Source: an uncultured Lactobacillus sp. (GTDB lineage Bacteria; Bacillota; Bacilli; Lactobacillales; Lactobacillaceae). Taken from it: a DNA stretch of 46,298 nucleotides. The translations under genes were made by a program, and so were the position numbers. Position 1 is the stretch's first letter; each line of letters starts with the position of its first letter. The stretch is taken from positions 1-46,298 of the forward strand of contig NZ_CALYQV010000010.1 in assembly GCF_945290125.1 (NCBI RefSeq), given 5' to 3'. Under the pieces are notes generated by a model that was not told the DNA's origin, ran no database searches, and was given only the letters and a program-made list of their open reading frames with translations. Positions 1 through 46,298 of the stretch are shown one piece after another.

Positions 1-150
1 AAATAGCTTTTTATCACCTTCAACAGCCCAAGTAATAGTATTGGCTGAACGCACATTTTTTAAAGCTGATTGATCTGCGACTTTATTACCGCAACCAGAT
101 AAAAGGAACATTCCGATTAGTAGCGAGATTGAGCAAATTATTTTTTTCAT
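1..150 (-). CDS. Amino-acid ABC transporter substrate-binding lipoprotein (5' part only)
   Basis: Only the first 50 codons are in the window; the gene runs off the left edge. The reading frame begins with ATG at 150 and opens with a lipoprotein signal peptide: a KK N-terminus, a hydrophobic stretch and the lipobox LLSGC with the lipidated cysteine at residue 20. The part after the signal (ITWAVEGDKKLF) resembles the start of family 3 solute-binding proteins. The start is 15 bases after the stop of the glnQ-like ATPase, so the two are co-transcribed and this is probably the extracellular receptor for a polar amino acid, possibly glutamine or glutamate. The substrate cannot be read from this fragment. 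Confidence 0.8.
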   Translation of the reverse strand, partial: MKKIICSISLLIGMFLLSGCGNKVADQSALKNVRSANTITWAVEGDKKLF

Positions 151-165
151 GACAATGTCCCCATT

Positions 166-903
166 TTAATGCGCTATTATTTTGCTTAAGAACTGTTGAG
201 CACGATCTGTTTTAGGCTGCTTAAAAAAGGAAGTACTGTCATCATCTTCTACAATCTGACCCTGATCCATAAAGATAACGCGATTAGCTACTTCTTTAGC
301 AAAACCCATTTCGTGTGTCACAATCAAGGAAGTCATATCACTGGCTGATGTCACCTTTTTAATTACTTGTAGCACCTCATCAATCATTTCTGGGTCAAGT
401 GCTGATGTTGGTTCATCAAAAAGTAATAATTTGGGATGTATTGCTAAAGACCGAGCGATCGCCACACGTTGCTTTTGCCCACCAGATATTTGCGCCGGCA
501 TATTTTGAGCCTTATCTGACATACCAACCATATCAAGCAGATGCATTGCTTGCTTTTTATTTTCGTCTTCGGGTAAATGACTTACTATTCTAGGCGCCAG
601 CATGACGTTTTCCAAAACATTTTTATTTTTATAGAGATTAAAATGCTGAAAAACCATTCCCACATCTTGACGCAATCTGTTTGAATCAGTCTTGGGATTG
701 GATAAATCCTGATTGTTGACTATCAGCTTGCCACCTTGAATTGATTCCAACCGATTTATTGTTCTAATAAGCGTACTTTTACCAGAACCGGAAGGTCCAA
801 TCAAAACAACAGTTTCACCCTTATCGATTTGTAAATTGATATTATGCAACGCGTGAAATTTGCCATAAAATTTCTGCACGTCATGAAATTCTACCATTGA
901 CAC
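166..903 (-). CDS. glnQ: Polar amino-acid ABC transporter ATP-binding protein (GlnQ type)
   Basis: This is the ATPase subunit of an amino-acid importer. Walker A is GPSGSGKST at residues 36-44, the signature SGGQKQR begins at 140, Walker B LLLFDEP is at 159-165 and the switch histidine is H197. The length of 245 aa is usual for the GlnQ/HisP family. I prefer the GTG start at 903 because AAGGAG lies 8 bases upstream; an ATG two codons later would sit too far from it. It is the first gene of an operon with a substrate-binding lipoprotein directly downstream. No permease is visible, so it is either fused to or follows the truncated lipoprotein gene outside the window. Confidence 0.9.
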   Translation of the reverse strand: MSMVEFHDVQKFYGKFHALHNINLQIDKGETVVLIGPSGSGKSTLIRTINRLESIQGGKLIVNNQDLSNPKTDSNRLRQDVGMVFQHFNLYKNKNVLENVMLAPRIVSHLPEDENKKQAMHLLDMVGMSDKAQNMPAQISGGQKQRVAIARSLAIHPKLLLFDEPTSALDPEMIDEVLQVIKKVTSASDMTSLIVTHEMGFAKEVANRVIFMDQGQIVEDDDSTSFFKQPKTDRAQQFLSKIIAH

Positions 904-958
904 AATTAATGCTCCTTTTAGCAGTTTTAATTTAACTATCCAACCTATTTCTTATCAA

Positions 959-974
959 TTGATTAATTAATCAA
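959..974. promoter_or_regulatory. 16-bp perfect palindrome upstream of glnQ
   Basis: TTGATTAATTAATCAA is self-complementary and lies 56 bases before the glnQ start codon. Its position between a plausible promoter (TATAAA on the minus strand near 1028-1033) and the gene suits an operator. It is entirely AT-rich except for two G/C pairs, so chance is a real alternative. Confidence 0.3.
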
Positions 975-1099
975 AAGTGCATCCCGTCAACACTACATTT
1001 TGTTACTCGACGTACAAATTTTAGCGGTTTTATATTATGGTTTAAGTTATCAAACTATTTCTGCCATCTATTAAATTGTTTTTATTAGCTTTTATTCTT

Positions 1100-3034
1100 T
1101 TATTCATTGCGTGAGTATGATTTAACATCTTGTTCAATTTCACGAATAAATTCGTCAAAACTCTTTGCAATTTCGTCTTCAGTACCATAGCGACGAACGT
1201 TAACACTGTTATCCTTGAGCTCCTTGTCACCCAAAACAAGGGTATATGGTACTTTTTGTGTTTGTGATTCACGAATTTTGTAGCCTAATTTTTCGTTACG
1301 TAAATCAGCTTCAGCTCTAAAGCCTCTCTTATTAAGCTCATTACGAACTTTCTTAGCATAATCTGAATGAGCGTCCAAGTTTACGGGTATTACTTCAACT
1401 TGAACTGGAGCTAACCAGGTTGGGAAAGCACCCTTGTATATTTCGATCAAGTAAGCGATAAAACGTTCCATAGTTCCGACAATACCACGGTGGATCATAA
1501 CTGGACGGTGTTCTTCACCATCTTGACCAACATAAGTTAAGTTAAAACGTTCAGGAAGCATGAAGTCTAACTGAATAGTAGACATGGTTTCATCAGCTCC
1601 TAAAGCAGTCTTAGTCTGAATATCAAGCTTAGGACCGTAGAATGCGGCTTCACCTTCTGCTTCGACATAATCAAGGCCCATATAATCCATTGCCTTTTTC
1701 AGCATTGATTGGCTTCTTTCCCACATTTCATCATTGGCAAAATACTTTTTAGTATTCTTCGGGTCACGATAGGAAAGTCTGAAGTAGTAATCGGTGATGT
1801 CAAAGTCTTTGTATACATCTAGAATCAAAGTTAAAATCTTAGAAAATTCACTTTGAACCTGGTCTAAGGTAACAAATGTATGACCATCATTTAAAGTCAT
1901 TTCTCTTACGCGTTGTAAACCTGACAAAGCACCAGATTTTTCATATCTGTGCATCATACCCAGCTCTGCAATTCGAATTGGCAACTCGCGGTATGAACGA
2001 ATATGGTGCTTATAAATTTGAATGTGTGACGGACAATTCATAGGACGCAGCTCAAGCATTTCCCCGTCTCCCATATCCATCGGTGGAAACATGTCATCAC
2101 GATAGTGTGCCCAGTGGCCTGATGTTTTATAAGCGTCAACGTTCATGAGCACAGGGGTATAAACGTGTTGGTAACCGTCAGCTACCTCTTTATCAATAAT
2201 GTAACGTTCAACTACCCGGCGAATTGTTGCTCCTTTAGGCATCCAATAAGGTAATCCAGCTCCGACTTTGGGATCTACAAAGAATAAATCAAGATCCCGG
2301 CCAATTGTTCTGTGATCACGTTCTTTAATTTCTTCACGACGCTTAATATCCGCATTTAAATCAGCCTTTTTAAAGAAGGCTGTACCGGAAATTCTTTGAA
2401 GCATAGGGTTAGATGATTGACCTTTCCAATAAGCGCCAGCAACCGATAACAATTTAAATTGCTTAATCTTTCCTGTATTAGGCAGTAACGCGTCGAAGCC
2501 AAAGTCAATGAAGCCACCCAGCTTGTATACTTGAATTTGATTATCTTTTTCTGCTTTTAGCAATTCACTTTTATACGGATCATCTTTAAAAATTTCAGAT
2601 AATTCTGCTTTTGACATGAAAGAAGATTCAATTTTATTTCCAGCCTTAATAACTTTTTTAATTGCTTTTTCTAATTCTGGAAGTTCATTAACTTTAATCT
2701 GATTTTCTTTGTCAGTATCAACAAAAAATCCATCTTCATTAGCTGCATGTTCACCAAAATGAATCTCAGGATAAGCTTTTTTAGCAACAGCTTCAAAAAC
2801 AAAGGCTACTGTAGCCCGTAAAATATTTAAGCCTACTTCATCCTTATCGGTAATAATTGCAACTTCAGCATCTTTATTTAATTTGTAGTCCAAAGAAACA
2901 ACTCGACCGTTTACTTTTGCTCCAATAGCAGCTTTACCTAAGGATGTACCTATATCATGTGCTAAATCAGAAACTGATACTCCATCTTCATATTCCTTTT
3001 TAGAACCATCTGGCAAAGTAATTGCAAAACTCAT
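1100..3034 (-). CDS. thrS: Threonyl-tRNA synthetase with degenerate editing site
   Basis: The enzyme charges tRNA-Thr. The order is TGS domain (about 1-60), N2 editing-type domain (about 60-225), class II catalytic core and anticodon-binding domain (last ~100 aa). The catalytic zinc ligands are present: Cys334 in RPMNCPSH, the His of MMHRYEKSG and the His of [14 protein letters not shown] choose ATG at 3034 because GGAGG sits 5 bases upstream; an in-frame TTG at 3046 overlaps that ribosome site. Compared with E. coli ThrRS as I remember it, the editing motif HSCAH is ATVAF here and MCRGPH is FGFDAL, so all four editing residues (H73, H77, C182, H186) are lost. It is expressed from its own promoter and T-box leader. 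Confidence 0.95.
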
Positions 3035-3059
3035 TTTTTCCTCCAAAAATCAAATAAAT

Positions 3060-3275
3060 AAAAAAATCCCAGTGCAGTTAAGCACTGGGACGTTAATTAA
3101 CGTGGTTCCACCCAAAATTTAGTCTGGACTCCAGACTATCTCGTTGAAGATTATAATGGATCTAACCCATCTTTTTAATTTCAGGTACGAATGAGTGGGT
3201 TGTAACACTAATGGAAGCTTCCAGAATAATGCTTCTCTCTCTGAATCGTATCACAACATGTTCATTCATTGCAGT
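3060..3275 (-). promoter_or_regulatory. T-box leader of thrS
   Basis: A T-box riboswitch lies in the thrS 5' UTR. The T-box sequence GGGTGGAACCACGT is at 3113-3100. It is followed by a terminator: stem CCCAGTGC/GCACTGGG (3068-3089) and a run of T. Stem I is closed by GAATGA with TCATTC, above which GTTGT pairs with ACAAC. Between these two helices the 3' strand carries ACC (3200-3198), a Thr codon and the likely specifier; ACA next to it is an alternative. Uncharged tRNA-Thr should stabilise the antiterminator and raise thrS expression. Confidence 0.92.
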
Positions 3276-3277
3276 TA

Positions 3278-3305
3278 ATTATAACCCAATAATTTTTTAA
3301 TGCAA
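3278..3305 (-). promoter_or_regulatory. Promoter of thrS
   Basis: On the minus strand there is TTGCAT (3305-3300), a 16-base spacer and a consensus TATAAT (3283-3278), directly before the T-box stem I. This places transcription start near 3271. Confidence 0.75.
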
Positions 3306-3347
3306 GTATATTTTCACTAAAAATATTCAAACTGGACTTCTTAGTCA

Positions 3348-4247
3348 CTAATGCCGCCGATTAGGACCAGAGATGACTATTTCAGTGGCTAGAGAATGTA
3401 TTCTTTCCATTAATCTGGCAGCTTTTACTGGTTCAATAGCATTTTTGGTCTCTTTGAAATGATCTTCTAAGTCATTCATAGCAAAGTTGGACGAAAAGAA
3501 GGTTGGCAAAATATTATCCATTCTTGCTTGTAAAATTACTGCTAAAACCTCGTCGCGTGACCACTGACTCAAGTTTTCCGCACCGATATCATCAAGTATT
3601 AATAAATCACAGTTTGCGATTGTGTGAACTTCATCTTGCAGACTATTATCATTAAAATGGCTTGCCAAACTGGCAATAAAAGTAGGAACATGTAAAAAAA
3701 CAACATATTTGTTCATGGCAGCAACCTGATTTGCCAATCCCGCCAATATATAGGTTTTACCAATACCAAAATTACCTGATAAATATAACCCCTTTTGATG
3801 AATATCCTGAGAATAATGATATAAAAACTTTTGAATAGCTGTCATTACTTCTTTTCTTTCAGGAGTCAGTTCAATTTGACTCAAACGAATATCATGCAGT
3901 CCGTCAGGTAAATTAATTAAGCGTAAGTGTTTCTTAATACTAATTTCTCTATCATGAATCAGCTTACTGTCCTCAGGAACGAACTTTAAACTAATTGCAT
4001 TTTTATTCATAATTAAATCAGGATAATATCCTTGAGTTACCGGGTCTTTTTTATGTTGACTGAGATAAAACTCGAAAAGGCTGGGTAAGCTTTTATCAAT
4101 TATACTGTCGTTAAGCTGCTCTTGGTGCTGGCTGATAAATTGTTGCACTTTGGGCTCAGCCAATACTTTTTGTTTAATTTTAGCAGTACTCTCGTCTTCT
4201 GCTTTAGCTGTTTGTCCTTTAACCATAATTTTTTTGATGGATTGCAT
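3348..4247 (-). CDS. dnaI: Primosomal protein DnaI (helicase loader ATPase)
   Basis: AAA+ ATPase that loads the replicative helicase DnaC together with DnaB and DnaD in Gram-positive bacteria. Walker A GNFGIGKT is at 158-165 and Walker B LLILDD at 215-220; the length of 299 aa fits the family. The start ATG at 4247 has AGGTG just upstream. It follows dnaB by 8 bases, and the dnaB-dnaI order is the usual one. The N-terminal region has the GYYPDLIM segment of the DnaI family but no cysteines there, whereas B. subtilis DnaI binds zinc with cysteines in this part. This may be normal for lactobacilli. Confidence 0.93.
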   Translation of the reverse strand: MQSIKKIMVKGQTAKAEDESTAKIKQKVLAEPKVQQFISQHQEQLNDSIIDKSLPSLFEFYLSQHKKDPVTQGYYPDLIMNKNAISLKFVPEDSKLIHDREISIKKHLRLINLPDGLHDIRLSQIELTPERKEVMTAIQKFLYHYSQDIHQKGLYLSGNFGIGKTYILAGLANQVAAMNKYVVFLHVPTFIASLASHFNDNSLQDEVHTIANCDLLILDDIGAENLSQWSRDEVLAVILQARMDNILPTFFSSNFAMNDLEDHFKETKNAIEPVKAARLMERIHSLATEIVISGPNRRH

Positions 4248-4255
4248 TTTTTCAC

Positions 4256-5614
4256 CTACTTCATGCCGTTTTTATCTTCAAAATTCTTGAAAAATTCTTT
4301 TAATTCTGCACTGGAAACATCCGATTTTACTTTTGGCTTTTGTTTGTTCCAATCCGTGCCCTTTTCAACCGTTTTTCTGGGAGCAAAAGAACGATAACGA
4401 CCGCTTCTTTGTTCCTGTACCTTTTTTCTCTTTTCCATGTATTCCAAAGCTTGACTAGCAGTTTTAACCCCGTGCTGCAGCCAATCATGAAGTATTTTAT
4501 TTGCTAGGCGAAAAGAGACATTGGGACCACTCTTTAAACAAGCATAAGTCAAAATATTAAGCAATTCTGCCGGTATTCCTTTATCGTTATATAAATTATC
4601 AAGCACTTGATATTCACTGGCATCAACAAAATCATTTCGCTCGGTTTTTAAATGATACAAAAACTGAGCTGGAGAATCAGATTGAGCTTTCTGTAATAAC
4701 TGTTGTTGCTCTTCATTTAAGTGACTATTATTGACGACCTTGTCTGTTATTTCTTCCATTTTTGGCAAATGCCGGCGCGTGTCACTGCCATGAATACTGT
4801 TAGCGATAGATTGCTTAATTTGACGCATATTCAAACGATAATCACCATGTAAACAAGGTATTGCTTCGTCAACAAATTCTTGCTCAGAAAGTCCGTACAT
4901 GCGCATAACAGCTCGAATAGCTTCTTCATTCTGATCAATTTCACTGCCCGCAATTTGATAAATTTCAAATTGTTGTTTCATAAAATCCCAGTCAATATGA
5001 TCTTGATCATTAACGGTGGCAAAATCTTTAGAAGCATATCTGTTTTCTTTAGCAGCTTTTTTAACATCAATTGAAGGATCAATTGCTTCTTGGTCAGGTA
5101 AATGAAAAACTTCCATAAAGGATGCAGATACGTTAGGTGCTTCCTTTATACCACTTATGCTGCTTTGAGTTTGCTTTGTTTCTCTGGCAAACTCATGGCT
5201 CAATTTATTAAAGACTGTAATACCGACTTTTTCTTTTAATAAACTTGCTAAAAGTGCGGTTGTAAAAAATTCACTGCTGGAAGGAACATTCTTAAGTTCG
5301 AAACACAAAACATGACCCATAATTTGGTTAGCAAGCAAATGGCTTTCAATTAGACCAACTGCTTCAAGTTTATGCAAAGCAGGAAACAATTTTTTGATAT
5401 CACAGTCCGCTTGTTCCTGCAAGAAATAGATACCTTTAGCATCAGAGAGCATCGCCTGCGGATTGTAGTCTTCATTTAAGCTTAAATAAACTGCCAGTGC
5501 CAAAGATCCTATGAGTGGCTGGTATAATTTGATTAAAACTCTTAAATCATTAGGAAAAATATCTACCCTGTTAGCAATGAAAAATGGTTGTTTGGGATCA
5601 TTTGTCTCAAACAT
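4256..5614 (-). CDS. dnaB: Replication initiation and membrane attachment protein DnaB
   Basis: Gram-positive DnaB, a helicase co-loader needed for initiation and restart; it is not the E. coli-type helicase. It is 452 aa with the family start (ETNDPKQPFFIANRVD), helical domains and a basic C-terminal tail rich in K and R near 390-425. The C-terminal half resembles the DnaB/DnaD family region. The ATG at 5614 follows nrdR by 2 bases, with AAAGG about 9 bases before it. It sits in the conserved polA-mutM-coaE-nrdR-dnaB-dnaI run, so replication start and repair genes are probably co-transcribed. Confidence 0.92.
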   Translation of the reverse strand: MFETNDPKQPFFIANRVDIFPNDLRVLIKLYQPLIGSLALAVYLSLNEDYNPQAMLSDAKGIYFLQEQADCDIKKLFPALHKLEAVGLIESHLLANQIMGHVLCFELKNVPSSSEFFTTALLASLLKEKVGITVFNKLSHEFARETKQTQSSISGIKEAPNVSASFMEVFHLPDQEAIDPSIDVKKAAKENRYASKDFATVNDQDHIDWDFMKQQFEIYQIAGSEIDQNEEAIRAVMRMYGLSEQEFVDEAIPCLHGDYRLNMRQIKQSIANSIHGSDTRRHLPKMEEITDKVVNNSHLNEEQQQLLQKAQSDSPAQFLYHLKTERNDFVDASEYQVLDNLYNDKGIPAELLNILTYACLKSGPNVSFRLANKILHDWLQHGVKTASQALEYMEKRKKVQEQRSGRYRSFAPRKTVEKGTDWNKQKPKVKSDVSSAELKEFFKNFEDKNGMK

Positions 5615-5616
5615 AA

Positions 5617-6084
5617 TTAATTACCTTTCTCTCTTTTTGCAATCATGTCTTCCATGGTTTTCATGAAACTGGACATATCTTTAAATTCACGATAAATAGA
5701 AGCAAAACGAATGTAAGCGACATCATCAATTTTAGCCAGTTCATCCATTACTAATTGACCAATCTTTTTGGAAGAAATTTCACTAACTCCTTGCTGACGA
5801 ACTTTGTTTTCTACATGATCAACTAATTCTTCAAATTGAGAACTAGATATTGGACGCTTTTGTCCCGCAGCCATTACGCCGTGTAAAATTTTTTTACGGT
5901 TAAAAGGTTCACGAGTGCCATCATTTTTGATTACCAGTAGTGGTGTAGTCTCAACTCTTTCAAACGTAGTAAAACGAAAACCACAGTTTTCACATTCACG
6001 CCGCCGTCTGATTGCACGATTTTCATCACTGGGACGAGAATCTATTACTTTTGATGCATTTTTGTGACAATTTGGACATTCCAT
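5617..6084 (-). CDS. nrdR: Transcriptional repressor NrdR
   Basis: NrdR represses ribonucleotide reductase genes in response to ATP/dATP. The N-terminal zinc ribbon has Cys3, Cys6, Cys31 and Cys34, followed by an ATP-cone (about 50-140) beginning VIKNDGTREPF. The length of 155 aa is standard. The ribosome site GGAG lies inside the last codons of coaE, whose stop is one base upstream of this start, so translation is likely coupled. No ribonucleotide reductase gene or NrdR-box was seen in the window, so it acts elsewhere on the chromosome. Confidence 0.96.
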   Translation of the reverse strand: MECPNCHKNASKVIDSRPSDENRAIRRRRECENCGFRFTTFERVETTPLLVIKNDGTREPFNRKKILHGVMAAGQKRPISSSQFEELVDHVENKVRQQGVSEISSKKIGQLVMDELAKIDDVAYIRFASIYREFKDMSSFMKTMEDMIAKREKGN

Positions 6085-6085
6085 A

Positions 6086-6688
6086 TTAATACTCCTCTTT
6101 TATTTTAAGAAGCAACTGCTCAAGTTGATATTTCAGAGCTTGCTTTGTACCAACATTTTTAATTACAAAGTCAGCTAGTTTTTCTTTCTGAGACAAGGGC
6201 ATCTGACTGCGGATGCGTTTCAAAGCAGCATCTTTACTTAAGTGATCCCTTAACATCAGCCGCTTTAACTGCAAAGATTCAGGTATTGCAATTAATAAAG
6301 TGCAATCACAATATTTTTGACCATTTGCTTCAAACAAAACTGGTGCATCTACAATAATTAAAGGTTTTTTAGCAACCTTGTTTAGCGCAATTTTAGCTTG
6401 TATTTCTTTAAAAATCAACGGATGGGTAATTTTATTAAGAATGTCAAGTTGCTTTTCGTCATTGAAAACTATTTGTCCTAAAACTGCCCGGTTGATTGAT
6501 TGATCTTCAGTGATTATTTGAGGGCCAAACTGTTTTCTAACTAATTCATAACCTTTATTGCCAACATTTAATATATCATGAGCTATTTGGTCACAGTCTA
6601 TAACCGGTATGTGTTTTTCCCTAAAAAAGATATCTGCTGTGCTTTTGCCACTGGCTATTCCACCAGTTAAGCCCAAAATAGTTGTCAT
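6086..6688 (-). CDS. coaE: Dephospho-CoA kinase
   Basis: Catalyses the last step of coenzyme A synthesis, phosphorylation of dephospho-CoA at the 3'-OH. The P-loop is GLTGGIASGKST at residues 6-17, followed by IPVIDCDQIAHD and the acceptor-binding segment VVDAPVLFEANGQKYCD, all typical of CoaE; 200 aa is the usual size. The start ATG overlaps the mutM stop in ATGA, a sign of coupled translation, and nrdR begins one base after its stop. Confidence 0.95.
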   Translation of the reverse strand: MTTILGLTGGIASGKSTADIFFREKHIPVIDCDQIAHDILNVGNKGYELVRKQFGPQIITEDQSINRAVLGQIVFNDEKQLDILNKITHPLIFKEIQAKIALNKVAKKPLIIVDAPVLFEANGQKYCDCTLLIAIPESLQLKRLMLRDHLSKDAALKRIRSQMPLSQKEKLADFVIKNVGTKQALKYQLEQLLLKIKEEY

Positions 6689-7515
6689 TTATAGATCACC
6701 TGACATTTAGGACAAAAAGTAGTTCCACGGCCGTTTACTTTAATTTTTTCAAGAGGAGTTCCACAACGCTCACAAGGTTCGCCCTTGTGACCATATACTT
6801 GCAACATTTTTTGAAAACCACCAGTCTTGCCGTTAGCATCGAGATAGGTATGAACAGTAGTACCCCTTTCTGCTATAGCTAATTCTATCAACGAATTAAT
6901 ATTATCGTGCAGTTCTGCAACTTTTTTTGCTGGAATACTATTAGCCATACTTAATGGGTGAATTTTTGTTTCCCACAAAACTTCATCCACGTAAATGTTA
7001 CCAAGGCCGGCCACTACTGATTGATCAAGCAATGTATTTTTGATATTTTTCTTTTTACGAGCTAAGCCATTTTGCAAGTATGAAACTGTAAACACCTTTG
7101 AATTAGGTTCAGCACCCAATTTGCCAATACCAGTATTTTCTTTCTCTGTGCCGGTTTTAATCAACTGCATGCGTCCGAATTTACGCACATCATTGTAACG
7201 CAAAGCAGAATTATCGTTAAAAACAATTTGCACATGATCGTGTTTATCTTTTTTGGTATTTACTTTGACTAAACGATATTTACCTTCCATGCGTAAATGC
7301 GATACCACAGTTAAATGACCACTGAGACGAATAAGCAAATATTTAGCATAACGATCAATTGTTTCTATTCTTTTACCAGCTAATTGACTGGCAAATTCAT
7401 GGGCATCGCCAGTTATTATTTTAGGATACCAAACAGTTACTTCTTTAATCGTTTTTCCCTTAATCAGGGGAAGTAGCGTCCGTCTGACAGTTTCAACTTC
7501 TGGCATTTCGGGCAT
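6685..7515 (-). CDS. mutM: Formamidopyrimidine-DNA glycosylase
   Basis: Base excision repair enzyme that removes oxidised purines such as 8-oxoguanine and cuts the DNA (AP lyase). The mature N-terminal Pro2 nucleophile and Glu3 are in MPEMPEVETVRR, which also fixes the start. The lysine of HLRMEGKYR, the H2TH segment VAGLGNIYVDE and a C-terminal zinc finger CERC...CPKC are all present. At 276 aa it is full length. It lies 12 bases after polA, matching the common polA-mutM-coaE arrangement. Confidence 0.96.
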   Translation of the reverse strand: MPEMPEVETVRRTLLPLIKGKTIKEVTVWYPKIITGDAHEFASQLAGKRIETIDRYAKYLLIRLSGHLTVVSHLRMEGKYRLVKVNTKKDKHDHVQIVFNDNSALRYNDVRKFGRMQLIKTGTEKENTGIGKLGAEPNSKVFTVSYLQNGLARKKKNIKNTLLDQSVVAGLGNIYVDEVLWETKIHPLSMANSIPAKKVAELHDNINSLIELAIAERGTTVHTYLDANGKTGGFQKMLQVYGHKGEPCERCGTPLEKIKVNGRGTTFCPKCQVIYK

Positions 7516-7527
7516 TAAAATTACTCC

Positions 7528-10203
7528 TTACTTAGCATCAAACCAATTGTGACCATAGCCGGAATCAGCTACAAGAGGTATATCGAGTCTCACAGCAGAT
7601 TGCATTACTTCTGGCACAATCTTTTTAATTGTTTCTAATTCATCTTTTGGCACGTCAAAAATCAACTCATCATGAACCTGAACCACCATCTTAGTTTTAA
7701 GATGCATCTCATCCAATTTTTTCTGCATGTTAATCATTGCAATCTTGATTATATCTGCAGCTGAACCTTGAATTGGTGAGTTAATCGCAGTTCTTTCCGC
7801 AAATGAGCGCACATTATAATTTTTGGCGTGAATATCTGGCAGATAACGCCTTCTGTGCATTATTGTTTCGGCATAACCTTTTTCTCTAGCAACTTGAACT
7901 GCATTATCCATATAATCCTTAATTTGCGGATATTGTTCAAAATAATTATCAATAAATTCCTTGGCTTGTTTTCGACTGATATTAAGATTTTTAGATAAGC
8001 CATAATCAGAAATGCCATAAACAATACCGAAGTTGACGGCTTTTGCTCTGCGACGCATTAACGGTGTAACGTCAGCAGTTGATTTCAGATGAAAAATTTT
8101 CATAGCCGTATGAGCGTGGATGTCATAACCCGTTCTGAAAGCTTCCTGCATTTGTTCATCACCGGAAACTTGTGCCAATACTCGTAATTCGATTTGAGAA
8201 TAATCACAGGAAAAAATGTAGCCGTCTGGTTCACTTGGAACAAACGCTTTTCTAATTTGCTTTCCCTCCTCCGTTCTGGTAGGAATATTTTGTAAGTTAG
8301 GATCAACTGAGGACAAGCGACCAGTAGCAGTCAATGTTTGCAAGTACCTTGTATGAACCCGACCGTCTTTTTGGATAACATCCAATAGGCCATTAACATA
8401 AGTTGACTGTATTTTGGCAATTTGCCGGTAAGTCAAAATTTGATCAATAATTGGGCTTTCATCCCTCAACTGATTCAAAACATCAACAGAAGTCGAATAA
8501 CCAGTTTTAGTCTTTTTAACTGGCTTTAAGCCCATTTTTTCAAACAAAATATGACCTAATTGTTTAGGTGAATTAATATTAAATTCTTCACCGGCCTCAT
8601 CATAAATTTGCTTTTCCATTTTCTTGAGGTCAACCGCAAATTCATCCTGGAGCTGCGTTAAAGTATCAGCTTGAACCTTGATACCATTTATCTCCATGAC
8701 AGACAAAACCCGCGCAACCGGTATTTCAATGTTGGCAAAAAGGTCGTCCTGCTCGTGTTCTTTTAGTTTAGCCAGCAGAGTATCTTTTAAGTTCTCGATT
8801 GCCTCTATTTTACCAGCCAAATGGTTAAACAACACCTGATCGTCCTCTGGAATATGGACGCTTTTACCTTTGCCGTAAACGTCGTAATCGCTTTTAACCG
8901 AATCATCACCGTACATGCGACAAATTTCGCCCATATCGTCAGAATTGTTTTCATTATTGATCAAATATGAAGCAAGTAACATGTCATAATCAATTCCGCG
9001 AGCATGAATACCCAATCGGTTTAAACCAACTGTAGTTCGTTTTAAGTCAAACACATTTTTTGCAATTTGCTTATTTTCAAGTAAATTCTTAAGTTTATCT
9101 TCTTTTAATAACTCCACGTTGCGACTAACAAATATTTTCTGATCAATTTTTAAGGCAAAACCAACAAAATCTGCTAAATGATAGTTGGCACCCAGCATTC
9201 CTAAGTAAAAAGTAATAGTTTGACCATCTTTAACTGCAAAGTTGTTAATGTCATTTCCCTTAAGCTCTGTAAAATGAACTGTTTTATTATTTTTTGCGGG
9301 TTGTTCTTTTGATTGTGAAGCACTTCCTGGATCCAGTTCACTCAAGAACTTACGAAAATTCATCTTTTCATAGAATCTGCGCAATTTTTGATAATCGACT
9401 TCACGCCTTTTGACATCATCAATACCAACAGTTAACGGGGCATTACGATCAATTGTTGCCAGCTTTTTACCTAGTAGAGCCTTATCTTTATCATTAATCA
9501 GGTTTTCTTTCATTTTAGAAGGCTTCATATCATCTATATGATCATATAGATTTTCTACTGAGCCATATTCCTGAATAAGTTGTGAAGCTTTTTTGGGCCC
9601 TATTTTGGTAACACCATGATAATTATCCGAATTATCACCCATTAATGCTTTCATATCAATGAATTCAGTTGGAGTGACACCATTAACTTCTTTCATGTGT
9701 TCGGGAGTATAAGCTTCCAAGTTTAAAACACCGGATTTAGTAACCATAACAGTAGTTTGAGGAGATGCCAGTTGCGTCAAGTCCTTGTCGCCCGTAACAA
9801 CTGTGATTTTAAAGCCCTCTTTTTCTCCAATAGTTACAAATGTACCAATAATATCATCAGCTTCATAGTTATCAAGCTCATACGTAGAAAGACCCAAATC
9901 ATGCAAAAGTTCCTGAATGTAGGGTAATTGCTCAGATAATTCTGACGGGGTTTTCTGTCTACCACCTTTGTAGTCTTCATACATACTATTCCTAAAAGTT
10001 GTTTTACCTGCATCAAAAGCAACTAAAACATGGTCAGGTTCAACGTCATTCAGCACGACATCAAGCATATTTTTAAATGTATAAATGGCGTTAGTGTGTA
10101 ATCCTTCAGGATTTCTAAAATTTTCAAGTTGGCGGTACAGTGCATAGAAAGCACGAAAGGCAACTGAATTACCATCAATTAAAAGTAATTTTTTATCAGC
10201 CAT
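7528..10203 (-). CDS. polA: DNA polymerase I
   Basis: Family A polymerase for gap filling and Okazaki fragment processing. The N-terminal 5'-3' exonuclease domain (about 1-290) begins with LLLIDGNSVAFRAFYALY. The middle domain (about 305-480) lacks the DxE motif of the 3'-5' proofreading site, as in other Bacillus/Lactobacillus Pol I. The polymerase domain has SCDYSQIELRV, RRRAKAVNFGIVYG and the palm VQVHDELIFD. The 891 aa length is normal. It is the first gene of the repair/replication operon, with AAGGAG before the start, and lies downstream of the murC terminator. Confidence 0.97.
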   Translation of the reverse strand: MADKKLLLIDGNSVAFRAFYALYRQLENFRNPEGLHTNAIYTFKNMLDVVLNDVEPDHVLVAFDAGKTTFRNSMYEDYKGGRQKTPSELSEQLPYIQELLHDLGLSTYELDNYEADDIIGTFVTIGEKEGFKITVVTGDKDLTQLASPQTTVMVTKSGVLNLEAYTPEHMKEVNGVTPTEFIDMKALMGDNSDNYHGVTKIGPKKASQLIQEYGSVENLYDHIDDMKPSKMKENLINDKDKALLGKKLATIDRNAPLTVGIDDVKRREVDYQKLRRFYEKMNFRKFLSELDPGSASQSKEQPAKNNKTVHFTELKGNDINNFAVKDGQTITFYLGMLGANYHLADFVGFALKIDQKIFVSRNVELLKEDKLKNLLENKQIAKNVFDLKRTTVGLNRLGIHARGIDYDMLLASYLINNENNSDDMGEICRMYGDDSVKSDYDVYGKGKSVHIPEDDQVLFNHLAGKIEAIENLKDTLLAKLKEHEQDDLFANIEIPVARVLSVMEINGIKVQADTLTQLQDEFAVDLKKMEKQIYDEAGEEFNINSPKQLGHILFEKMGLKPVKKTKTGYSTSVDVLNQLRDESPIIDQILTYRQIAKIQSTYVNGLLDVIQKDGRVHTRYLQTLTATGRLSSVDPNLQNIPTRTEEGKQIRKAFVPSEPDGYIFSCDYSQIELRVLAQVSGDEQMQEAFRTGYDIHAHTAMKIFHLKSTADVTPLMRRRAKAVNFGIVYGISDYGLSKNLNISRKQAKEFIDNYFEQYPQIKDYMDNAVQVAREKGYAETIMHRRRYLPDIHAKNYNVRSFAERTAINSPIQGSAADIIKIAMINMQKKLDEMHLKTKMVVQVHDELIFDVPKDELETIKKIVPEVMQSAVRLDIPLVADSGYGHNWFDAK

Positions 10204-10329
10204 TTGATCTCCTTAAATTTAAACCAAGTTTCTTTATTTAACTACCATTTTAACAGTTTTTCCATTCATCTTGTACGATACCGATTTCTCTGTACCTTAT
10301 TACATGTAAAATCTGTTATAAAAAGCAAA

Positions 10330-10355
10330 AAGATCAAGTCTTGAAACTCGATCTT
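10330..10355 (-). terminator. Rho-independent terminator of murC
   Basis: On the minus strand AAGATCGAGT pairs with ACTTGATCTT (10 bp including one G-U) around a TTCAAG loop and is followed by TTTTGCTTTT. It lies just after the murC stop and separates murC from polA. Confidence 0.85.
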
Positions 10356-10366
10356 AATAACTTAAT

Positions 10367-11680
10367 TTATTTTAGTAATCTTTCTAAAGCATCTTCGTAT
10401 TTCTGGATATCGCCTGCGCCCATAAAAACAATGACACTGTCTTTGTTCTGGGTTAAGTCTGAAATATTATCAAGGTCAATTACTTCAGAACCAGGAATTT
10501 TAGCTACCAAATCATTACTTGAAATGTCTCCGCTAGCTTCTCTAGCTGAAGCATAAATAGGAGTAATGTATGCTTTATCCACTGAACTTAATATTTCTAC
10601 GAAATCTTGCGCATATTTTTTTGTTCTCGAAAAAGTATGGGGCTGAAAAACGACAACTAAGCATTTATGGGGAAACCTTTGTCTAGCAGCTTGAATTGTC
10701 GCACGCATTTCAGTCGGATGGTGGGCATAATCATCAATGATATTAATATCCTTAAAGTCCTTTTCAGAAAAGCGACGTTTTGCCCCTTGATAAGTAAGTA
10801 AGCCCTTTTGAATGTCTGCTAGCGGAATGTTTTCAGTATAAGCAACAGCTATCACGGCAGTAGCATTCAAAATATTATGATCGCCAAAAAGATGAATTGT
10901 GAACTTACCTATCTTCTGACCGTGCTTTAAAACTGTAAAACTTGAGCCTATAGTATTGCGGTTAACGTCAACCGCCTGAAAATCATCATTTTCTTCAAAG
11001 CCATAAGTGTATTTAGGAATGACAGAATGCAGTTGTCTTAATCTGTCATTACCTCCCCAGACAAATAGTCCCTTTTGGGTTTGATTAGCTGCAGTTTGAA
11101 AGGCTGAAGTATAATCTGCTTGATCTTTAAAATAATCCGGATGATCAAAATCAATATTGGTCATGATTTGATAATCAGGGTGATATGCCAAGAAATGGCG
11201 ACGATACTCATCAGCTTCATAAACAAAAAAGCGGGACCCTTTAACTCCTTTTCCTTCACCATCGCCTATTAGGTATGATGTGGGCGCTGCTTCACCCAAA
11301 ACATGAGCTAAAAGACCAGTAGTAGAAGTTTTGCCATGAGTTCCAGAAACACCAATACTGGTATGCATCTTGATTATTTCTTCTACAGTATCAGGATAGC
11401 TCTGCCAGGCAATCTTCTTTTCTTCACAAGTTTTTACTTCTACGTTGTCATCTTTAAACGCATTTCCTTTAACAATCACCTGACCAGAATCTTTAATATT
11501 GTTTGCACTAAACTCTGCCACTTTAATTCCAGCTTTTGCGAGCGGTTCTTGTGTAAAAGTATATTTTTTGATGTCACTACCAGCGACATGAAAACCTAAA
11601 TCATTTAATACTAAGGCTAAAGAAGCCATTCCAGTTCCTTTAATACCGATAAACCAAATTTGCTTATTTTTATCTAACAT
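10367..11680 (-). CDS. murC: UDP-N-acetylmuramate--L-alanine ligase
   Basis: Adds L-Ala to UDP-MurNAc in the cytoplasmic stage of peptidoglycan synthesis. Features are the N-terminal nucleotide-binding segment GIKGTGM (12-18), the ATP-binding loop GTHGKTS (113-119), EADEYRRHF, the central DHPDYF segment and IIDDYAHHPTE in the C-terminal half. The 437 aa length is typical. It appears monocistronic: its terminator is directly downstream and the ytpR operon terminator lies directly upstream. Confidence 0.97.
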   Translation of the reverse strand: MLDKNKQIWFIGIKGTGMASLALVLNDLGFHVAGSDIKKYTFTQEPLAKAGIKVAEFSANNIKDSGQVIVKGNAFKDDNVEVKTCEEKKIAWQSYPDTVEEIIKMHTSIGVSGTHGKTSTTGLLAHVLGEAAPTSYLIGDGEGKGVKGSRFFVYEADEYRRHFLAYHPDYQIMTNIDFDHPDYFKDQADYTSAFQTAANQTQKGLFVWGGNDRLRQLHSVIPKYTYGFEENDDFQAVDVNRNTIGSSFTVLKHGQKIGKFTIHLFGDHNILNATAVIAVAYTENIPLADIQKGLLTYQGAKRRFSEKDFKDINIIDDYAHHPTEMRATIQAARQRFPHKCLVVVFQPHTFSRTKKYAQDFVEILSSVDKAYITPIYASAREASGDISSNDLVAKIPGSEVIDLDNISDLTQNKDSVIVFMGAGDIQKYEDALERLLK

Positions 11681-11788
11681 TTGCCAAACTCCATAATTTT
11701 ATCATTGCCTCTTATTTTATCATTTCTAACAGAAAGTGTGCAGAAACAATGAAAAGCCATAGCTCACTTTTGCATTACTATGAAAAAA

Positions 11789-11814
11789 GACTCTACCAAT
11801 AACTTGATAGAGTC
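11789..11814 (-). terminator. Rho-independent terminator after ytpR
   Basis: The minus strand has GACTCTA/TAGAGTC with additional pairing CAA/TTG inside, followed by TTTTTT (11788-11783). It ends the ecsA-ecsB-trmB-trx-ytpR transcript. Confidence 0.85.
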
Positions 11815-11822
11815 CCTTAATC

Positions 11823-12470
11823 TTATAATTTAATTTGTCCACTTGCCAAAAGTGCATCGCATTTGTCAGGATCAAACGCGTCTCCCACAGCAAAAGTGTC
11901 TGGAACTACTAAAATTCCCCGTTTTTGCGGTGCGTGCGGCAAACCTAATTCTCGAGCCGAACAAATCATCCCATAAGAATCAACATGACGTAATTGACCA
12001 GGCCAAATCATTTGGCCATTTGGCATTAAAGTGCCAGGTAAAGCCACCACTACTTTTTGCCCTTGAGCAATATTAGGTGCACCACAGACAATTTGATGTT
12101 CCTCATCAGGGCCAACCTCAACAGTAGTGACATGAAGGTGGTCAGAATCAGGATGTTTTTCGCAGCTTTTGACATAGCCATAAACCAGCGTCGGCTTACC
12201 GTAAGCAAGTTGATCATTAAAACCGACTTCTGCCAGCTTTTTATTTAATGCTACTAAATCGTCATTAGTCAGTTTAACTTGACCGTCTGGCAATTTGTCA
12301 TAAGCAATAATTTGGTCGACATTGAAGAAATTATATCCAGTCACATTGCCATCTTCATCAGTAATTCGTGTGACATCGTCTTTTTCCTCATATTCGCTCT
12401 TGCCCTTATCCTGACCTAAAATTACAATTAGGGTATTGGGATAGCTACGTTTATTAATACTAGTAATCAT
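11823..12470 (-). CDS. ytpR: YtpR-type tRNA-binding domain protein
   Basis: A 215-aa protein with a C-terminal EMAP-II/OB-fold tRNA-binding domain (about 95-205): YGYVKSCEKHPDSDHLHVTTVEVG, QIVCGAPNIAQGQKVVVALPG and SYGMICSARELGLP. The same domain occurs in the beta subunit of bacterial PheRS, but here it stands alone after an N-terminal region of about 90 aa typical of the YtpR family. The precise role in lactobacilli is not established; binding of tRNA or structured RNA is the family-based expectation. It is the last gene of the ecsA-led operon, 21 bases after the thioredoxin gene. Confidence 0.88.
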   Translation of the reverse strand: MITSINKRSYPNTLIVILGQDKGKSEYEEKDDVTRITDEDGNVTGYNFFNVDQIIAYDKLPDGQVKLTNDDLVALNKKLAEVGFNDQLAYGKPTLVYGYVKSCEKHPDSDHLHVTTVEVGPDEEHQIVCGAPNIAQGQKVVVALPGTLMPNGQMIWPGQLRHVDSYGMICSARELGLPHAPQKRGILVVPDTFAVGDAFDPDKCDALLASGQIKL

Positions 12471-12491
12471 TAATCAATTATCCTCTTTCAC

Positions 12492-12812
12492 TTAGTCCAG
12501 TGACCGCAAAAAGCTCTCAACTTCTTCTTTGGTTTTACGGTCCTTATTAACTAGTCTACCAATTTCTTTACCATCTTGGTAGACCACAAAAGAAGGAATA
12601 CCCATGATATTCATTTCCTTAGCTACATCTACAGAACCGTCACGGTCAATTTGATAAAATTTACTATCAGAAAAATCTTTTTCAATCTCCGGCATAAACG
12701 GATCCAAAAAACGGCAATCAGGACACCAACCAGCAGAAAATTCTAAAACCACACGACCATTTTTGGTAATAGCATCTAATTTTTCTTGATCTAATTCTTT
12801 TATTTGTTCCAT
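12492..12812 (-). CDS. Thioredoxin family protein
   Basis: Small cytoplasmic thiol-disulfide protein of 106 aa with the active site WCPDC (Cys30, Cys33) and the cis-proline segment IMGIPSFVVYQDG. The active site differs from the classical WCGPC, which suggests a thioredoxin-like helper rather than the main TrxA. I start at ATG 12812 with AGAGG upstream; a longer in-frame TTG start at 12830 has its purine-rich stretch too close. It lies between trmB and ytpR and is read with them. No signal peptide is seen. Confidence 0.88.
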   Translation of the reverse strand: MEQIKELDQEKLDAITKNGRVVLEFSAGWCPDCRFLDPFMPEIEKDFSDSKFYQIDRDGSVDVAKEMNIMGIPSFVVYQDGKEIGRLVNKDRKTKEEVESFLRSLD

Positions 12813-12843
12813 TTTGAAAAAACCTCTCAATCCTTATTATTAC

Positions 12844-13503
12844 CTATTTTACCCCAAAATCCGCATGCAAGGCATAAATTGGGTTGCCTTGGCTGGCAAA
12901 TTTATGCTCATACTCGGTTTCAATATTTGAAGTCAAAATCTCTTCTTTTTCATTATGGAGGTCAACTGTAACAAAATCAAAATGCATGCCAAAATTATTC
13001 ATACTCTGAAGAGAATAAGCAAAAAGACCTGCATTATCTGTTTTAAATTGTATCTGACCATTTTCTTGCAAAACAGTCTGGTATTTTTGCAAAAAAGTTT
13101 TATAGGTTAATCGTCTCTTTTCGTGCCTAGTTTTAGGCCACGGATCACTAAAATTTAGATAAATGGTATTTGCACTATGTTTTTCGAAAAAGCAGTCAAT
13201 ATTAGCAGCATCTGCGCATAAAATTTGTAAATTAGACAAATTTTTTGCCAGTTTTGAACGTAAAATGATGCCAGCTGCTGTCATTTGCAGTTCAAGCGCA
13301 ACAAAATTTTTTTCAGGATGTTCAGCAGCCATTGTAGTGATAAATTTCCCTTTACCTGGACCAACTTCAATTTCCAATGGCTTTGAAATATCAGCAAACC
13401 GTTTTGACCAATCGATCTTTTGAGTCGGATCAGGGCGATCTATCATACTTTCTGGATGTTCTTGCACAAGTTTTACAGCCCACGGTTTGTTACGTAGTCT
13501 CAT
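12844..13503 (-). CDS. trmB: tRNA (guanine-N7-)-methyltransferase
   Basis: SAM-dependent enzyme that forms m7G46 in tRNA. The SAM-binding motif is EVGPGKGKF, then FVALELQ, and the family signature NFSDPWPKTRHEKRRL is complete. The 219 aa length is normal. It begins 4 bases after the ecsB stop and precedes the thioredoxin gene by 31 bases. The ecsA-ecsB-trmB linkage is common in lactobacilli. Confidence 0.95.
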   Translation of the reverse strand: MRLRNKPWAVKLVQEHPESMIDRPDPTQKIDWSKRFADISKPLEIEVGPGKGKFITTMAAEHPEKNFVALELQMTAAGIILRSKLAKNLSNLQILCADAANIDCFFEKHSANTIYLNFSDPWPKTRHEKRRLTYKTFLQKYQTVLQENGQIQFKTDNAGLFAYSLQSMNNFGMHFDFVTVDLHNEKEEILTSNIETEYEHKFASQGNPIYALHADFGVK

Positions 13504-13507
13504 TTAT

Positions 13508-14707
13508 TTACAACTTCCTTTTCTTTACTTTTGCTGGTAAGTATAACCTTAATACCGCACAACTGAAAACAACTAAAATCCCCATTGCTTCAAACAAATG
13601 TAAACTGATAGGTAATGTTATCAGCCATGAAATACTGATGATGAACCATTGTACCAGCATTATTCCAGCAAGCGCAGAAACGAGATCTAAACCTCGTTTA
13701 GTGCGCTCAATAGGATAAACACGATACATGATATTGTTATCAAATTCATCAACCATTGGGACTAACTGGTAAATAGTTAAGAATACTACTAAGCAGGACA
13801 AGCCTAATGCCCAAAGCCAATTCTGCACTAACCAAGAGATTAAAATTGCAAAAGCAGTCATCCTGACTACCAGATTAATGTTTTCAGGATTACGAAGAAT
13901 TGAGCGCCTATACAAAAACTTATTAGGATTTTCCATTGTCAAATTTTTGGGCAATAAAAAGTCCAAATATTTCCGTCTTTTAATATTGGTTTGCCTTTCC
14001 TTAACATCGGTGAACATGCTATAAGCATTATAAACAACGTTTTTACGTTTTTCTTCCTGCTCAATGGCAAATTGCCAGTCAAAAAGGGCCACATGTTGCG
14101 GTTTTAAAATCAAAATAATCAAAATAATTATCAGCAAGCCTGCAACAATTATCATACTTTTTGGTCTAAACATTCCCAATGCGAATAAAAAAAGGAAAAG
14201 GATATTTACCATCGAAATGGCAATTTTACGGTTAAAAAACAAATTATATTCCATAATTTTAAGCTGCAACATCTTAGCTAGAAAAACAGCAAAAACTGCG
14301 AAAATATAATCTAAAGGTTCAATCCTTGCTTTAATCGTAGCAAATGGAAATATAGTTCCTGCTATCAAAGCTAAGCAAATTGTAGGTACGATCAGGCTGT
14401 AATTTAACATTGGTTGCAAATATGATGATAAATTTTCATCCTCAGGCAGTAAAAATTGTAAATCAGCTGGTTTTAGCAGTGTTACCAGTTTGCCTATTAA
14501 AAGTGGCAGCCACAGCAAAACACCAACTAGGGGACGGTAATACCATAGATTTTCAGGCATGGTCTTCATTGCCTGTGCATACCAGAACATGAGTGCTCCA
14601 AAAAGAAAAATCAGAGCTAAGATAAAGAAGTCATTAAAAACCAATACTAGATATTTCAAAGACTGACGCAAGTTTTCCTGTAGCCTCTTTTTAGCCAAAT
14701 TACGCAT
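13508..14707 (-). CDS. ecsB: ABC transporter permease EcsB
   Basis: Multi-pass membrane protein of 399 aa with about eight or nine hydrophobic segments (for example around 30-50, 60-80, 105-125, 130-150, 160-200 and 275-395) and a basic cytoplasmic loop near 215-245 (EEKRKNVVYNAYSMFTDVKE). It matches the EcsB membrane partner of EcsA. In B. subtilis the Ecs system affects secretion and intramembrane proteolysis; the transported substrate is not settled. Its start overlaps the end of ecsA by 8 bases. Confidence 0.88.
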   Translation of the reverse strand: MRNLAKKRLQENLRQSLKYLVLVFNDFFILALIFLFGALMFWYAQAMKTMPENLWYYRPLVGVLLWLPLLIGKLVTLLKPADLQFLLPEDENLSSYLQPMLNYSLIVPTICLALIAGTIFPFATIKARIEPLDYIFAVFAVFLAKMLQLKIMEYNLFFNRKIAISMVNILFLFLFALGMFRPKSMIIVAGLLIIILIILILKPQHVALFDWQFAIEQEEKRKNVVYNAYSMFTDVKERQTNIKRRKYLDFLLPKNLTMENPNKFLYRRSILRNPENINLVVRMTAFAILISWLVQNWLWALGLSCLVVFLTIYQLVPMVDEFDNNIMYRVYPIERTKRGLDLVSALAGIMLVQWFIISISWLITLPISLHLFEAMGILVVFSCAVLRLYLPAKVKKRKL

Positions 14708-15440
14708 TTTGTTGCTCCTGACTTAAAATTTGGTAAATTTGGTCAAATGAATCCGTTTCCTTCAGACCATAATATATGCGAATTTCAGCCAAAGTGCCGG
14801 CAGCCTTAATTTTGCCATTGTTTAAGACCGCATAACGAGAAACTGCCTGCACACCGTCACCTAAAATGTGAGTTGACATTAACACCATTTTGCCCTGACC
14901 AGCAGCATCTTTAATCAATTGCACTAAATTAGCCACTGCCAACGGATCAAGTCCTGTGAACGGCTCATCGATTACCAGTAAGTCAGTATTTGCTAAAAAC
15001 GCGGAAACAATCATCACTTTTTGCTTCATACCCTTAGAAAAATGAATCGGCAACCAATCTAACTTGTCATCCAGCCTAAACAATTGTAGCAACTCACGGG
15101 CCTTTGCCCAAGCCTGTTTTTCATCTAACTGGTAACTAAGAATTGTCAGGTCAAGATGCTCTTTTAAAGTCAATTCTGAATATAAAACTGGCGTTTCAGG
15201 AATGTATGCGACCTGTCTTTTAAATTTAGTAGGTTGAGCCGCTAAATCAATGCCATTTAGCGTAATTTTCCCTTTTTGCGGTCTTAGTAATCCTAGAATG
15301 TGTTTAATAGTAGTAGATTTACCAGCGCCATTTAGGCCAATCACTCCAAGAACCTCTCCTGGTTTAATTTCCAAATTAATATCTTTAATGACCGGCACAC
15401 CAGTATAGCCACCTGTCAAATGCTCAATTTTTAAAGTCAT
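14700..15440 (-). CDS. ecsA: ABC transporter ATP-binding protein EcsA
   Basis: ATPase partner of EcsB. It has Walker A GLNGAGKSTT, the signature FSKGMKQKV, Walker B LLVIDEPFTGLD and the switch His of MSTHI. I choose ATG 15440 (246 aa) because GATAGGA lies just before it; an ATG 33 bases upstream has no ribosome site and probably lies before the transcription start (CATAAT at 15480-15475). It is the first gene of the operon with ecsB, trmB, thioredoxin and ytpR, and is divergent from the HIT-family gene. Confidence 0.9.
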   Translation of the reverse strand: MTLKIEHLTGGYTGVPVIKDINLEIKPGEVLGVIGLNGAGKSTTIKHILGLLRPQKGKITLNGIDLAAQPTKFKRQVAYIPETPVLYSELTLKEHLDLTILSYQLDEKQAWAKARELLQLFRLDDKLDWLPIHFSKGMKQKVMIVSAFLANTDLLVIDEPFTGLDPLAVANLVQLIKDAAGQGKMVLMSTHILGDGVQAVSRYAVLNNGKIKAAGTLAEIRIYYGLKETDSFDQIYQILSQEQQNA

Positions 15441-15530
15441 AATTCCTATCTTTCTTTTAATGAATTTACTCATTTATTATGATAGCATGATATTAAAAGA
15501 AACTAAATTTTGAAATGTAGAGGTTTTAAA

Positions 15531-15962
15531 ATGGAAGATTTAGATAAAGATTGTTTATTTTGTAAAATTATCAAGGGTGAAGCAAGCAGCTACACTGTTT
15601 TTGAAAATGACGATGTAAAAGCTTTCTTAGATTTATCTCAAGTTAATCCCGGTCATACTTTAATGGTACCTAAAAAACACATCACAAACTTTTTTGATTA
15701 TACCCAAGCAGATGCTCAACGCTATTTACAATATATTCCTACCATTGCTAACGCAATTAAAAAATTTGATCCCAGAATCACCGGTATGAATATTAGCAGC
15801 AATAATGGTGCCAGTGCAAGTCAAGTAGTTATGCACTCGCACATCCATTTCATTCCGCGGTTTGAAGGTGATGGCTTAAAGATTGCTACACGAAACAACG
15901 CAGAAAAATACACTGAAGAAGATTATGAAAAGGTTGCTGCTGCTATTAGAGCACAATTTTAA
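15531..15962 (+). CDS. hit: HIT family nucleotide hydrolase
   Basis: Histidine-triad protein of 143 aa with the triad HSHIHF (His102, His104, His106) and the N-terminal pair CLFC (Cys8, Cys11). HIT proteins hydrolyse AMP derivatives such as adenosine phosphoramidates; the physiological substrate is not known. I start at ATG 15531 because AGAGG sits 7 bases before it; an upstream ATG at 15510 has no ribosome site. It is divergent from ecsA and lies next to prsA, an arrangement (ecsA / hit / prsA) also seen in B. subtilis. Confidence 0.93.
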   Translation: MEDLDKDCLFCKIIKGEASSYTVFENDDVKAFLDLSQVNPGHTLMVPKKHITNFFDYTQADAQRYLQYIPTIANAIKKFDPRITGMNISSNNGASASQVVMHSHIHFIPRFEGDGLKIATRNNAEKYTEEDYEKVAAAIRAQF

Positions 15963-15971
15963 GGTGACGAG

Positions 15972-16313
15972 ATGAAACGTTTTAGTTTAGGACTGGCTGT
16001 AGGAGCGGGTTTTGGCGTGGTCCTTTCACTGTTCAAAGATAAAAATGGCGATCGCCTGTTTCCTCCTGTGCAAAAGCAAATAAAATCAGTAAAAGAAGAT
16101 ATTAGTGACATTTCTGTAGCAAATAATAAATTTAAGGCTGCTCAGCAAGAATTAAAAAAATCTTTGCCGCTAGCAAAGAAAGCTGCTTCGGAGTTACAAA
16201 ACGAAATTGAATATTATCAAATCAGTATTAATCGGATTATAGGCAAATTGAAAGCCAAAACTGCAACAATTAATTTCAATAGCACAAATGAAACTAATAG
16301 TTCTAAAAAATAG
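15972..16313 (+). CDS. YtxH-like small membrane-associated protein
   Basis: A 113-aa protein starting with one glycine-rich hydrophobic segment (FSLGLAVGAGFGVVLSLF, residues 4-21) followed by a lysine- and glutamate-rich helical tail likely to form a coiled coil. This is the layout of YtxH/gas-vesicle-like stress proteins. AAGGTGA precedes the start, 9 bases after the HIT gene stop, so the two are co-transcribed. Function unknown; the context suggests the cell envelope. Confidence 0.75.
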   Translation: MKRFSLGLAVGAGFGVVLSLFKDKNGDRLFPPVQKQIKSVKEDISDISVANNKFKAAQQELKKSLPLAKKAASELQNEIEYYQISINRIIGKLKAKTATINFNSTNETNSSKK

Positions 16314-16428
16314 TAAAGAAACTCTCTTTTTTGTTTTAAAAAAAATAAAAATAAAAACTAGTTTTGCCAGTTTATGTTATATTAGTTGTCGGTGACTTAA
16401 TTTATTAAGGATGTGGAGAATTTATTTT

Positions 16429-17328
16429 ATGAAAAAATATATTAAAAAAGCTGCAGCTGTGATTGCCGTAGCCGGTATAGCATTATCAACAGCTGCTTGT
16501 TCTAATGGTGGCAAAACCGTTGCTTCTTATAAAGGCGGAAAGATTACCCAGCAAGAATATTATGATGATATGAAAAAATCTCAAGCTGGTAAAACCGCTT
16601 TGGCAAACATGATTATTAATCGTGTTCTAGAACAACAATATGGCAACAAGGTTTCCAAAAAGCAGGTTGACAAACAATATAACAACTACAAGAAACAGTA
16701 TGGCAGTCAGTTTGATGCTGTTTTACAACAAAATGGTATGACTGCTGCAAGTTTCAAGCAAAACCTGAAAACAAACTTGCTGTCCGAAGCCGCTTTGAAA
16801 GATATTAAAAAGATTTCGAAGAGTCAAGAAGAAAAAGCTTGGAAAGCATATCAGCCTAAAGTTACAGTACAACACATTTTGGTTTCAAAGAAATCCAAAG
16901 CCGAAGAAATCACTAAAGAACTAAAAAATGGTAAAAGTTTCAAGAGCTTAGTTAAAAAGTATTCTCTAGATACTGGAACAAAAAACAATGAAGGTAAACT
17001 GCCAGCATTTGATTCTACTGATACTAGTCTAGATCCAGCTTTTAAAAATGCAGCATTTAAGTTAAAGACCGGTGAAACTACAAAGAGCCCAGTCAAATCT
17101 CAATCAGGTTACCACGTAATTAGAATGATTAAACACCCTGCCAAAGGTTCTTTTGCTTCACATAAAAAAGAAATTGATGACCAAATTTATCAATCAATGT
17201 CGCAAAATCAACAAACCATGCATGACGTCCTTGCCAAGGTTATTAAAAAGGCTGGAGTCAACATAAAGGATAATGATCTTAAAGATGTTTTAGCTGCCTA
17301 CGTTTCTAATTCTAATAACAAAAAGTAA
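16429..17328 (+). CDS. prsA: PrsA-type foldase lipoprotein (parvulin peptidyl-prolyl isomerase)
   Basis: Membrane-anchored chaperone that helps secreted proteins fold outside the membrane. The lipoprotein signal has KKYIKK, a hydrophobic core and the lipobox STAAC with Cys24. A parvulin (PpiC) domain spans about 130-230: VTVQHILVS, KSLVKKYSLD, QSGYHVIRMI. The 299 aa length fits PrsA. I start at ATG 16429 with GGAG 10 bases upstream; an ATG at 16411 would overlap the ribosome site. It ends in a strong terminator. It lies near ecsAB, which is also linked to secretion. Confidence 0.93.
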   Translation: MKKYIKKAAAVIAVAGIALSTAACSNGGKTVASYKGGKITQQEYYDDMKKSQAGKTALANMIINRVLEQQYGNKVSKKQVDKQYNNYKKQYGSQFDAVLQQNGMTAASFKQNLKTNLLSEAALKDIKKISKSQEEKAWKAYQPKVTVQHILVSKKSKAEEITKELKNGKSFKSLVKKYSLDTGTKNNEGKLPAFDSTDTSLDPAFKNAAFKLKTGETTKSPVKSQSGYHVIRMIKHPAKGSFASHKKEIDDQIYQSMSQNQQTMHDVLAKVIKKAGVNIKDNDLKDVLAAYVSNSNNKK

Positions 17329-17369
17329 TTGAACTATAGCAGTTAAGACCAGTTTAATAATAAAAATAT

Positions 17370-17419
17370 AAAAATCCCGTTATCAGTTATTTTTACAAAT
17401 AGCTATTAGCGGGATTTTT
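17370..17419 (+). terminator. Rho-independent terminator of prsA
   Basis: AAAAATCCCG pairs with CGGGATTTTT across a 30-base AT-rich loop with a further short TTA/TAG pairing. The flanking A and T runs could make it work in both directions, which would also serve the convergent ABC exporter remnant. Confidence 0.8.
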
Positions 17420-17533
17420 GCATTAAATTTTTTGATTGTAATGTCTCAACATACTTTTAATTAAATTTACAGATAACCTTTGCTCTTACAGCAACTTTCT
17501 GATTGACCAGATAACTTGACATAATTTGTCGAG

Positions 17534-19272
17534 TTAATTAGCAGTTAAACTACATAAGTTATATAAATCACCTTTTTGCTCAATCAATCTTTCATAAGAA
17601 CCTTGTTCAGTGACAGATCCATCTTTCATGAAAATCACGGCATCATATTTTTTTAATAAGTTAGGATTTAATTTATGGGTAACTACAATAGCTGTTAGAT
17701 CTTCTATTCCTAAAATGGTATTTTCAATTGCAATAGTATTTTTTTGGTCTAAAGATGATGTTGCCTCATCAAGCAATAAAATTGGCGTTTTTCTAATTAA
17801 TGCTCGTGCTATTAAAATTCTTTGCTTCTGTCCACCAGATATCTCTTTACCGTTTTCACCAACATCCATTTCAATTCCTTTAGCATTGCTTTCAACCAAT
17901 CTTCTTAAGCCAGATCTATTAATAGCATAGTTTAGTTCTTGCTTGGTAAAGGATTTGCCCAAAGTTATGTTATATCCAAGAGAATTGTTAAAAATGTAGA
18001 CTTCCTGCTGCACAATATTTATCAGTTGGTAGAGTGATGATAATTCAATAGTATTGATATTTACATCATCAATACTAATACTACTATTTCTTCCTAACTG
18101 GTAATATCTCATTAATAACCTTAGTAATGTGGTTTTACCACTTCCTGACATGCCCACAAGAGCATACTTTTTTCCTTTTTCTATTCGTAAATTAATATTT
18201 GTAAGTACTCTCTTTCCTAATTTACCTTGCTGCGGGTACGAAAAATTGACGTTAGTAAACTTAATATCTTTCTCAAATTTTTTCAGAATATGATAATTGC
18301 TGGTATCTTTTGGTTTATGTATTTTGGCCAATAATTGATTTAATGATCTAATAGCAGCCTCGCCAGCTTTTTTGTTATTCATCTCAATGCCCAATTTACT
18401 CAGCGGCAGCACGATAAAATTAACTAATTGGACAATTGCTGTGACCGCCCCAATACTCGTACTGCCATTAAAAATCATAAACAGACCGAGTCCATAAGCT
18501 ACTAGAAAAACCAAATAACCTGAAAAATCTGAAATCGCTGTCTGCGCGTCTATTATTATTATTTTCAAATTCTTTACTTATCTGCCTTTCAATATTAAAA
18601 CTCTTAATAACTAGAAAACCGGAAAGCGCATCTTTTACTTTAGAAACATAAGCGTTCTGTTGTACCAAAGCTGCATTTTGCTTTTCTTGCATTTTACCAC
18701 CTAATAAACTCATAAATATAATAGGTGCAAAACTGACTATTAGTACAGCTATTGATAGTTTCCAATTAATCATAAACATTCCAAAAATTGAAAATATTAA
18801 TTGAAAATATTAATAGAGATAAATCAGATATTACATTAAAGTAGCTTTTAATGTATTTTTTTTCAATAGTTGAAATGGTATTTGTCATAGTTGCTAAAAA
18901 AGCGCCAATACTGCTATTGTTAAATTCATTTAAATCACTTGTAATAATTTTATTAAAAATTTGTTTTCTATATTTCTTACTAAAATTGTTGCTAAATTTG
19001 TTTTTAGTCTGTTCACTAACAAAAACAGCACAGGCCAACAAAATACATACCAATAAACAAACAAATATCGTTTGCTTTAAAGCACTAACATTCCTAGCAA
19101 TTCCTGAATCAATTAACTTTTTTAAGACAAGGGCAAGTAATAAATTTATCAGTGGATAAACTAAGCCGGAAAAAATTAACGTCAGATAATAATTCAGCTT
19201 ATCGTATTCTTGGTATTTTTCATTAATATATACATCCTTCCTATTTTTAAAATTATTAATAAAAGTAATCAA
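17534..19272 (-). pseudogene. Broken ABC exporter (fused permease/ATPase)
   Basis: One ancestral gene of about 580 aa is spread over three frames. The N-terminal membrane part (19272-18766) ends early. The second piece continues with INWKLSIAVLIVSFAPII. The third carries the rest of the membrane domain and an intact ATPase: Walker A GMSGSGKTTL, signature ISGGQKQR, Walker B ILLLDEATSSLD and switch His of VVTHK. The first break is a 13-bp tandem duplication at 18786-18814: removing one copy gives the continuous LLIFSIFGMFMINWKLS. The second is a +1 shift in an AAT tract near 18556. A third is possible at the start. The fold is that of peptide/lipid exporters; the substrate cannot be told. Confidence 0.88.
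18786..18814. repeat. 13-bp tandem duplication causing a frameshift
   Basis: The unit TTGAAAATATTAA occurs twice in direct succession (18788-18800 and 18801-18813). Thirteen bases is not a multiple of three. Deleting one copy restores the membrane-domain reading frame of the ABC exporter, so this is very probably the inactivating mutation. Confidence 0.93.
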
Positions 19273-19463
19273 TAATTTAAATATATCTATGTCTTTTACT
19301 ATACGCTAAACATTTTATAATCGAAATATATATTTTAAAATAAAGTTATATTTTTTAAAATCATAAAAGAATAGTTTGAATATCAATAATTGCATTGCTT
19401 TTTATTTTTGGACAGCTAACGGTGTAATCAAGAGCATCCTCTTTCAAATTAAAGTAAATTAGA

Positions 19464-19501
19464 AAAGCAGCTAAAAGTAATGTCATACTTTTAGCTGCTT
19501 T
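19464..19501 (-). terminator. Terminator of the pbp-ylbF-yhaO-yhaN-yhaM operon
   Basis: A perfect 16-bp stem, AAAGCAGCTAAAAGTA with its complement, closes a 6-base loop. On the minus strand it is followed by TCTAATTT. It lies 55 bases after the yhaM stop. The rest of 19273-19463 is very AT-rich and probably holds the promoter of the broken exporter; I see no gene in it. Confidence 0.85.
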
Positions 19502-19555
19502 CTAGCTATGCATTTGCAATTTTTAAGTTATTTGCTTCTCATATTCTCTGAGTAA

Positions 19556-20533
19556 CTATTCTAATTTATGTGATTTAGCTAAGGATTCATCATTTTTAGG
19601 TCGATAAAATTTTCGACCACCCTGACTCATAATGTTTTCGGTAAAGTTCCCCGGTCGTGTATGTTGTAATGCATTAGTAATAGCATAAATAGACGCATCT
19701 AAATCATCAATGCGATGTAACAATTCTGCTTCCAGGAGCGCCGGCAGTTTGGGGGAACCATACTCAAATTTACCATGATGAGACAAAACCATGTGACGCA
19801 ATAAGAGTAGATCTTCTGATTCAAGATCAATATTTAATTGTTGCGCCGCTAACATAATTTGCTCGTCAATTAAAACCAAGTGACCAATCAAGTTACCCTC
19901 ATTAGTATATTGAGTTGCAGCCGGACCAGTTAATTCCAATACTTTACCCATATCATGTAAAATACAGCCAGCATATAATAACGAGCGATTAACTTGCGCA
20001 TAATTATTTGCCAATCCTTTGGCATCGCGCAACATTGACAATGTATGGTATGCTAGACCTCCTCGTACGGCATGGTGGTTACTTTTTCCAGCTGGAAACT
20101 CAAAGAAGCGTTTATCCCATTTTTTTAATAAAAAACGTACTATTCGGTTCCAAGTTGGATTTAAAATTTCAAAAACATACTGATTGATTTCTTCCTTCAT
20201 ATCAGCAACTTTTTCAGGTGCTGATTTAATAAACTGCCTGAGATCATAACCTTCTTCAGGCCCAACAACACGTAAACTATAAATTTTTATTTGTGGCTGG
20301 CCCTGATATTCTTCCCGTTTACCGTTAAGTTCAACAATTGTTCCTGAATTAAATGTAGAGGCATCCTGGTCATTGGCATCCCAAAAATTACCACGAATTT
20401 CACCAGATGAATCACCAAATGACATTGCCAAATAAAGCTTACCCTTTTTGGTGTGTCTTAGCTGCGAATTTTTAATCAACACGACCAGCTCTAGTTCTTC
20501 GCCATCATTATAATCCAGCAAACGTTTATACAT
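19556..20533 (-). CDS. yhaM: 3'-5' exoribonuclease YhaM (HD domain)
   Basis: Degrades RNA and single-stranded DNA from the 3' end. An OB-fold nucleic-acid-binding domain covers about 10-95 and an HD metal domain about 155-300, with His163 in AYHT and the HD pair in CILHDMGK (193-194), then HMVLSHHGKFEYGSP. The 325 aa length is close to the usual size. The start overlaps the yhaN stop by 8 bases with AAAGGA inside yhaN, so translation is coupled. It closes an operon with the yhaO/yhaN nuclease pair, as in other lactobacilli and in B. subtilis. Confidence 0.94.
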   Translation of the reverse strand: MYKRLLDYNDGEELELVVLIKNSQLRHTKKGKLYLAMSFGDSSGEIRGNFWDANDQDASTFNSGTIVELNGKREEYQGQPQIKIYSLRVVGPEEGYDLRQFIKSAPEKVADMKEEINQYVFEILNPTWNRIVRFLLKKWDKRFFEFPAGKSNHHAVRGGLAYHTLSMLRDAKGLANNYAQVNRSLLYAGCILHDMGKVLELTGPAATQYTNEGNLIGHLVLIDEQIMLAAQQLNIDLESEDLLLLRHMVLSHHGKFEYGSPKLPALLEAELLHRIDDLDASIYAITNALQHTRPGNFTENIMSQGGRKFYRPKNDESLAKSHKLE

Positions 20534-23027
20534 GTTCGGTTCCTTTCTTAAAAGTTAGCGGTTGTAATTGCAGTTTAGCAACAAGGCTTCTTTGGGCAGT
20601 AAAAATTAATACCTGATTGCTTTGTGCAATAGTCTGAAGCAACTTTTCAATTTCATTGATCCTTTGATCATCAAAGTTAACAAAAGAATCATCAATCAAA
20701 ATTGGTAAATTAATTTGATCCTTTATTTGTTCAACAAAAGCCAGCTTCAAAGCAAAATAAAGTTGCTCAGAGGTACCCCGAGAAAGATATTCCACCGCTA
20801 ATTTTTTACCATCAAAACGAGTAACCGTTATTTTTTTACCTATTTCAATATTATTATACCGATTATTTGTTAATAGTCGCAAATATTCTTTTGCAGTAAT
20901 TAGCATTTTAGGAAACCGTTCATTAGATGCAAGGTCAAGTGCGCGACTAATCCACTTAGCAGTAAATAAATTAGCCAAATATTCAGCACTTAAATTTCTA
21001 AGTTTAGTTTTTAAGTTTGCTAATTTTTGTCTTTCTTCGAATACTGCTGTTGAATTGGCCAAATTTTCCATCTTAACTTTAATTTCAGCCGTTTTACTTT
21101 GTAAATGATTAATATTTTCATTAAATAAGGAAATTTGAGTCGCTAAATCCTGTAATTTCTTGTGTCCACTATTTTTATCTTGTACAAATTCTTGCAATTG
21201 GGTGAGATCGCTTTGCAAACTGGATTTGAGAGCACTAATCTGGTTTTTAGTATTATCCTGTTTCAGCTTTTGTTTTTGAATTTCTCTATATTCATTTAAG
21301 TTGTTGACTTGAGCTCTAGCCAAAATCATTTTCAACTTAACATTAACTTCTTGGAGCTCTTCATCATTTTCAGTTAAATTGTTTTTTAAACTAGTTTGCT
21401 TTTCTCTGCGTTTACGATCCGTGTCTATTTTTTCAGTAAGTTGGTCTAAAGCACGCAATACATCCGAAAAATTTGCATCTATTGCTTGTTTCAGTTCTTG
21501 ACTTAACTCGACAGCAAACGGTGTGAGTAAATCAAATAACTCCTTTTTACGCAACTGATTTCTCTTTAAGTTTTGGGACAGAACCTGAAACTGTCTCCAT
21601 TCATTAATTAAATTATTGAGATCTAAATTGCTGGGATTAATGCCATATTGTTTCTCAAATAAAAACCGTTGCTCTTTAACTCTTCTGTTTCTTTCAGCTT
21701 GTACTTTAGCAGATTTTTGCATTTGCGTTTGCTGGTAATAACCAAACACTGCAAGAGCTATACCAACACCTGTAGCAAGCAAACCGAAGGCACGCGCAAT
21801 GAATAGTAAAATTAGCCCTAAAATGAAAATGGTTCCACCTAGCAAAAGAAATTGTTTTGGCTTAGTGCTTTTATCCTGGTTAATAACTGTTTCTTTTGGC
21901 GGTAGTTTTCGAAAATCTTCCTGCAGTTTTATTATTTGTTCTTCACTCAATGCAGCAATTTTGCCAAGGTTAGGATCAAGAGTTATAAGTTGCTGTTGTT
22001 CGTTTTTAATTTGCTTCTCTTTTTGTAAGCAGCTGTGATATTCCGCTTGACATTGTAAAATTTCTGGCTTCTTTTGCAGCAGCTTTGTTTCACTAATATC
22101 CTCATCTTTAACTTGAGAATATTCATTTAGCTTTTCTGAGATTTTTTGCTGTTTTTTACGCAAAGTTTCTGCTTGAAGTGCTAAATTTTGTGCAGATTGA
22201 TATTGTTCCGGATCAAAATGAATAGTTTTGATCTGATTTTGTAAATCCTGCAATTTTTCGTAACTGGGGACAAGCTTTTCAATCTTCTCCAAGCTGTCAT
22301 ATTTTCTTTGCAGTTCTAGTCTTTTTTCTTCTTCATTGTGCTGCAGCTCTTTTTGCTTTTTTAAGTCTCTGCTCAGCTCTTTATACACAGAAAACTCATT
22401 TTCAGAATCACTGACTTTACTTTGCTGTTCTTGAATCTGCAGCAAAAGCTGATTAACCGGAAGTTTCCTACCTTTCTTTTTAAATAAACTGTCAGCGTTT
22501 TTGGCAAAATCATCGCGCACAGTTATCAATTTATCACTGTCGGCTGCGCCCAAGTAATATATGCGTTCTAATAAGTCCTTTTGCTTAATCTGGTCAACTT
22601 TGGTCAACATATCCTGATTAAAGATAAAACTGTCGGCATAAAAGTTACCGTCAATATTTTTTATTTGGTCAAAAAAAACATTTTCGGGCACTACTTGATT
22701 GTCACATTTAACTGTTAGTGTGCCCAATTTAGAGCCCTTGCCATGTGCGTAAAGCCGTTCCAGCTCATAGCGCTGTCCTTTTTCATTCTCAAAAAGCAAA
22801 TAGCCTCCCATTGGACTAACTTGTGCCAAAGGAGTGTAGTTTTCAAAAAAGGGCGAATTGTGTGAACCAAGATGAAAGCCAAATAAAATTTGCTTAATAA
22901 AAGCAACGATTGTGCTTTTCCCTGCTTCATTTGCACCATAAAAGACGTTAATGTCAGGATTAAGTAAATCAAAAGTGAAATTTGAAAATTGACCAAAATT
23001 AATTATCTTAAGTTTAATTAATTTCAT
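20526..23027 (-). CDS. yhaN: Rad50/SbcC-like AAA ATPase YhaN
   Basis: SMC-like ATPase of about 833 aa. Walker A GANEAGKST is at 31-39. Long coiled coils occupy about 180-380 and 440-660, and the C-terminal half-site has LSRGTSEQLYFALKL and Walker B PILIDDSFVNFDD. A hydrophobic hairpin near 400-435 (FLLLGGTIFILGLILLFIA) interrupts the coil, as is usual for YhaN and suggesting membrane association. I start at the second ATG (23027), which is 6 bases from AAAGGAG. It overlaps the end of yhaO. It probably forms an Mre11/Rad50-like DNA-processing complex with YhaO. Confidence 0.9.
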   Translation of the reverse strand: MKLIKLKIINFGQFSNFTFDLLNPDINVFYGANEAGKSTIVAFIKQILFGFHLGSHNSPFFENYTPLAQVSPMGGYLLFENEKGQRYELERLYAHGKGSKLGTLTVKCDNQVVPENVFFDQIKNIDGNFYADSFIFNQDMLTKVDQIKQKDLLERIYYLGAADSDKLITVRDDFAKNADSLFKKKGRKLPVNQLLLQIQEQQSKVSDSENEFSVYKELSRDLKKQKELQHNEEEKRLELQRKYDSLEKIEKLVPSYEKLQDLQNQIKTIHFDPEQYQSAQNLALQAETLRKKQQKISEKLNEYSQVKDEDISETKLLQKKPEILQCQAEYHSCLQKEKQIKNEQQQLITLDPNLGKIAALSEEQIIKLQEDFRKLPPKETVINQDKSTKPKQFLLLGGTIFILGLILLFIARAFGLLATGVGIALAVFGYYQQTQMQKSAKVQAERNRRVKEQRFLFEKQYGINPSNLDLNNLINEWRQFQVLSQNLKRNQLRKKELFDLLTPFAVELSQELKQAIDANFSDVLRALDQLTEKIDTDRKRREKQTSLKNNLTENDEELQEVNVKLKMILARAQVNNLNEYREIQKQKLKQDNTKNQISALKSSLQSDLTQLQEFVQDKNSGHKKLQDLATQISLFNENINHLQSKTAEIKVKMENLANSTAVFEERQKLANLKTKLRNLSAEYLANLFTAKWISRALDLASNERFPKMLITAKEYLRLLTNNRYNNIEIGKKITVTRFDGKKLAVEYLSRGTSEQLYFALKLAFVEQIKDQINLPILIDDSFVNFDDQRINEIEKLLQTIAQSNQVLIFTAQRSLVAKLQLQPLTFKKGTEHV

Positions 23028-24225
23028 CATTGACTCCTTTCAATTTACTGTTCAGTTTTACTTCTGCCAGTTGTTTAACCTCCTGAATAAAATCTGGGTC
23101 TTGAACTAAATTATTAGTAAACTCAGTTTTTAAGGACCAGTCTTTACTAATTTGAGCAAATTGATCCGTGGTAAAAATCTCTTCTTCAGCCTGTTTAAAA
23201 TATTTTTGATCGTTAACAGCAACTGCTAATTTGCTTCCATTAATAAAACGCACATCTACCAACTGAGAACCATGAGCAAGTTTTTCTGAAATCATTTGCC
23301 AAAAATCACTGTCTTGAATTAATTCTGCTTCTTTTTCATGTAAAAAATTTGCGCCCTTTATTTGTAAGCAAAAATAGGTAGTGGCAGCCGCTTTCAAACA
23401 ATTAATAATCATCTTTTCCAGCTCGGTTTTCGCTATTGGCTTAGTTAATTCAAGCTGTCTTTTATTCCATGAAATAAGATTAGTCTGAACAAAATGAATT
23501 TTGGTTTGCTTTGTTTGCTCATCAATAGTGCCTAAATAACAGCCTTTTGGACCAGTTTCGTTAATGTGACGACCTTGAATATTGCCAGGATAAACAATTA
23601 GTGGTGTTTCTGACAATACCTGCCTTAAATGGATATGACCGAGAGCAAAATAATCGTAATTAAGATTTTGTAATTCACTTAAACTAAAAGGGGCATATAC
23701 ATTTTGAGAGCTCAAACCTGCCCTTTCCTGAGCATGCATAATACCAAAAGTGTAATGTTTACTTTTAGGAGGAAATTGGGCGGCAAGATCATCAGTAATA
23801 TGATTAGCCAAATATGAAAAACCAGTCACGTCATATTCAAAACCACTTTTAGTAGTGTAAGAAGCAGTTTCAACTTTTTCGCCCTCACCTAACAATTTAA
23901 AATACGGGTTTTCGGGTACCAAAAGGTCTTCTTTTGCCATATGATCGTGATTGCCCAAGATCATAACTACTTGAATCTTAGCTGTGATTAAGCGCTCAAT
24001 TTCACGTGCGAAAAAAATCTGGGCACTGGGATTAGGTTTGAAACTATCGAAAGTGTCACCTGCAATTAATACTAAATCAACATTTTCTTTGATAGCTAAA
24101 TCAACAATATTAGTTAAAGACTGCATCGGAGCTTTTTGAATTTGGTTAAAACTCTTAGATGGTAAAAAAGATAGCCCCAAAAATGGACTATCTAAATGTG
24201 CGTCAGAAAAATGGATAAATTTCAT
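23014..24225 (-). CDS. yhaO: Mre11/SbcD-like DNA repair exonuclease YhaO
   Basis: Metallophosphoesterase-family nuclease. The metal-site motifs are in order: FSDAHLD (Asp8, His10), LIAGDTFD, ILGNHDHM, MHAQE and ALGHIHLR. The 403 aa length fits the family. It is the nuclease half of the YhaO-YhaN pair and is expected to act on DNA ends. The last codons overlap yhaN and its start lies 9 bases after the YlbF-like gene stop. Confidence 0.93.
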   Translation of the reverse strand: MKFIHFSDAHLDSPFLGLSFLPSKSFNQIQKAPMQSLTNIVDLAIKENVDLVLIAGDTFDSFKPNPSAQIFFAREIERLITAKIQVVMILGNHDHMAKEDLLVPENPYFKLLGEGEKVETASYTTKSGFEYDVTGFSYLANHITDDLAAQFPPKSKHYTFGIMHAQERAGLSSQNVYAPFSLSELQNLNYDYFALGHIHLRQVLSETPLIVYPGNIQGRHINETGPKGCYLGTIDEQTKQTKIHFVQTNLISWNKRQLELTKPIAKTELEKMIINCLKAAATTYFCLQIKGANFLHEKEAELIQDSDFWQMISEKLAHGSQLVDVRFINGSKLAVAVNDQKYFKQAEEEIFTTDQFAQISKDWSLKTEFTNNLVQDPDFIQEVKQLAEVKLNSKLKGVNDEIN

Positions 24226-24234
24226 CGTTATTTT

Positions 24235-24585
24235 TTAATTTCTAAGACCGTCATAAAGGTCACTAACGGGTTTGGTAATTGCCTTTTGAACATCTTCAAT
24301 TGTTTTAGAGACAGCCTGCTCAGCTTGCAATAGTTGCAATATTTGATCATTCTTTTGCACTTTTTCATTCAACTTTTTATAATCTTCCTCTAAATCCTTA
24401 GGAAAGTCCCTTCCTTCAGTTTGAGAATTGATGATTTTAGTTTGCATCTCATCCATCTGCTTGAACAAAGCTGCACTTTCTTCATTGTTTTTTACTGCAT
24501 TGACGGCATTTTCTAAAGCCTTAAATTCATCAAGCTTTTGCAAATCTGTCGCTACCTGGTTTGCTGAATCGTAAATATTTATCAT
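24235..24585 (-). CDS. YlbF/YheA family protein
   Basis: A 116-aa all-helical protein matching the YlbF/YmcA superfamily, closest in feel to YheA (UPF0342): MINIYDSANQVATDLQ at the start, KNNEESAALFKQMDEMQTKI in the middle and QAVSKTIEDVQKAITKPVSDLY near the end. YlbF and YmcA of B. subtilis form a complex affecting RNA processing, sporulation and competence; the role of the YheA branch is not known. It sits between the penicillin-binding protein gene and yhaO, with GGAGGAAA before its start. Confidence 0.85.
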   Translation of the reverse strand: MINIYDSANQVATDLQKLDEFKALENAVNAVKNNEESAALFKQMDEMQTKIINSQTEGRDFPKDLEEDYKKLNEKVQKNDQILQLLQAEQAVSKTIEDVQKAITKPVSDLYDGLRN

Positions 24586-24600
24586 ATTTTTTCCTCCTAA

Positions 24601-26658
24601 TTAGTGACCTAAAAGTCCTTTTATGTCATTATACCATTCATTAATCTTTTCACTGGCAGATCCGAGCCCTTTTTCAATTTTGTCGCCAAAACCTTTTGTC
24701 CAATCAGTACCAGCACCGTTATTTTGGATAATTTGCCTTGGCGCTTGTTCTCTAAATTGATTCTGTGCCGTGTATGGCAAAATGCCCTCCATTTCTGCTT
24801 TATAAAGCCTAGTGATACCAGTTTCAGATACACCATGCATGAAATGTTGCTGATTAGTGCGATCAAAACCGACCCAAGTAGCTACAACAACATCTGGGGT
24901 ATAACCAACAATCCATTGATCCTTAGTACCAAAACCGTATGAATTAGGAACTTCGGTAGAACCGGTTTTGCCAGCAACACGATATCCGGCAGGCTGAGCT
25001 GATGTCCCTGTACCACCTGCAAATACTCCTAATAGCATTGTGGTCATCTCTTTTGCCGTGTTTTCAGAGATAATTCGATGGGTTCCTATATCGTGATTTT
25101 CAGCAATAACATTACCACTCGCATCAGTAATTTTGGTAATAAAGTAAGAATTGTTCGGTAAATTACCTTTATTAGCAAAAGCCGAATAGGCGCGTGCCAT
25201 TTGGATAGGTGAAACACCAGTTGATAATCCGCCTAAAGCCAAAGCTAAATTTTGATCTTCTTTCGGTACCTTCAAACCAAAATTATTAGCAAACTGAACG
25301 CCTTTAGATACTCCAATGCGGTCTAATAGCCAAACAGCAGGCACATTTTTACTTTGAGCTAAAGCTACATACATTGGAATTTTATCTGAATAACCATTGT
25401 CAACATTGTGTGGCTGATAACCATTTTTCCCAAAGCGCTGCAATTGGTTAGAAAGCTGGGAATCATAATGATAGCCTTGTTGCAAGGCAGGCGCATATGA
25501 AACGATAGGTTTAATTGAAGAACCAGGTTGTCTCTTCATTTGTGTAGCCCGATTATAACCACGGAAGACATGCTTGCCACGACCTCCTACTACAGCTCTT
25601 ACTGCACCAGTAGTGGGATCCATTACAACAGTTGCACCTTGAGTTTTAGTACCATCAGCAGCATTTTGAGGGAATAAATAATCCTGGTTAAATCTTTCTT
25701 GCAGCTGACTCTGATAATTTTGATTAAGGGTAGTGTATATTTTTAGACCCTTATTCATCACATCTTCTTCTTTTAAGCCATAGCGATTAATTGCTTCATC
25801 AACGACAGCGTCAAAGAAATAGGGATAACGATAGCCATCTTTATTGTGATATGTATCACGTAAAGTTAACCCAATTTTCTTTTCGCTTTCAGCCTGTGAT
25901 TTTGATAATTTTTTATTATCAACCATCAAACTCAAAATTAAATTACGCCGTGATAAAGCATAAGACATGTGATCAATGGGGTTATACTTGCTAGGATTAC
26001 GCAAAATACCTGCTAAAGTTGCACCTTCACCAACTGTCAATTGACTGGCACTCTTGCCAAAATATTTTTGGCTGGCATCTTCTACGCCCCAGACGCCATT
26101 ACCAAAATAGGAATTGTTAAGATACATGGTTAATATATCTTTTTTGGAATAAACATGATTAAGTTCGATAGCAAAGAAAAGTTCCTCAACTTTACGCGAA
26201 AATGTTTGTTTTTGAGTTAGTAAGGCATTTTTGGCTAATTGCTGGGTGATAGTTGAACCACCTCCGGCAATTTGCCCGTGATTAAGCACTATACTTAGAG
26301 CGGCCCGCCCCATTCCCTTAATACTAAAGCCGGGATTTTTCCAAAAAGTCCTGTCCTCAGTCGAAATTACAGCATTTTTCACGTTAGGTGAAATCTTGTT
26401 GTATTCAACATAAGTTCCTTTTTGTGAGTATAATGAGCCTGCTCGTTGGCTTTTTTGGTCATAAATGCCTGTCGTAGCAGGTAATGATGCTTTTAAATTT
26501 GGAATATTGGATGTTTTAACTTTAACGGTATAATAAGTACAAACCAAGAGAATGACGGTAAGCAAAATCAGAATGATCCAGCGACCGATAAAAAAACGAT
26601 GATCAAAACGGTACCATAAACCACGTTTATCGTTTTTCTTTGGTTCATTGTTTTCCAT
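24601..26658 (-). CDS. Bifunctional class A penicillin-binding protein (PBP1A/2A type)
   Basis: Membrane-anchored peptidoglycan synthase. One transmembrane segment (about 25-45) follows a charged cytoplasmic N-terminus. The glycosyltransferase domain has the catalytic Glu101 in TEDRTFW and GGSTITQQLAKN. The transpeptidase domain has Ser380 in GSSIKP, SKN at 436-438 and KTGS at 564-567. The 685 aa length is normal for a class A PBP. It is the first gene of the operon leading through ylbF-like, yhaO and yhaN to yhaM, and is divergent from the pseudouridine synthase gene. Confidence 0.94.
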   Translation of the reverse strand: MENNEPKKNDKRGLWYRFDHRFFIGRWIILILLTVILLVCTYYTVKVKTSNIPNLKASLPATTGIYDQKSQRAGSLYSQKGTYVEYNKISPNVKNAVISTEDRTFWKNPGFSIKGMGRAALSIVLNHGQIAGGGSTITQQLAKNALLTQKQTFSRKVEELFFAIELNHVYSKKDILTMYLNNSYFGNGVWGVEDASQKYFGKSASQLTVGEGATLAGILRNPSKYNPIDHMSYALSRRNLILSLMVDNKKLSKSQAESEKKIGLTLRDTYHNKDGYRYPYFFDAVVDEAINRYGLKEEDVMNKGLKIYTTLNQNYQSQLQERFNQDYLFPQNAADGTKTQGATVVMDPTTGAVRAVVGGRGKHVFRGYNRATQMKRQPGSSIKPIVSYAPALQQGYHYDSQLSNQLQRFGKNGYQPHNVDNGYSDKIPMYVALAQSKNVPAVWLLDRIGVSKGVQFANNFGLKVPKEDQNLALALGGLSTGVSPIQMARAYSAFANKGNLPNNSYFITKITDASGNVIAENHDIGTHRIISENTAKEMTTMLLGVFAGGTGTSAQPAGYRVAGKTGSTEVPNSYGFGTKDQWIVGYTPDVVVATWVGFDRTNQQHFMHGVSETGITRLYKAEMEGILPYTAQNQFREQAPRQIIQNNGAGTDWTKGFGDKIEKGLGSASEKINEWYNDIKGLLGH

Positions 26659-26742
26659 TTTATCTGCTCCTTTAGAAACAATTAAAATTGTATCATATTA
26701 GAGGACATTACCTTTATTTTCAAAAAGATTTAACAAATATTT

Positions 26743-27609
26743 ATGAGCTATTATTTTACATTTAATTTTCCCCAAAATCTCAAACCATGCTCAGTAAACG
26801 ACTTATTGCGTCTTTTGCTGATCCCACGCAAATGGCGTCATTACTTGCGAACTGAACACCAAATTTTGATTAACGGCACTTATCATTATTTTAATCAAAT
26901 GGTCTTTCCGGACGATAAAATTGAGCTATGGCTTAGTCACATTGAGAGTAGTCAAAATACGTACCCAGCAAGTGGACAAATGCCAGAAGTGATTTACGAA
27001 GATCAAAATCTGTTAATTATTAATAAACCCGCAGGGAAAAAAACACATCCCAACTTAAGTGAAACCACCACTGCCTTGAATGATTGTGCCACTTATTTAG
27101 GTTATTCTCCTTTTATTGTACATCGTTTGGATATGCTAACTAGTGGTTTACTTTTGGTTGCTAAAAATCCAGCGGTGGTTCCTATTTTAAATCGTGAATT
27201 AAGCAGTAAACTTTTTCACCGTGAATATTTAGCAGTAGTTGATCTGACTAAGCCAATTGCAGATACTGGCATAATTAACCTGCCAATAGGAAGAGACCCA
27301 CTTGATAAGCGCAAACGCAAGATTATTGCTGACGAACGTAAAGCAATCACACATTACCAAATTCTAAAGTACTTTAGCAATAATACTGCTTTAATTAAGC
27401 TCGAACTAGAAACAGGAAGAACACACCAAATCCGTGTTCATTTAGCGGCAATAGGTTGTCCGATTGTGGGTGATCCTTTGTATAATCCCAATTTTGTAAA
27501 CAAAGAATATTTACATTTAACCGCTTATCAAATTTCTCTGGTACTGCCATTTTCATTTGAACAATTAAAAGTCAATCTACCTAAAGCTAAAATACCTTTA
27601 CTCAAGTAA
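26743..27609 (+). CDS. RluA/RluD family pseudouridine synthase
   Basis: Isomerises specific uridines in RNA to pseudouridine. The catalytic motif HRLDMLTSGLLL has Asp130; before it is LLIINKPAGKKTHP and after it RTHQIRVHLAAIGCPIVGDPLY. The N-terminal 70 residues form a degenerate S4-like domain (LLRLLLIPRKWRHYL, ILINGTYHYFNQMVFPDDKIEL). The 288 aa length is typical. The target RNA (23S rRNA or tRNA) cannot be decided from sequence alone. The ribosome site is weak. Confidence 0.92.
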   Translation: MSYYFTFNFPQNLKPCSVNDLLRLLLIPRKWRHYLRTEHQILINGTYHYFNQMVFPDDKIELWLSHIESSQNTYPASGQMPEVIYEDQNLLIINKPAGKKTHPNLSETTTALNDCATYLGYSPFIVHRLDMLTSGLLLVAKNPAVVPILNRELSSKLFHREYLAVVDLTKPIADTGIINLPIGRDPLDKRKRKIIADERKAITHYQILKYFSNNTALIKLELETGRTHQIRVHLAAIGCPIVGDPLYNPNFVNKEYLHLTAYQISLVLPFSFEQLKVNLPKAKIPLLK

Positions 27610-27812
27610 AAAATCCTTCAATGGCTTTTACTCAAGTATTAAGTGCTAAAAACTCCTATTGCTGTTTTCGATAATAAAGTAATGATCATTTAACTAAATA
27701 TCACATTGAGCACAACAATTATTTTAATTACGCGACTTCATTAGTGTAAATTACTAGATGCTCTTGTATAATTTTATTATTGAAAAATTATATAAAGAAA
27801 TTGAGAGTGAAC

Positions 27813-29093
27813 ATGAATAATCAAGAAATTGCTGATTTAGCAAAAAATGTTATTAACACGTTTAATTTACCCAGTTTAGGTGTAGGTGTTTATCATAAAG
27901 GTGATAGTTACAGTCACGTTTTTGGTAATGCAGAGCAGGATAGCTTATATCCCCTAGCATCAATTTCAAAAACCTTTTTTGCAACTGCAGTTTGTCAATT
28001 AGCTGATTCAGGTAAAATTGCTTTGGATGAGCCATTAAAAAAATACTGGCCCGGTTTTAAACTAAGAGATAAATACGCTGAAGACCACTTAACTTGGAGG
28101 GATGCTCTAAGTCACCAAAGTGGGTTGCCAGCTCACGACTTAATGCGTTTTACTAATATGAACAAGCACGATCTTACTTTAAAAGAAAAGGCAGAACATG
28201 TCGGTTTTTTAGAGCCAAATCATGAACTGCGTTACAAAATGCAATATAGTAATCTAATATTTGCTGTTGCTACCTATGCTTTTGAACAAGCTATCAATCA
28301 AGATTATGGCTTTTATGAGCACGAACATTTACTGGAGCCTTTGCATCTGGATAATACCTATGTTAATCATCACGAGGCACCACGGGAAAGAATAGTCAAG
28401 CCGTATATTAGAGATAATGAAGATACAGAAGAAGTCCCATTTATTGCCCCAGGTAAAGTTGGTGGTGCCAGCAGCATGCTTTCAACTATCTCTGATTTGC
28501 TAACTTGGGCAAAATACCAATTAAAATTGCAAAAAGAAAGCAAAAATAACGCAATGGCTGAGCACTTTCTTCCTCAATCTATTATGTCTCCCAGCCGTGC
28601 ATATGGTGGTGCAAATTTTGGTGCTTATGGTCTGGGAATGATGATGGAAGATTACCGCGGACATAAGTATTTCTACCATAGTGGTTCATATATTGGCTAT
28701 TGTTCTTTCATGGGCTTTGTTCCTGACCTTGACTTAGCTTTTGTGTCAACAACAAATATGGATTCAACTGATGCCATTTTTGCTTTAGCTTATCAAACTA
28801 TTGATAATGTTCTGGATATTCACGAAACAGACTGGACTAGTAAAATTAAAAAGATAGTTGATAAAAAAGCTGTAATTCGTGAAGAAAATATCAGAAAACA
28901 AAAAGGTAAAATCCCTCAAAATGTTAAAGCAGAGAGTAATCCTTTAGGCGATTATGAAAACCCTGGATATGGTTTAATTACACTAAAAGAAAAAAATGGT
29001 GATTTGTTGGTTACCATCGGTAAATGGGACTACCCAATATTTGTAAATGAGAAAGGCAGAAAGGTTGTACCAGCACGAACTATTGCCGATTGA
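27813..29093 (+). CDS. Beta-lactamase-type serine hydrolase with frameshifted C-terminus
   Basis: Class C beta-lactamase/esterase fold of 426 aa. It has SISK (Ser50, Lys53), YSN in MQYSNLIF and HSG in FYHSGSYIG. No signal peptide, so it is cytoplasmic; a peptidase or esterase role is more likely than antibiotic resistance. I start at ATG 27813 (GAGAGTGA upstream); a TTG at 27780 lacks support. The C-terminal domain (LGDYENPGYGLITL) ends abruptly at VVPARTIAD. The next frame continues immediately with LYQHELLPIELQEKQ and runs to TAA at 29167-29169. One base too many near 29060-29066 would explain this. Confidence 0.85.
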   Translation: MNNQEIADLAKNVINTFNLPSLGVGVYHKGDSYSHVFGNAEQDSLYPLASISKTFFATAVCQLADSGKIALDEPLKKYWPGFKLRDKYAEDHLTWRDALSHQSGLPAHDLMRFTNMNKHDLTLKEKAEHVGFLEPNHELRYKMQYSNLIFAVATYAFEQAINQDYGFYEHEHLLEPLHLDNTYVNHHEAPRERIVKPYIRDNEDTEEVPFIAPGKVGGASSMLSTISDLLTWAKYQLKLQKESKNNAMAEHFLPQSIMSPSRAYGGANFGAYGLGMMMEDYRGHKYFYHSGSYIGYCSFMGFVPDLDLAFVSTTNMDSTDAIFALAYQTIDNVLDIHETDWTSKIKKIVDKKAVIREENIRKQKGKIPQNVKAESNPLGDYENPGYGLITLKEKNGDLLVTIGKWDYPIFVNEKGRKVVPARTIAD

Positions 29094-29171
29094 ACTTCAA
29101 GAAAAACAAGTTTTATTGTGGACTGACCGCACACTTAATAAACCAACGGTATTTAAAAAGGTAAAATAAAA

Positions 29172-29202
29172 AGCCTAGCTTTTTTGACATTAAAGCTAGG
29201 CT
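29172..29202 (+). terminator. Hairpin after the serine hydrolase gene
   Basis: AGCCTAGCTTT pairs with AAAGCTAGGCT around a 9-base loop, just after the frameshifted end of the serine hydrolase. The T-rich run is stronger on the minus side, so it may also serve transcription arriving from the esterase gene. Confidence 0.65.
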
Positions 29203-29219
29203 CAAAAATATTTTCTAAT

Positions 29220-29245
29220 AACCAGCTTGATTAAGAAAGCTGGTT
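29220..29245 (+). terminator. Rho-independent terminator, plus direction
   Basis: AACCAGCTT pairs with AAGCTGGTT and is followed by seven T. It ends at the stop codon of the convergent esterase gene. Confidence 0.8.
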
Positions 29246-29249
29246 TTTT

Positions 29250-30029
29250 TTATTTGATAAGCGAACTAATCCATGGCACAACTTTACCTATTACCTCATT
29301 AAGCTTGGTAAAATCGCCAGTTTCAACATTGTATGTGTGATTTGCATTTTCTACAGTAAAAGAATCTACGTTAGACATGTGACAATTTTTAATAAAATTT
29401 AAACTGATATTGGGATCTAAAGTTGGATCACTGGTGCATACTTCAACTAAAATCGGATTTTTAAAGTTTTTAATGTTATTATTCAAAGTCGTTTTAAGTT
29501 CGTCAAAGAATCTGCGGTATACTAGTTCAACACCACCGCTACTAGTATGAACAATGCAGTAACCTAAATTTTCCATTTCAAATTTATCATATGCCATTTC
29601 CAAAGGTTCTGAAGTATTAATCGCACCGTTTAAAGAAACTATGATTTTAGCTGGCAAATTTGAGCAAGTAAATACTAAACGTCCACCGAGACTATGACCT
29701 AATAAACCAACCTTATTTTCTGCAACATAAGGTAAACTTTGCAAGTATTTAAAACTGGCCTTGACCTCTTCTGTCATTACTTTCATACCATAATTTTCTC
29801 TAGAATATAGGTTCTCACCCATACTGCATAAATCAATTCTGGCCGCTACTATTCCTGCTTCAACTATTTTTTCACTGATTCTTGCTAACATATGATTATC
29901 GTTGTTTCTAGAGGACATGAAGCCATGGACCAGCAACATAGCCGGAAACTTATCTCCACCATCTGGAATATCAATCTGTATTGGCACTTCATGATCAATG
30001 CACTTTAAAAACCGTAATTCTTCACGCAC
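29250..30029 (-). CDS. Alpha/beta hydrolase, esterase-like (paralogue 1)
   Basis: Cytoplasmic serine hydrolase of 259 aa with oxyanion motif HGF, nucleophile GHSLGG (Ser113), Asp in SDPTLDP and His in ANHTYN. The layout recalls cinnamoyl/feruloyl esterases and acyl-sugar esterases of lactobacilli, but substrate is inferred. I choose GTG 30029: AAGGAG lies 9 bases before it, and the protein then matches the paralogue at 35319-36098 from the first residue and in length (259 aa each). A longer frame to 30107 would run through the promoter -10 TATAAT (30081-30076). The paralogues share about 60% of residues by eye. It lies downstream of the fructose-type PTS/aldolase operon but has its own promoter. 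Confidence 0.85.
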   Translation of the reverse strand: MREELRFLKCIDHEVPIQIDIPDGGDKFPAMLLVHGFMSSRNNDNHMLARISEKIVEAGIVAARIDLCSMGENLYSRENYGMKVMTEEVKASFKYLQSLPYVAENKVGLLGHSLGGRLVFTCSNLPAKIIVSLNGAINTSEPLEMAYDKFEMENLGYCIVHTSSGGVELVYRRFFDELKTTLNNNIKNFKNPILVEVCTSDPTLDPNISLNFIKNCHMSNVDSFTVENANHTYNVETGDFTKLNEVIGKVVPWISSLIK

Positions 30030-30075
30030 TTCATTTATCTCCTTGTATATCTCAATGATTTTATGATTTAGATAT

Positions 30076-30081
30076 ATTATA
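30076..30081 (-). promoter_or_regulatory. -10 box of esterase paralogue 1
   Basis: A perfect TATAAT on the minus strand, about 47 bases before the GTG start. No good -35 is seen (TTGGTG lies at a 20-base spacing), so an activator may be needed. Confidence 0.45.
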
Positions 30082-30199
30082 CTGTTATTTTGTGGCATAC
30101 ACACCAAAACAATATGTGATTATTTTCTTATATATAAAAAGCCTGCAACCACTGGAAATTTCAATGTTCTAGACCTTTTTTTAATAATCGTAGTTATAA

Positions 30200-31099
30200 T
30201 TAAATCTTATCGGCTCTCCAAGGATCAATGCCTTCATACAATTTGGCCTTACCAATTGAATTAAACAGATCATTTTTATGATGTATAACCTTTTTACCAG
30301 CTTCAATTGCTTCTGGCAGTAAATGGTTCGGATCCCAGCCATCATTTTTGGCCAGAATTTCACGAGTCTTTTCAAAGAAAGCATGTTTATAGTCAGATGA
30401 AATATTTACTTTGCTAATACCGTTCTTTACTGCTTCAGCAATCTGTTCATCTGGATTAGATGAACCTCCATGCAAAACTAAAGGGGTATCAGGAACGGCT
30501 TGTACTATTTTTTGTAAAATATCAATTCTAATTTTAGGGGTCACATCAGAAGGATATATTCCGTGGCTAGTGCCTATACCAACTGCCAAAGTATCAACAC
30601 CAGTTTCTTCAACAAATTTTTGTGCCTCTTCTGGTGTGGTATAAATACCTTCTTTTTTATGCCCCTCAACATGGACTCCTGTCTGGCCAATAGTACCAAC
30701 TTCGCCCTCAACCGAAACACCAACTCTGTGTGCCATAGTTACTGTTTCCCTAGTCAAAACAACGTTTGTATCCCAGTCTTCAGCTGACATATCAATCATT
30801 ACTGAACTAAAGCCATCATGTATTGCTCGTGCTGCACTATCTACAGAATCACCATGATCGAGGTGAAGAGCTACAGGAATTTTACTATCACGAATACGCG
30901 TTAAAACATAAGTAACGAAATCATCCTTACAATATCTCAATTCTGTGGGATGAATCATAATGATTGCTGGAGCGTAATCAGCTTCACACTGCTCTATTGA
31001 TGTTCTCATTAATTCCAAGTTTGAAACATTATAAGCTCCTACTGCAAAATTGTTTTTTCTTGCTACTTCAAGCAATTGATTCATATTTACTAAGGTCAT
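30200..31099 (-). CDS. Class II ketose-bisphosphate aldolase family protein
   Basis: Zinc-dependent aldolase of 299 aa. Metal and active-site residues are Asp81-His82 in HLDHGD, Glu133 in EGEVG, His179 in GTSHG and His210 in LHGGSS, with NISSDY for phosphate binding. It belongs to the FbaA/GatY/KbaY/IolJ superfamily but differs clearly from the glycolytic-type aldolase at the right end of the window, so its substrate is probably a special ketose phosphate. It follows a fructose-family EIIC by 84 bases, so it is expected to cleave the phosphosugar imported by that PTS. There is no sugar kinase in the locus. Confidence 0.88.
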   Translation of the reverse strand: MTLVNMNQLLEVARKNNFAVGAYNVSNLELMRTSIEQCEADYAPAIIMIHPTELRYCKDDFVTYVLTRIRDSKIPVALHLDHGDSVDSAARAIHDGFSSVMIDMSAEDWDTNVVLTRETVTMAHRVGVSVEGEVGTIGQTGVHVEGHKKEGIYTTPEEAQKFVEETGVDTLAVGIGTSHGIYPSDVTPKIRIDILQKIVQAVPDTPLVLHGGSSNPDEQIAEAVKNGISKVNISSDYKHAFFEKTREILAKNDGWDPNHLLPEAIEAGKKVIHHKNDLFNSIGKAKLYEGIDPWRADKI

Positions 31100-31183
31100 T
31101 TTTTCTCCTTATATATTAGTTAAACTTAATAACATTAACGACTTTTTACAACTGAAAATTGCATCACTTCCTCAAAATATAAT

Positions 31184-32302
31184 TTATTGCAAATTCACAC
31201 CTGACAAATCAACATCCTTTTCATCATCCTGACTTTCGTTTGCTATTTCATTTACCTGTTCAGCAGTTAACGGCTTTTTAATAATTGCCAGTAGAATACC
31301 GGTTACCAATGATCCTGCCACAAGTGCAATAACTGCTACCAACGGCTTTGACATGGCCGGAATAACAAAGATGCCGCCAGAAGGCACAGAACTTTCATTT
31401 TCCCAACCATAACTAATCATTCCAGTTATTCCGCAACCAATCCATGTACAAGGCAAAGTCCGTAACAAATCATTCATTGCAATAGGAATAACACCTTCAG
31501 TAATCATGCAGCATCCCATCGGAAAAGCAACTTCAATATTCTCAACTTCTCTTTTGGTATAAATATTTTTATGAAATAGTTTTGCAAAGAAGTACGACAT
31601 TGTTATTCCAAATGGTGGAACCATGGCAGCCAAAACTTTAATTCCTTCTGGTCCTTTGATTCCATCAAGCAATAAACCATCACAAATTAAATTTGGAATT
31701 TTACTAATAGCACCGCCAAAATCGGCACAACCAATCCAACCAATTAAGAAACCATACAATGCTCTTTGTGACCGATCCAAACCGGTAATAAAATGATTAA
31801 GAGCAGTTGTTGCTGCAGTTAAAGGCTGACCTAACAAGAAGAACATTATCAGTGCGGTAAAAATTGCAGTAACCGTAGGAACTATCAGCATCGGCATAAG
31901 TCCGTTAGCCCACCGGGGGACTTTAATTTTTCTAATACCTAAAGCAATATAACCTGCAATAAATCCACCAATTATACCGCCCAGAAATCCAGCTCCCAAA
32001 AACGAAGCTATTTGTCCTGCTAAGAATCCAGGAGCAATCCCTGGTCTATCAGCAATTGAATAACCGATATAACCTGCAATAAATGACGGTAAAAGGCCCA
32101 TTCCCAAAACACCAAGTGTAGTCATACTATTAGGAAAGTTCATTTGAGCCAAACTGGTAACTTGTTTACCGCCCATCAGGTTTCCTATTGCTATCAATAG
32201 GCCTGAAGCTACAACGAGTGGAAGCATATATGAAATAGACGTTAGCAAATGCTTTTTTACAGCAGAGCCAGCTTTTTTAGCACCTGTGACAAATGTTTTC
32301 AT
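31184..32302 (-). CDS. PTS fructose-family EIIC permease
   Basis: Integral membrane permease of 372 aa with about nine or ten hydrophobic segments. It starts with the family pattern LLTSISYMLPLVVASGLLIAIG, followed by glycine-rich loops (GFLGGIIGGFIAGY) and the PFGITMSYFFAKLFHKN loop. AGGAGTG precedes the start, 5 bases after the EIIB stop. EIIA, EIIB and EIIC are separate polypeptides in this order. The sugar is unknown; fructose-family systems also carry mannitol-like and mannosylglycerate-type substrates. Confidence 0.9.
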   Translation of the reverse strand: MKTFVTGAKKAGSAVKKHLLTSISYMLPLVVASGLLIAIGNLMGGKQVTSLAQMNFPNSMTTLGVLGMGLLPSFIAGYIGYSIADRPGIAPGFLAGQIASFLGAGFLGGIIGGFIAGYIALGIRKIKVPRWANGLMPMLIVPTVTAIFTALIMFFLLGQPLTAATTALNHFITGLDRSQRALYGFLIGWIGCADFGGAISKIPNLICDGLLLDGIKGPEGIKVLAAMVPPFGITMSYFFAKLFHKNIYTKREVENIEVAFPMGCCMITEGVIPIAMNDLLRTLPCTWIGCGITGMISYGWENESSVPSGGIFVIPAMSKPLVAVIALVAGSLVTGILLAIIKKPLTAEQVNEIANESQDDEKDVDLSGVNLQ

Positions 32303-32307
32303 TTAAA

Positions 32308-32637
32308 TCACTCCTTTTTACTTTTTCTTTCTTTTATTTCTTCTTCTATTTTTTTTAAAAGCTTTTTAGGTGCTTTAACCACTAGTGAAGTACCAACTTT
32401 TACAGTTGGAATATTTTTAAAACGTTCATTACCGGTAGTAGCTATATCAACTGCCAGCAAAGCAACATCAGCTTCAGCAATTTGCTCTGGTGTCAAGGCA
32501 TTTTCTGTACCTATCGTCCCCTGAGTCTCAATGTGAATCTCATCTCCTAGTTCTGTTGCTGCTTTTTCCAACTTAGCTTTTGCTAAATAAGTATGGGCAA
32601 TACCAGAAGTACAAGCACAAACGCAAACAATTTTCAT
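32308..32637 (-). CDS. PTS fructose-family EIIB
   Basis: Phosphotransfer protein of 109 aa. The phosphorylated residue is expected to be Cys9 in ACTSGIAHTYLA; the usual fructose EIIB motif is ACPTGIAHT, so the Pro-Thr after the Cys is Thr-Ser here. Also typical are IETQGTIGTENALTPEQIAEAD and VDIA. It accepts phosphate from EIIA and gives it to the sugar as EIIC transports it. It begins 2 bases after the EIIA stop. Confidence 0.92.
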   Translation of the reverse strand: MKIVCVCACTSGIAHTYLAKAKLEKAATELGDEIHIETQGTIGTENALTPEQIAEADVALLAVDIATTGNERFKNIPTVKVGTSLVVKAPKKLLKKIEEEIKERKSKKE

Positions 32638-32639
32638 AA

Positions 32640-33119
32640 TTAATCATCTCCTCTATTTGCATACAAAAGTTTAATAACACTATCTTTATTTGTAGCAGCA
32701 TGTAATTTCTTAATAAAGGTATCGTCGGATAATAAAATTGCTACTTTTTGTAAAAGCTTTAAATGTAATGTATCTGCATCCTGATCTCTAACTGCAAATA
32801 AAATTACAGCAGTAACAGGTTGGTCATCTAGAGTTTCCCAAGGTATTGGATGATCACTTAAACCAATCGCTATCATAGTATTTTTGACAGCTTTTGATTT
32901 ACCATGAGGGATAGCTACACCTTGTCCAATGCCGGTTTCACCTTCTTCTTCTCGATTAAAAACATCATCTACAAATTTCTGAATGTCAGTAATATCGTCA
33001 TCCTTTTGCAAAAGACGACTGAGTTCTTCAATTACATCTTCTTTAGTTTTTCCATTTAAGTGAAGGTCAATTAAGTTTGGATTAATGACTTTCGTAATAT
33101 CGATTTCTTTTTCAGTCAA
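32640..33119 (-). CDS. PTS fructose-family EIIA
   Basis: EIIA of the fructose/mannitol class, 159 aa, with the phosphorylated His72 in GVAIPHGKS. It receives phosphate from HPr. The start is TTG at 33119, the only in-frame candidate at a workable distance from a strong AGGAGG. It lies 14 bases after a second EIIA-like gene and directly before EIIB. Confidence 0.9.
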   Translation of the reverse strand: MTEKEIDITKVINPNLIDLHLNGKTKEDVIEELSRLLQKDDDITDIQKFVDDVFNREEEGETGIGQGVAIPHGKSKAVKNTMIAIGLSDHPIPWETLDDQPVTAVILFAVRDQDADTLHLKLLQKVAILLSDDTFIKKLHAATNKDSVIKLLYANRGDD

Positions 33120-33133
33120 ATTTATATGACCTC

Positions 33134-33571
33134 CTATCTTTTTAAAATTTGAGCAATTTCTGCTGCATTTTCGGCTTCATTGATTTTCGTAATTACAGTG
33201 TCATCTGCAAGTTTATTCATGATGGCAATTATCTCTCTGAAACCACTGCTTGACTTTTTTACTACTCGGGGAACTATTAAACAGATAAGTTTATTGACCT
33301 TAGAGTTATCAAGACAGTTCCAATCAGATATTAATGTATTTGATTTAAAAATCAGCAGCCAAGGAGAAAAATTGCGGTCTAAGATTATGTGAGGAATGGC
33401 AACTCCCTTTACCAAAGCAGTATTAGCGATTTTTTCTCTAGTCGATAGACTTTGCAGTACTGTTTCTTTTCTCACATTCATTTTGCAAGCAACAATACCT
33501 GCTATAACTTGGAAAGCTATTCTTTGATTTGTCAAATCTCTATCACAAGTTTTAAGCAAAATTTCGGTCAT
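33134..33571 (-). CDS. EIIA-like protein linked to the PRD regulator
   Basis: A 145-aa protein with a divergent EIIA (fructose/mannitol type) fold and a candidate phosphorylation site His61 in GVAIPH, but without the GKS that follows in the transport EIIA. In MtlR/LicR-type regulators such an EIIA domain is the C-terminal part of the regulator. Here it is a separate gene overlapping the regulator by 20 bases in another frame. GAGG lies 10 bases before its ATG, so it seems to be translated on its own. It probably tunes the regulator by phosphorylation. Confidence 0.75.
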   Translation of the reverse strand: MTEILLKTCDRDLTNQRIAFQVIAGIVACKMNVRKETVLQSLSTREKIANTALVKGVAIPHIILDRNFSPWLLIFKSNTLISDWNCLDNSKVNKLICLIVPRVVKKSSSGFREIIAIMNKLADDTVITKINEAENAAEIAQILKR

Positions 33572-35042
33572 TAATGATTTTCCTCACTACGTTTTTAACT
33601 TTTAGCTCATCTTTTTTTGTAAAAAAAGCGCTAACTAATTCTACAGGGATGTCTCCTTGATAATTAATGGGAACAGTGCTAATTAACAACTCAATCTCAG
33701 GCTTATTTCTGATAATGGTTTCAATATTATAATTCGAAGCAAGACCTACAATTTCAATTTCAGGAATAGTATTTTTGATCTTGGTAGAAATTATTCCTGA
33801 AGTTCCAATTCCAGTTGTACATATCACATAAGCTTTAATTTTCTTGTTAGGTTTATTATTTTCTTCGTAATATTTAGCAAAATATAAGCAGATAAATCCT
33901 GTTTCATCATCTGAAATTATTGGTAAGTTGAATTTTTGACTGACCAATTTTGCTGCCTTTTTAGTAGCTTTGAAAACTTGAGGATATTCTAGCTTAATAT
34001 CTTTTAACAAGGCATTAGGTAGAGCTATCTTCATTTTTAGCCTGCTTATCATTGCTAAAACATGATTCTTAATTTCATTTTTGATAGATGGTGAAAAATC
34101 ACAATGCAAATAATTAGATACCTTACAAATAAAAAAGTCGGTGACTTCATCAGCCAAGTCGCGATCATCAAGAACAATTCCATCAAACGAATTGAAGCGC
34201 GAAGTTAGTAAGTATTTAAATAGGTAATAGACTTCTGGATCCAATTCTTTATTATCAAAACCCAAGTACTTTTTGATATTAGTTACAATACTTTTGCAAA
34301 TACTAAAAATTTCAGGATTCATTTTAATTTCTGCCTGCAAACCAGTATCTAATGAAATTGACTTATCCATAGATTTATATTTTTTGGCTCTTATTAACAA
34401 AACATAAATATGAGCAAAAAAATTTATATTATACGGATACGGTAAAGAACCATTTAATACTCGCAGAGCCATTTCAACTTGACTTAAAGCAAAATTAAAG
34501 TCTTTTTGATCTAATTGAGACGTATTTTTTCGTAATGTCTCAATATCTGTAGACTTATCAATATGAAGAACTACTTCCATCAAAGCACTTCTGATATCTT
34601 TTTCAGTACCAATAATTTGGACCGACCTTTGTTTGCTTTTTAGTTTTAAGTTCCATTTATGTATTTTTTTACTTATTTGTCTTTCATCATTCCTCAGTAC
34701 TGATTCGCTGATATATAAACTGTTTACTAAATCATAAATTTTAACTTCACTAGGAGAAGCAAAAAGCAATTTTGCCAGCATGTTTTCTTGTCTAAGTTGT
34801 GTGGATGAATCATTTTGAACATTATTATTTGCTACGTTTAAGTAGTTGGAATAATTAAGTTCATAGCCTCGCCCCCTTTGGGAAATAATTATTGGTTTAG
34901 AATATTTGTTATTAATACTATTAATATGGCGGGCAATTGTTTTTTTTGAAACTTTCAAGCCATTTGATAGTTCTTCAGAAGTAATGAACTTATTGTGAAG
35001 CTTAAGATAATCAATAATTTCTTGACTAATTTCTTTACGCAC
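33552..35042 (-). CDS. PRD-containing transcriptional regulator (MtlR/LicR type, BglG-family annotated)
   Basis: PTS-controlled DNA-binding activator of 496 aa. It has an N-terminal HTH (ITSEELSNGLKVSKKTIARHI, about 19-40), a second HTH region (about 100-125), two PRD domains (about 190-395) and an EIIB-like domain with Cys408 in VICTTGIGTS. The start is GTG at 35042 with AGGAGG 8 bases upstream. The usual PRD2 motif EIGFxxLHF is ETGFICLYF here, so that phosphorylatable His is missing. It heads the fructose-type PTS operon and presumably activates it. Confidence 0.85.
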   Translation of the reverse strand: MRKEISQEIIDYLKLHNKFITSEELSNGLKVSKKTIARHINSINNKYSKPIIISQRGRGYELNYSNYLNVANNNVQNDSSTQLRQENMLAKLLFASPSEVKIYDLVNSLYISESVLRNDERQISKKIHKWNLKLKSKQRSVQIIGTEKDIRSALMEVVLHIDKSTDIETLRKNTSQLDQKDFNFALSQVEMALRVLNGSLPYPYNINFFAHIYVLLIRAKKYKSMDKSISLDTGLQAEIKMNPEIFSICKSIVTNIKKYLGFDNKELDPEVYYLFKYLLTSRFNSFDGIVLDDRDLADEVTDFFICKVSNYLHCDFSPSIKNEIKNHVLAMISRLKMKIALPNALLKDIKLEYPQVFKATKKAAKLVSQKFNLPIISDDETGFICLYFAKYYEENNKPNKKIKAYVICTTGIGTSGIISTKIKNTIPEIEIVGLASNYNIETIIRNKPEIELLISTVPINYQGDIPVELVSAFFTKKDELKVKNVVRKIINDRNFA

Positions 35043-35078
35043 TTATCATCCCTCCTGATATTTTTATTTTGCTACTTA

Positions 35079-35092
35079 TGTAAACGCTTAAT
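35079..35092. promoter_or_regulatory. Candidate cre (CcpA) site before the PRD regulator
   Basis: TGTAAACGCTTAAT matches the cre consensus TGWNANCGNTNWCA at all but the last two positions. It lies in the leader 36 bases before the regulator start, downstream of the likely promoter, where CcpA could act as a roadblock. Confidence 0.5.
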
Positions 35093-35103
35093 TAATCAAA
35101 AAG

Positions 35104-35131
35104 TGTCCGTTGAAAAAGGAATCAACGGACA
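35104..35131 (-). terminator. Hairpin with T-run in front of the PRD regulator
   Basis: TGTCCGTTGA pairs perfectly with TCAACGGACA around an 8-base loop; on the minus strand it is followed by CTTTTTG. A TATAAT lies just upstream (35146-35141), so this hairpin would be at the very start of the regulator transcript. It is either a second terminator for the upstream operon or a leader attenuator. Confidence 0.65.
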
Positions 35132-35222
35132 TTTACATTAATTATAAATATTTAAACATGTTAAAATTTACTTTATTTCGTCACTCTGTCTGACTAAATT
35201 CAATATTTTTGAATCAAAAAAA

Positions 35223-35251
35223 CTTTCTAAACTAAAAATTGGCTTAGAAAG
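35223..35251 (-). terminator. Terminator of the licT-PTS-esterase operon
   Basis: CTTTCTAA pairs with TTAGAAAG around a 13-base loop; the minus strand continues with seven T. It lies 68 bases after the stop of esterase paralogue 2. The rest of 35132-35222 is AT-rich and holds the candidate regulator promoter. Confidence 0.75.
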
Positions 35252-35318
35252 CTTTTTTATGCTTTAAAATTTCTTTTTAATAAATAATATTAGTTAACTT
35301 GATATCAGGAATACAAAA

Positions 35319-36098
35319 TTATTTTATATTTCGACAAATCCAAGGTATCATTTGTTTGTTCAATTCAATTAATTTGGTATAATCACCTGTTTTGGCATTA
35401 AAGGTGTGATTTGCTCCTTCAATAACAACAGAATCAACATTTTCCATATGACAGTTTTTGACAAAATTAAGTCCAATATTCGGATCAAGAGTAGGATCGT
35501 TAGCTGCAATACAAACCAATATTGGATTTTTAAAGTTACTAATATTCATATTAAGAGTATCTTTCATGTCTTTTTCAAATTTCTGATATATTAACTCGAC
35601 TCTCCCATCACTAGTATGTATAATACCATAACCTAACTGCTTCATTTCCAATTTATTATATGAAGGAACCATAATCTCATTGGTATTGACTGCACCATTT
35701 AACGTGACAATTAATTTGGCAGGCAGGGTTGAACAAGTAAAAGCTAAACGACCGCCAAGACTGTGACCCAGCATACCTACATTTTTTTCAGAAATATATG
35801 GTAAAGACTGTAAGTAATTAAAGCATGCCTTAACCTCATCAATCATAATCCTCATACCATATTTTTCACGTGAGCAGATGTTTTCACCCATACTGCAAAG
35901 GTCCATTCTTGCCGCAGCAATACCATTTTTGGTCAGTTGCAAACTTATTTTTTGTAACATATGACCATCCAAATTTTTGGCTGACATAAATCCGTGAATT
36001 AAAAGTATGGCAGGAAACTTTTGACCTTTATCTGGTAAATCTATTTGCAATGGTACTTCATGATCAATACATTTCACAAAACAAAGTTTTTCTTTCAT
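35319..36098 (-). CDS. Alpha/beta hydrolase, esterase-like (paralogue 2)
   Basis: Serine hydrolase of 259 aa, collinear with the protein at 29250-30029. The oxyanion motif HGF is at about 35-37, the nucleophile Ser113 in GHSLGG, Asp201 or Asp205 in NDPTLDP and His231 in ANHTFN. AAGGAG precedes the ATG. It lies 10 bases after the beta-glucoside PTS gene, so the two are in one operon with licT. No signal peptide: it acts inside the cell, so it may remove an acyl group from an imported phosphorylated glycoside. That role is inference. Confidence 0.85.
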   Translation of the reverse strand: MKEKLCFVKCIDHEVPLQIDLPDKGQKFPAILLIHGFMSAKNLDGHMLQKISLQLTKNGIAAARMDLCSMGENICSREKYGMRIMIDEVKACFNYLQSLPYISEKNVGMLGHSLGGRLAFTCSTLPAKLIVTLNGAVNTNEIMVPSYNKLEMKQLGYGIIHTSDGRVELIYQKFEKDMKDTLNMNISNFKNPILVCIAANDPTLDPNIGLNFVKNCHMENVDSVVIEGANHTFNAKTGDYTKLIELNKQMIPWICRNIK

Positions 36099-36108
36099 AA
36101 TTATCTCC

Positions 36109-38055
36109 TTAAATTTCAGCTATAAGCTTGTTTTTCTCAAACTTTATGTTTTTGTATTTGTTTGAGTTTAGTAACACTACAATTACAGTATCATCCAACT
36201 TACGCTTTTTTAGTCTCTCTCGGTGCAATACAGCTATTTTTTGCCCTTGTGCAATTTGATCACCTGGTTTAATTAGTACGGAAATATCATTTGGCTGAAG
36301 TTTCATTGAATCCAAAGTTAAATGCAGCATTACTTCATCACCATGATCACCTCTGATCGTAATCGCATGCTTTGTTGGCGCAATTGAATTAACCTTACCG
36401 TCAATTGGAGAGTAGACGTCATCACTTTCCGGCTTAACTCCAAAGCAGCTTCCTAAACTTCCACTAGAAAATGCATGGTCACTTATTTCACTTTGAGAAA
36501 TAATTTTGCCTATTACGGGAGCAGAGACGATATCACTTTTTAGATTTGACAACTGTTTAGCCTCTTTAAATTTATGACTAACATTTGACCTGTTGGTGTC
36601 ATTATCTGATTTTTTCCTATTAAAAATAGATTTTAATGACATTTGATCTACTTTGGCATCATCATTCCATGACCATTTGGTGAACCAAACACCTATAAAG
36701 GATACTATCGCAACAAGCACAATTCCTCCTATTGCTTTGATTAAATTATTAGGATCCTTTGCATTGTAAAACAAAAGTAGATTAGTTAAATAATATGCAC
36801 CATACGCATATGCTTTCGTCCCTACTATTCCGTTGTATATACTTAAAATTAAGCCAGTGACAAAATCTACAGCATACAAAACTGGCATTTTGTATAGAAT
36901 ACCATAAATAGTCGGTTCTGAAACACCACCAAATAGAGCTGAGATAGCAGCTGTCCAGGAAATATTTCTTCCTTTAACATTTTTTGATTTTAATGCAACC
37001 CATAATGCTACGAATCCAGGTACTAGCGTACCTGCCATAAACCAAATGTTAATAATATCATCATAACCTAGAGTGCTTAAATTTTGAGTTGCTATCGGAA
37101 TTAATGCCAAGTGGAAGCCCGGCATGAATACACCAACTGTCATTGCAAAAGTATATATAGCTGGTACTGTTAGCCATGGCACTGTTTTTCTAAGGAATGC
37201 TATGAATGTACTAATACCATTCGTAAACAGACCGCCTAACGGTCCCGTCAAAGTTAATGTAATAATTGACATTAAAAGTAGTAAAGATACTGGTTTTAAA
37301 AAATAACGAATTGAATTAGGAATTATTTTTTTAAGCCAACGATCAAGTAAGCTCATAATCCAAATGGATAAGATAATTTGAACTACTTGACCATTGTATG
37401 TTTGCAAATGAACTGGCAACCCAAAATAAGATGTAAAGCCCGTTGCAGAACCTTTTGCAACCAAATTATTCCAGTCGGGATAAAGTAAGAAGCAAGCTAG
37501 CATGATTGATAAAATTGGATCCGTATCAAATTGCTTAGCTGATGAGTATGCCACCATGACTGGCAAAAAGTATAGAGCTGTTTGGCCCAAACTATTTAAA
37601 ATAATATAAGTTGAATCAGTAGTTTTCAATTGGAAAAACATTTGTGCAACTATAATAATTAACGAGAAAAAGCCGGCACAAATTAAGGCAGGAATGACAG
37701 GGGCCATAATTTTAGCGACTAACTCCAAAAACTCCACAAAAAGAGTACCAACGTTTTTGCGCTTTTTTACTCTTTGCTTATTCTCTACATTTCTTGAACC
37801 TGAAAAACCGGCAATCTGCCCAAAAGAATTATAAAGATCTTCTATAATTTGACCCACAATGACCTGAACTTGGTTTGAAATTATTTCTACTCCCAGAACG
37901 CCCTCTATTTGAGTTAGCTTCTTTTTATCGACATTTTCAGTACTTTTTATGCCTAGTCTTAATCTTGTAGCACAATGATTAATTGAAGTTAAATTGTCCT
38001 TGCCACCAATATACTGCAAAATTTCCTGAGACATCTTATTGTAATCTAAAGCCAT
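36109..38055 (-). CDS. PTS beta-glucoside-type EIIBCA
   Basis: Complete three-domain permease of 648 aa. The EIIB domain (about 1-85) has the phosphorylated Cys28 in NHCATRLR. The EIIC membrane domain (about 105-460) contains GALFGGVSEPTIYGI-like sequence (ALFGGVSEPTIYGILYKMP). After a polar linker, the EIIA domain (about 500-648) has the active His in VMLHLTLD and the helper His in TKHAITI. It follows licT by 13 bases and precedes an esterase. Aryl- or alkyl-beta-glucosides are the family substrates, but no phospho-beta-glucosidase is nearby. Confidence 0.93.
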   Translation of the reverse strand: MALDYNKMSQEILQYIGGKDNLTSINHCATRLRLGIKSTENVDKKKLTQIEGVLGVEIISNQVQVIVGQIIEDLYNSFGQIAGFSGSRNVENKQRVKKRKNVGTLFVEFLELVAKIMAPVIPALICAGFFSLIIIVAQMFFQLKTTDSTYIILNSLGQTALYFLPVMVAYSSAKQFDTDPILSIMLACFLLYPDWNNLVAKGSATGFTSYFGLPVHLQTYNGQVVQIILSIWIMSLLDRWLKKIIPNSIRYFLKPVSLLLLMSIITLTLTGPLGGLFTNGISTFIAFLRKTVPWLTVPAIYTFAMTVGVFMPGFHLALIPIATQNLSTLGYDDIINIWFMAGTLVPGFVALWVALKSKNVKGRNISWTAAISALFGGVSEPTIYGILYKMPVLYAVDFVTGLILSIYNGIVGTKAYAYGAYYLTNLLLFYNAKDPNNLIKAIGGIVLVAIVSFIGVWFTKWSWNDDAKVDQMSLKSIFNRKKSDNDTNRSNVSHKFKEAKQLSNLKSDIVSAPVIGKIISQSEISDHAFSSGSLGSCFGVKPESDDVYSPIDGKVNSIAPTKHAITIRGDHGDEVMLHLTLDSMKLQPNDISVLIKPGDQIAQGQKIAVLHRERLKKRKLDDTVIVVLLNSNKYKNIKFEKNKLIAEI

Positions 38056-38068
38056 TTTTTACCTCATT

Positions 38069-38890
38069 TCAATTATCTGAATAAATTAGACGTTGTAGAT
38101 GTAACAACAAATATTTCTGTTCTAATTTGTCCATTGAATGTCCATATTTTTCTTTCAGCTTATTATTAATATTCTTTATTAGCTGTTTTGTATTAGTAAT
38201 AAATTCTTGATCAAAATCAAATTTGATATTTTGATCGTGATATTCCTGATTGGATACAAAGCGATAAGCATAGTATTGCAAATGTGTTCTAAACCTTTTA
38301 TACGAAAAACTTTTTTTATCAAGATTGGGAAAAGCTGCATTTACTTCCCCTTCGACTTCTTTTACAACTTCCATTATCTGCTTGAGCTCATTCATTCCGT
38401 TGTTATTCCCAATCAAATTCACAACATCTATAGTTAAAAAACCAATTTCATCATTAGATAATTCAACATTTAAAGCAGCATCCAAATAATCTAATATCCA
38501 TTCCGCAACTTGAAATTCTTTGCGATAAAAAAGTTCAGCTTCCTGCATAAAACCAAAAGGCATACTAATACTATGTTTATAGCGATACATTATTCCTTCA
38601 ATATGATCTGAAATAACAAAGTAGGCATCATCTGAAAGTGGCTGTTCTAATTTTCTTTCTGCATAGCGAATAATAATAGTGGCCATTTCAAAATATTCAT
38701 CAGGTATTTGTTCAATTAGCTTGGTAATTTTTTGATCAGCGTTAGTGTAAATTTTGTCAATTCTCGACTTATCTATTTCATCTCCTTCTTTTTTACCAAA
38801 AGTAATTCCTTTGCCAATAACAATAATTGAGTTTGAAAAACTATTGGTACAAATAGCTGCACTGTTATTTAGTTTATGAAGAATCTTCAT
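38069..38890 (-). CDS. licT: LicT/BglG-family transcription antiterminator
   Basis: RNA-binding antiterminator of 273 aa. The CAT RNA-binding domain is at 1-55 (KLNNSAAICTN, VIGKGITFGKKEGDEID), followed by PRD1 and PRD2. His96 (SDHIEG), the His of RTHLQYYAYRF and the His of LLLHLQR match three of the four regulatory histidines of B. subtilis LicT. The remaining PRD1 position (LicT His159, motif GFIALHIVN) is Asp155 in GFLTIDVVN. AAGGAGG precedes the start. It should bind the RAT upstream of its own gene and allow read-through into the PTS and esterase genes. Confidence 0.93.
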   Translation of the reverse strand: MKILHKLNNSAAICTNSFSNSIIVIGKGITFGKKEGDEIDKSRIDKIYTNADQKITKLIEQIPDEYFEMATIIIRYAERKLEQPLSDDAYFVISDHIEGIMYRYKHSISMPFGFMQEAELFYRKEFQVAEWILDYLDAALNVELSNDEIGFLTIDVVNLIGNNNGMNELKQIMEVVKEVEGEVNAAFPNLDKKSFSYKRFRTHLQYYAYRFVSNQEYHDQNIKFDFDQEFITNTKQLIKNINNKLKEKYGHSMDKLEQKYLLLHLQRLIYSDN

Positions 38891-38928
38891 TTTCTACCTC
38901 CTTTCCGTTTTAAGCCAAAATAAAAAGG

Positions 38929-38965
38929 CCAAATATTAACTATTTTAAAATAGTCTAATATTTGG
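38929..38965 (-). terminator. Conditional leader terminator of the licT operon
   Basis: CCAAATATTA pairs with TAATATTTGG, and inside it ACTATTTTAAAATAGT forms a further perfect stem. The minus strand continues with CCTTTTTATTTT. It sits between promoter and licT, so transcription ends here unless the overlapping RAT is bound. Confidence 0.85.
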
Positions 38966-38992
38966 TCTTGCTTTCAAAACGAAATAGCACCC
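38964..38992 (-). promoter_or_regulatory. RAT (ribonucleic antiterminator) for LicT
   Basis: On the minus strand GGGTGCTATT, a variable middle and AAGCAAGACC match the two halves of BglG/LicT RAT elements (GGNTTGTTAC and AGGCAAAACC types). Its 3' end shares the first CC of the terminator stem, so both structures cannot form together. Confidence 0.75.
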
Positions 38993-39042
38993 ATATTTAA
39001 TTTCATGAATTTTGCGCCAAAGCTAACAATTTCACTGAAATT

Positions 39043-39080
39043 ATTATATTTTATTTTTGTCCCTATTGCAAGCGATTTCA
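39043..39080 (-). promoter_or_regulatory. Promoter of the licT operon with overlapping cre site
   Basis: The minus strand has TTGCAA (39071-39066), a 17-base spacer and TATAAT (39048-39043). A cre-like site, TGCAAGCGATTTCA (39067-39080), matches 13 of 14 consensus positions and covers the -35 box, so CcpA should repress the operon when good sugars are present. Confidence 0.8.
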
Positions 39081-39320
39081 AAAGATATAATTTTTCAATA
39101 TGTCTATCTAAGATTTAAGTTTCGCAATTTGTAGTATTTTTCTTAAGAAAATATATGAAAAAGTTTGGATTACAAAAGTTTCCGCTTTCCAAGTTTTATA
39201 AATTTTGGCTATAGTTCATAAAATGAGAGTTCTTGACTTAAAATACTTTTATACTACTTAGTTGACATCATTAAGGCATTAACCTCAAAATTCCAAAGTA
39301 AAACTTTTTATGACATTAAC
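39081..39320. other. Intergenic region without recognised gene
   Basis: Very AT-rich. It holds a short palindrome TTTTCTTAAGAAAA (39138-39151) and no convincing ORF, ribosome site or strong terminator. It separates the licT operon promoter from the end of the aldo/keto reductase gene. Confidence 0.5.
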
Positions 39321-40184
39321 TTATCTTTTTCCGCCAAAAACTGGAAAATGACTGGCAAAGCCATAATCAAAAGTATTAATATTTTCCAAAGTAGCCATAT
39401 CATCTTCACTTATTTCAAAATTCAATTCGGAATTTTGCTTCATATGTTCTGGATTGACAGACTTAGGTAAAACTACTGTGTTAAGTTGCCAATCATAACG
39501 AATACAAAGTTGTGCAACTGAAACATGATATTTTTCTGCCATTTTTTGAATTATTGCATTATTTAAAGCTTCACCATGCGCAACAGGTGAAAAAGACTCA
39601 ACTATAATATTTTGCTGCTGACAAAAATCAATTAGTTTTTTAGGTGTTGCACCAATATGACAAAGAATTTGATTAACCATAGGCTTAACATCACTATTGT
39701 CAATTAAGTTCTGCAAGTCTTCTGGTTGAAAACTAGAAACTCCAATAGCACGCAATTTTCCTTTTTTCAAAGCGTCTTCTAAAGCGTGCCAAGTTTCTAA
39801 ATTACCTGCAAAATGCCGATCATCAGATTGGTTTACCTCTTTCCATGGCTGTGGATTATGGATAATCATCATATCTAAATAATCAAGATCCATTCGCAAA
39901 AGAGTTTCATCAATAGATTTTTTAGCTTTTTGATAGTCTTTAATTTCGGCCTCTACTTTTGAGTTAACAAAAATTTGGTCCCGAGCAATACCTGAATTTT
40001 TAATCCCCTGACTTACTCCACTCTCGTTATGATAAGCTTGAGCAGTATCAAGATGCCTATAACCCATTTTTAAAGCAGATTCGACTGGTGAAGCTACTTC
40101 ATTATCGGGAATTTTCCATGTTCCCAATGCCAGTTTAGGGATTTTTACCCCGCTATTAAGTGTTAATGTTTCTTCAAAAATCAT
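39321..40184 (-). CDS. Aldo/keto reductase
   Basis: NAD(P)H-dependent carbonyl reductase of 287 aa. The catalytic tetrad is Asp46, Tyr51 (in AYHNE), Lys76 (NSKVE) and His109 (IIHNPQPW). The C-terminal segment VVLPKSVNPEHMKQN is typical for cofactor binding. I start at ATG 40184, which has AAGGAGGG upstream; the open frame continues to 40247 only through the promoter. It is monocistronic. The promoter architecture suggests control by a MerR-type regulator, as for aldehyde-responsive reductases. Confidence 0.93.
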   Translation of the reverse strand: MIFEETLTLNSGVKIPKLALGTWKIPDNEVASPVESALKMGYRHLDTAQAYHNESGVSQGIKNSGIARDQIFVNSKVEAEIKDYQKAKKSIDETLLRMDLDYLDMMIIHNPQPWKEVNQSDDRHFAGNLETWHALEDALKKGKLRAIGVSSFQPEDLQNLIDNSDVKPMVNQILCHIGATPKKLIDFCQQQNIIVESFSPVAHGEALNNAIIQKMAEKYHVSVAQLCIRYDWQLNTVVLPKSVNPEHMKQNSELNFEISEDDMATLENINTFDYGFASHFPVFGGKR

Positions 40185-40212
40185 AATTTTGCCCTCCTTA
40201 TGCCTTTTTTTG

Positions 40213-40243
40213 AGTATAACGCTTAACTTCATGTTTAAGTCAA
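40213..40243 (-). promoter_or_regulatory. MerR-type promoter of the aldo/keto reductase
   Basis: The minus strand has TTGACT (40243-40238), a 19-base spacer and TATACT (40218-40213). The overlong spacer contains CTTAA and TTAAG as an inverted repeat. A 19-bp spacer with a dyad is the hallmark of promoters twisted by MerR-family activators. Confidence 0.7.
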
Positions 40244-40315
40244 TCATTTTTCACTTAGATTTTTAAAACTTTTTTAGTTACAATTAAGTTTAAATAGATA
40301 AAAGAAGGCAAATTT

Positions 40316-40885
40316 ATGAAAAATGTTTACTTAATGCGTCACGGACAAACTTTATTTAATGTCCAACACAAGATTCAGGGCTTTTGTGATTCACCACTGA
40401 CCTCTCTGGGAATTAAACAAGCACAAACTACAAAAAAAGAATATTTTGAAAATGAGCAGATTACTTTAGAAGAAGCACATTGCTCCACTTCTGAAAGGGC
40501 AATAGATACTTTAAAATTAGTTACTAATTTACCCTTTAAAACTCATAAAGATTTACGAGAATGGAATTTTGGTGCGTATGAAGGTGAGGGAGAGCACCTT
40601 AATCCTCCACTACCGTACAATGATTTTTTTGTTCAGTTTGGTGGCGAATCTCAAAGTCAGGTAGCTTTTAGAATCAATAAAGCGATTACAGAGATTGTAG
40701 AATCTTCATGCCATAAACAAATTTTAATCGTCTCCCATGCCGGAGCTATAGCTAATTTTTATAGAAAGTGGGAAAAATATAATATATTTAACCGTAATAA
40801 TCACTATCAGAATTGTGCCGTTTTAAAATACGAATATGAAAATGGTATTTTTCGTTTGCAGTCAATATTTAATCCTAGCTGTTGA
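40316..40885 (+). CDS. Histidine phosphatase family protein (phosphoglycerate mutase-like)
   Basis: A 189-aa protein with the phosphohistidine motif MRHGQTLFN (His9), a second conserved His in IVSHAGAIANF, and STSERAIDT and EWNFGAYEGEG, all typical of the branch that includes small phosphatases. It is too short and divergent for the glycolytic GpmA mutase, so a broad sugar-phosphate or nucleotide phosphatase role is likely. GAAGG precedes the ATG. It stands alone between the divergent aldo/keto reductase and a terminator shared with the rhamnosidase gene. Confidence 0.88.
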   Translation: MKNVYLMRHGQTLFNVQHKIQGFCDSPLTSLGIKQAQTTKKEYFENEQITLEEAHCSTSERAIDTLKLVTNLPFKTHKDLREWNFGAYEGEGEHLNPPLPYNDFFVQFGGESQSQVAFRINKAITEIVESSCHKQILIVSHAGAIANFYRKWEKYNIFNRNNHYQNCAVLKYEYENGIFRLQSIFNPSC

Positions 40886-40899
40886 AGGAATTTAAAATC

Positions 40900-40969
40900 A
40901 AAAAGGCTAATAATTAGTATTATTAATCCACTTTTACGGAGTAAATAACACTAACCTATTAGCCTTTTT
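40900..40969. terminator. Bidirectional terminator between the phosphatase and GH78 genes
   Basis: AAAAAGGCTAATA pairs with TATTAGCCTTTTT over a long interval that itself forms an imperfect hairpin (TTAGTATTATT with AATAACACTAA). A- and T-runs on both sides allow termination in both directions for these convergent genes. Confidence 0.85.
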
Positions 40970-41009
40970 ATTACCCAACTTTTTACTTTCACATTAAAGA
41001 ATTTTGTAC

Positions 41010-43268
41010 TCATTTTTGACAAAAATGTAGATTAGTTCTGCTTTCTGTCTTTTTCATAGTTATGGTGAATGACTTTAAATTTGTTCCCAAAGTATATTCA
41101 ATCTTATTTGGCAAGCTTAAGTAATAATGCCAATGATTTTTTTTAAATATAGTTTTAGTGTCAATTTTACCCTGCATTGTATTAATTGACGTTTTTATTT
41201 TTGTAACTTCATCATTAAAATACGGATTAACTGAAATTTTTGAAAACCCAACAGCATTTTCAGTAAGACTTATACCGCCTAAAGCTTCAAAATACCATTT
41301 TAGATAACTAGCAAACATTGCATGATTACCAGAGTCAGAAAGTTTTCCATCAGTAAACTGTTCTTTTAAAACTTGATTTCCGTTGGATAACATGTGTTTA
41401 AAACTAATCTCACCTGACTTGGTAAGCCATTTATAAACAATGTCGTCTCTATTCTCTTTATGTAAAATTGTATAAAGAATGGATTGACCAAAAATTCCAC
41501 AATTAAATATATTTTTTTCATCTTTAATTTTTTTTTCTAAACCTTTTAAAAGTATATTTTTACTTCCCAGATTCAGGAAAAGCGCAAAAGCATATGCAGT
41601 TTGAGACCTTTGGCCATATGTACCATCCTCATTTTTATAAAGTTGATCAATTGTTTTCCTAATTTTTCTGTTTTCTTCTAATAACTCATTTGTTTCTTTA
41701 CCCGAAATGTTAGATATTTTGATTGTCAATTCATTGAATAATAATATTGTGCAATAACCCACAAATGTTTTGTCAGGCGTCGCTTCATAAAAATTTGTTA
41801 GTTTCGGACTTGCGTGATCACCAATATCTTTTTGAGCTAATGTTGATAAATCCCATGACATTAGATAGTCATATTGCTTTTTAACGTATGGATAACGATC
41901 AGCTACAAATTTCTGATCCGCATAATATTGATAATATTTATATATAAGATAAGGAAAAACTATTTGCCACAATAAAGGTCCTTCACCGTCTCCTGTACCG
42001 TTTGTTTGAATACCCATATAAGGAGCTGTTTCAGGTATTCCACCTCTATCGGTTTGACCTAACAAGAAGTCATCAATTACCTTACGATTAAACTGGCTTA
42101 AATCAAAAGTGTCACTCATTGCTGTAATTAAAGCAACAATATCTCCTCCGTATTGAAGGCGTTCACGTGCACAATCTTCATAAACTGAATGTACATTATT
42201 TAATCTTGTATTAATACCGGCATCAAATAAATTATTTAAAAAAGTATTATTTGTTTTAACCAAACCTGTTTGACTCAAATCGGTATGCACAGGTATGGCA
42301 AATATACTATTTATTTCATCAATACTCAAATTTTCTATTTCAATATACCTAAATGAATGATAAGTGAACTTATTTTTAAAGTTATTTGTACCTTTTTTAG
42401 CATATATTACATCCTTTTCAAATGCTTTTTCAGGAGAACCAGGTCCACCTGTTATTCCTGGAATATTTCCAATTCCGCCTGCAAAAGAAGTTTCATAAGC
42501 TAATTTCCCATTTTCTTTAGTTTCGCAATAAAATATCTGAACTTTTTTATTTTTTGTACATTCAAAGTTTAATTTTAAAAAGCCAGAAGTTGTTTTTCCG
42601 AAGTCAATTACTAACTTTTCACCTTTCTTGCTCATTTTTACAAAGTGAATAGGTTCAAATTCTCTAATTTTTGGAATAAAACTTTTAACTAGTGTTTGCT
42701 GTTCTTTTTCAGTAAGTTTTACAGTTTTGTAAGATAGCCGTTTCCCTTTAAAAGAAGAATCAACTTCTTCACCTAAAAATAAATTATTAAAAATACGATC
42801 ACCTGTCATTAAATGCCAAGCACTATTACTGGTAAAAATGACATTACCTTCTAAATCTAAAAGATCTAAGACAAATTTAGGTTCTCCAACATCTTTTAAA
42901 CCATGGCGAAAATTATGTTTTCCAAAAAACTTTAAGGGAAATGGATTATACATACCATTACCTAATTCAACTTCTATAAAATTTTCACCTAAATGAATCA
43001 GGCCTGTAATGTCATATTCATCGTAGTATTTTCTTTTCGAAAAATAGGTCCAATCGTTGTTCAAAACAGTATTGCTTGCGAGTCTACCATTAATTTTTAA
43101 AATATAGTAACCTAGCACACATATTTTTAACTTTAAGGAAATTACTTTTTCTAAATTAAAGTTCCCAGAATATATGACTGATGGATTTTTTTGATAATAT
43201 TTCTCTTCATTTAAACCATAATTAATATGTCTTCGCGTTAACCAATGTCCCTGAAAAGTTCTAGTCAT
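41010..43268 (-). CDS. Glycoside hydrolase family 78 protein (alpha-L-rhamnosidase-like)
   Basis: A 752-aa enzyme with the GH78 layout: N-terminal beta domains (about 1-330), an (alpha/alpha)6 barrel (about 335-690) and a C-terminal beta domain. The hallmark EDCARERLQYGGD (about 363-375) corresponds to DCPQRERLGWTGD of known rhamnosidases, and GDGEGPLLWQ follows about 50 residues later. No signal peptide, so hydrolysis is intracellular. Its ATG overlaps the stop of the EIIC gene by one base (TAATG), so translation is coupled. It probably removes terminal rhamnose from an imported plant glycoside; specificity is inferred. Confidence 0.85.
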   Translation of the reverse strand: MTRTFQGHWLTRRHINYGLNEEKYYQKNPSVIYSGNFNLEKVISLKLKICVLGYYILKINGRLASNTVLNNDWTYFSKRKYYDEYDITGLIHLGENFIEVELGNGMYNPFPLKFFGKHNFRHGLKDVGEPKFVLDLLDLEGNVIFTSNSAWHLMTGDRIFNNLFLGEEVDSSFKGKRLSYKTVKLTEKEQQTLVKSFIPKIREFEPIHFVKMSKKGEKLVIDFGKTTSGFLKLNFECTKNKKVQIFYCETKENGKLAYETSFAGGIGNIPGITGGPGSPEKAFEKDVIYAKKGTNNFKNKFTYHSFRYIEIENLSIDEINSIFAIPVHTDLSQTGLVKTNNTFLNNLFDAGINTRLNNVHSVYEDCARERLQYGGDIVALITAMSDTFDLSQFNRKVIDDFLLGQTDRGGIPETAPYMGIQTNGTGDGEGPLLWQIVFPYLIYKYYQYYADQKFVADRYPYVKKQYDYLMSWDLSTLAQKDIGDHASPKLTNFYEATPDKTFVGYCTILLFNELTIKISNISGKETNELLEENRKIRKTIDQLYKNEDGTYGQRSQTAYAFALFLNLGSKNILLKGLEKKIKDEKNIFNCGIFGQSILYTILHKENRDDIVYKWLTKSGEISFKHMLSNGNQVLKEQFTDGKLSDSGNHAMFASYLKWYFEALGGISLTENAVGFSKISVNPYFNDEVTKIKTSINTMQGKIDTKTIFKKNHWHYYLSLPNKIEYTLGTNLKSFTITMKKTESRTNLHFCQK

Positions 43269-44563
43269 TATTTCCCTTTTTCATTTTTAATCTCTAATTT
43301 TAAATTTTGTTCATCTGCAATTTTAACAAACGGTATCCATATGAGTGTAGCAACAATGAAGCAAACAAGTTGTAAGATTGCACCACGCCAGCTTCCAGTT
43401 ACTAAAAATCCACTAATAATTGGAGGGGTAGTCCAAGGAACTTGAACCGTTCCATTGGGTATTGGAACTAAATTCGTAACAAATGCTATGTATGAAATAA
43501 TCGCTGAAACTGCCGGAGTTATTATTAAAGGAATAAAGTAAGTAAAATCAAGCATCAATGGAATACCAAATAAAGTTGGTTCACCTATTCCAAAAATATA
43601 AGGTATAAGTGCAACTTTTTTTAGTGCTTTGTATCTTTCGCTATGTGCAACTATAGTTATGGCAATTATAGCACCTGCTACACCAATGCTGGCAAACTGA
43701 TCCCAAAAGCTTTGATTTATAACATTAGGTAGTGCTTTATGCGTTAAATAAGCTGTTTTATTTTGATCTTGCAATACCTGTAGAATTGGTGTCATTACGC
43801 TATTAACGATACTATCTCCATGTATACCAAAAAACCATAAAAATTGTGAAAACAGTTTTGCTATTACAATACCAAAAATTGATCCTCCAACTGCTTTTAA
43901 TGGTGTACCAAGAATCTTATTAATTATCTCAAGCGCACTCAAATTAAAATATGTTCCTAAAATTATTCTTATAACCCAAAAGACAGTTATAACAATCAAT
44001 GAAGGAATAATTGATTCAAAAGGTTTTGAAACAGCAGGTGGCACTGAAGATGGTAATTTTATTGTAATCCCTTTTTTATCTATAGTTCTATAAATGATAG
44101 CGACAAGAATTGAAACAACTATTGCTAAAAAGATAGACTGACCCCCTATGTTTGTAACCTGAAGTATGTTATTACCATTTTTATCAAGCTGATAAGGTGT
44201 CAAAATAAAGAAACACACTAATGCTGTTAACATTATCGGTGTATCATCTAACTTCATTTCAATCGCAAGGTTTTTTGATATAGCTAGCAAAACAATTAGA
44301 CCGCCAATTACTAAACTAGCATCGTTTACTATTCCCAATCTTGCAGCGAATTCATTTACACTTAACTTAAAAAGAGAAGCTAAAAAACTAGTTACTTCTG
44401 GAATTGGAAAACTTCCAATTATTAAAAATACTGACGCTATAATAGTAAATGGTACATAAGCTAGCATTCCATTTTTAATTGCTTGAATATACGCATTTGA
44501 ATTGAAAAAAGCTGATAATTTTCCCAATTTTCCTTGTATTTTTTCTGTCTGACTTGTTTTCAT
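43268..44563 (-). CDS. PTS cellobiose/lactose-family EIIC
   Basis: Membrane permease of 431 aa, CelB-like: the N-terminus AYIQAIKNGMLAYVPFTIIASVFLIIG is typical, followed by about ten hydrophobic segments, FGIHGDSIVNSVMTPI and FGIGEPTLFGIPLM. GGAG lies 8 bases before the ATG. No EIIA or EIIB is encoded nearby, so it must borrow them from another cellobiose-type system. It is coupled to the GH78 gene and divergent from the AraC regulator, so it probably imports the rhamnosidase substrate. Confidence 0.9.
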   Translation of the reverse strand: MKTSQTEKIQGKLGKLSAFFNSNAYIQAIKNGMLAYVPFTIIASVFLIIGSFPIPEVTSFLASLFKLSVNEFAARLGIVNDASLVIGGLIVLLAISKNLAIEMKLDDTPIMLTALVCFFILTPYQLDKNGNNILQVTNIGGQSIFLAIVVSILVAIIYRTIDKKGITIKLPSSVPPAVSKPFESIIPSLIVITVFWVIRIILGTYFNLSALEIINKILGTPLKAVGGSIFGIVIAKLFSQFLWFFGIHGDSIVNSVMTPILQVLQDQNKTAYLTHKALPNVINQSFWDQFASIGVAGAIIAITIVAHSERYKALKKVALIPYIFGIGEPTLFGIPLMLDFTYFIPLIITPAVSAIISYIAFVTNLVPIPNGTVQVPWTTPPIISGFLVTGSWRGAILQLVCFIVATLIWIPFVKIADEQNLKLEIKNEKGK

Positions 44564-44592
44564 AATTGAATCTCCATGTTATCACTTTCTAT

Positions 44593-44606
44593 GTAAATGC
44601 ATTTAC
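44593..44606. promoter_or_regulatory. 14-bp perfect palindrome in the EIIC-GH78 leader
   Basis: GTAAATGCATTTAC is self-complementary and lies about 11-24 bases after the predicted start of the minus-strand transcript. It could be the operator of a repressor or a half-site for the AraC regulator. Confidence 0.45.
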
Positions 44607-44623
44607 TTTTTCTTTCAATTCGA

Positions 44624-44653
44624 ATTGTAAGCGATTCATATTAATGCTACAAT
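44624..44653. promoter_or_regulatory. Overlapping divergent promoters of araC-like and EIIC-GH78 genes
   Basis: On the plus strand there is TTGTAA (44625-44630), 17 bases, TACAAT (44648-44653). On the minus strand there is TTGTAG (44652-44647), 17 bases, TACAAT (44629-44624). The -35 of each promoter lies on the -10 of the other, so RNA polymerase can occupy only one at a time. A partial cre-like sequence (TGTAAGCG, 44626-44633) lies inside. Confidence 0.75.
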
Positions 44654-44697
44654 ATCAAAAAGTTTAATCATTTAGAACAAAAATACAGGTAAGAATA

Positions 44698-45666
44698 ATG
44701 GAAAAAAATATATACGCTCAATTGCTTGAGCCTAATCCCATTGAGTCTTCTCAATTAATTGACCACAAATTCCATAGCGATTTTAAAAATAAAACTCTTA
44801 TTAGTTTAGAAAATTCACAGATACCTATTTTTACAACTGGATTTATTAAAAACAGAGAGATTTATATTGCGAAGCATAATCGCTTTGCCTCATATCCCAA
44901 GCATTCACATACATTTGTGGAAATCAATTACGTACTCAGTGGAAAAGCAGAAGAAATTGTTAATGGTCAAAGAATAATTCTTGAAAGTGGAGATTTGTTG
45001 CTATTGGATATAGGAACAGTACATTCTATTAAGTCACTTGACTTTAAAGATATTCTTATAAATATTGTTTTTAGAGATATTAATTATGCATTTGATAATT
45101 TAAATAAAATCAGTGAAAATGATACGATTGGAAACCTATATTATTCTAATATTTTTGACAAACATTTTCTTTTATTCAAAAAAGAAGATACCGAATCTAG
45201 TTTACAAACAATAGTGGAATTAATGATTACAGAATATTTACAAAACCAAAAAAATGCGGATTCCATACTAGACTCATACATAAATGTTTTTTTTAAATTA
45301 TTATTTCGTAATATTAATATTAATTCAAAAACTATTTATGATAGTGAACAAGATAAACTAGTATTACTAATCTTAAGAGAGATAATGAACTCCTATCAAA
45401 CAATATCACTCAATCGTATTGCTACTAAATATAATTATAATAGAAATTATTTAGGCAACCTATTTAAAGAAAAGCTTGGAGATACTTTTTCAAATGTCTT
45501 AACTGATAAAAGACTGTCAGTTGCCTATGAGAAGCTATTGCATAGTAATGATTCGGTTTATCAAATTGCTAATTCAGTTGGTATTTCAAATACAACCTTT
45601 TTTTATAAGAAATTTAGAGAAAAATACCACGAACTTCCTTTGGAAATTAGAAAGAAAAAACAGTAG
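44698..45666 (+). CDS. AraC-family transcriptional regulator
   Basis: A 322-aa regulator with an N-terminal cupin sensor (FASYPKHSHTFVEINYVLSG, then IILESGDLLLLDIGTVHSI) and a C-terminal double HTH (about 225-320): ISLNRIATKYNYNRNYLGNLFKEKLG and VYQIANSVGISNTTFFYKKFREKYHELPLE. This is the layout of sugar-responsive AraC activators. It is transcribed away from the EIIC-GH78 operon from an overlapping promoter, so it is the likely local regulator responding to the imported glycoside or to rhamnose. Confidence 0.92.
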   Translation: MEKNIYAQLLEPNPIESSQLIDHKFHSDFKNKTLISLENSQIPIFTTGFIKNREIYIAKHNRFASYPKHSHTFVEINYVLSGKAEEIVNGQRIILESGDLLLLDIGTVHSIKSLDFKDILINIVFRDINYAFDNLNKISENDTIGNLYYSNIFDKHFLLFKKEDTESSLQTIVELMITEYLQNQKNADSILDSYINVFFKLLFRNININSKTIYDSEQDKLVLLILREIMNSYQTISLNRIATKYNYNRNYLGNLFKEKLGDTFSNVLTDKRLSVAYEKLLHSNDSVYQIANSVGISNTTFFYKKFREKYHELPLEIRKKKQ

Positions 45667-45718
45667 TAAAAATAAAGTCTGATCAAAAAGAATAGATAAA
45701 AGTTTGGAAAAAGAAAAG

Positions 45719-45758
45719 GGCTAATAAATTAACGTCTCATCAACGTAATTTATTAGCC
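45719..45758. terminator. Terminator between the AraC gene and fba
   Basis: GGCTAATAAATT pairs with AATTTATTAGCC with an inner ACGT/ACGT helix. The minus side continues with CTTTTCTTTTT, so it mainly serves the aldolase gene; it may also stop the AraC transcript. Confidence 0.8.
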
Positions 45759-45792
45759 TGTAAATTAAAGTTTTTTCAAACTTTTTATTTTA

Positions 45793-46298
45793 TTATTCCA
45801 AATTCAATGAGCTCTTGTCAAAACCAGCTGACTTAATCTTGTCATCAATTGATGGAGTACCAAGCCAAGTGATCATTTCCTTCATTGAAGCTGTAATTGC
45901 TTCAGTACCAGGAAGAAGAAGCTTACGAGGGTCATAGCCCTTGTTGTCCTTGTCTTCATCTTTATGAGCTTCAAAGTACTTACGAGTAGCAGCTTGGAAA
46001 GCTAATTGGAATTCAGTGTTAATGTTAACTTTAGAAATTCCAAGGGAAATAGCCTTCTTAACTTGCTCTTCAGGAATGCCTGAACCACCGTGTAATACCA
46101 ATGGTACAGAAACTGCATCAGCAATTTCCTTTAAGCGATCAAAGTTCAATCCCTTCCAGCCTTCTGGGTAAACGCCGTGAATGTTACCAATACCACAAGC
46201 AAGTTTATCAACACCTGCGGCTACAAAAGTTTTTGCGTCTTCAACAGATGCTAATTCTCCACCATCAGCTCCTTGGTTTTCACCAATTTTACCAATTT
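45793..46298 (-). CDS. fba: Class II fructose-bisphosphate aldolase (3' part)
   Basis: The C-terminal ~168 residues are in the window; the start lies beyond the right edge. Visible motifs are GIGNIHGVYPEGW, LVLHGGSGIPEEQVKKAI (zinc ligand His) and SKVNINTEFQLAF for substrate phosphate. The C-terminus TPSIDDKIKSAGFDKSSLNLE fits the lactobacillar glycolytic-type enzyme that splits fructose 1,6-bisphosphate into DHAP and glyceraldehyde 3-phosphate. The codon choice is more regular than in the neighbouring accessory genes, as expected of a highly expressed gene. Confidence 0.93.
   Translation of the reverse strand, partial: IGKIGENQGADGGELASVEDAKTFVAAGVDKLACGIGNIHGVYPEGWKGLNFDRLKEIADAVSVPLVLHGGSGIPEEQVKKAISLGISKVNINTEFQLAFQAATRKYFEAHKDEDKDNKGYDPRKLLLPGTEAITASMKEMITWLGTPSIDDKIKSAGFDKSSLNLE

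Follow-up and report, generated by a model that had tools for sequence, protein, structure and literature searches.

Decay of the editing site in the threonyl-tRNA synthetase of lactobacilli

The window (the whole stretch of 46,298 nucleotides that was analysed) carries thrS, a gene for a threonyl-tRNA synthetase (ThrRS) whose N2 domain combines the fold of a ThrRS editing domain with an active site that has degenerated. This raises the question of whether the enzyme can still clear Ser-tRNA-Thr and, if it cannot, how the loss arose and what the domain is kept for. The relevant features are as follows.

1100..3034, minus strand: thrS, threonyl-tRNA synthetase, 644 residues (NCBIfam TIGR00418, 679.5 bits, cut-off 383.65); the sole copy found in the genome
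2843..3034, minus strand: N1 (TGS) domain, residues 1-64 (Pfam PF02824 at residues 5-62; limits computed)
2342..2842, minus strand: N2 domain, residues 65-231, ThrRS editing fold with degenerate active site (PF07973, 29.0 bits, cut-off 24; structure model; PDB matches)
2801..2815, minus strand: former HxxxH motif, now A74-T-V-A-F78 (alignment to E. coli ThrRS)
2486..2500, minus strand: former CxxxH motif, now G179-F-D-A-L183 (alignment to E. coli ThrRS)
2033..2035, minus strand: zinc ligand C334 of the synthetic site, intact (alignment to E. coli ThrRS)
1880..1882, minus strand: zinc ligand H385, intact (alignment; D383 lies at 1886-1888)
1490..1492, minus strand: zinc ligand H515, equivalent to E. 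coli H511, intact (alignment to E. coli ThrRS)
3083..3278, minus strand: T-box leader upstream of thrS (full-length match to RF00230 at 60.5 bits, with E 8e-13 over this stretch; the gathering score, 93, is not reached)

The likely start codon is the ATG at 3034, shortly after a GGAGG, while a mechanical list of open reading frames places the start at a TTG at 3046. The Rfam scan at the gathering threshold listed nothing for the T-box region, since the leader scores well below that level. The TIGR00418 profile and the Cys-His-His ligands identify the product as a bacterial class II zinc-dependent ThrRS, in which Pfam recognizes the TGS, tRNA_SAD, class II core and anticodon domains, tRNA_SAD being barely above its cut-off.

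Using E. coli K-12 ThrRS (NC_000913.3; L256) as reference for positions, H73 is replaced by A74 (codon 2813-2815), H77 by F78 (2801-2803), C182 by G179 (2498-2500) and H186 by L183 (2486-2488), so that neither the HxxxH nor the CxxxH motif of an editing-competent N2 is present. The initial annotation had claimed, from an alignment by eye, that all four editing residues are replaced in a domain that is otherwise kept, next to intact synthetic-site zinc ligands; the fetched reference agrees, with letters and coordinates correct, and C334, H385 and H515 are indeed in place. Together with D383, R363, Y462 and Q484 (E. coli numbering), the whole synthetic site is intact. The N2 domain itself has no Cys and two His, neither of which falls in the four catalytic columns. 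It had also been expected to be inactive, and loss of editing in cis would be the natural reading of the replaced quartet; in E. coli ThrRS, H73A is described as lowering the editing kcat 7000-fold, H186A 70-fold and C182A/S more than 500-fold (PMC4041444). K156 and D180 are present in the window enzyme and in 55/82 and 60/82 members, respectively, of the defective clade described below; as they remain in many members, the degenerate site could keep some activity.

Three other explanations were considered and rejected. An alignment error is excluded by phmmer, which aligns both motifs without gaps to S. aureus ThrRS (1NYQ), where they read LRHSTAH and FTDLCRGVHVP, in agreement with the alignment to the E. 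coli reference. A sequencing error is excluded because all 38 ThrRS sequences of the genus lack the four residues. Finally, even the most widespread His or Cys of N2 in the defective clade is shared by only 11/30 genera at its column, and thus no relocated catalytic set is visible.

We then surveyed the motifs within the class Bacilli. The genome of origin (117 contigs, 94% complete) encodes one ThrRS, other matches being short and of 25-41% identity. In the window's genus, 57/61 genomes have a ThrRS match at E <= 1e-60, one each, the remaining four being 54, 57, 71 and 98% complete. Within Lactobacillaceae, all 301 genomes from 38 genera gave a match, single in 300 and double in one (G099), in a search scoring up to four candidates per genome. 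Within the family, the motifs were counted in 97 loci from these 301 genomes, with between 1 and 38 loci for each genus. The defective set comprises 82 distinct enzymes (38 from the window's genus and 44 others) from 30 of the 38 genera sampled: H77, C182 and H186 are absent from all 82, and H73 from 79, being kept in L069, L101 and L102. Written in the order 73, 77, 182 and 186, the quartet of the window's genus is AFGL in 32 sequences and DFGL in six. Thus, the alignment across lactobacilli that had been proposed as a check reveals that the loss is not peculiar to the window sequence, and is the state of all 30 lactobacillus-type genera sampled. These genera were identified as lactobacilli and their kin by elimination, not by name: NCBI taxonomy places Leuconostoc, Weissella, Periweissella, Fructobacillus and Lactobacillus all in Lactobacillaceae, and by lactobacilli we mean this family minus the Leuconostoc/Weissella/Periweissella branch. 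Those tested include genomes of 3.3-3.4 Mb (G115/L051, G285/L073).

The rest of the family shows two other states. Periweissella retains the full HHCH quartet (three loci, two distinct; 2/2 in genus g19). Seven genera (g2, g7, g8, g17, g18, g29 and g38) carry HHDL, in which HxxxH is kept and D-x-x-x-L stands in place of CxxxH, in 13/13 loci (L105, L108, L112, L114-L118, L120, L121, L123-L125), as do 14/14 named loci (L177-L190) from Weissella, Fructobacillus, Leuconostoc, 'Leuconostocaceae bacterium ESL0958' and one Lactobacillaceae metagenome-assembled genome, giving 27 loci or 23 distinct sequences. Outside the family, HHCH was found in 124/124 ThrRS (120 distinct): 19/19 from eight other Lactobacillales families, 40/40 sampled from other Bacilli, and 65/65 named loci (L191-L255; Enterococcus, Vagococcus, Streptococcus, Lactococcus, Aerococcus and others). 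This kept set is a sample: it draws on 19 out of 103 genomes from outside Lactobacillaceae, and on 40 loci taken from 39 genomes out of 148 that gave a match.

Some sequences depart from the usual architecture. Three ThrRS of approximately 595-600 residues (L106 and L107 from g6, L109 from g3) can be aligned only beyond roughly residue 52-69 of the window enzyme and seem to have lost most or all of N1 in addition to having a degenerate editing site. L098, a candidate for a ThrRS without N2, is merely cut by a contig end. A genome of another Lactobacillales family (G424, f3) has two extra ThrRS-like frames of 38% identity beside its normal enzyme (C10:47210-49075 and C22:26060-27928).

To place the loss in time, a tree was built from the catalytic and anticodon parts only, leaving the editing domain out (92 sequences, including 14 of the 38 from the genus; L002 and L099 were omitted as duplicates, and L098 and L122 as truncated). 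The 30 defective genera form one clade with an ultrafast bootstrap of 100, sister to a Periweissella/Leuconostoc clade (support 99; whole family, 96). Since the defective enzymes fall in a single clade, the loss looks old and shared. An HHDL group excluding Periweissella has a support of 30 in this tree and of 99 in a tree of N2 only. The simplest history would be a single decay along the lactobacillus stem and separate C-to-D and H-to-L changes in the Leuconostoc line after Periweissella had branched off. We also considered a horizontal origin for the intact Periweissella site, but in the N2 tree the Periweissella domain joins that of the HHDL enzymes (20/20 members, support 100), which makes vertical retention likelier than borrowing.

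The domain that lost its catalytic residues has changed rapidly. With topology fixed and ranges from branch bootstrap, the ratio of N2 to catalytic branch lengths is 1.83 (1.59-2.08) in the defective clade versus 0.61 (0.53-0.71) in the other families, 0.66 (0.50-0.92) in the HHDL group and 0.60 (0.30-1.02; three branches) in Periweissella; mixed stem branches give 1.47. Relative to the catalytic part, N2 thus changes threefold faster in the defective clade than in editing-competent families. Mean column entropies point the same way (30 defective sequences, one per genus, versus 19 from other families): 1.55 versus 0.68 for N2, and 0.39 versus 0.38 for the catalytic part. The anticodon domain drifts slightly (1.33 versus 1.20). 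N1 drifts as well (1.63 versus 1.03), and relaxation is therefore not confined to the editing domain.

Median dN/dS values (Nei-Gojobori, a rough measure on related, non-independent pairs) for N2 and the catalytic part are 0.122 and 0.062 in the window's genus (346 pairs), 0.147 and 0.037 in g4 (10 pairs), and 0.071 and 0.036 in g15 (3 pairs), where N2 is only mildly raised. The HHCH relatives give 0.024 and 0.052 (402 pairs), and the HHDL group 0.059 and 0.046 (31 pairs). Constraint on the defective N2 is thus relaxed but not abolished, and a domain still under purifying selection must do something. In the kept set, conservation reaches 95% or more at 52 N2 positions; in the defective clade, 18 of these are still conserved, and 12, including the catalytic quartet, R183 and R207, mostly carry other residues. 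What is best conserved of the rest lies beyond position 194, in a block around LLSVAGAYW. Over the full length of the protein, the defective clade has newly fixed only three positions, none of them in N2.

The predicted structure is consistent with a retained domain. An AlphaFold model of window residues 1-240 has a pLDDT of 91.1, and its N2 fold matches 1qf6_A and 1nyq_A with a query-normalised TM score of 0.89. The best PDB matches (1qf6, 1nyq, 6vu9 and 1tje) are led by the E. coli, S. aureus and S. maltophilia enzymes, followed by chains of the mammalian mitoribosome large subunit, which we take to be mL39, a structural protein derived from ThrRS. The initial claim that the domain is kept is thus borne out by the predicted fold as well as by the PF07973 match. 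A Weissella HHDL domain also models well (pLDDT 93.6). With an N2 whose constraint comes close to that of HHCH enzymes, the HHDL arrangement represents a possible Asp-based editing site.

The reading that we consider most probable, with good though not full confidence, is that editing in cis died once in the lactobacillus ancestor, that N2 serves as a tRNA-docking scaffold and that some misincorporation of Ser for Thr is tolerated. The post-transfer site would have been inactive since the common ancestor of lactobacilli; N2 would have been kept to dock the acceptor arm of tRNA-Thr and support aminoacylation; accuracy would now be a matter of the zinc-dependent synthetic site and of whatever pre-transfer hydrolysis takes place, and the Ser-tRNA-Thr left over would be tolerated because the exchange of Ser for Thr is mild. 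We infer these points from the E. coli mutants cited above, from growth data and from work on yeast. E. coli carrying ThrRS C182A is described as showing wild-type growth in LB as well as at 42 °C, while a strong artificial load of Ser at Thr positions slowed E. coli (PMC6918089), and a review mentions a mild growth defect with excess Ser that becomes severe without heat-shock proteases (PMC10057733). Since a strong load is harmful, tolerance has limits. Yeast ThrRS without its N-terminal domain is reported to be impaired in aminoacylation, possibly via acceptor-stem binding (PMC4267643). Lactobacilli probably insert Ser for Thr more often than their relatives do, and the size of this error would depend on the selectivity of the synthetic site. 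A wider scenario, in which such mistranslation has been constitutive since the lactobacillus ancestor while the sister Leuconostoc, Weissella and Fructobacillus rebuilt a well-constrained HHDL site and Periweissella kept the ancestral one, is offered tentatively, the odds being somewhat against it.

Another explanation, which seems unlikely, is that the synthetic site came to discriminate more strongly against Ser, or improved its pre-transfer hydrolysis, and that post-transfer editing, no longer needed, decayed without mistranslation. Positions 328 and 336 (E. coli numbering), near the zinc loop, are E and S in 111/112 and 112/112 aligned Lactobacillaceae sequences, respectively, but V and H in 110/124 others. 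As E328 and S336 are already found in the HHCH Periweissella, a change in the synthetic site could precede the decay. They also occur, however, in two HHCH Streptococcaceae (L203 and L229) and are therefore not sufficient, which weakens the idea of a pre-adaptation; moreover, C334, H385, H511, D383, R363, Y462 and Q484 are identical in enzymes that lost and kept the editing residues. Loss of an editing domain is described as being able to accompany higher specificity (PMC11415595). The yeast mitochondrial ThrRS, which has no N2, is reported to perform pre-transfer editing, but this alone failed to prevent formation of Ser-tRNA-Thr (PMC4267643).

The initial annotation had offered editing in trans as an option. 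A free-standing deacylase, such as an INS member (YbaK or a ProXp-ST-like protein) or DTD, would clear Ser-tRNA-Thr and leave fidelity unchanged. ProXp-ST1 and ProXp-ST2 are indeed described as able to act on Ser-tRNA-Thr (PMC11295145). We searched for a replacement editor in 58 representatives (30 defective, 7 HHDL, 2 Periweissella and 19 from other families). Each of the 30 defective genomes has DTD and at least one free-standing INS-domain frame besides ProRS; in the genome of origin, the INS proteins are ProRS, a YbaK above its NCBIfam cut-off and a third protein which is not YbaK by that cut-off. The representatives nevertheless argue against a compensating gain. At least three INS domains were found in 9/30 defective, 3/7 HHDL, 0/2 Periweissella and 7/19 other-family genomes, showing no enrichment, and DTD is equally present in the 19/19 other-family genomes. 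Across the representatives, G086 and G210 gave two DTD matches each, and the HHDL genomes G112 and G061 gave none. Judged by the length of the reading frames, no free-standing ThrRS/AlaX-type domain (PF07973, tRNA_SAD) was found in the 30 defective genomes, where the profile detects AlaRS and ThrRS only (the ThrRS copy being missed in G124 and G069); in the genome of origin its two matches lie in frames of 904 and 649 residues. The two free-standing SAD frames, of 383 and 395 residues, belong to the editing-competent G385 and G404. Among HHDL genomes, G067 has SAD in a 417-residue frame, its only AlaRS-like match, and G112 a 55-residue scrap of 14 bits.

Nothing among the SAD, INS and DTD proteins of the 58 representatives tracks the loss of editing, and no Thr-specific editor was recognisable among them. 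Nor is there a second, editing-competent ThrRS, another check that had been proposed: none was found in the genome of origin at 94% completeness, and 300/301 family genomes gave a single match. Editing in trans thus finds no support so far, and we regard it as quite improbable, be it by an editor of a new type or by an altered YbaK or DTD. One INS-domain protein of the genome of origin (L126, G000:C16:37346-37720) is free-standing, 161 residues long and far below the YbaK cut-off; as 21/30 defective genera have only one free-standing INS frame, proteins of this type may be patchy in distribution.

It is very improbable that the N2 pocket has kept its editing activity through a different chemistry, based on the 2'-OH of the substrate and backbone groups: the retained domain, its purifying selection, K156 and D180 in many members, and a DTD-fold proofreading module described as using no side chains (PMC4491819) would fit such a mechanism, but the 12 largely replaced positions include the quartet, R183 and R207 and belong to the 52 that are best conserved in N2, conserved His or Cys residues are absent and none of the three newly fixed positions lies in N2. 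An idea based on oxidants was also discarded. C182 is peroxide-sensitive, and lactobacilli, as peroxide-producing and catalase-poor bacteria, might have dropped it for that reason; streptococci make peroxide too, and C182 is present in every Streptococcus ThrRS among L191-L255.

The preferred reading, a single loss of editing in cis with N2 kept as a scaffold, concerns one synthetase rather than proofreading at large, as far as tested. In the genome of origin, AlaRS keeps HTATH and CGGTH, and LeuRS keeps GTGAVMAVPAHDTRDYEFA, and their preservation argues against a general collapse of proofreading; by eye, IleRS reads GTGLVHTASGFGEDDY. We take these AlaRS, LeuRS and IleRS stretches to be editing motifs. 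A probable ValRS lies on a short contig of the same genome.

Among known systems, one close parallel is the natural degeneration of ThrRS editing in Mycoplasma (review PMC7373986), where ThrRS, PheRS and LeuRS are affected. As in that case, the window enzyme, judged by its sequence, combines a degenerate editing site with an intact synthetic site. Li et al. 2011 is reportedly the primary paper on these Mycoplasma synthetases. Mycoplasma has reduced, host-restricted genomes and has often lost editing in several synthetases; in lactobacilli, by contrast, one enzyme is affected across 30 genera with genomes up to 3.3-3.4 Mb, and the AlaRS and LeuRS motifs accompanying the window enzyme are intact. 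The editing-competent enzymes of E. coli and S. aureus share its domain order, predicted fold and synthetic site, and differ in having HxxxH and CxxxH. Anabaena T2 is described as another natural ThrRS with impaired editing, but it keeps both motifs and is backed by a competent T1, whereas the window enzyme has neither motif and the search for a second ThrRS gave none (PMC4787780). The yeast mitochondrial enzyme, reported to function without a post-transfer editing site and to mischarge Ser, lacks N2 entirely, unlike the window enzyme, in which it is present and degenerate (PMC4267643).

In the literature on ThrRS or editing in lactobacilli, Leuconostoc and lactic acid bacteria, no report of the loss appeared among the matches listed. 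According to citing reviews, Melnikov et al. 2018 is said to be a broad survey of editing loss, and an earlier notice of lactobacilli there is thus possible. Relative to the literature consulted, the extent of the loss across lactobacilli, its single ancient origin and the HHDL variant in the sister group appear to be new. The lactobacillus family is mostly free-living or food-associated, and many lactobacilli are cultivable food bacteria. The reviews consulted link loss of synthetase editing mainly to parasites or host-restricted organisms with small genomes (PMC10057733, PMC7373986, PMC11415595). If our reading is true, the loss of one editing site across 30 genera, in genomes of up to 3.4 Mb, breaks this association. 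The HHCH, HHDL and lost sites would then form a natural replicated system inside one family, in which the need for Thr-to-Ser proofreading at all, the use of N2 after loss of editing and a working Cys-free editing site become testable.

Two further observations, both made by eye, concern other genes of the window. An ABC exporter-like gene on the minus strand (17534-19272) is split into three frames of 344, 103 and 168 residues and is probably a pseudogene. Two similar alpha/beta hydrolase-like genes (29250-30107 and 35319-36098, minus strand) lie on either side of a sugar PTS/aldolase/regulator block, and the pair looks duplicated.
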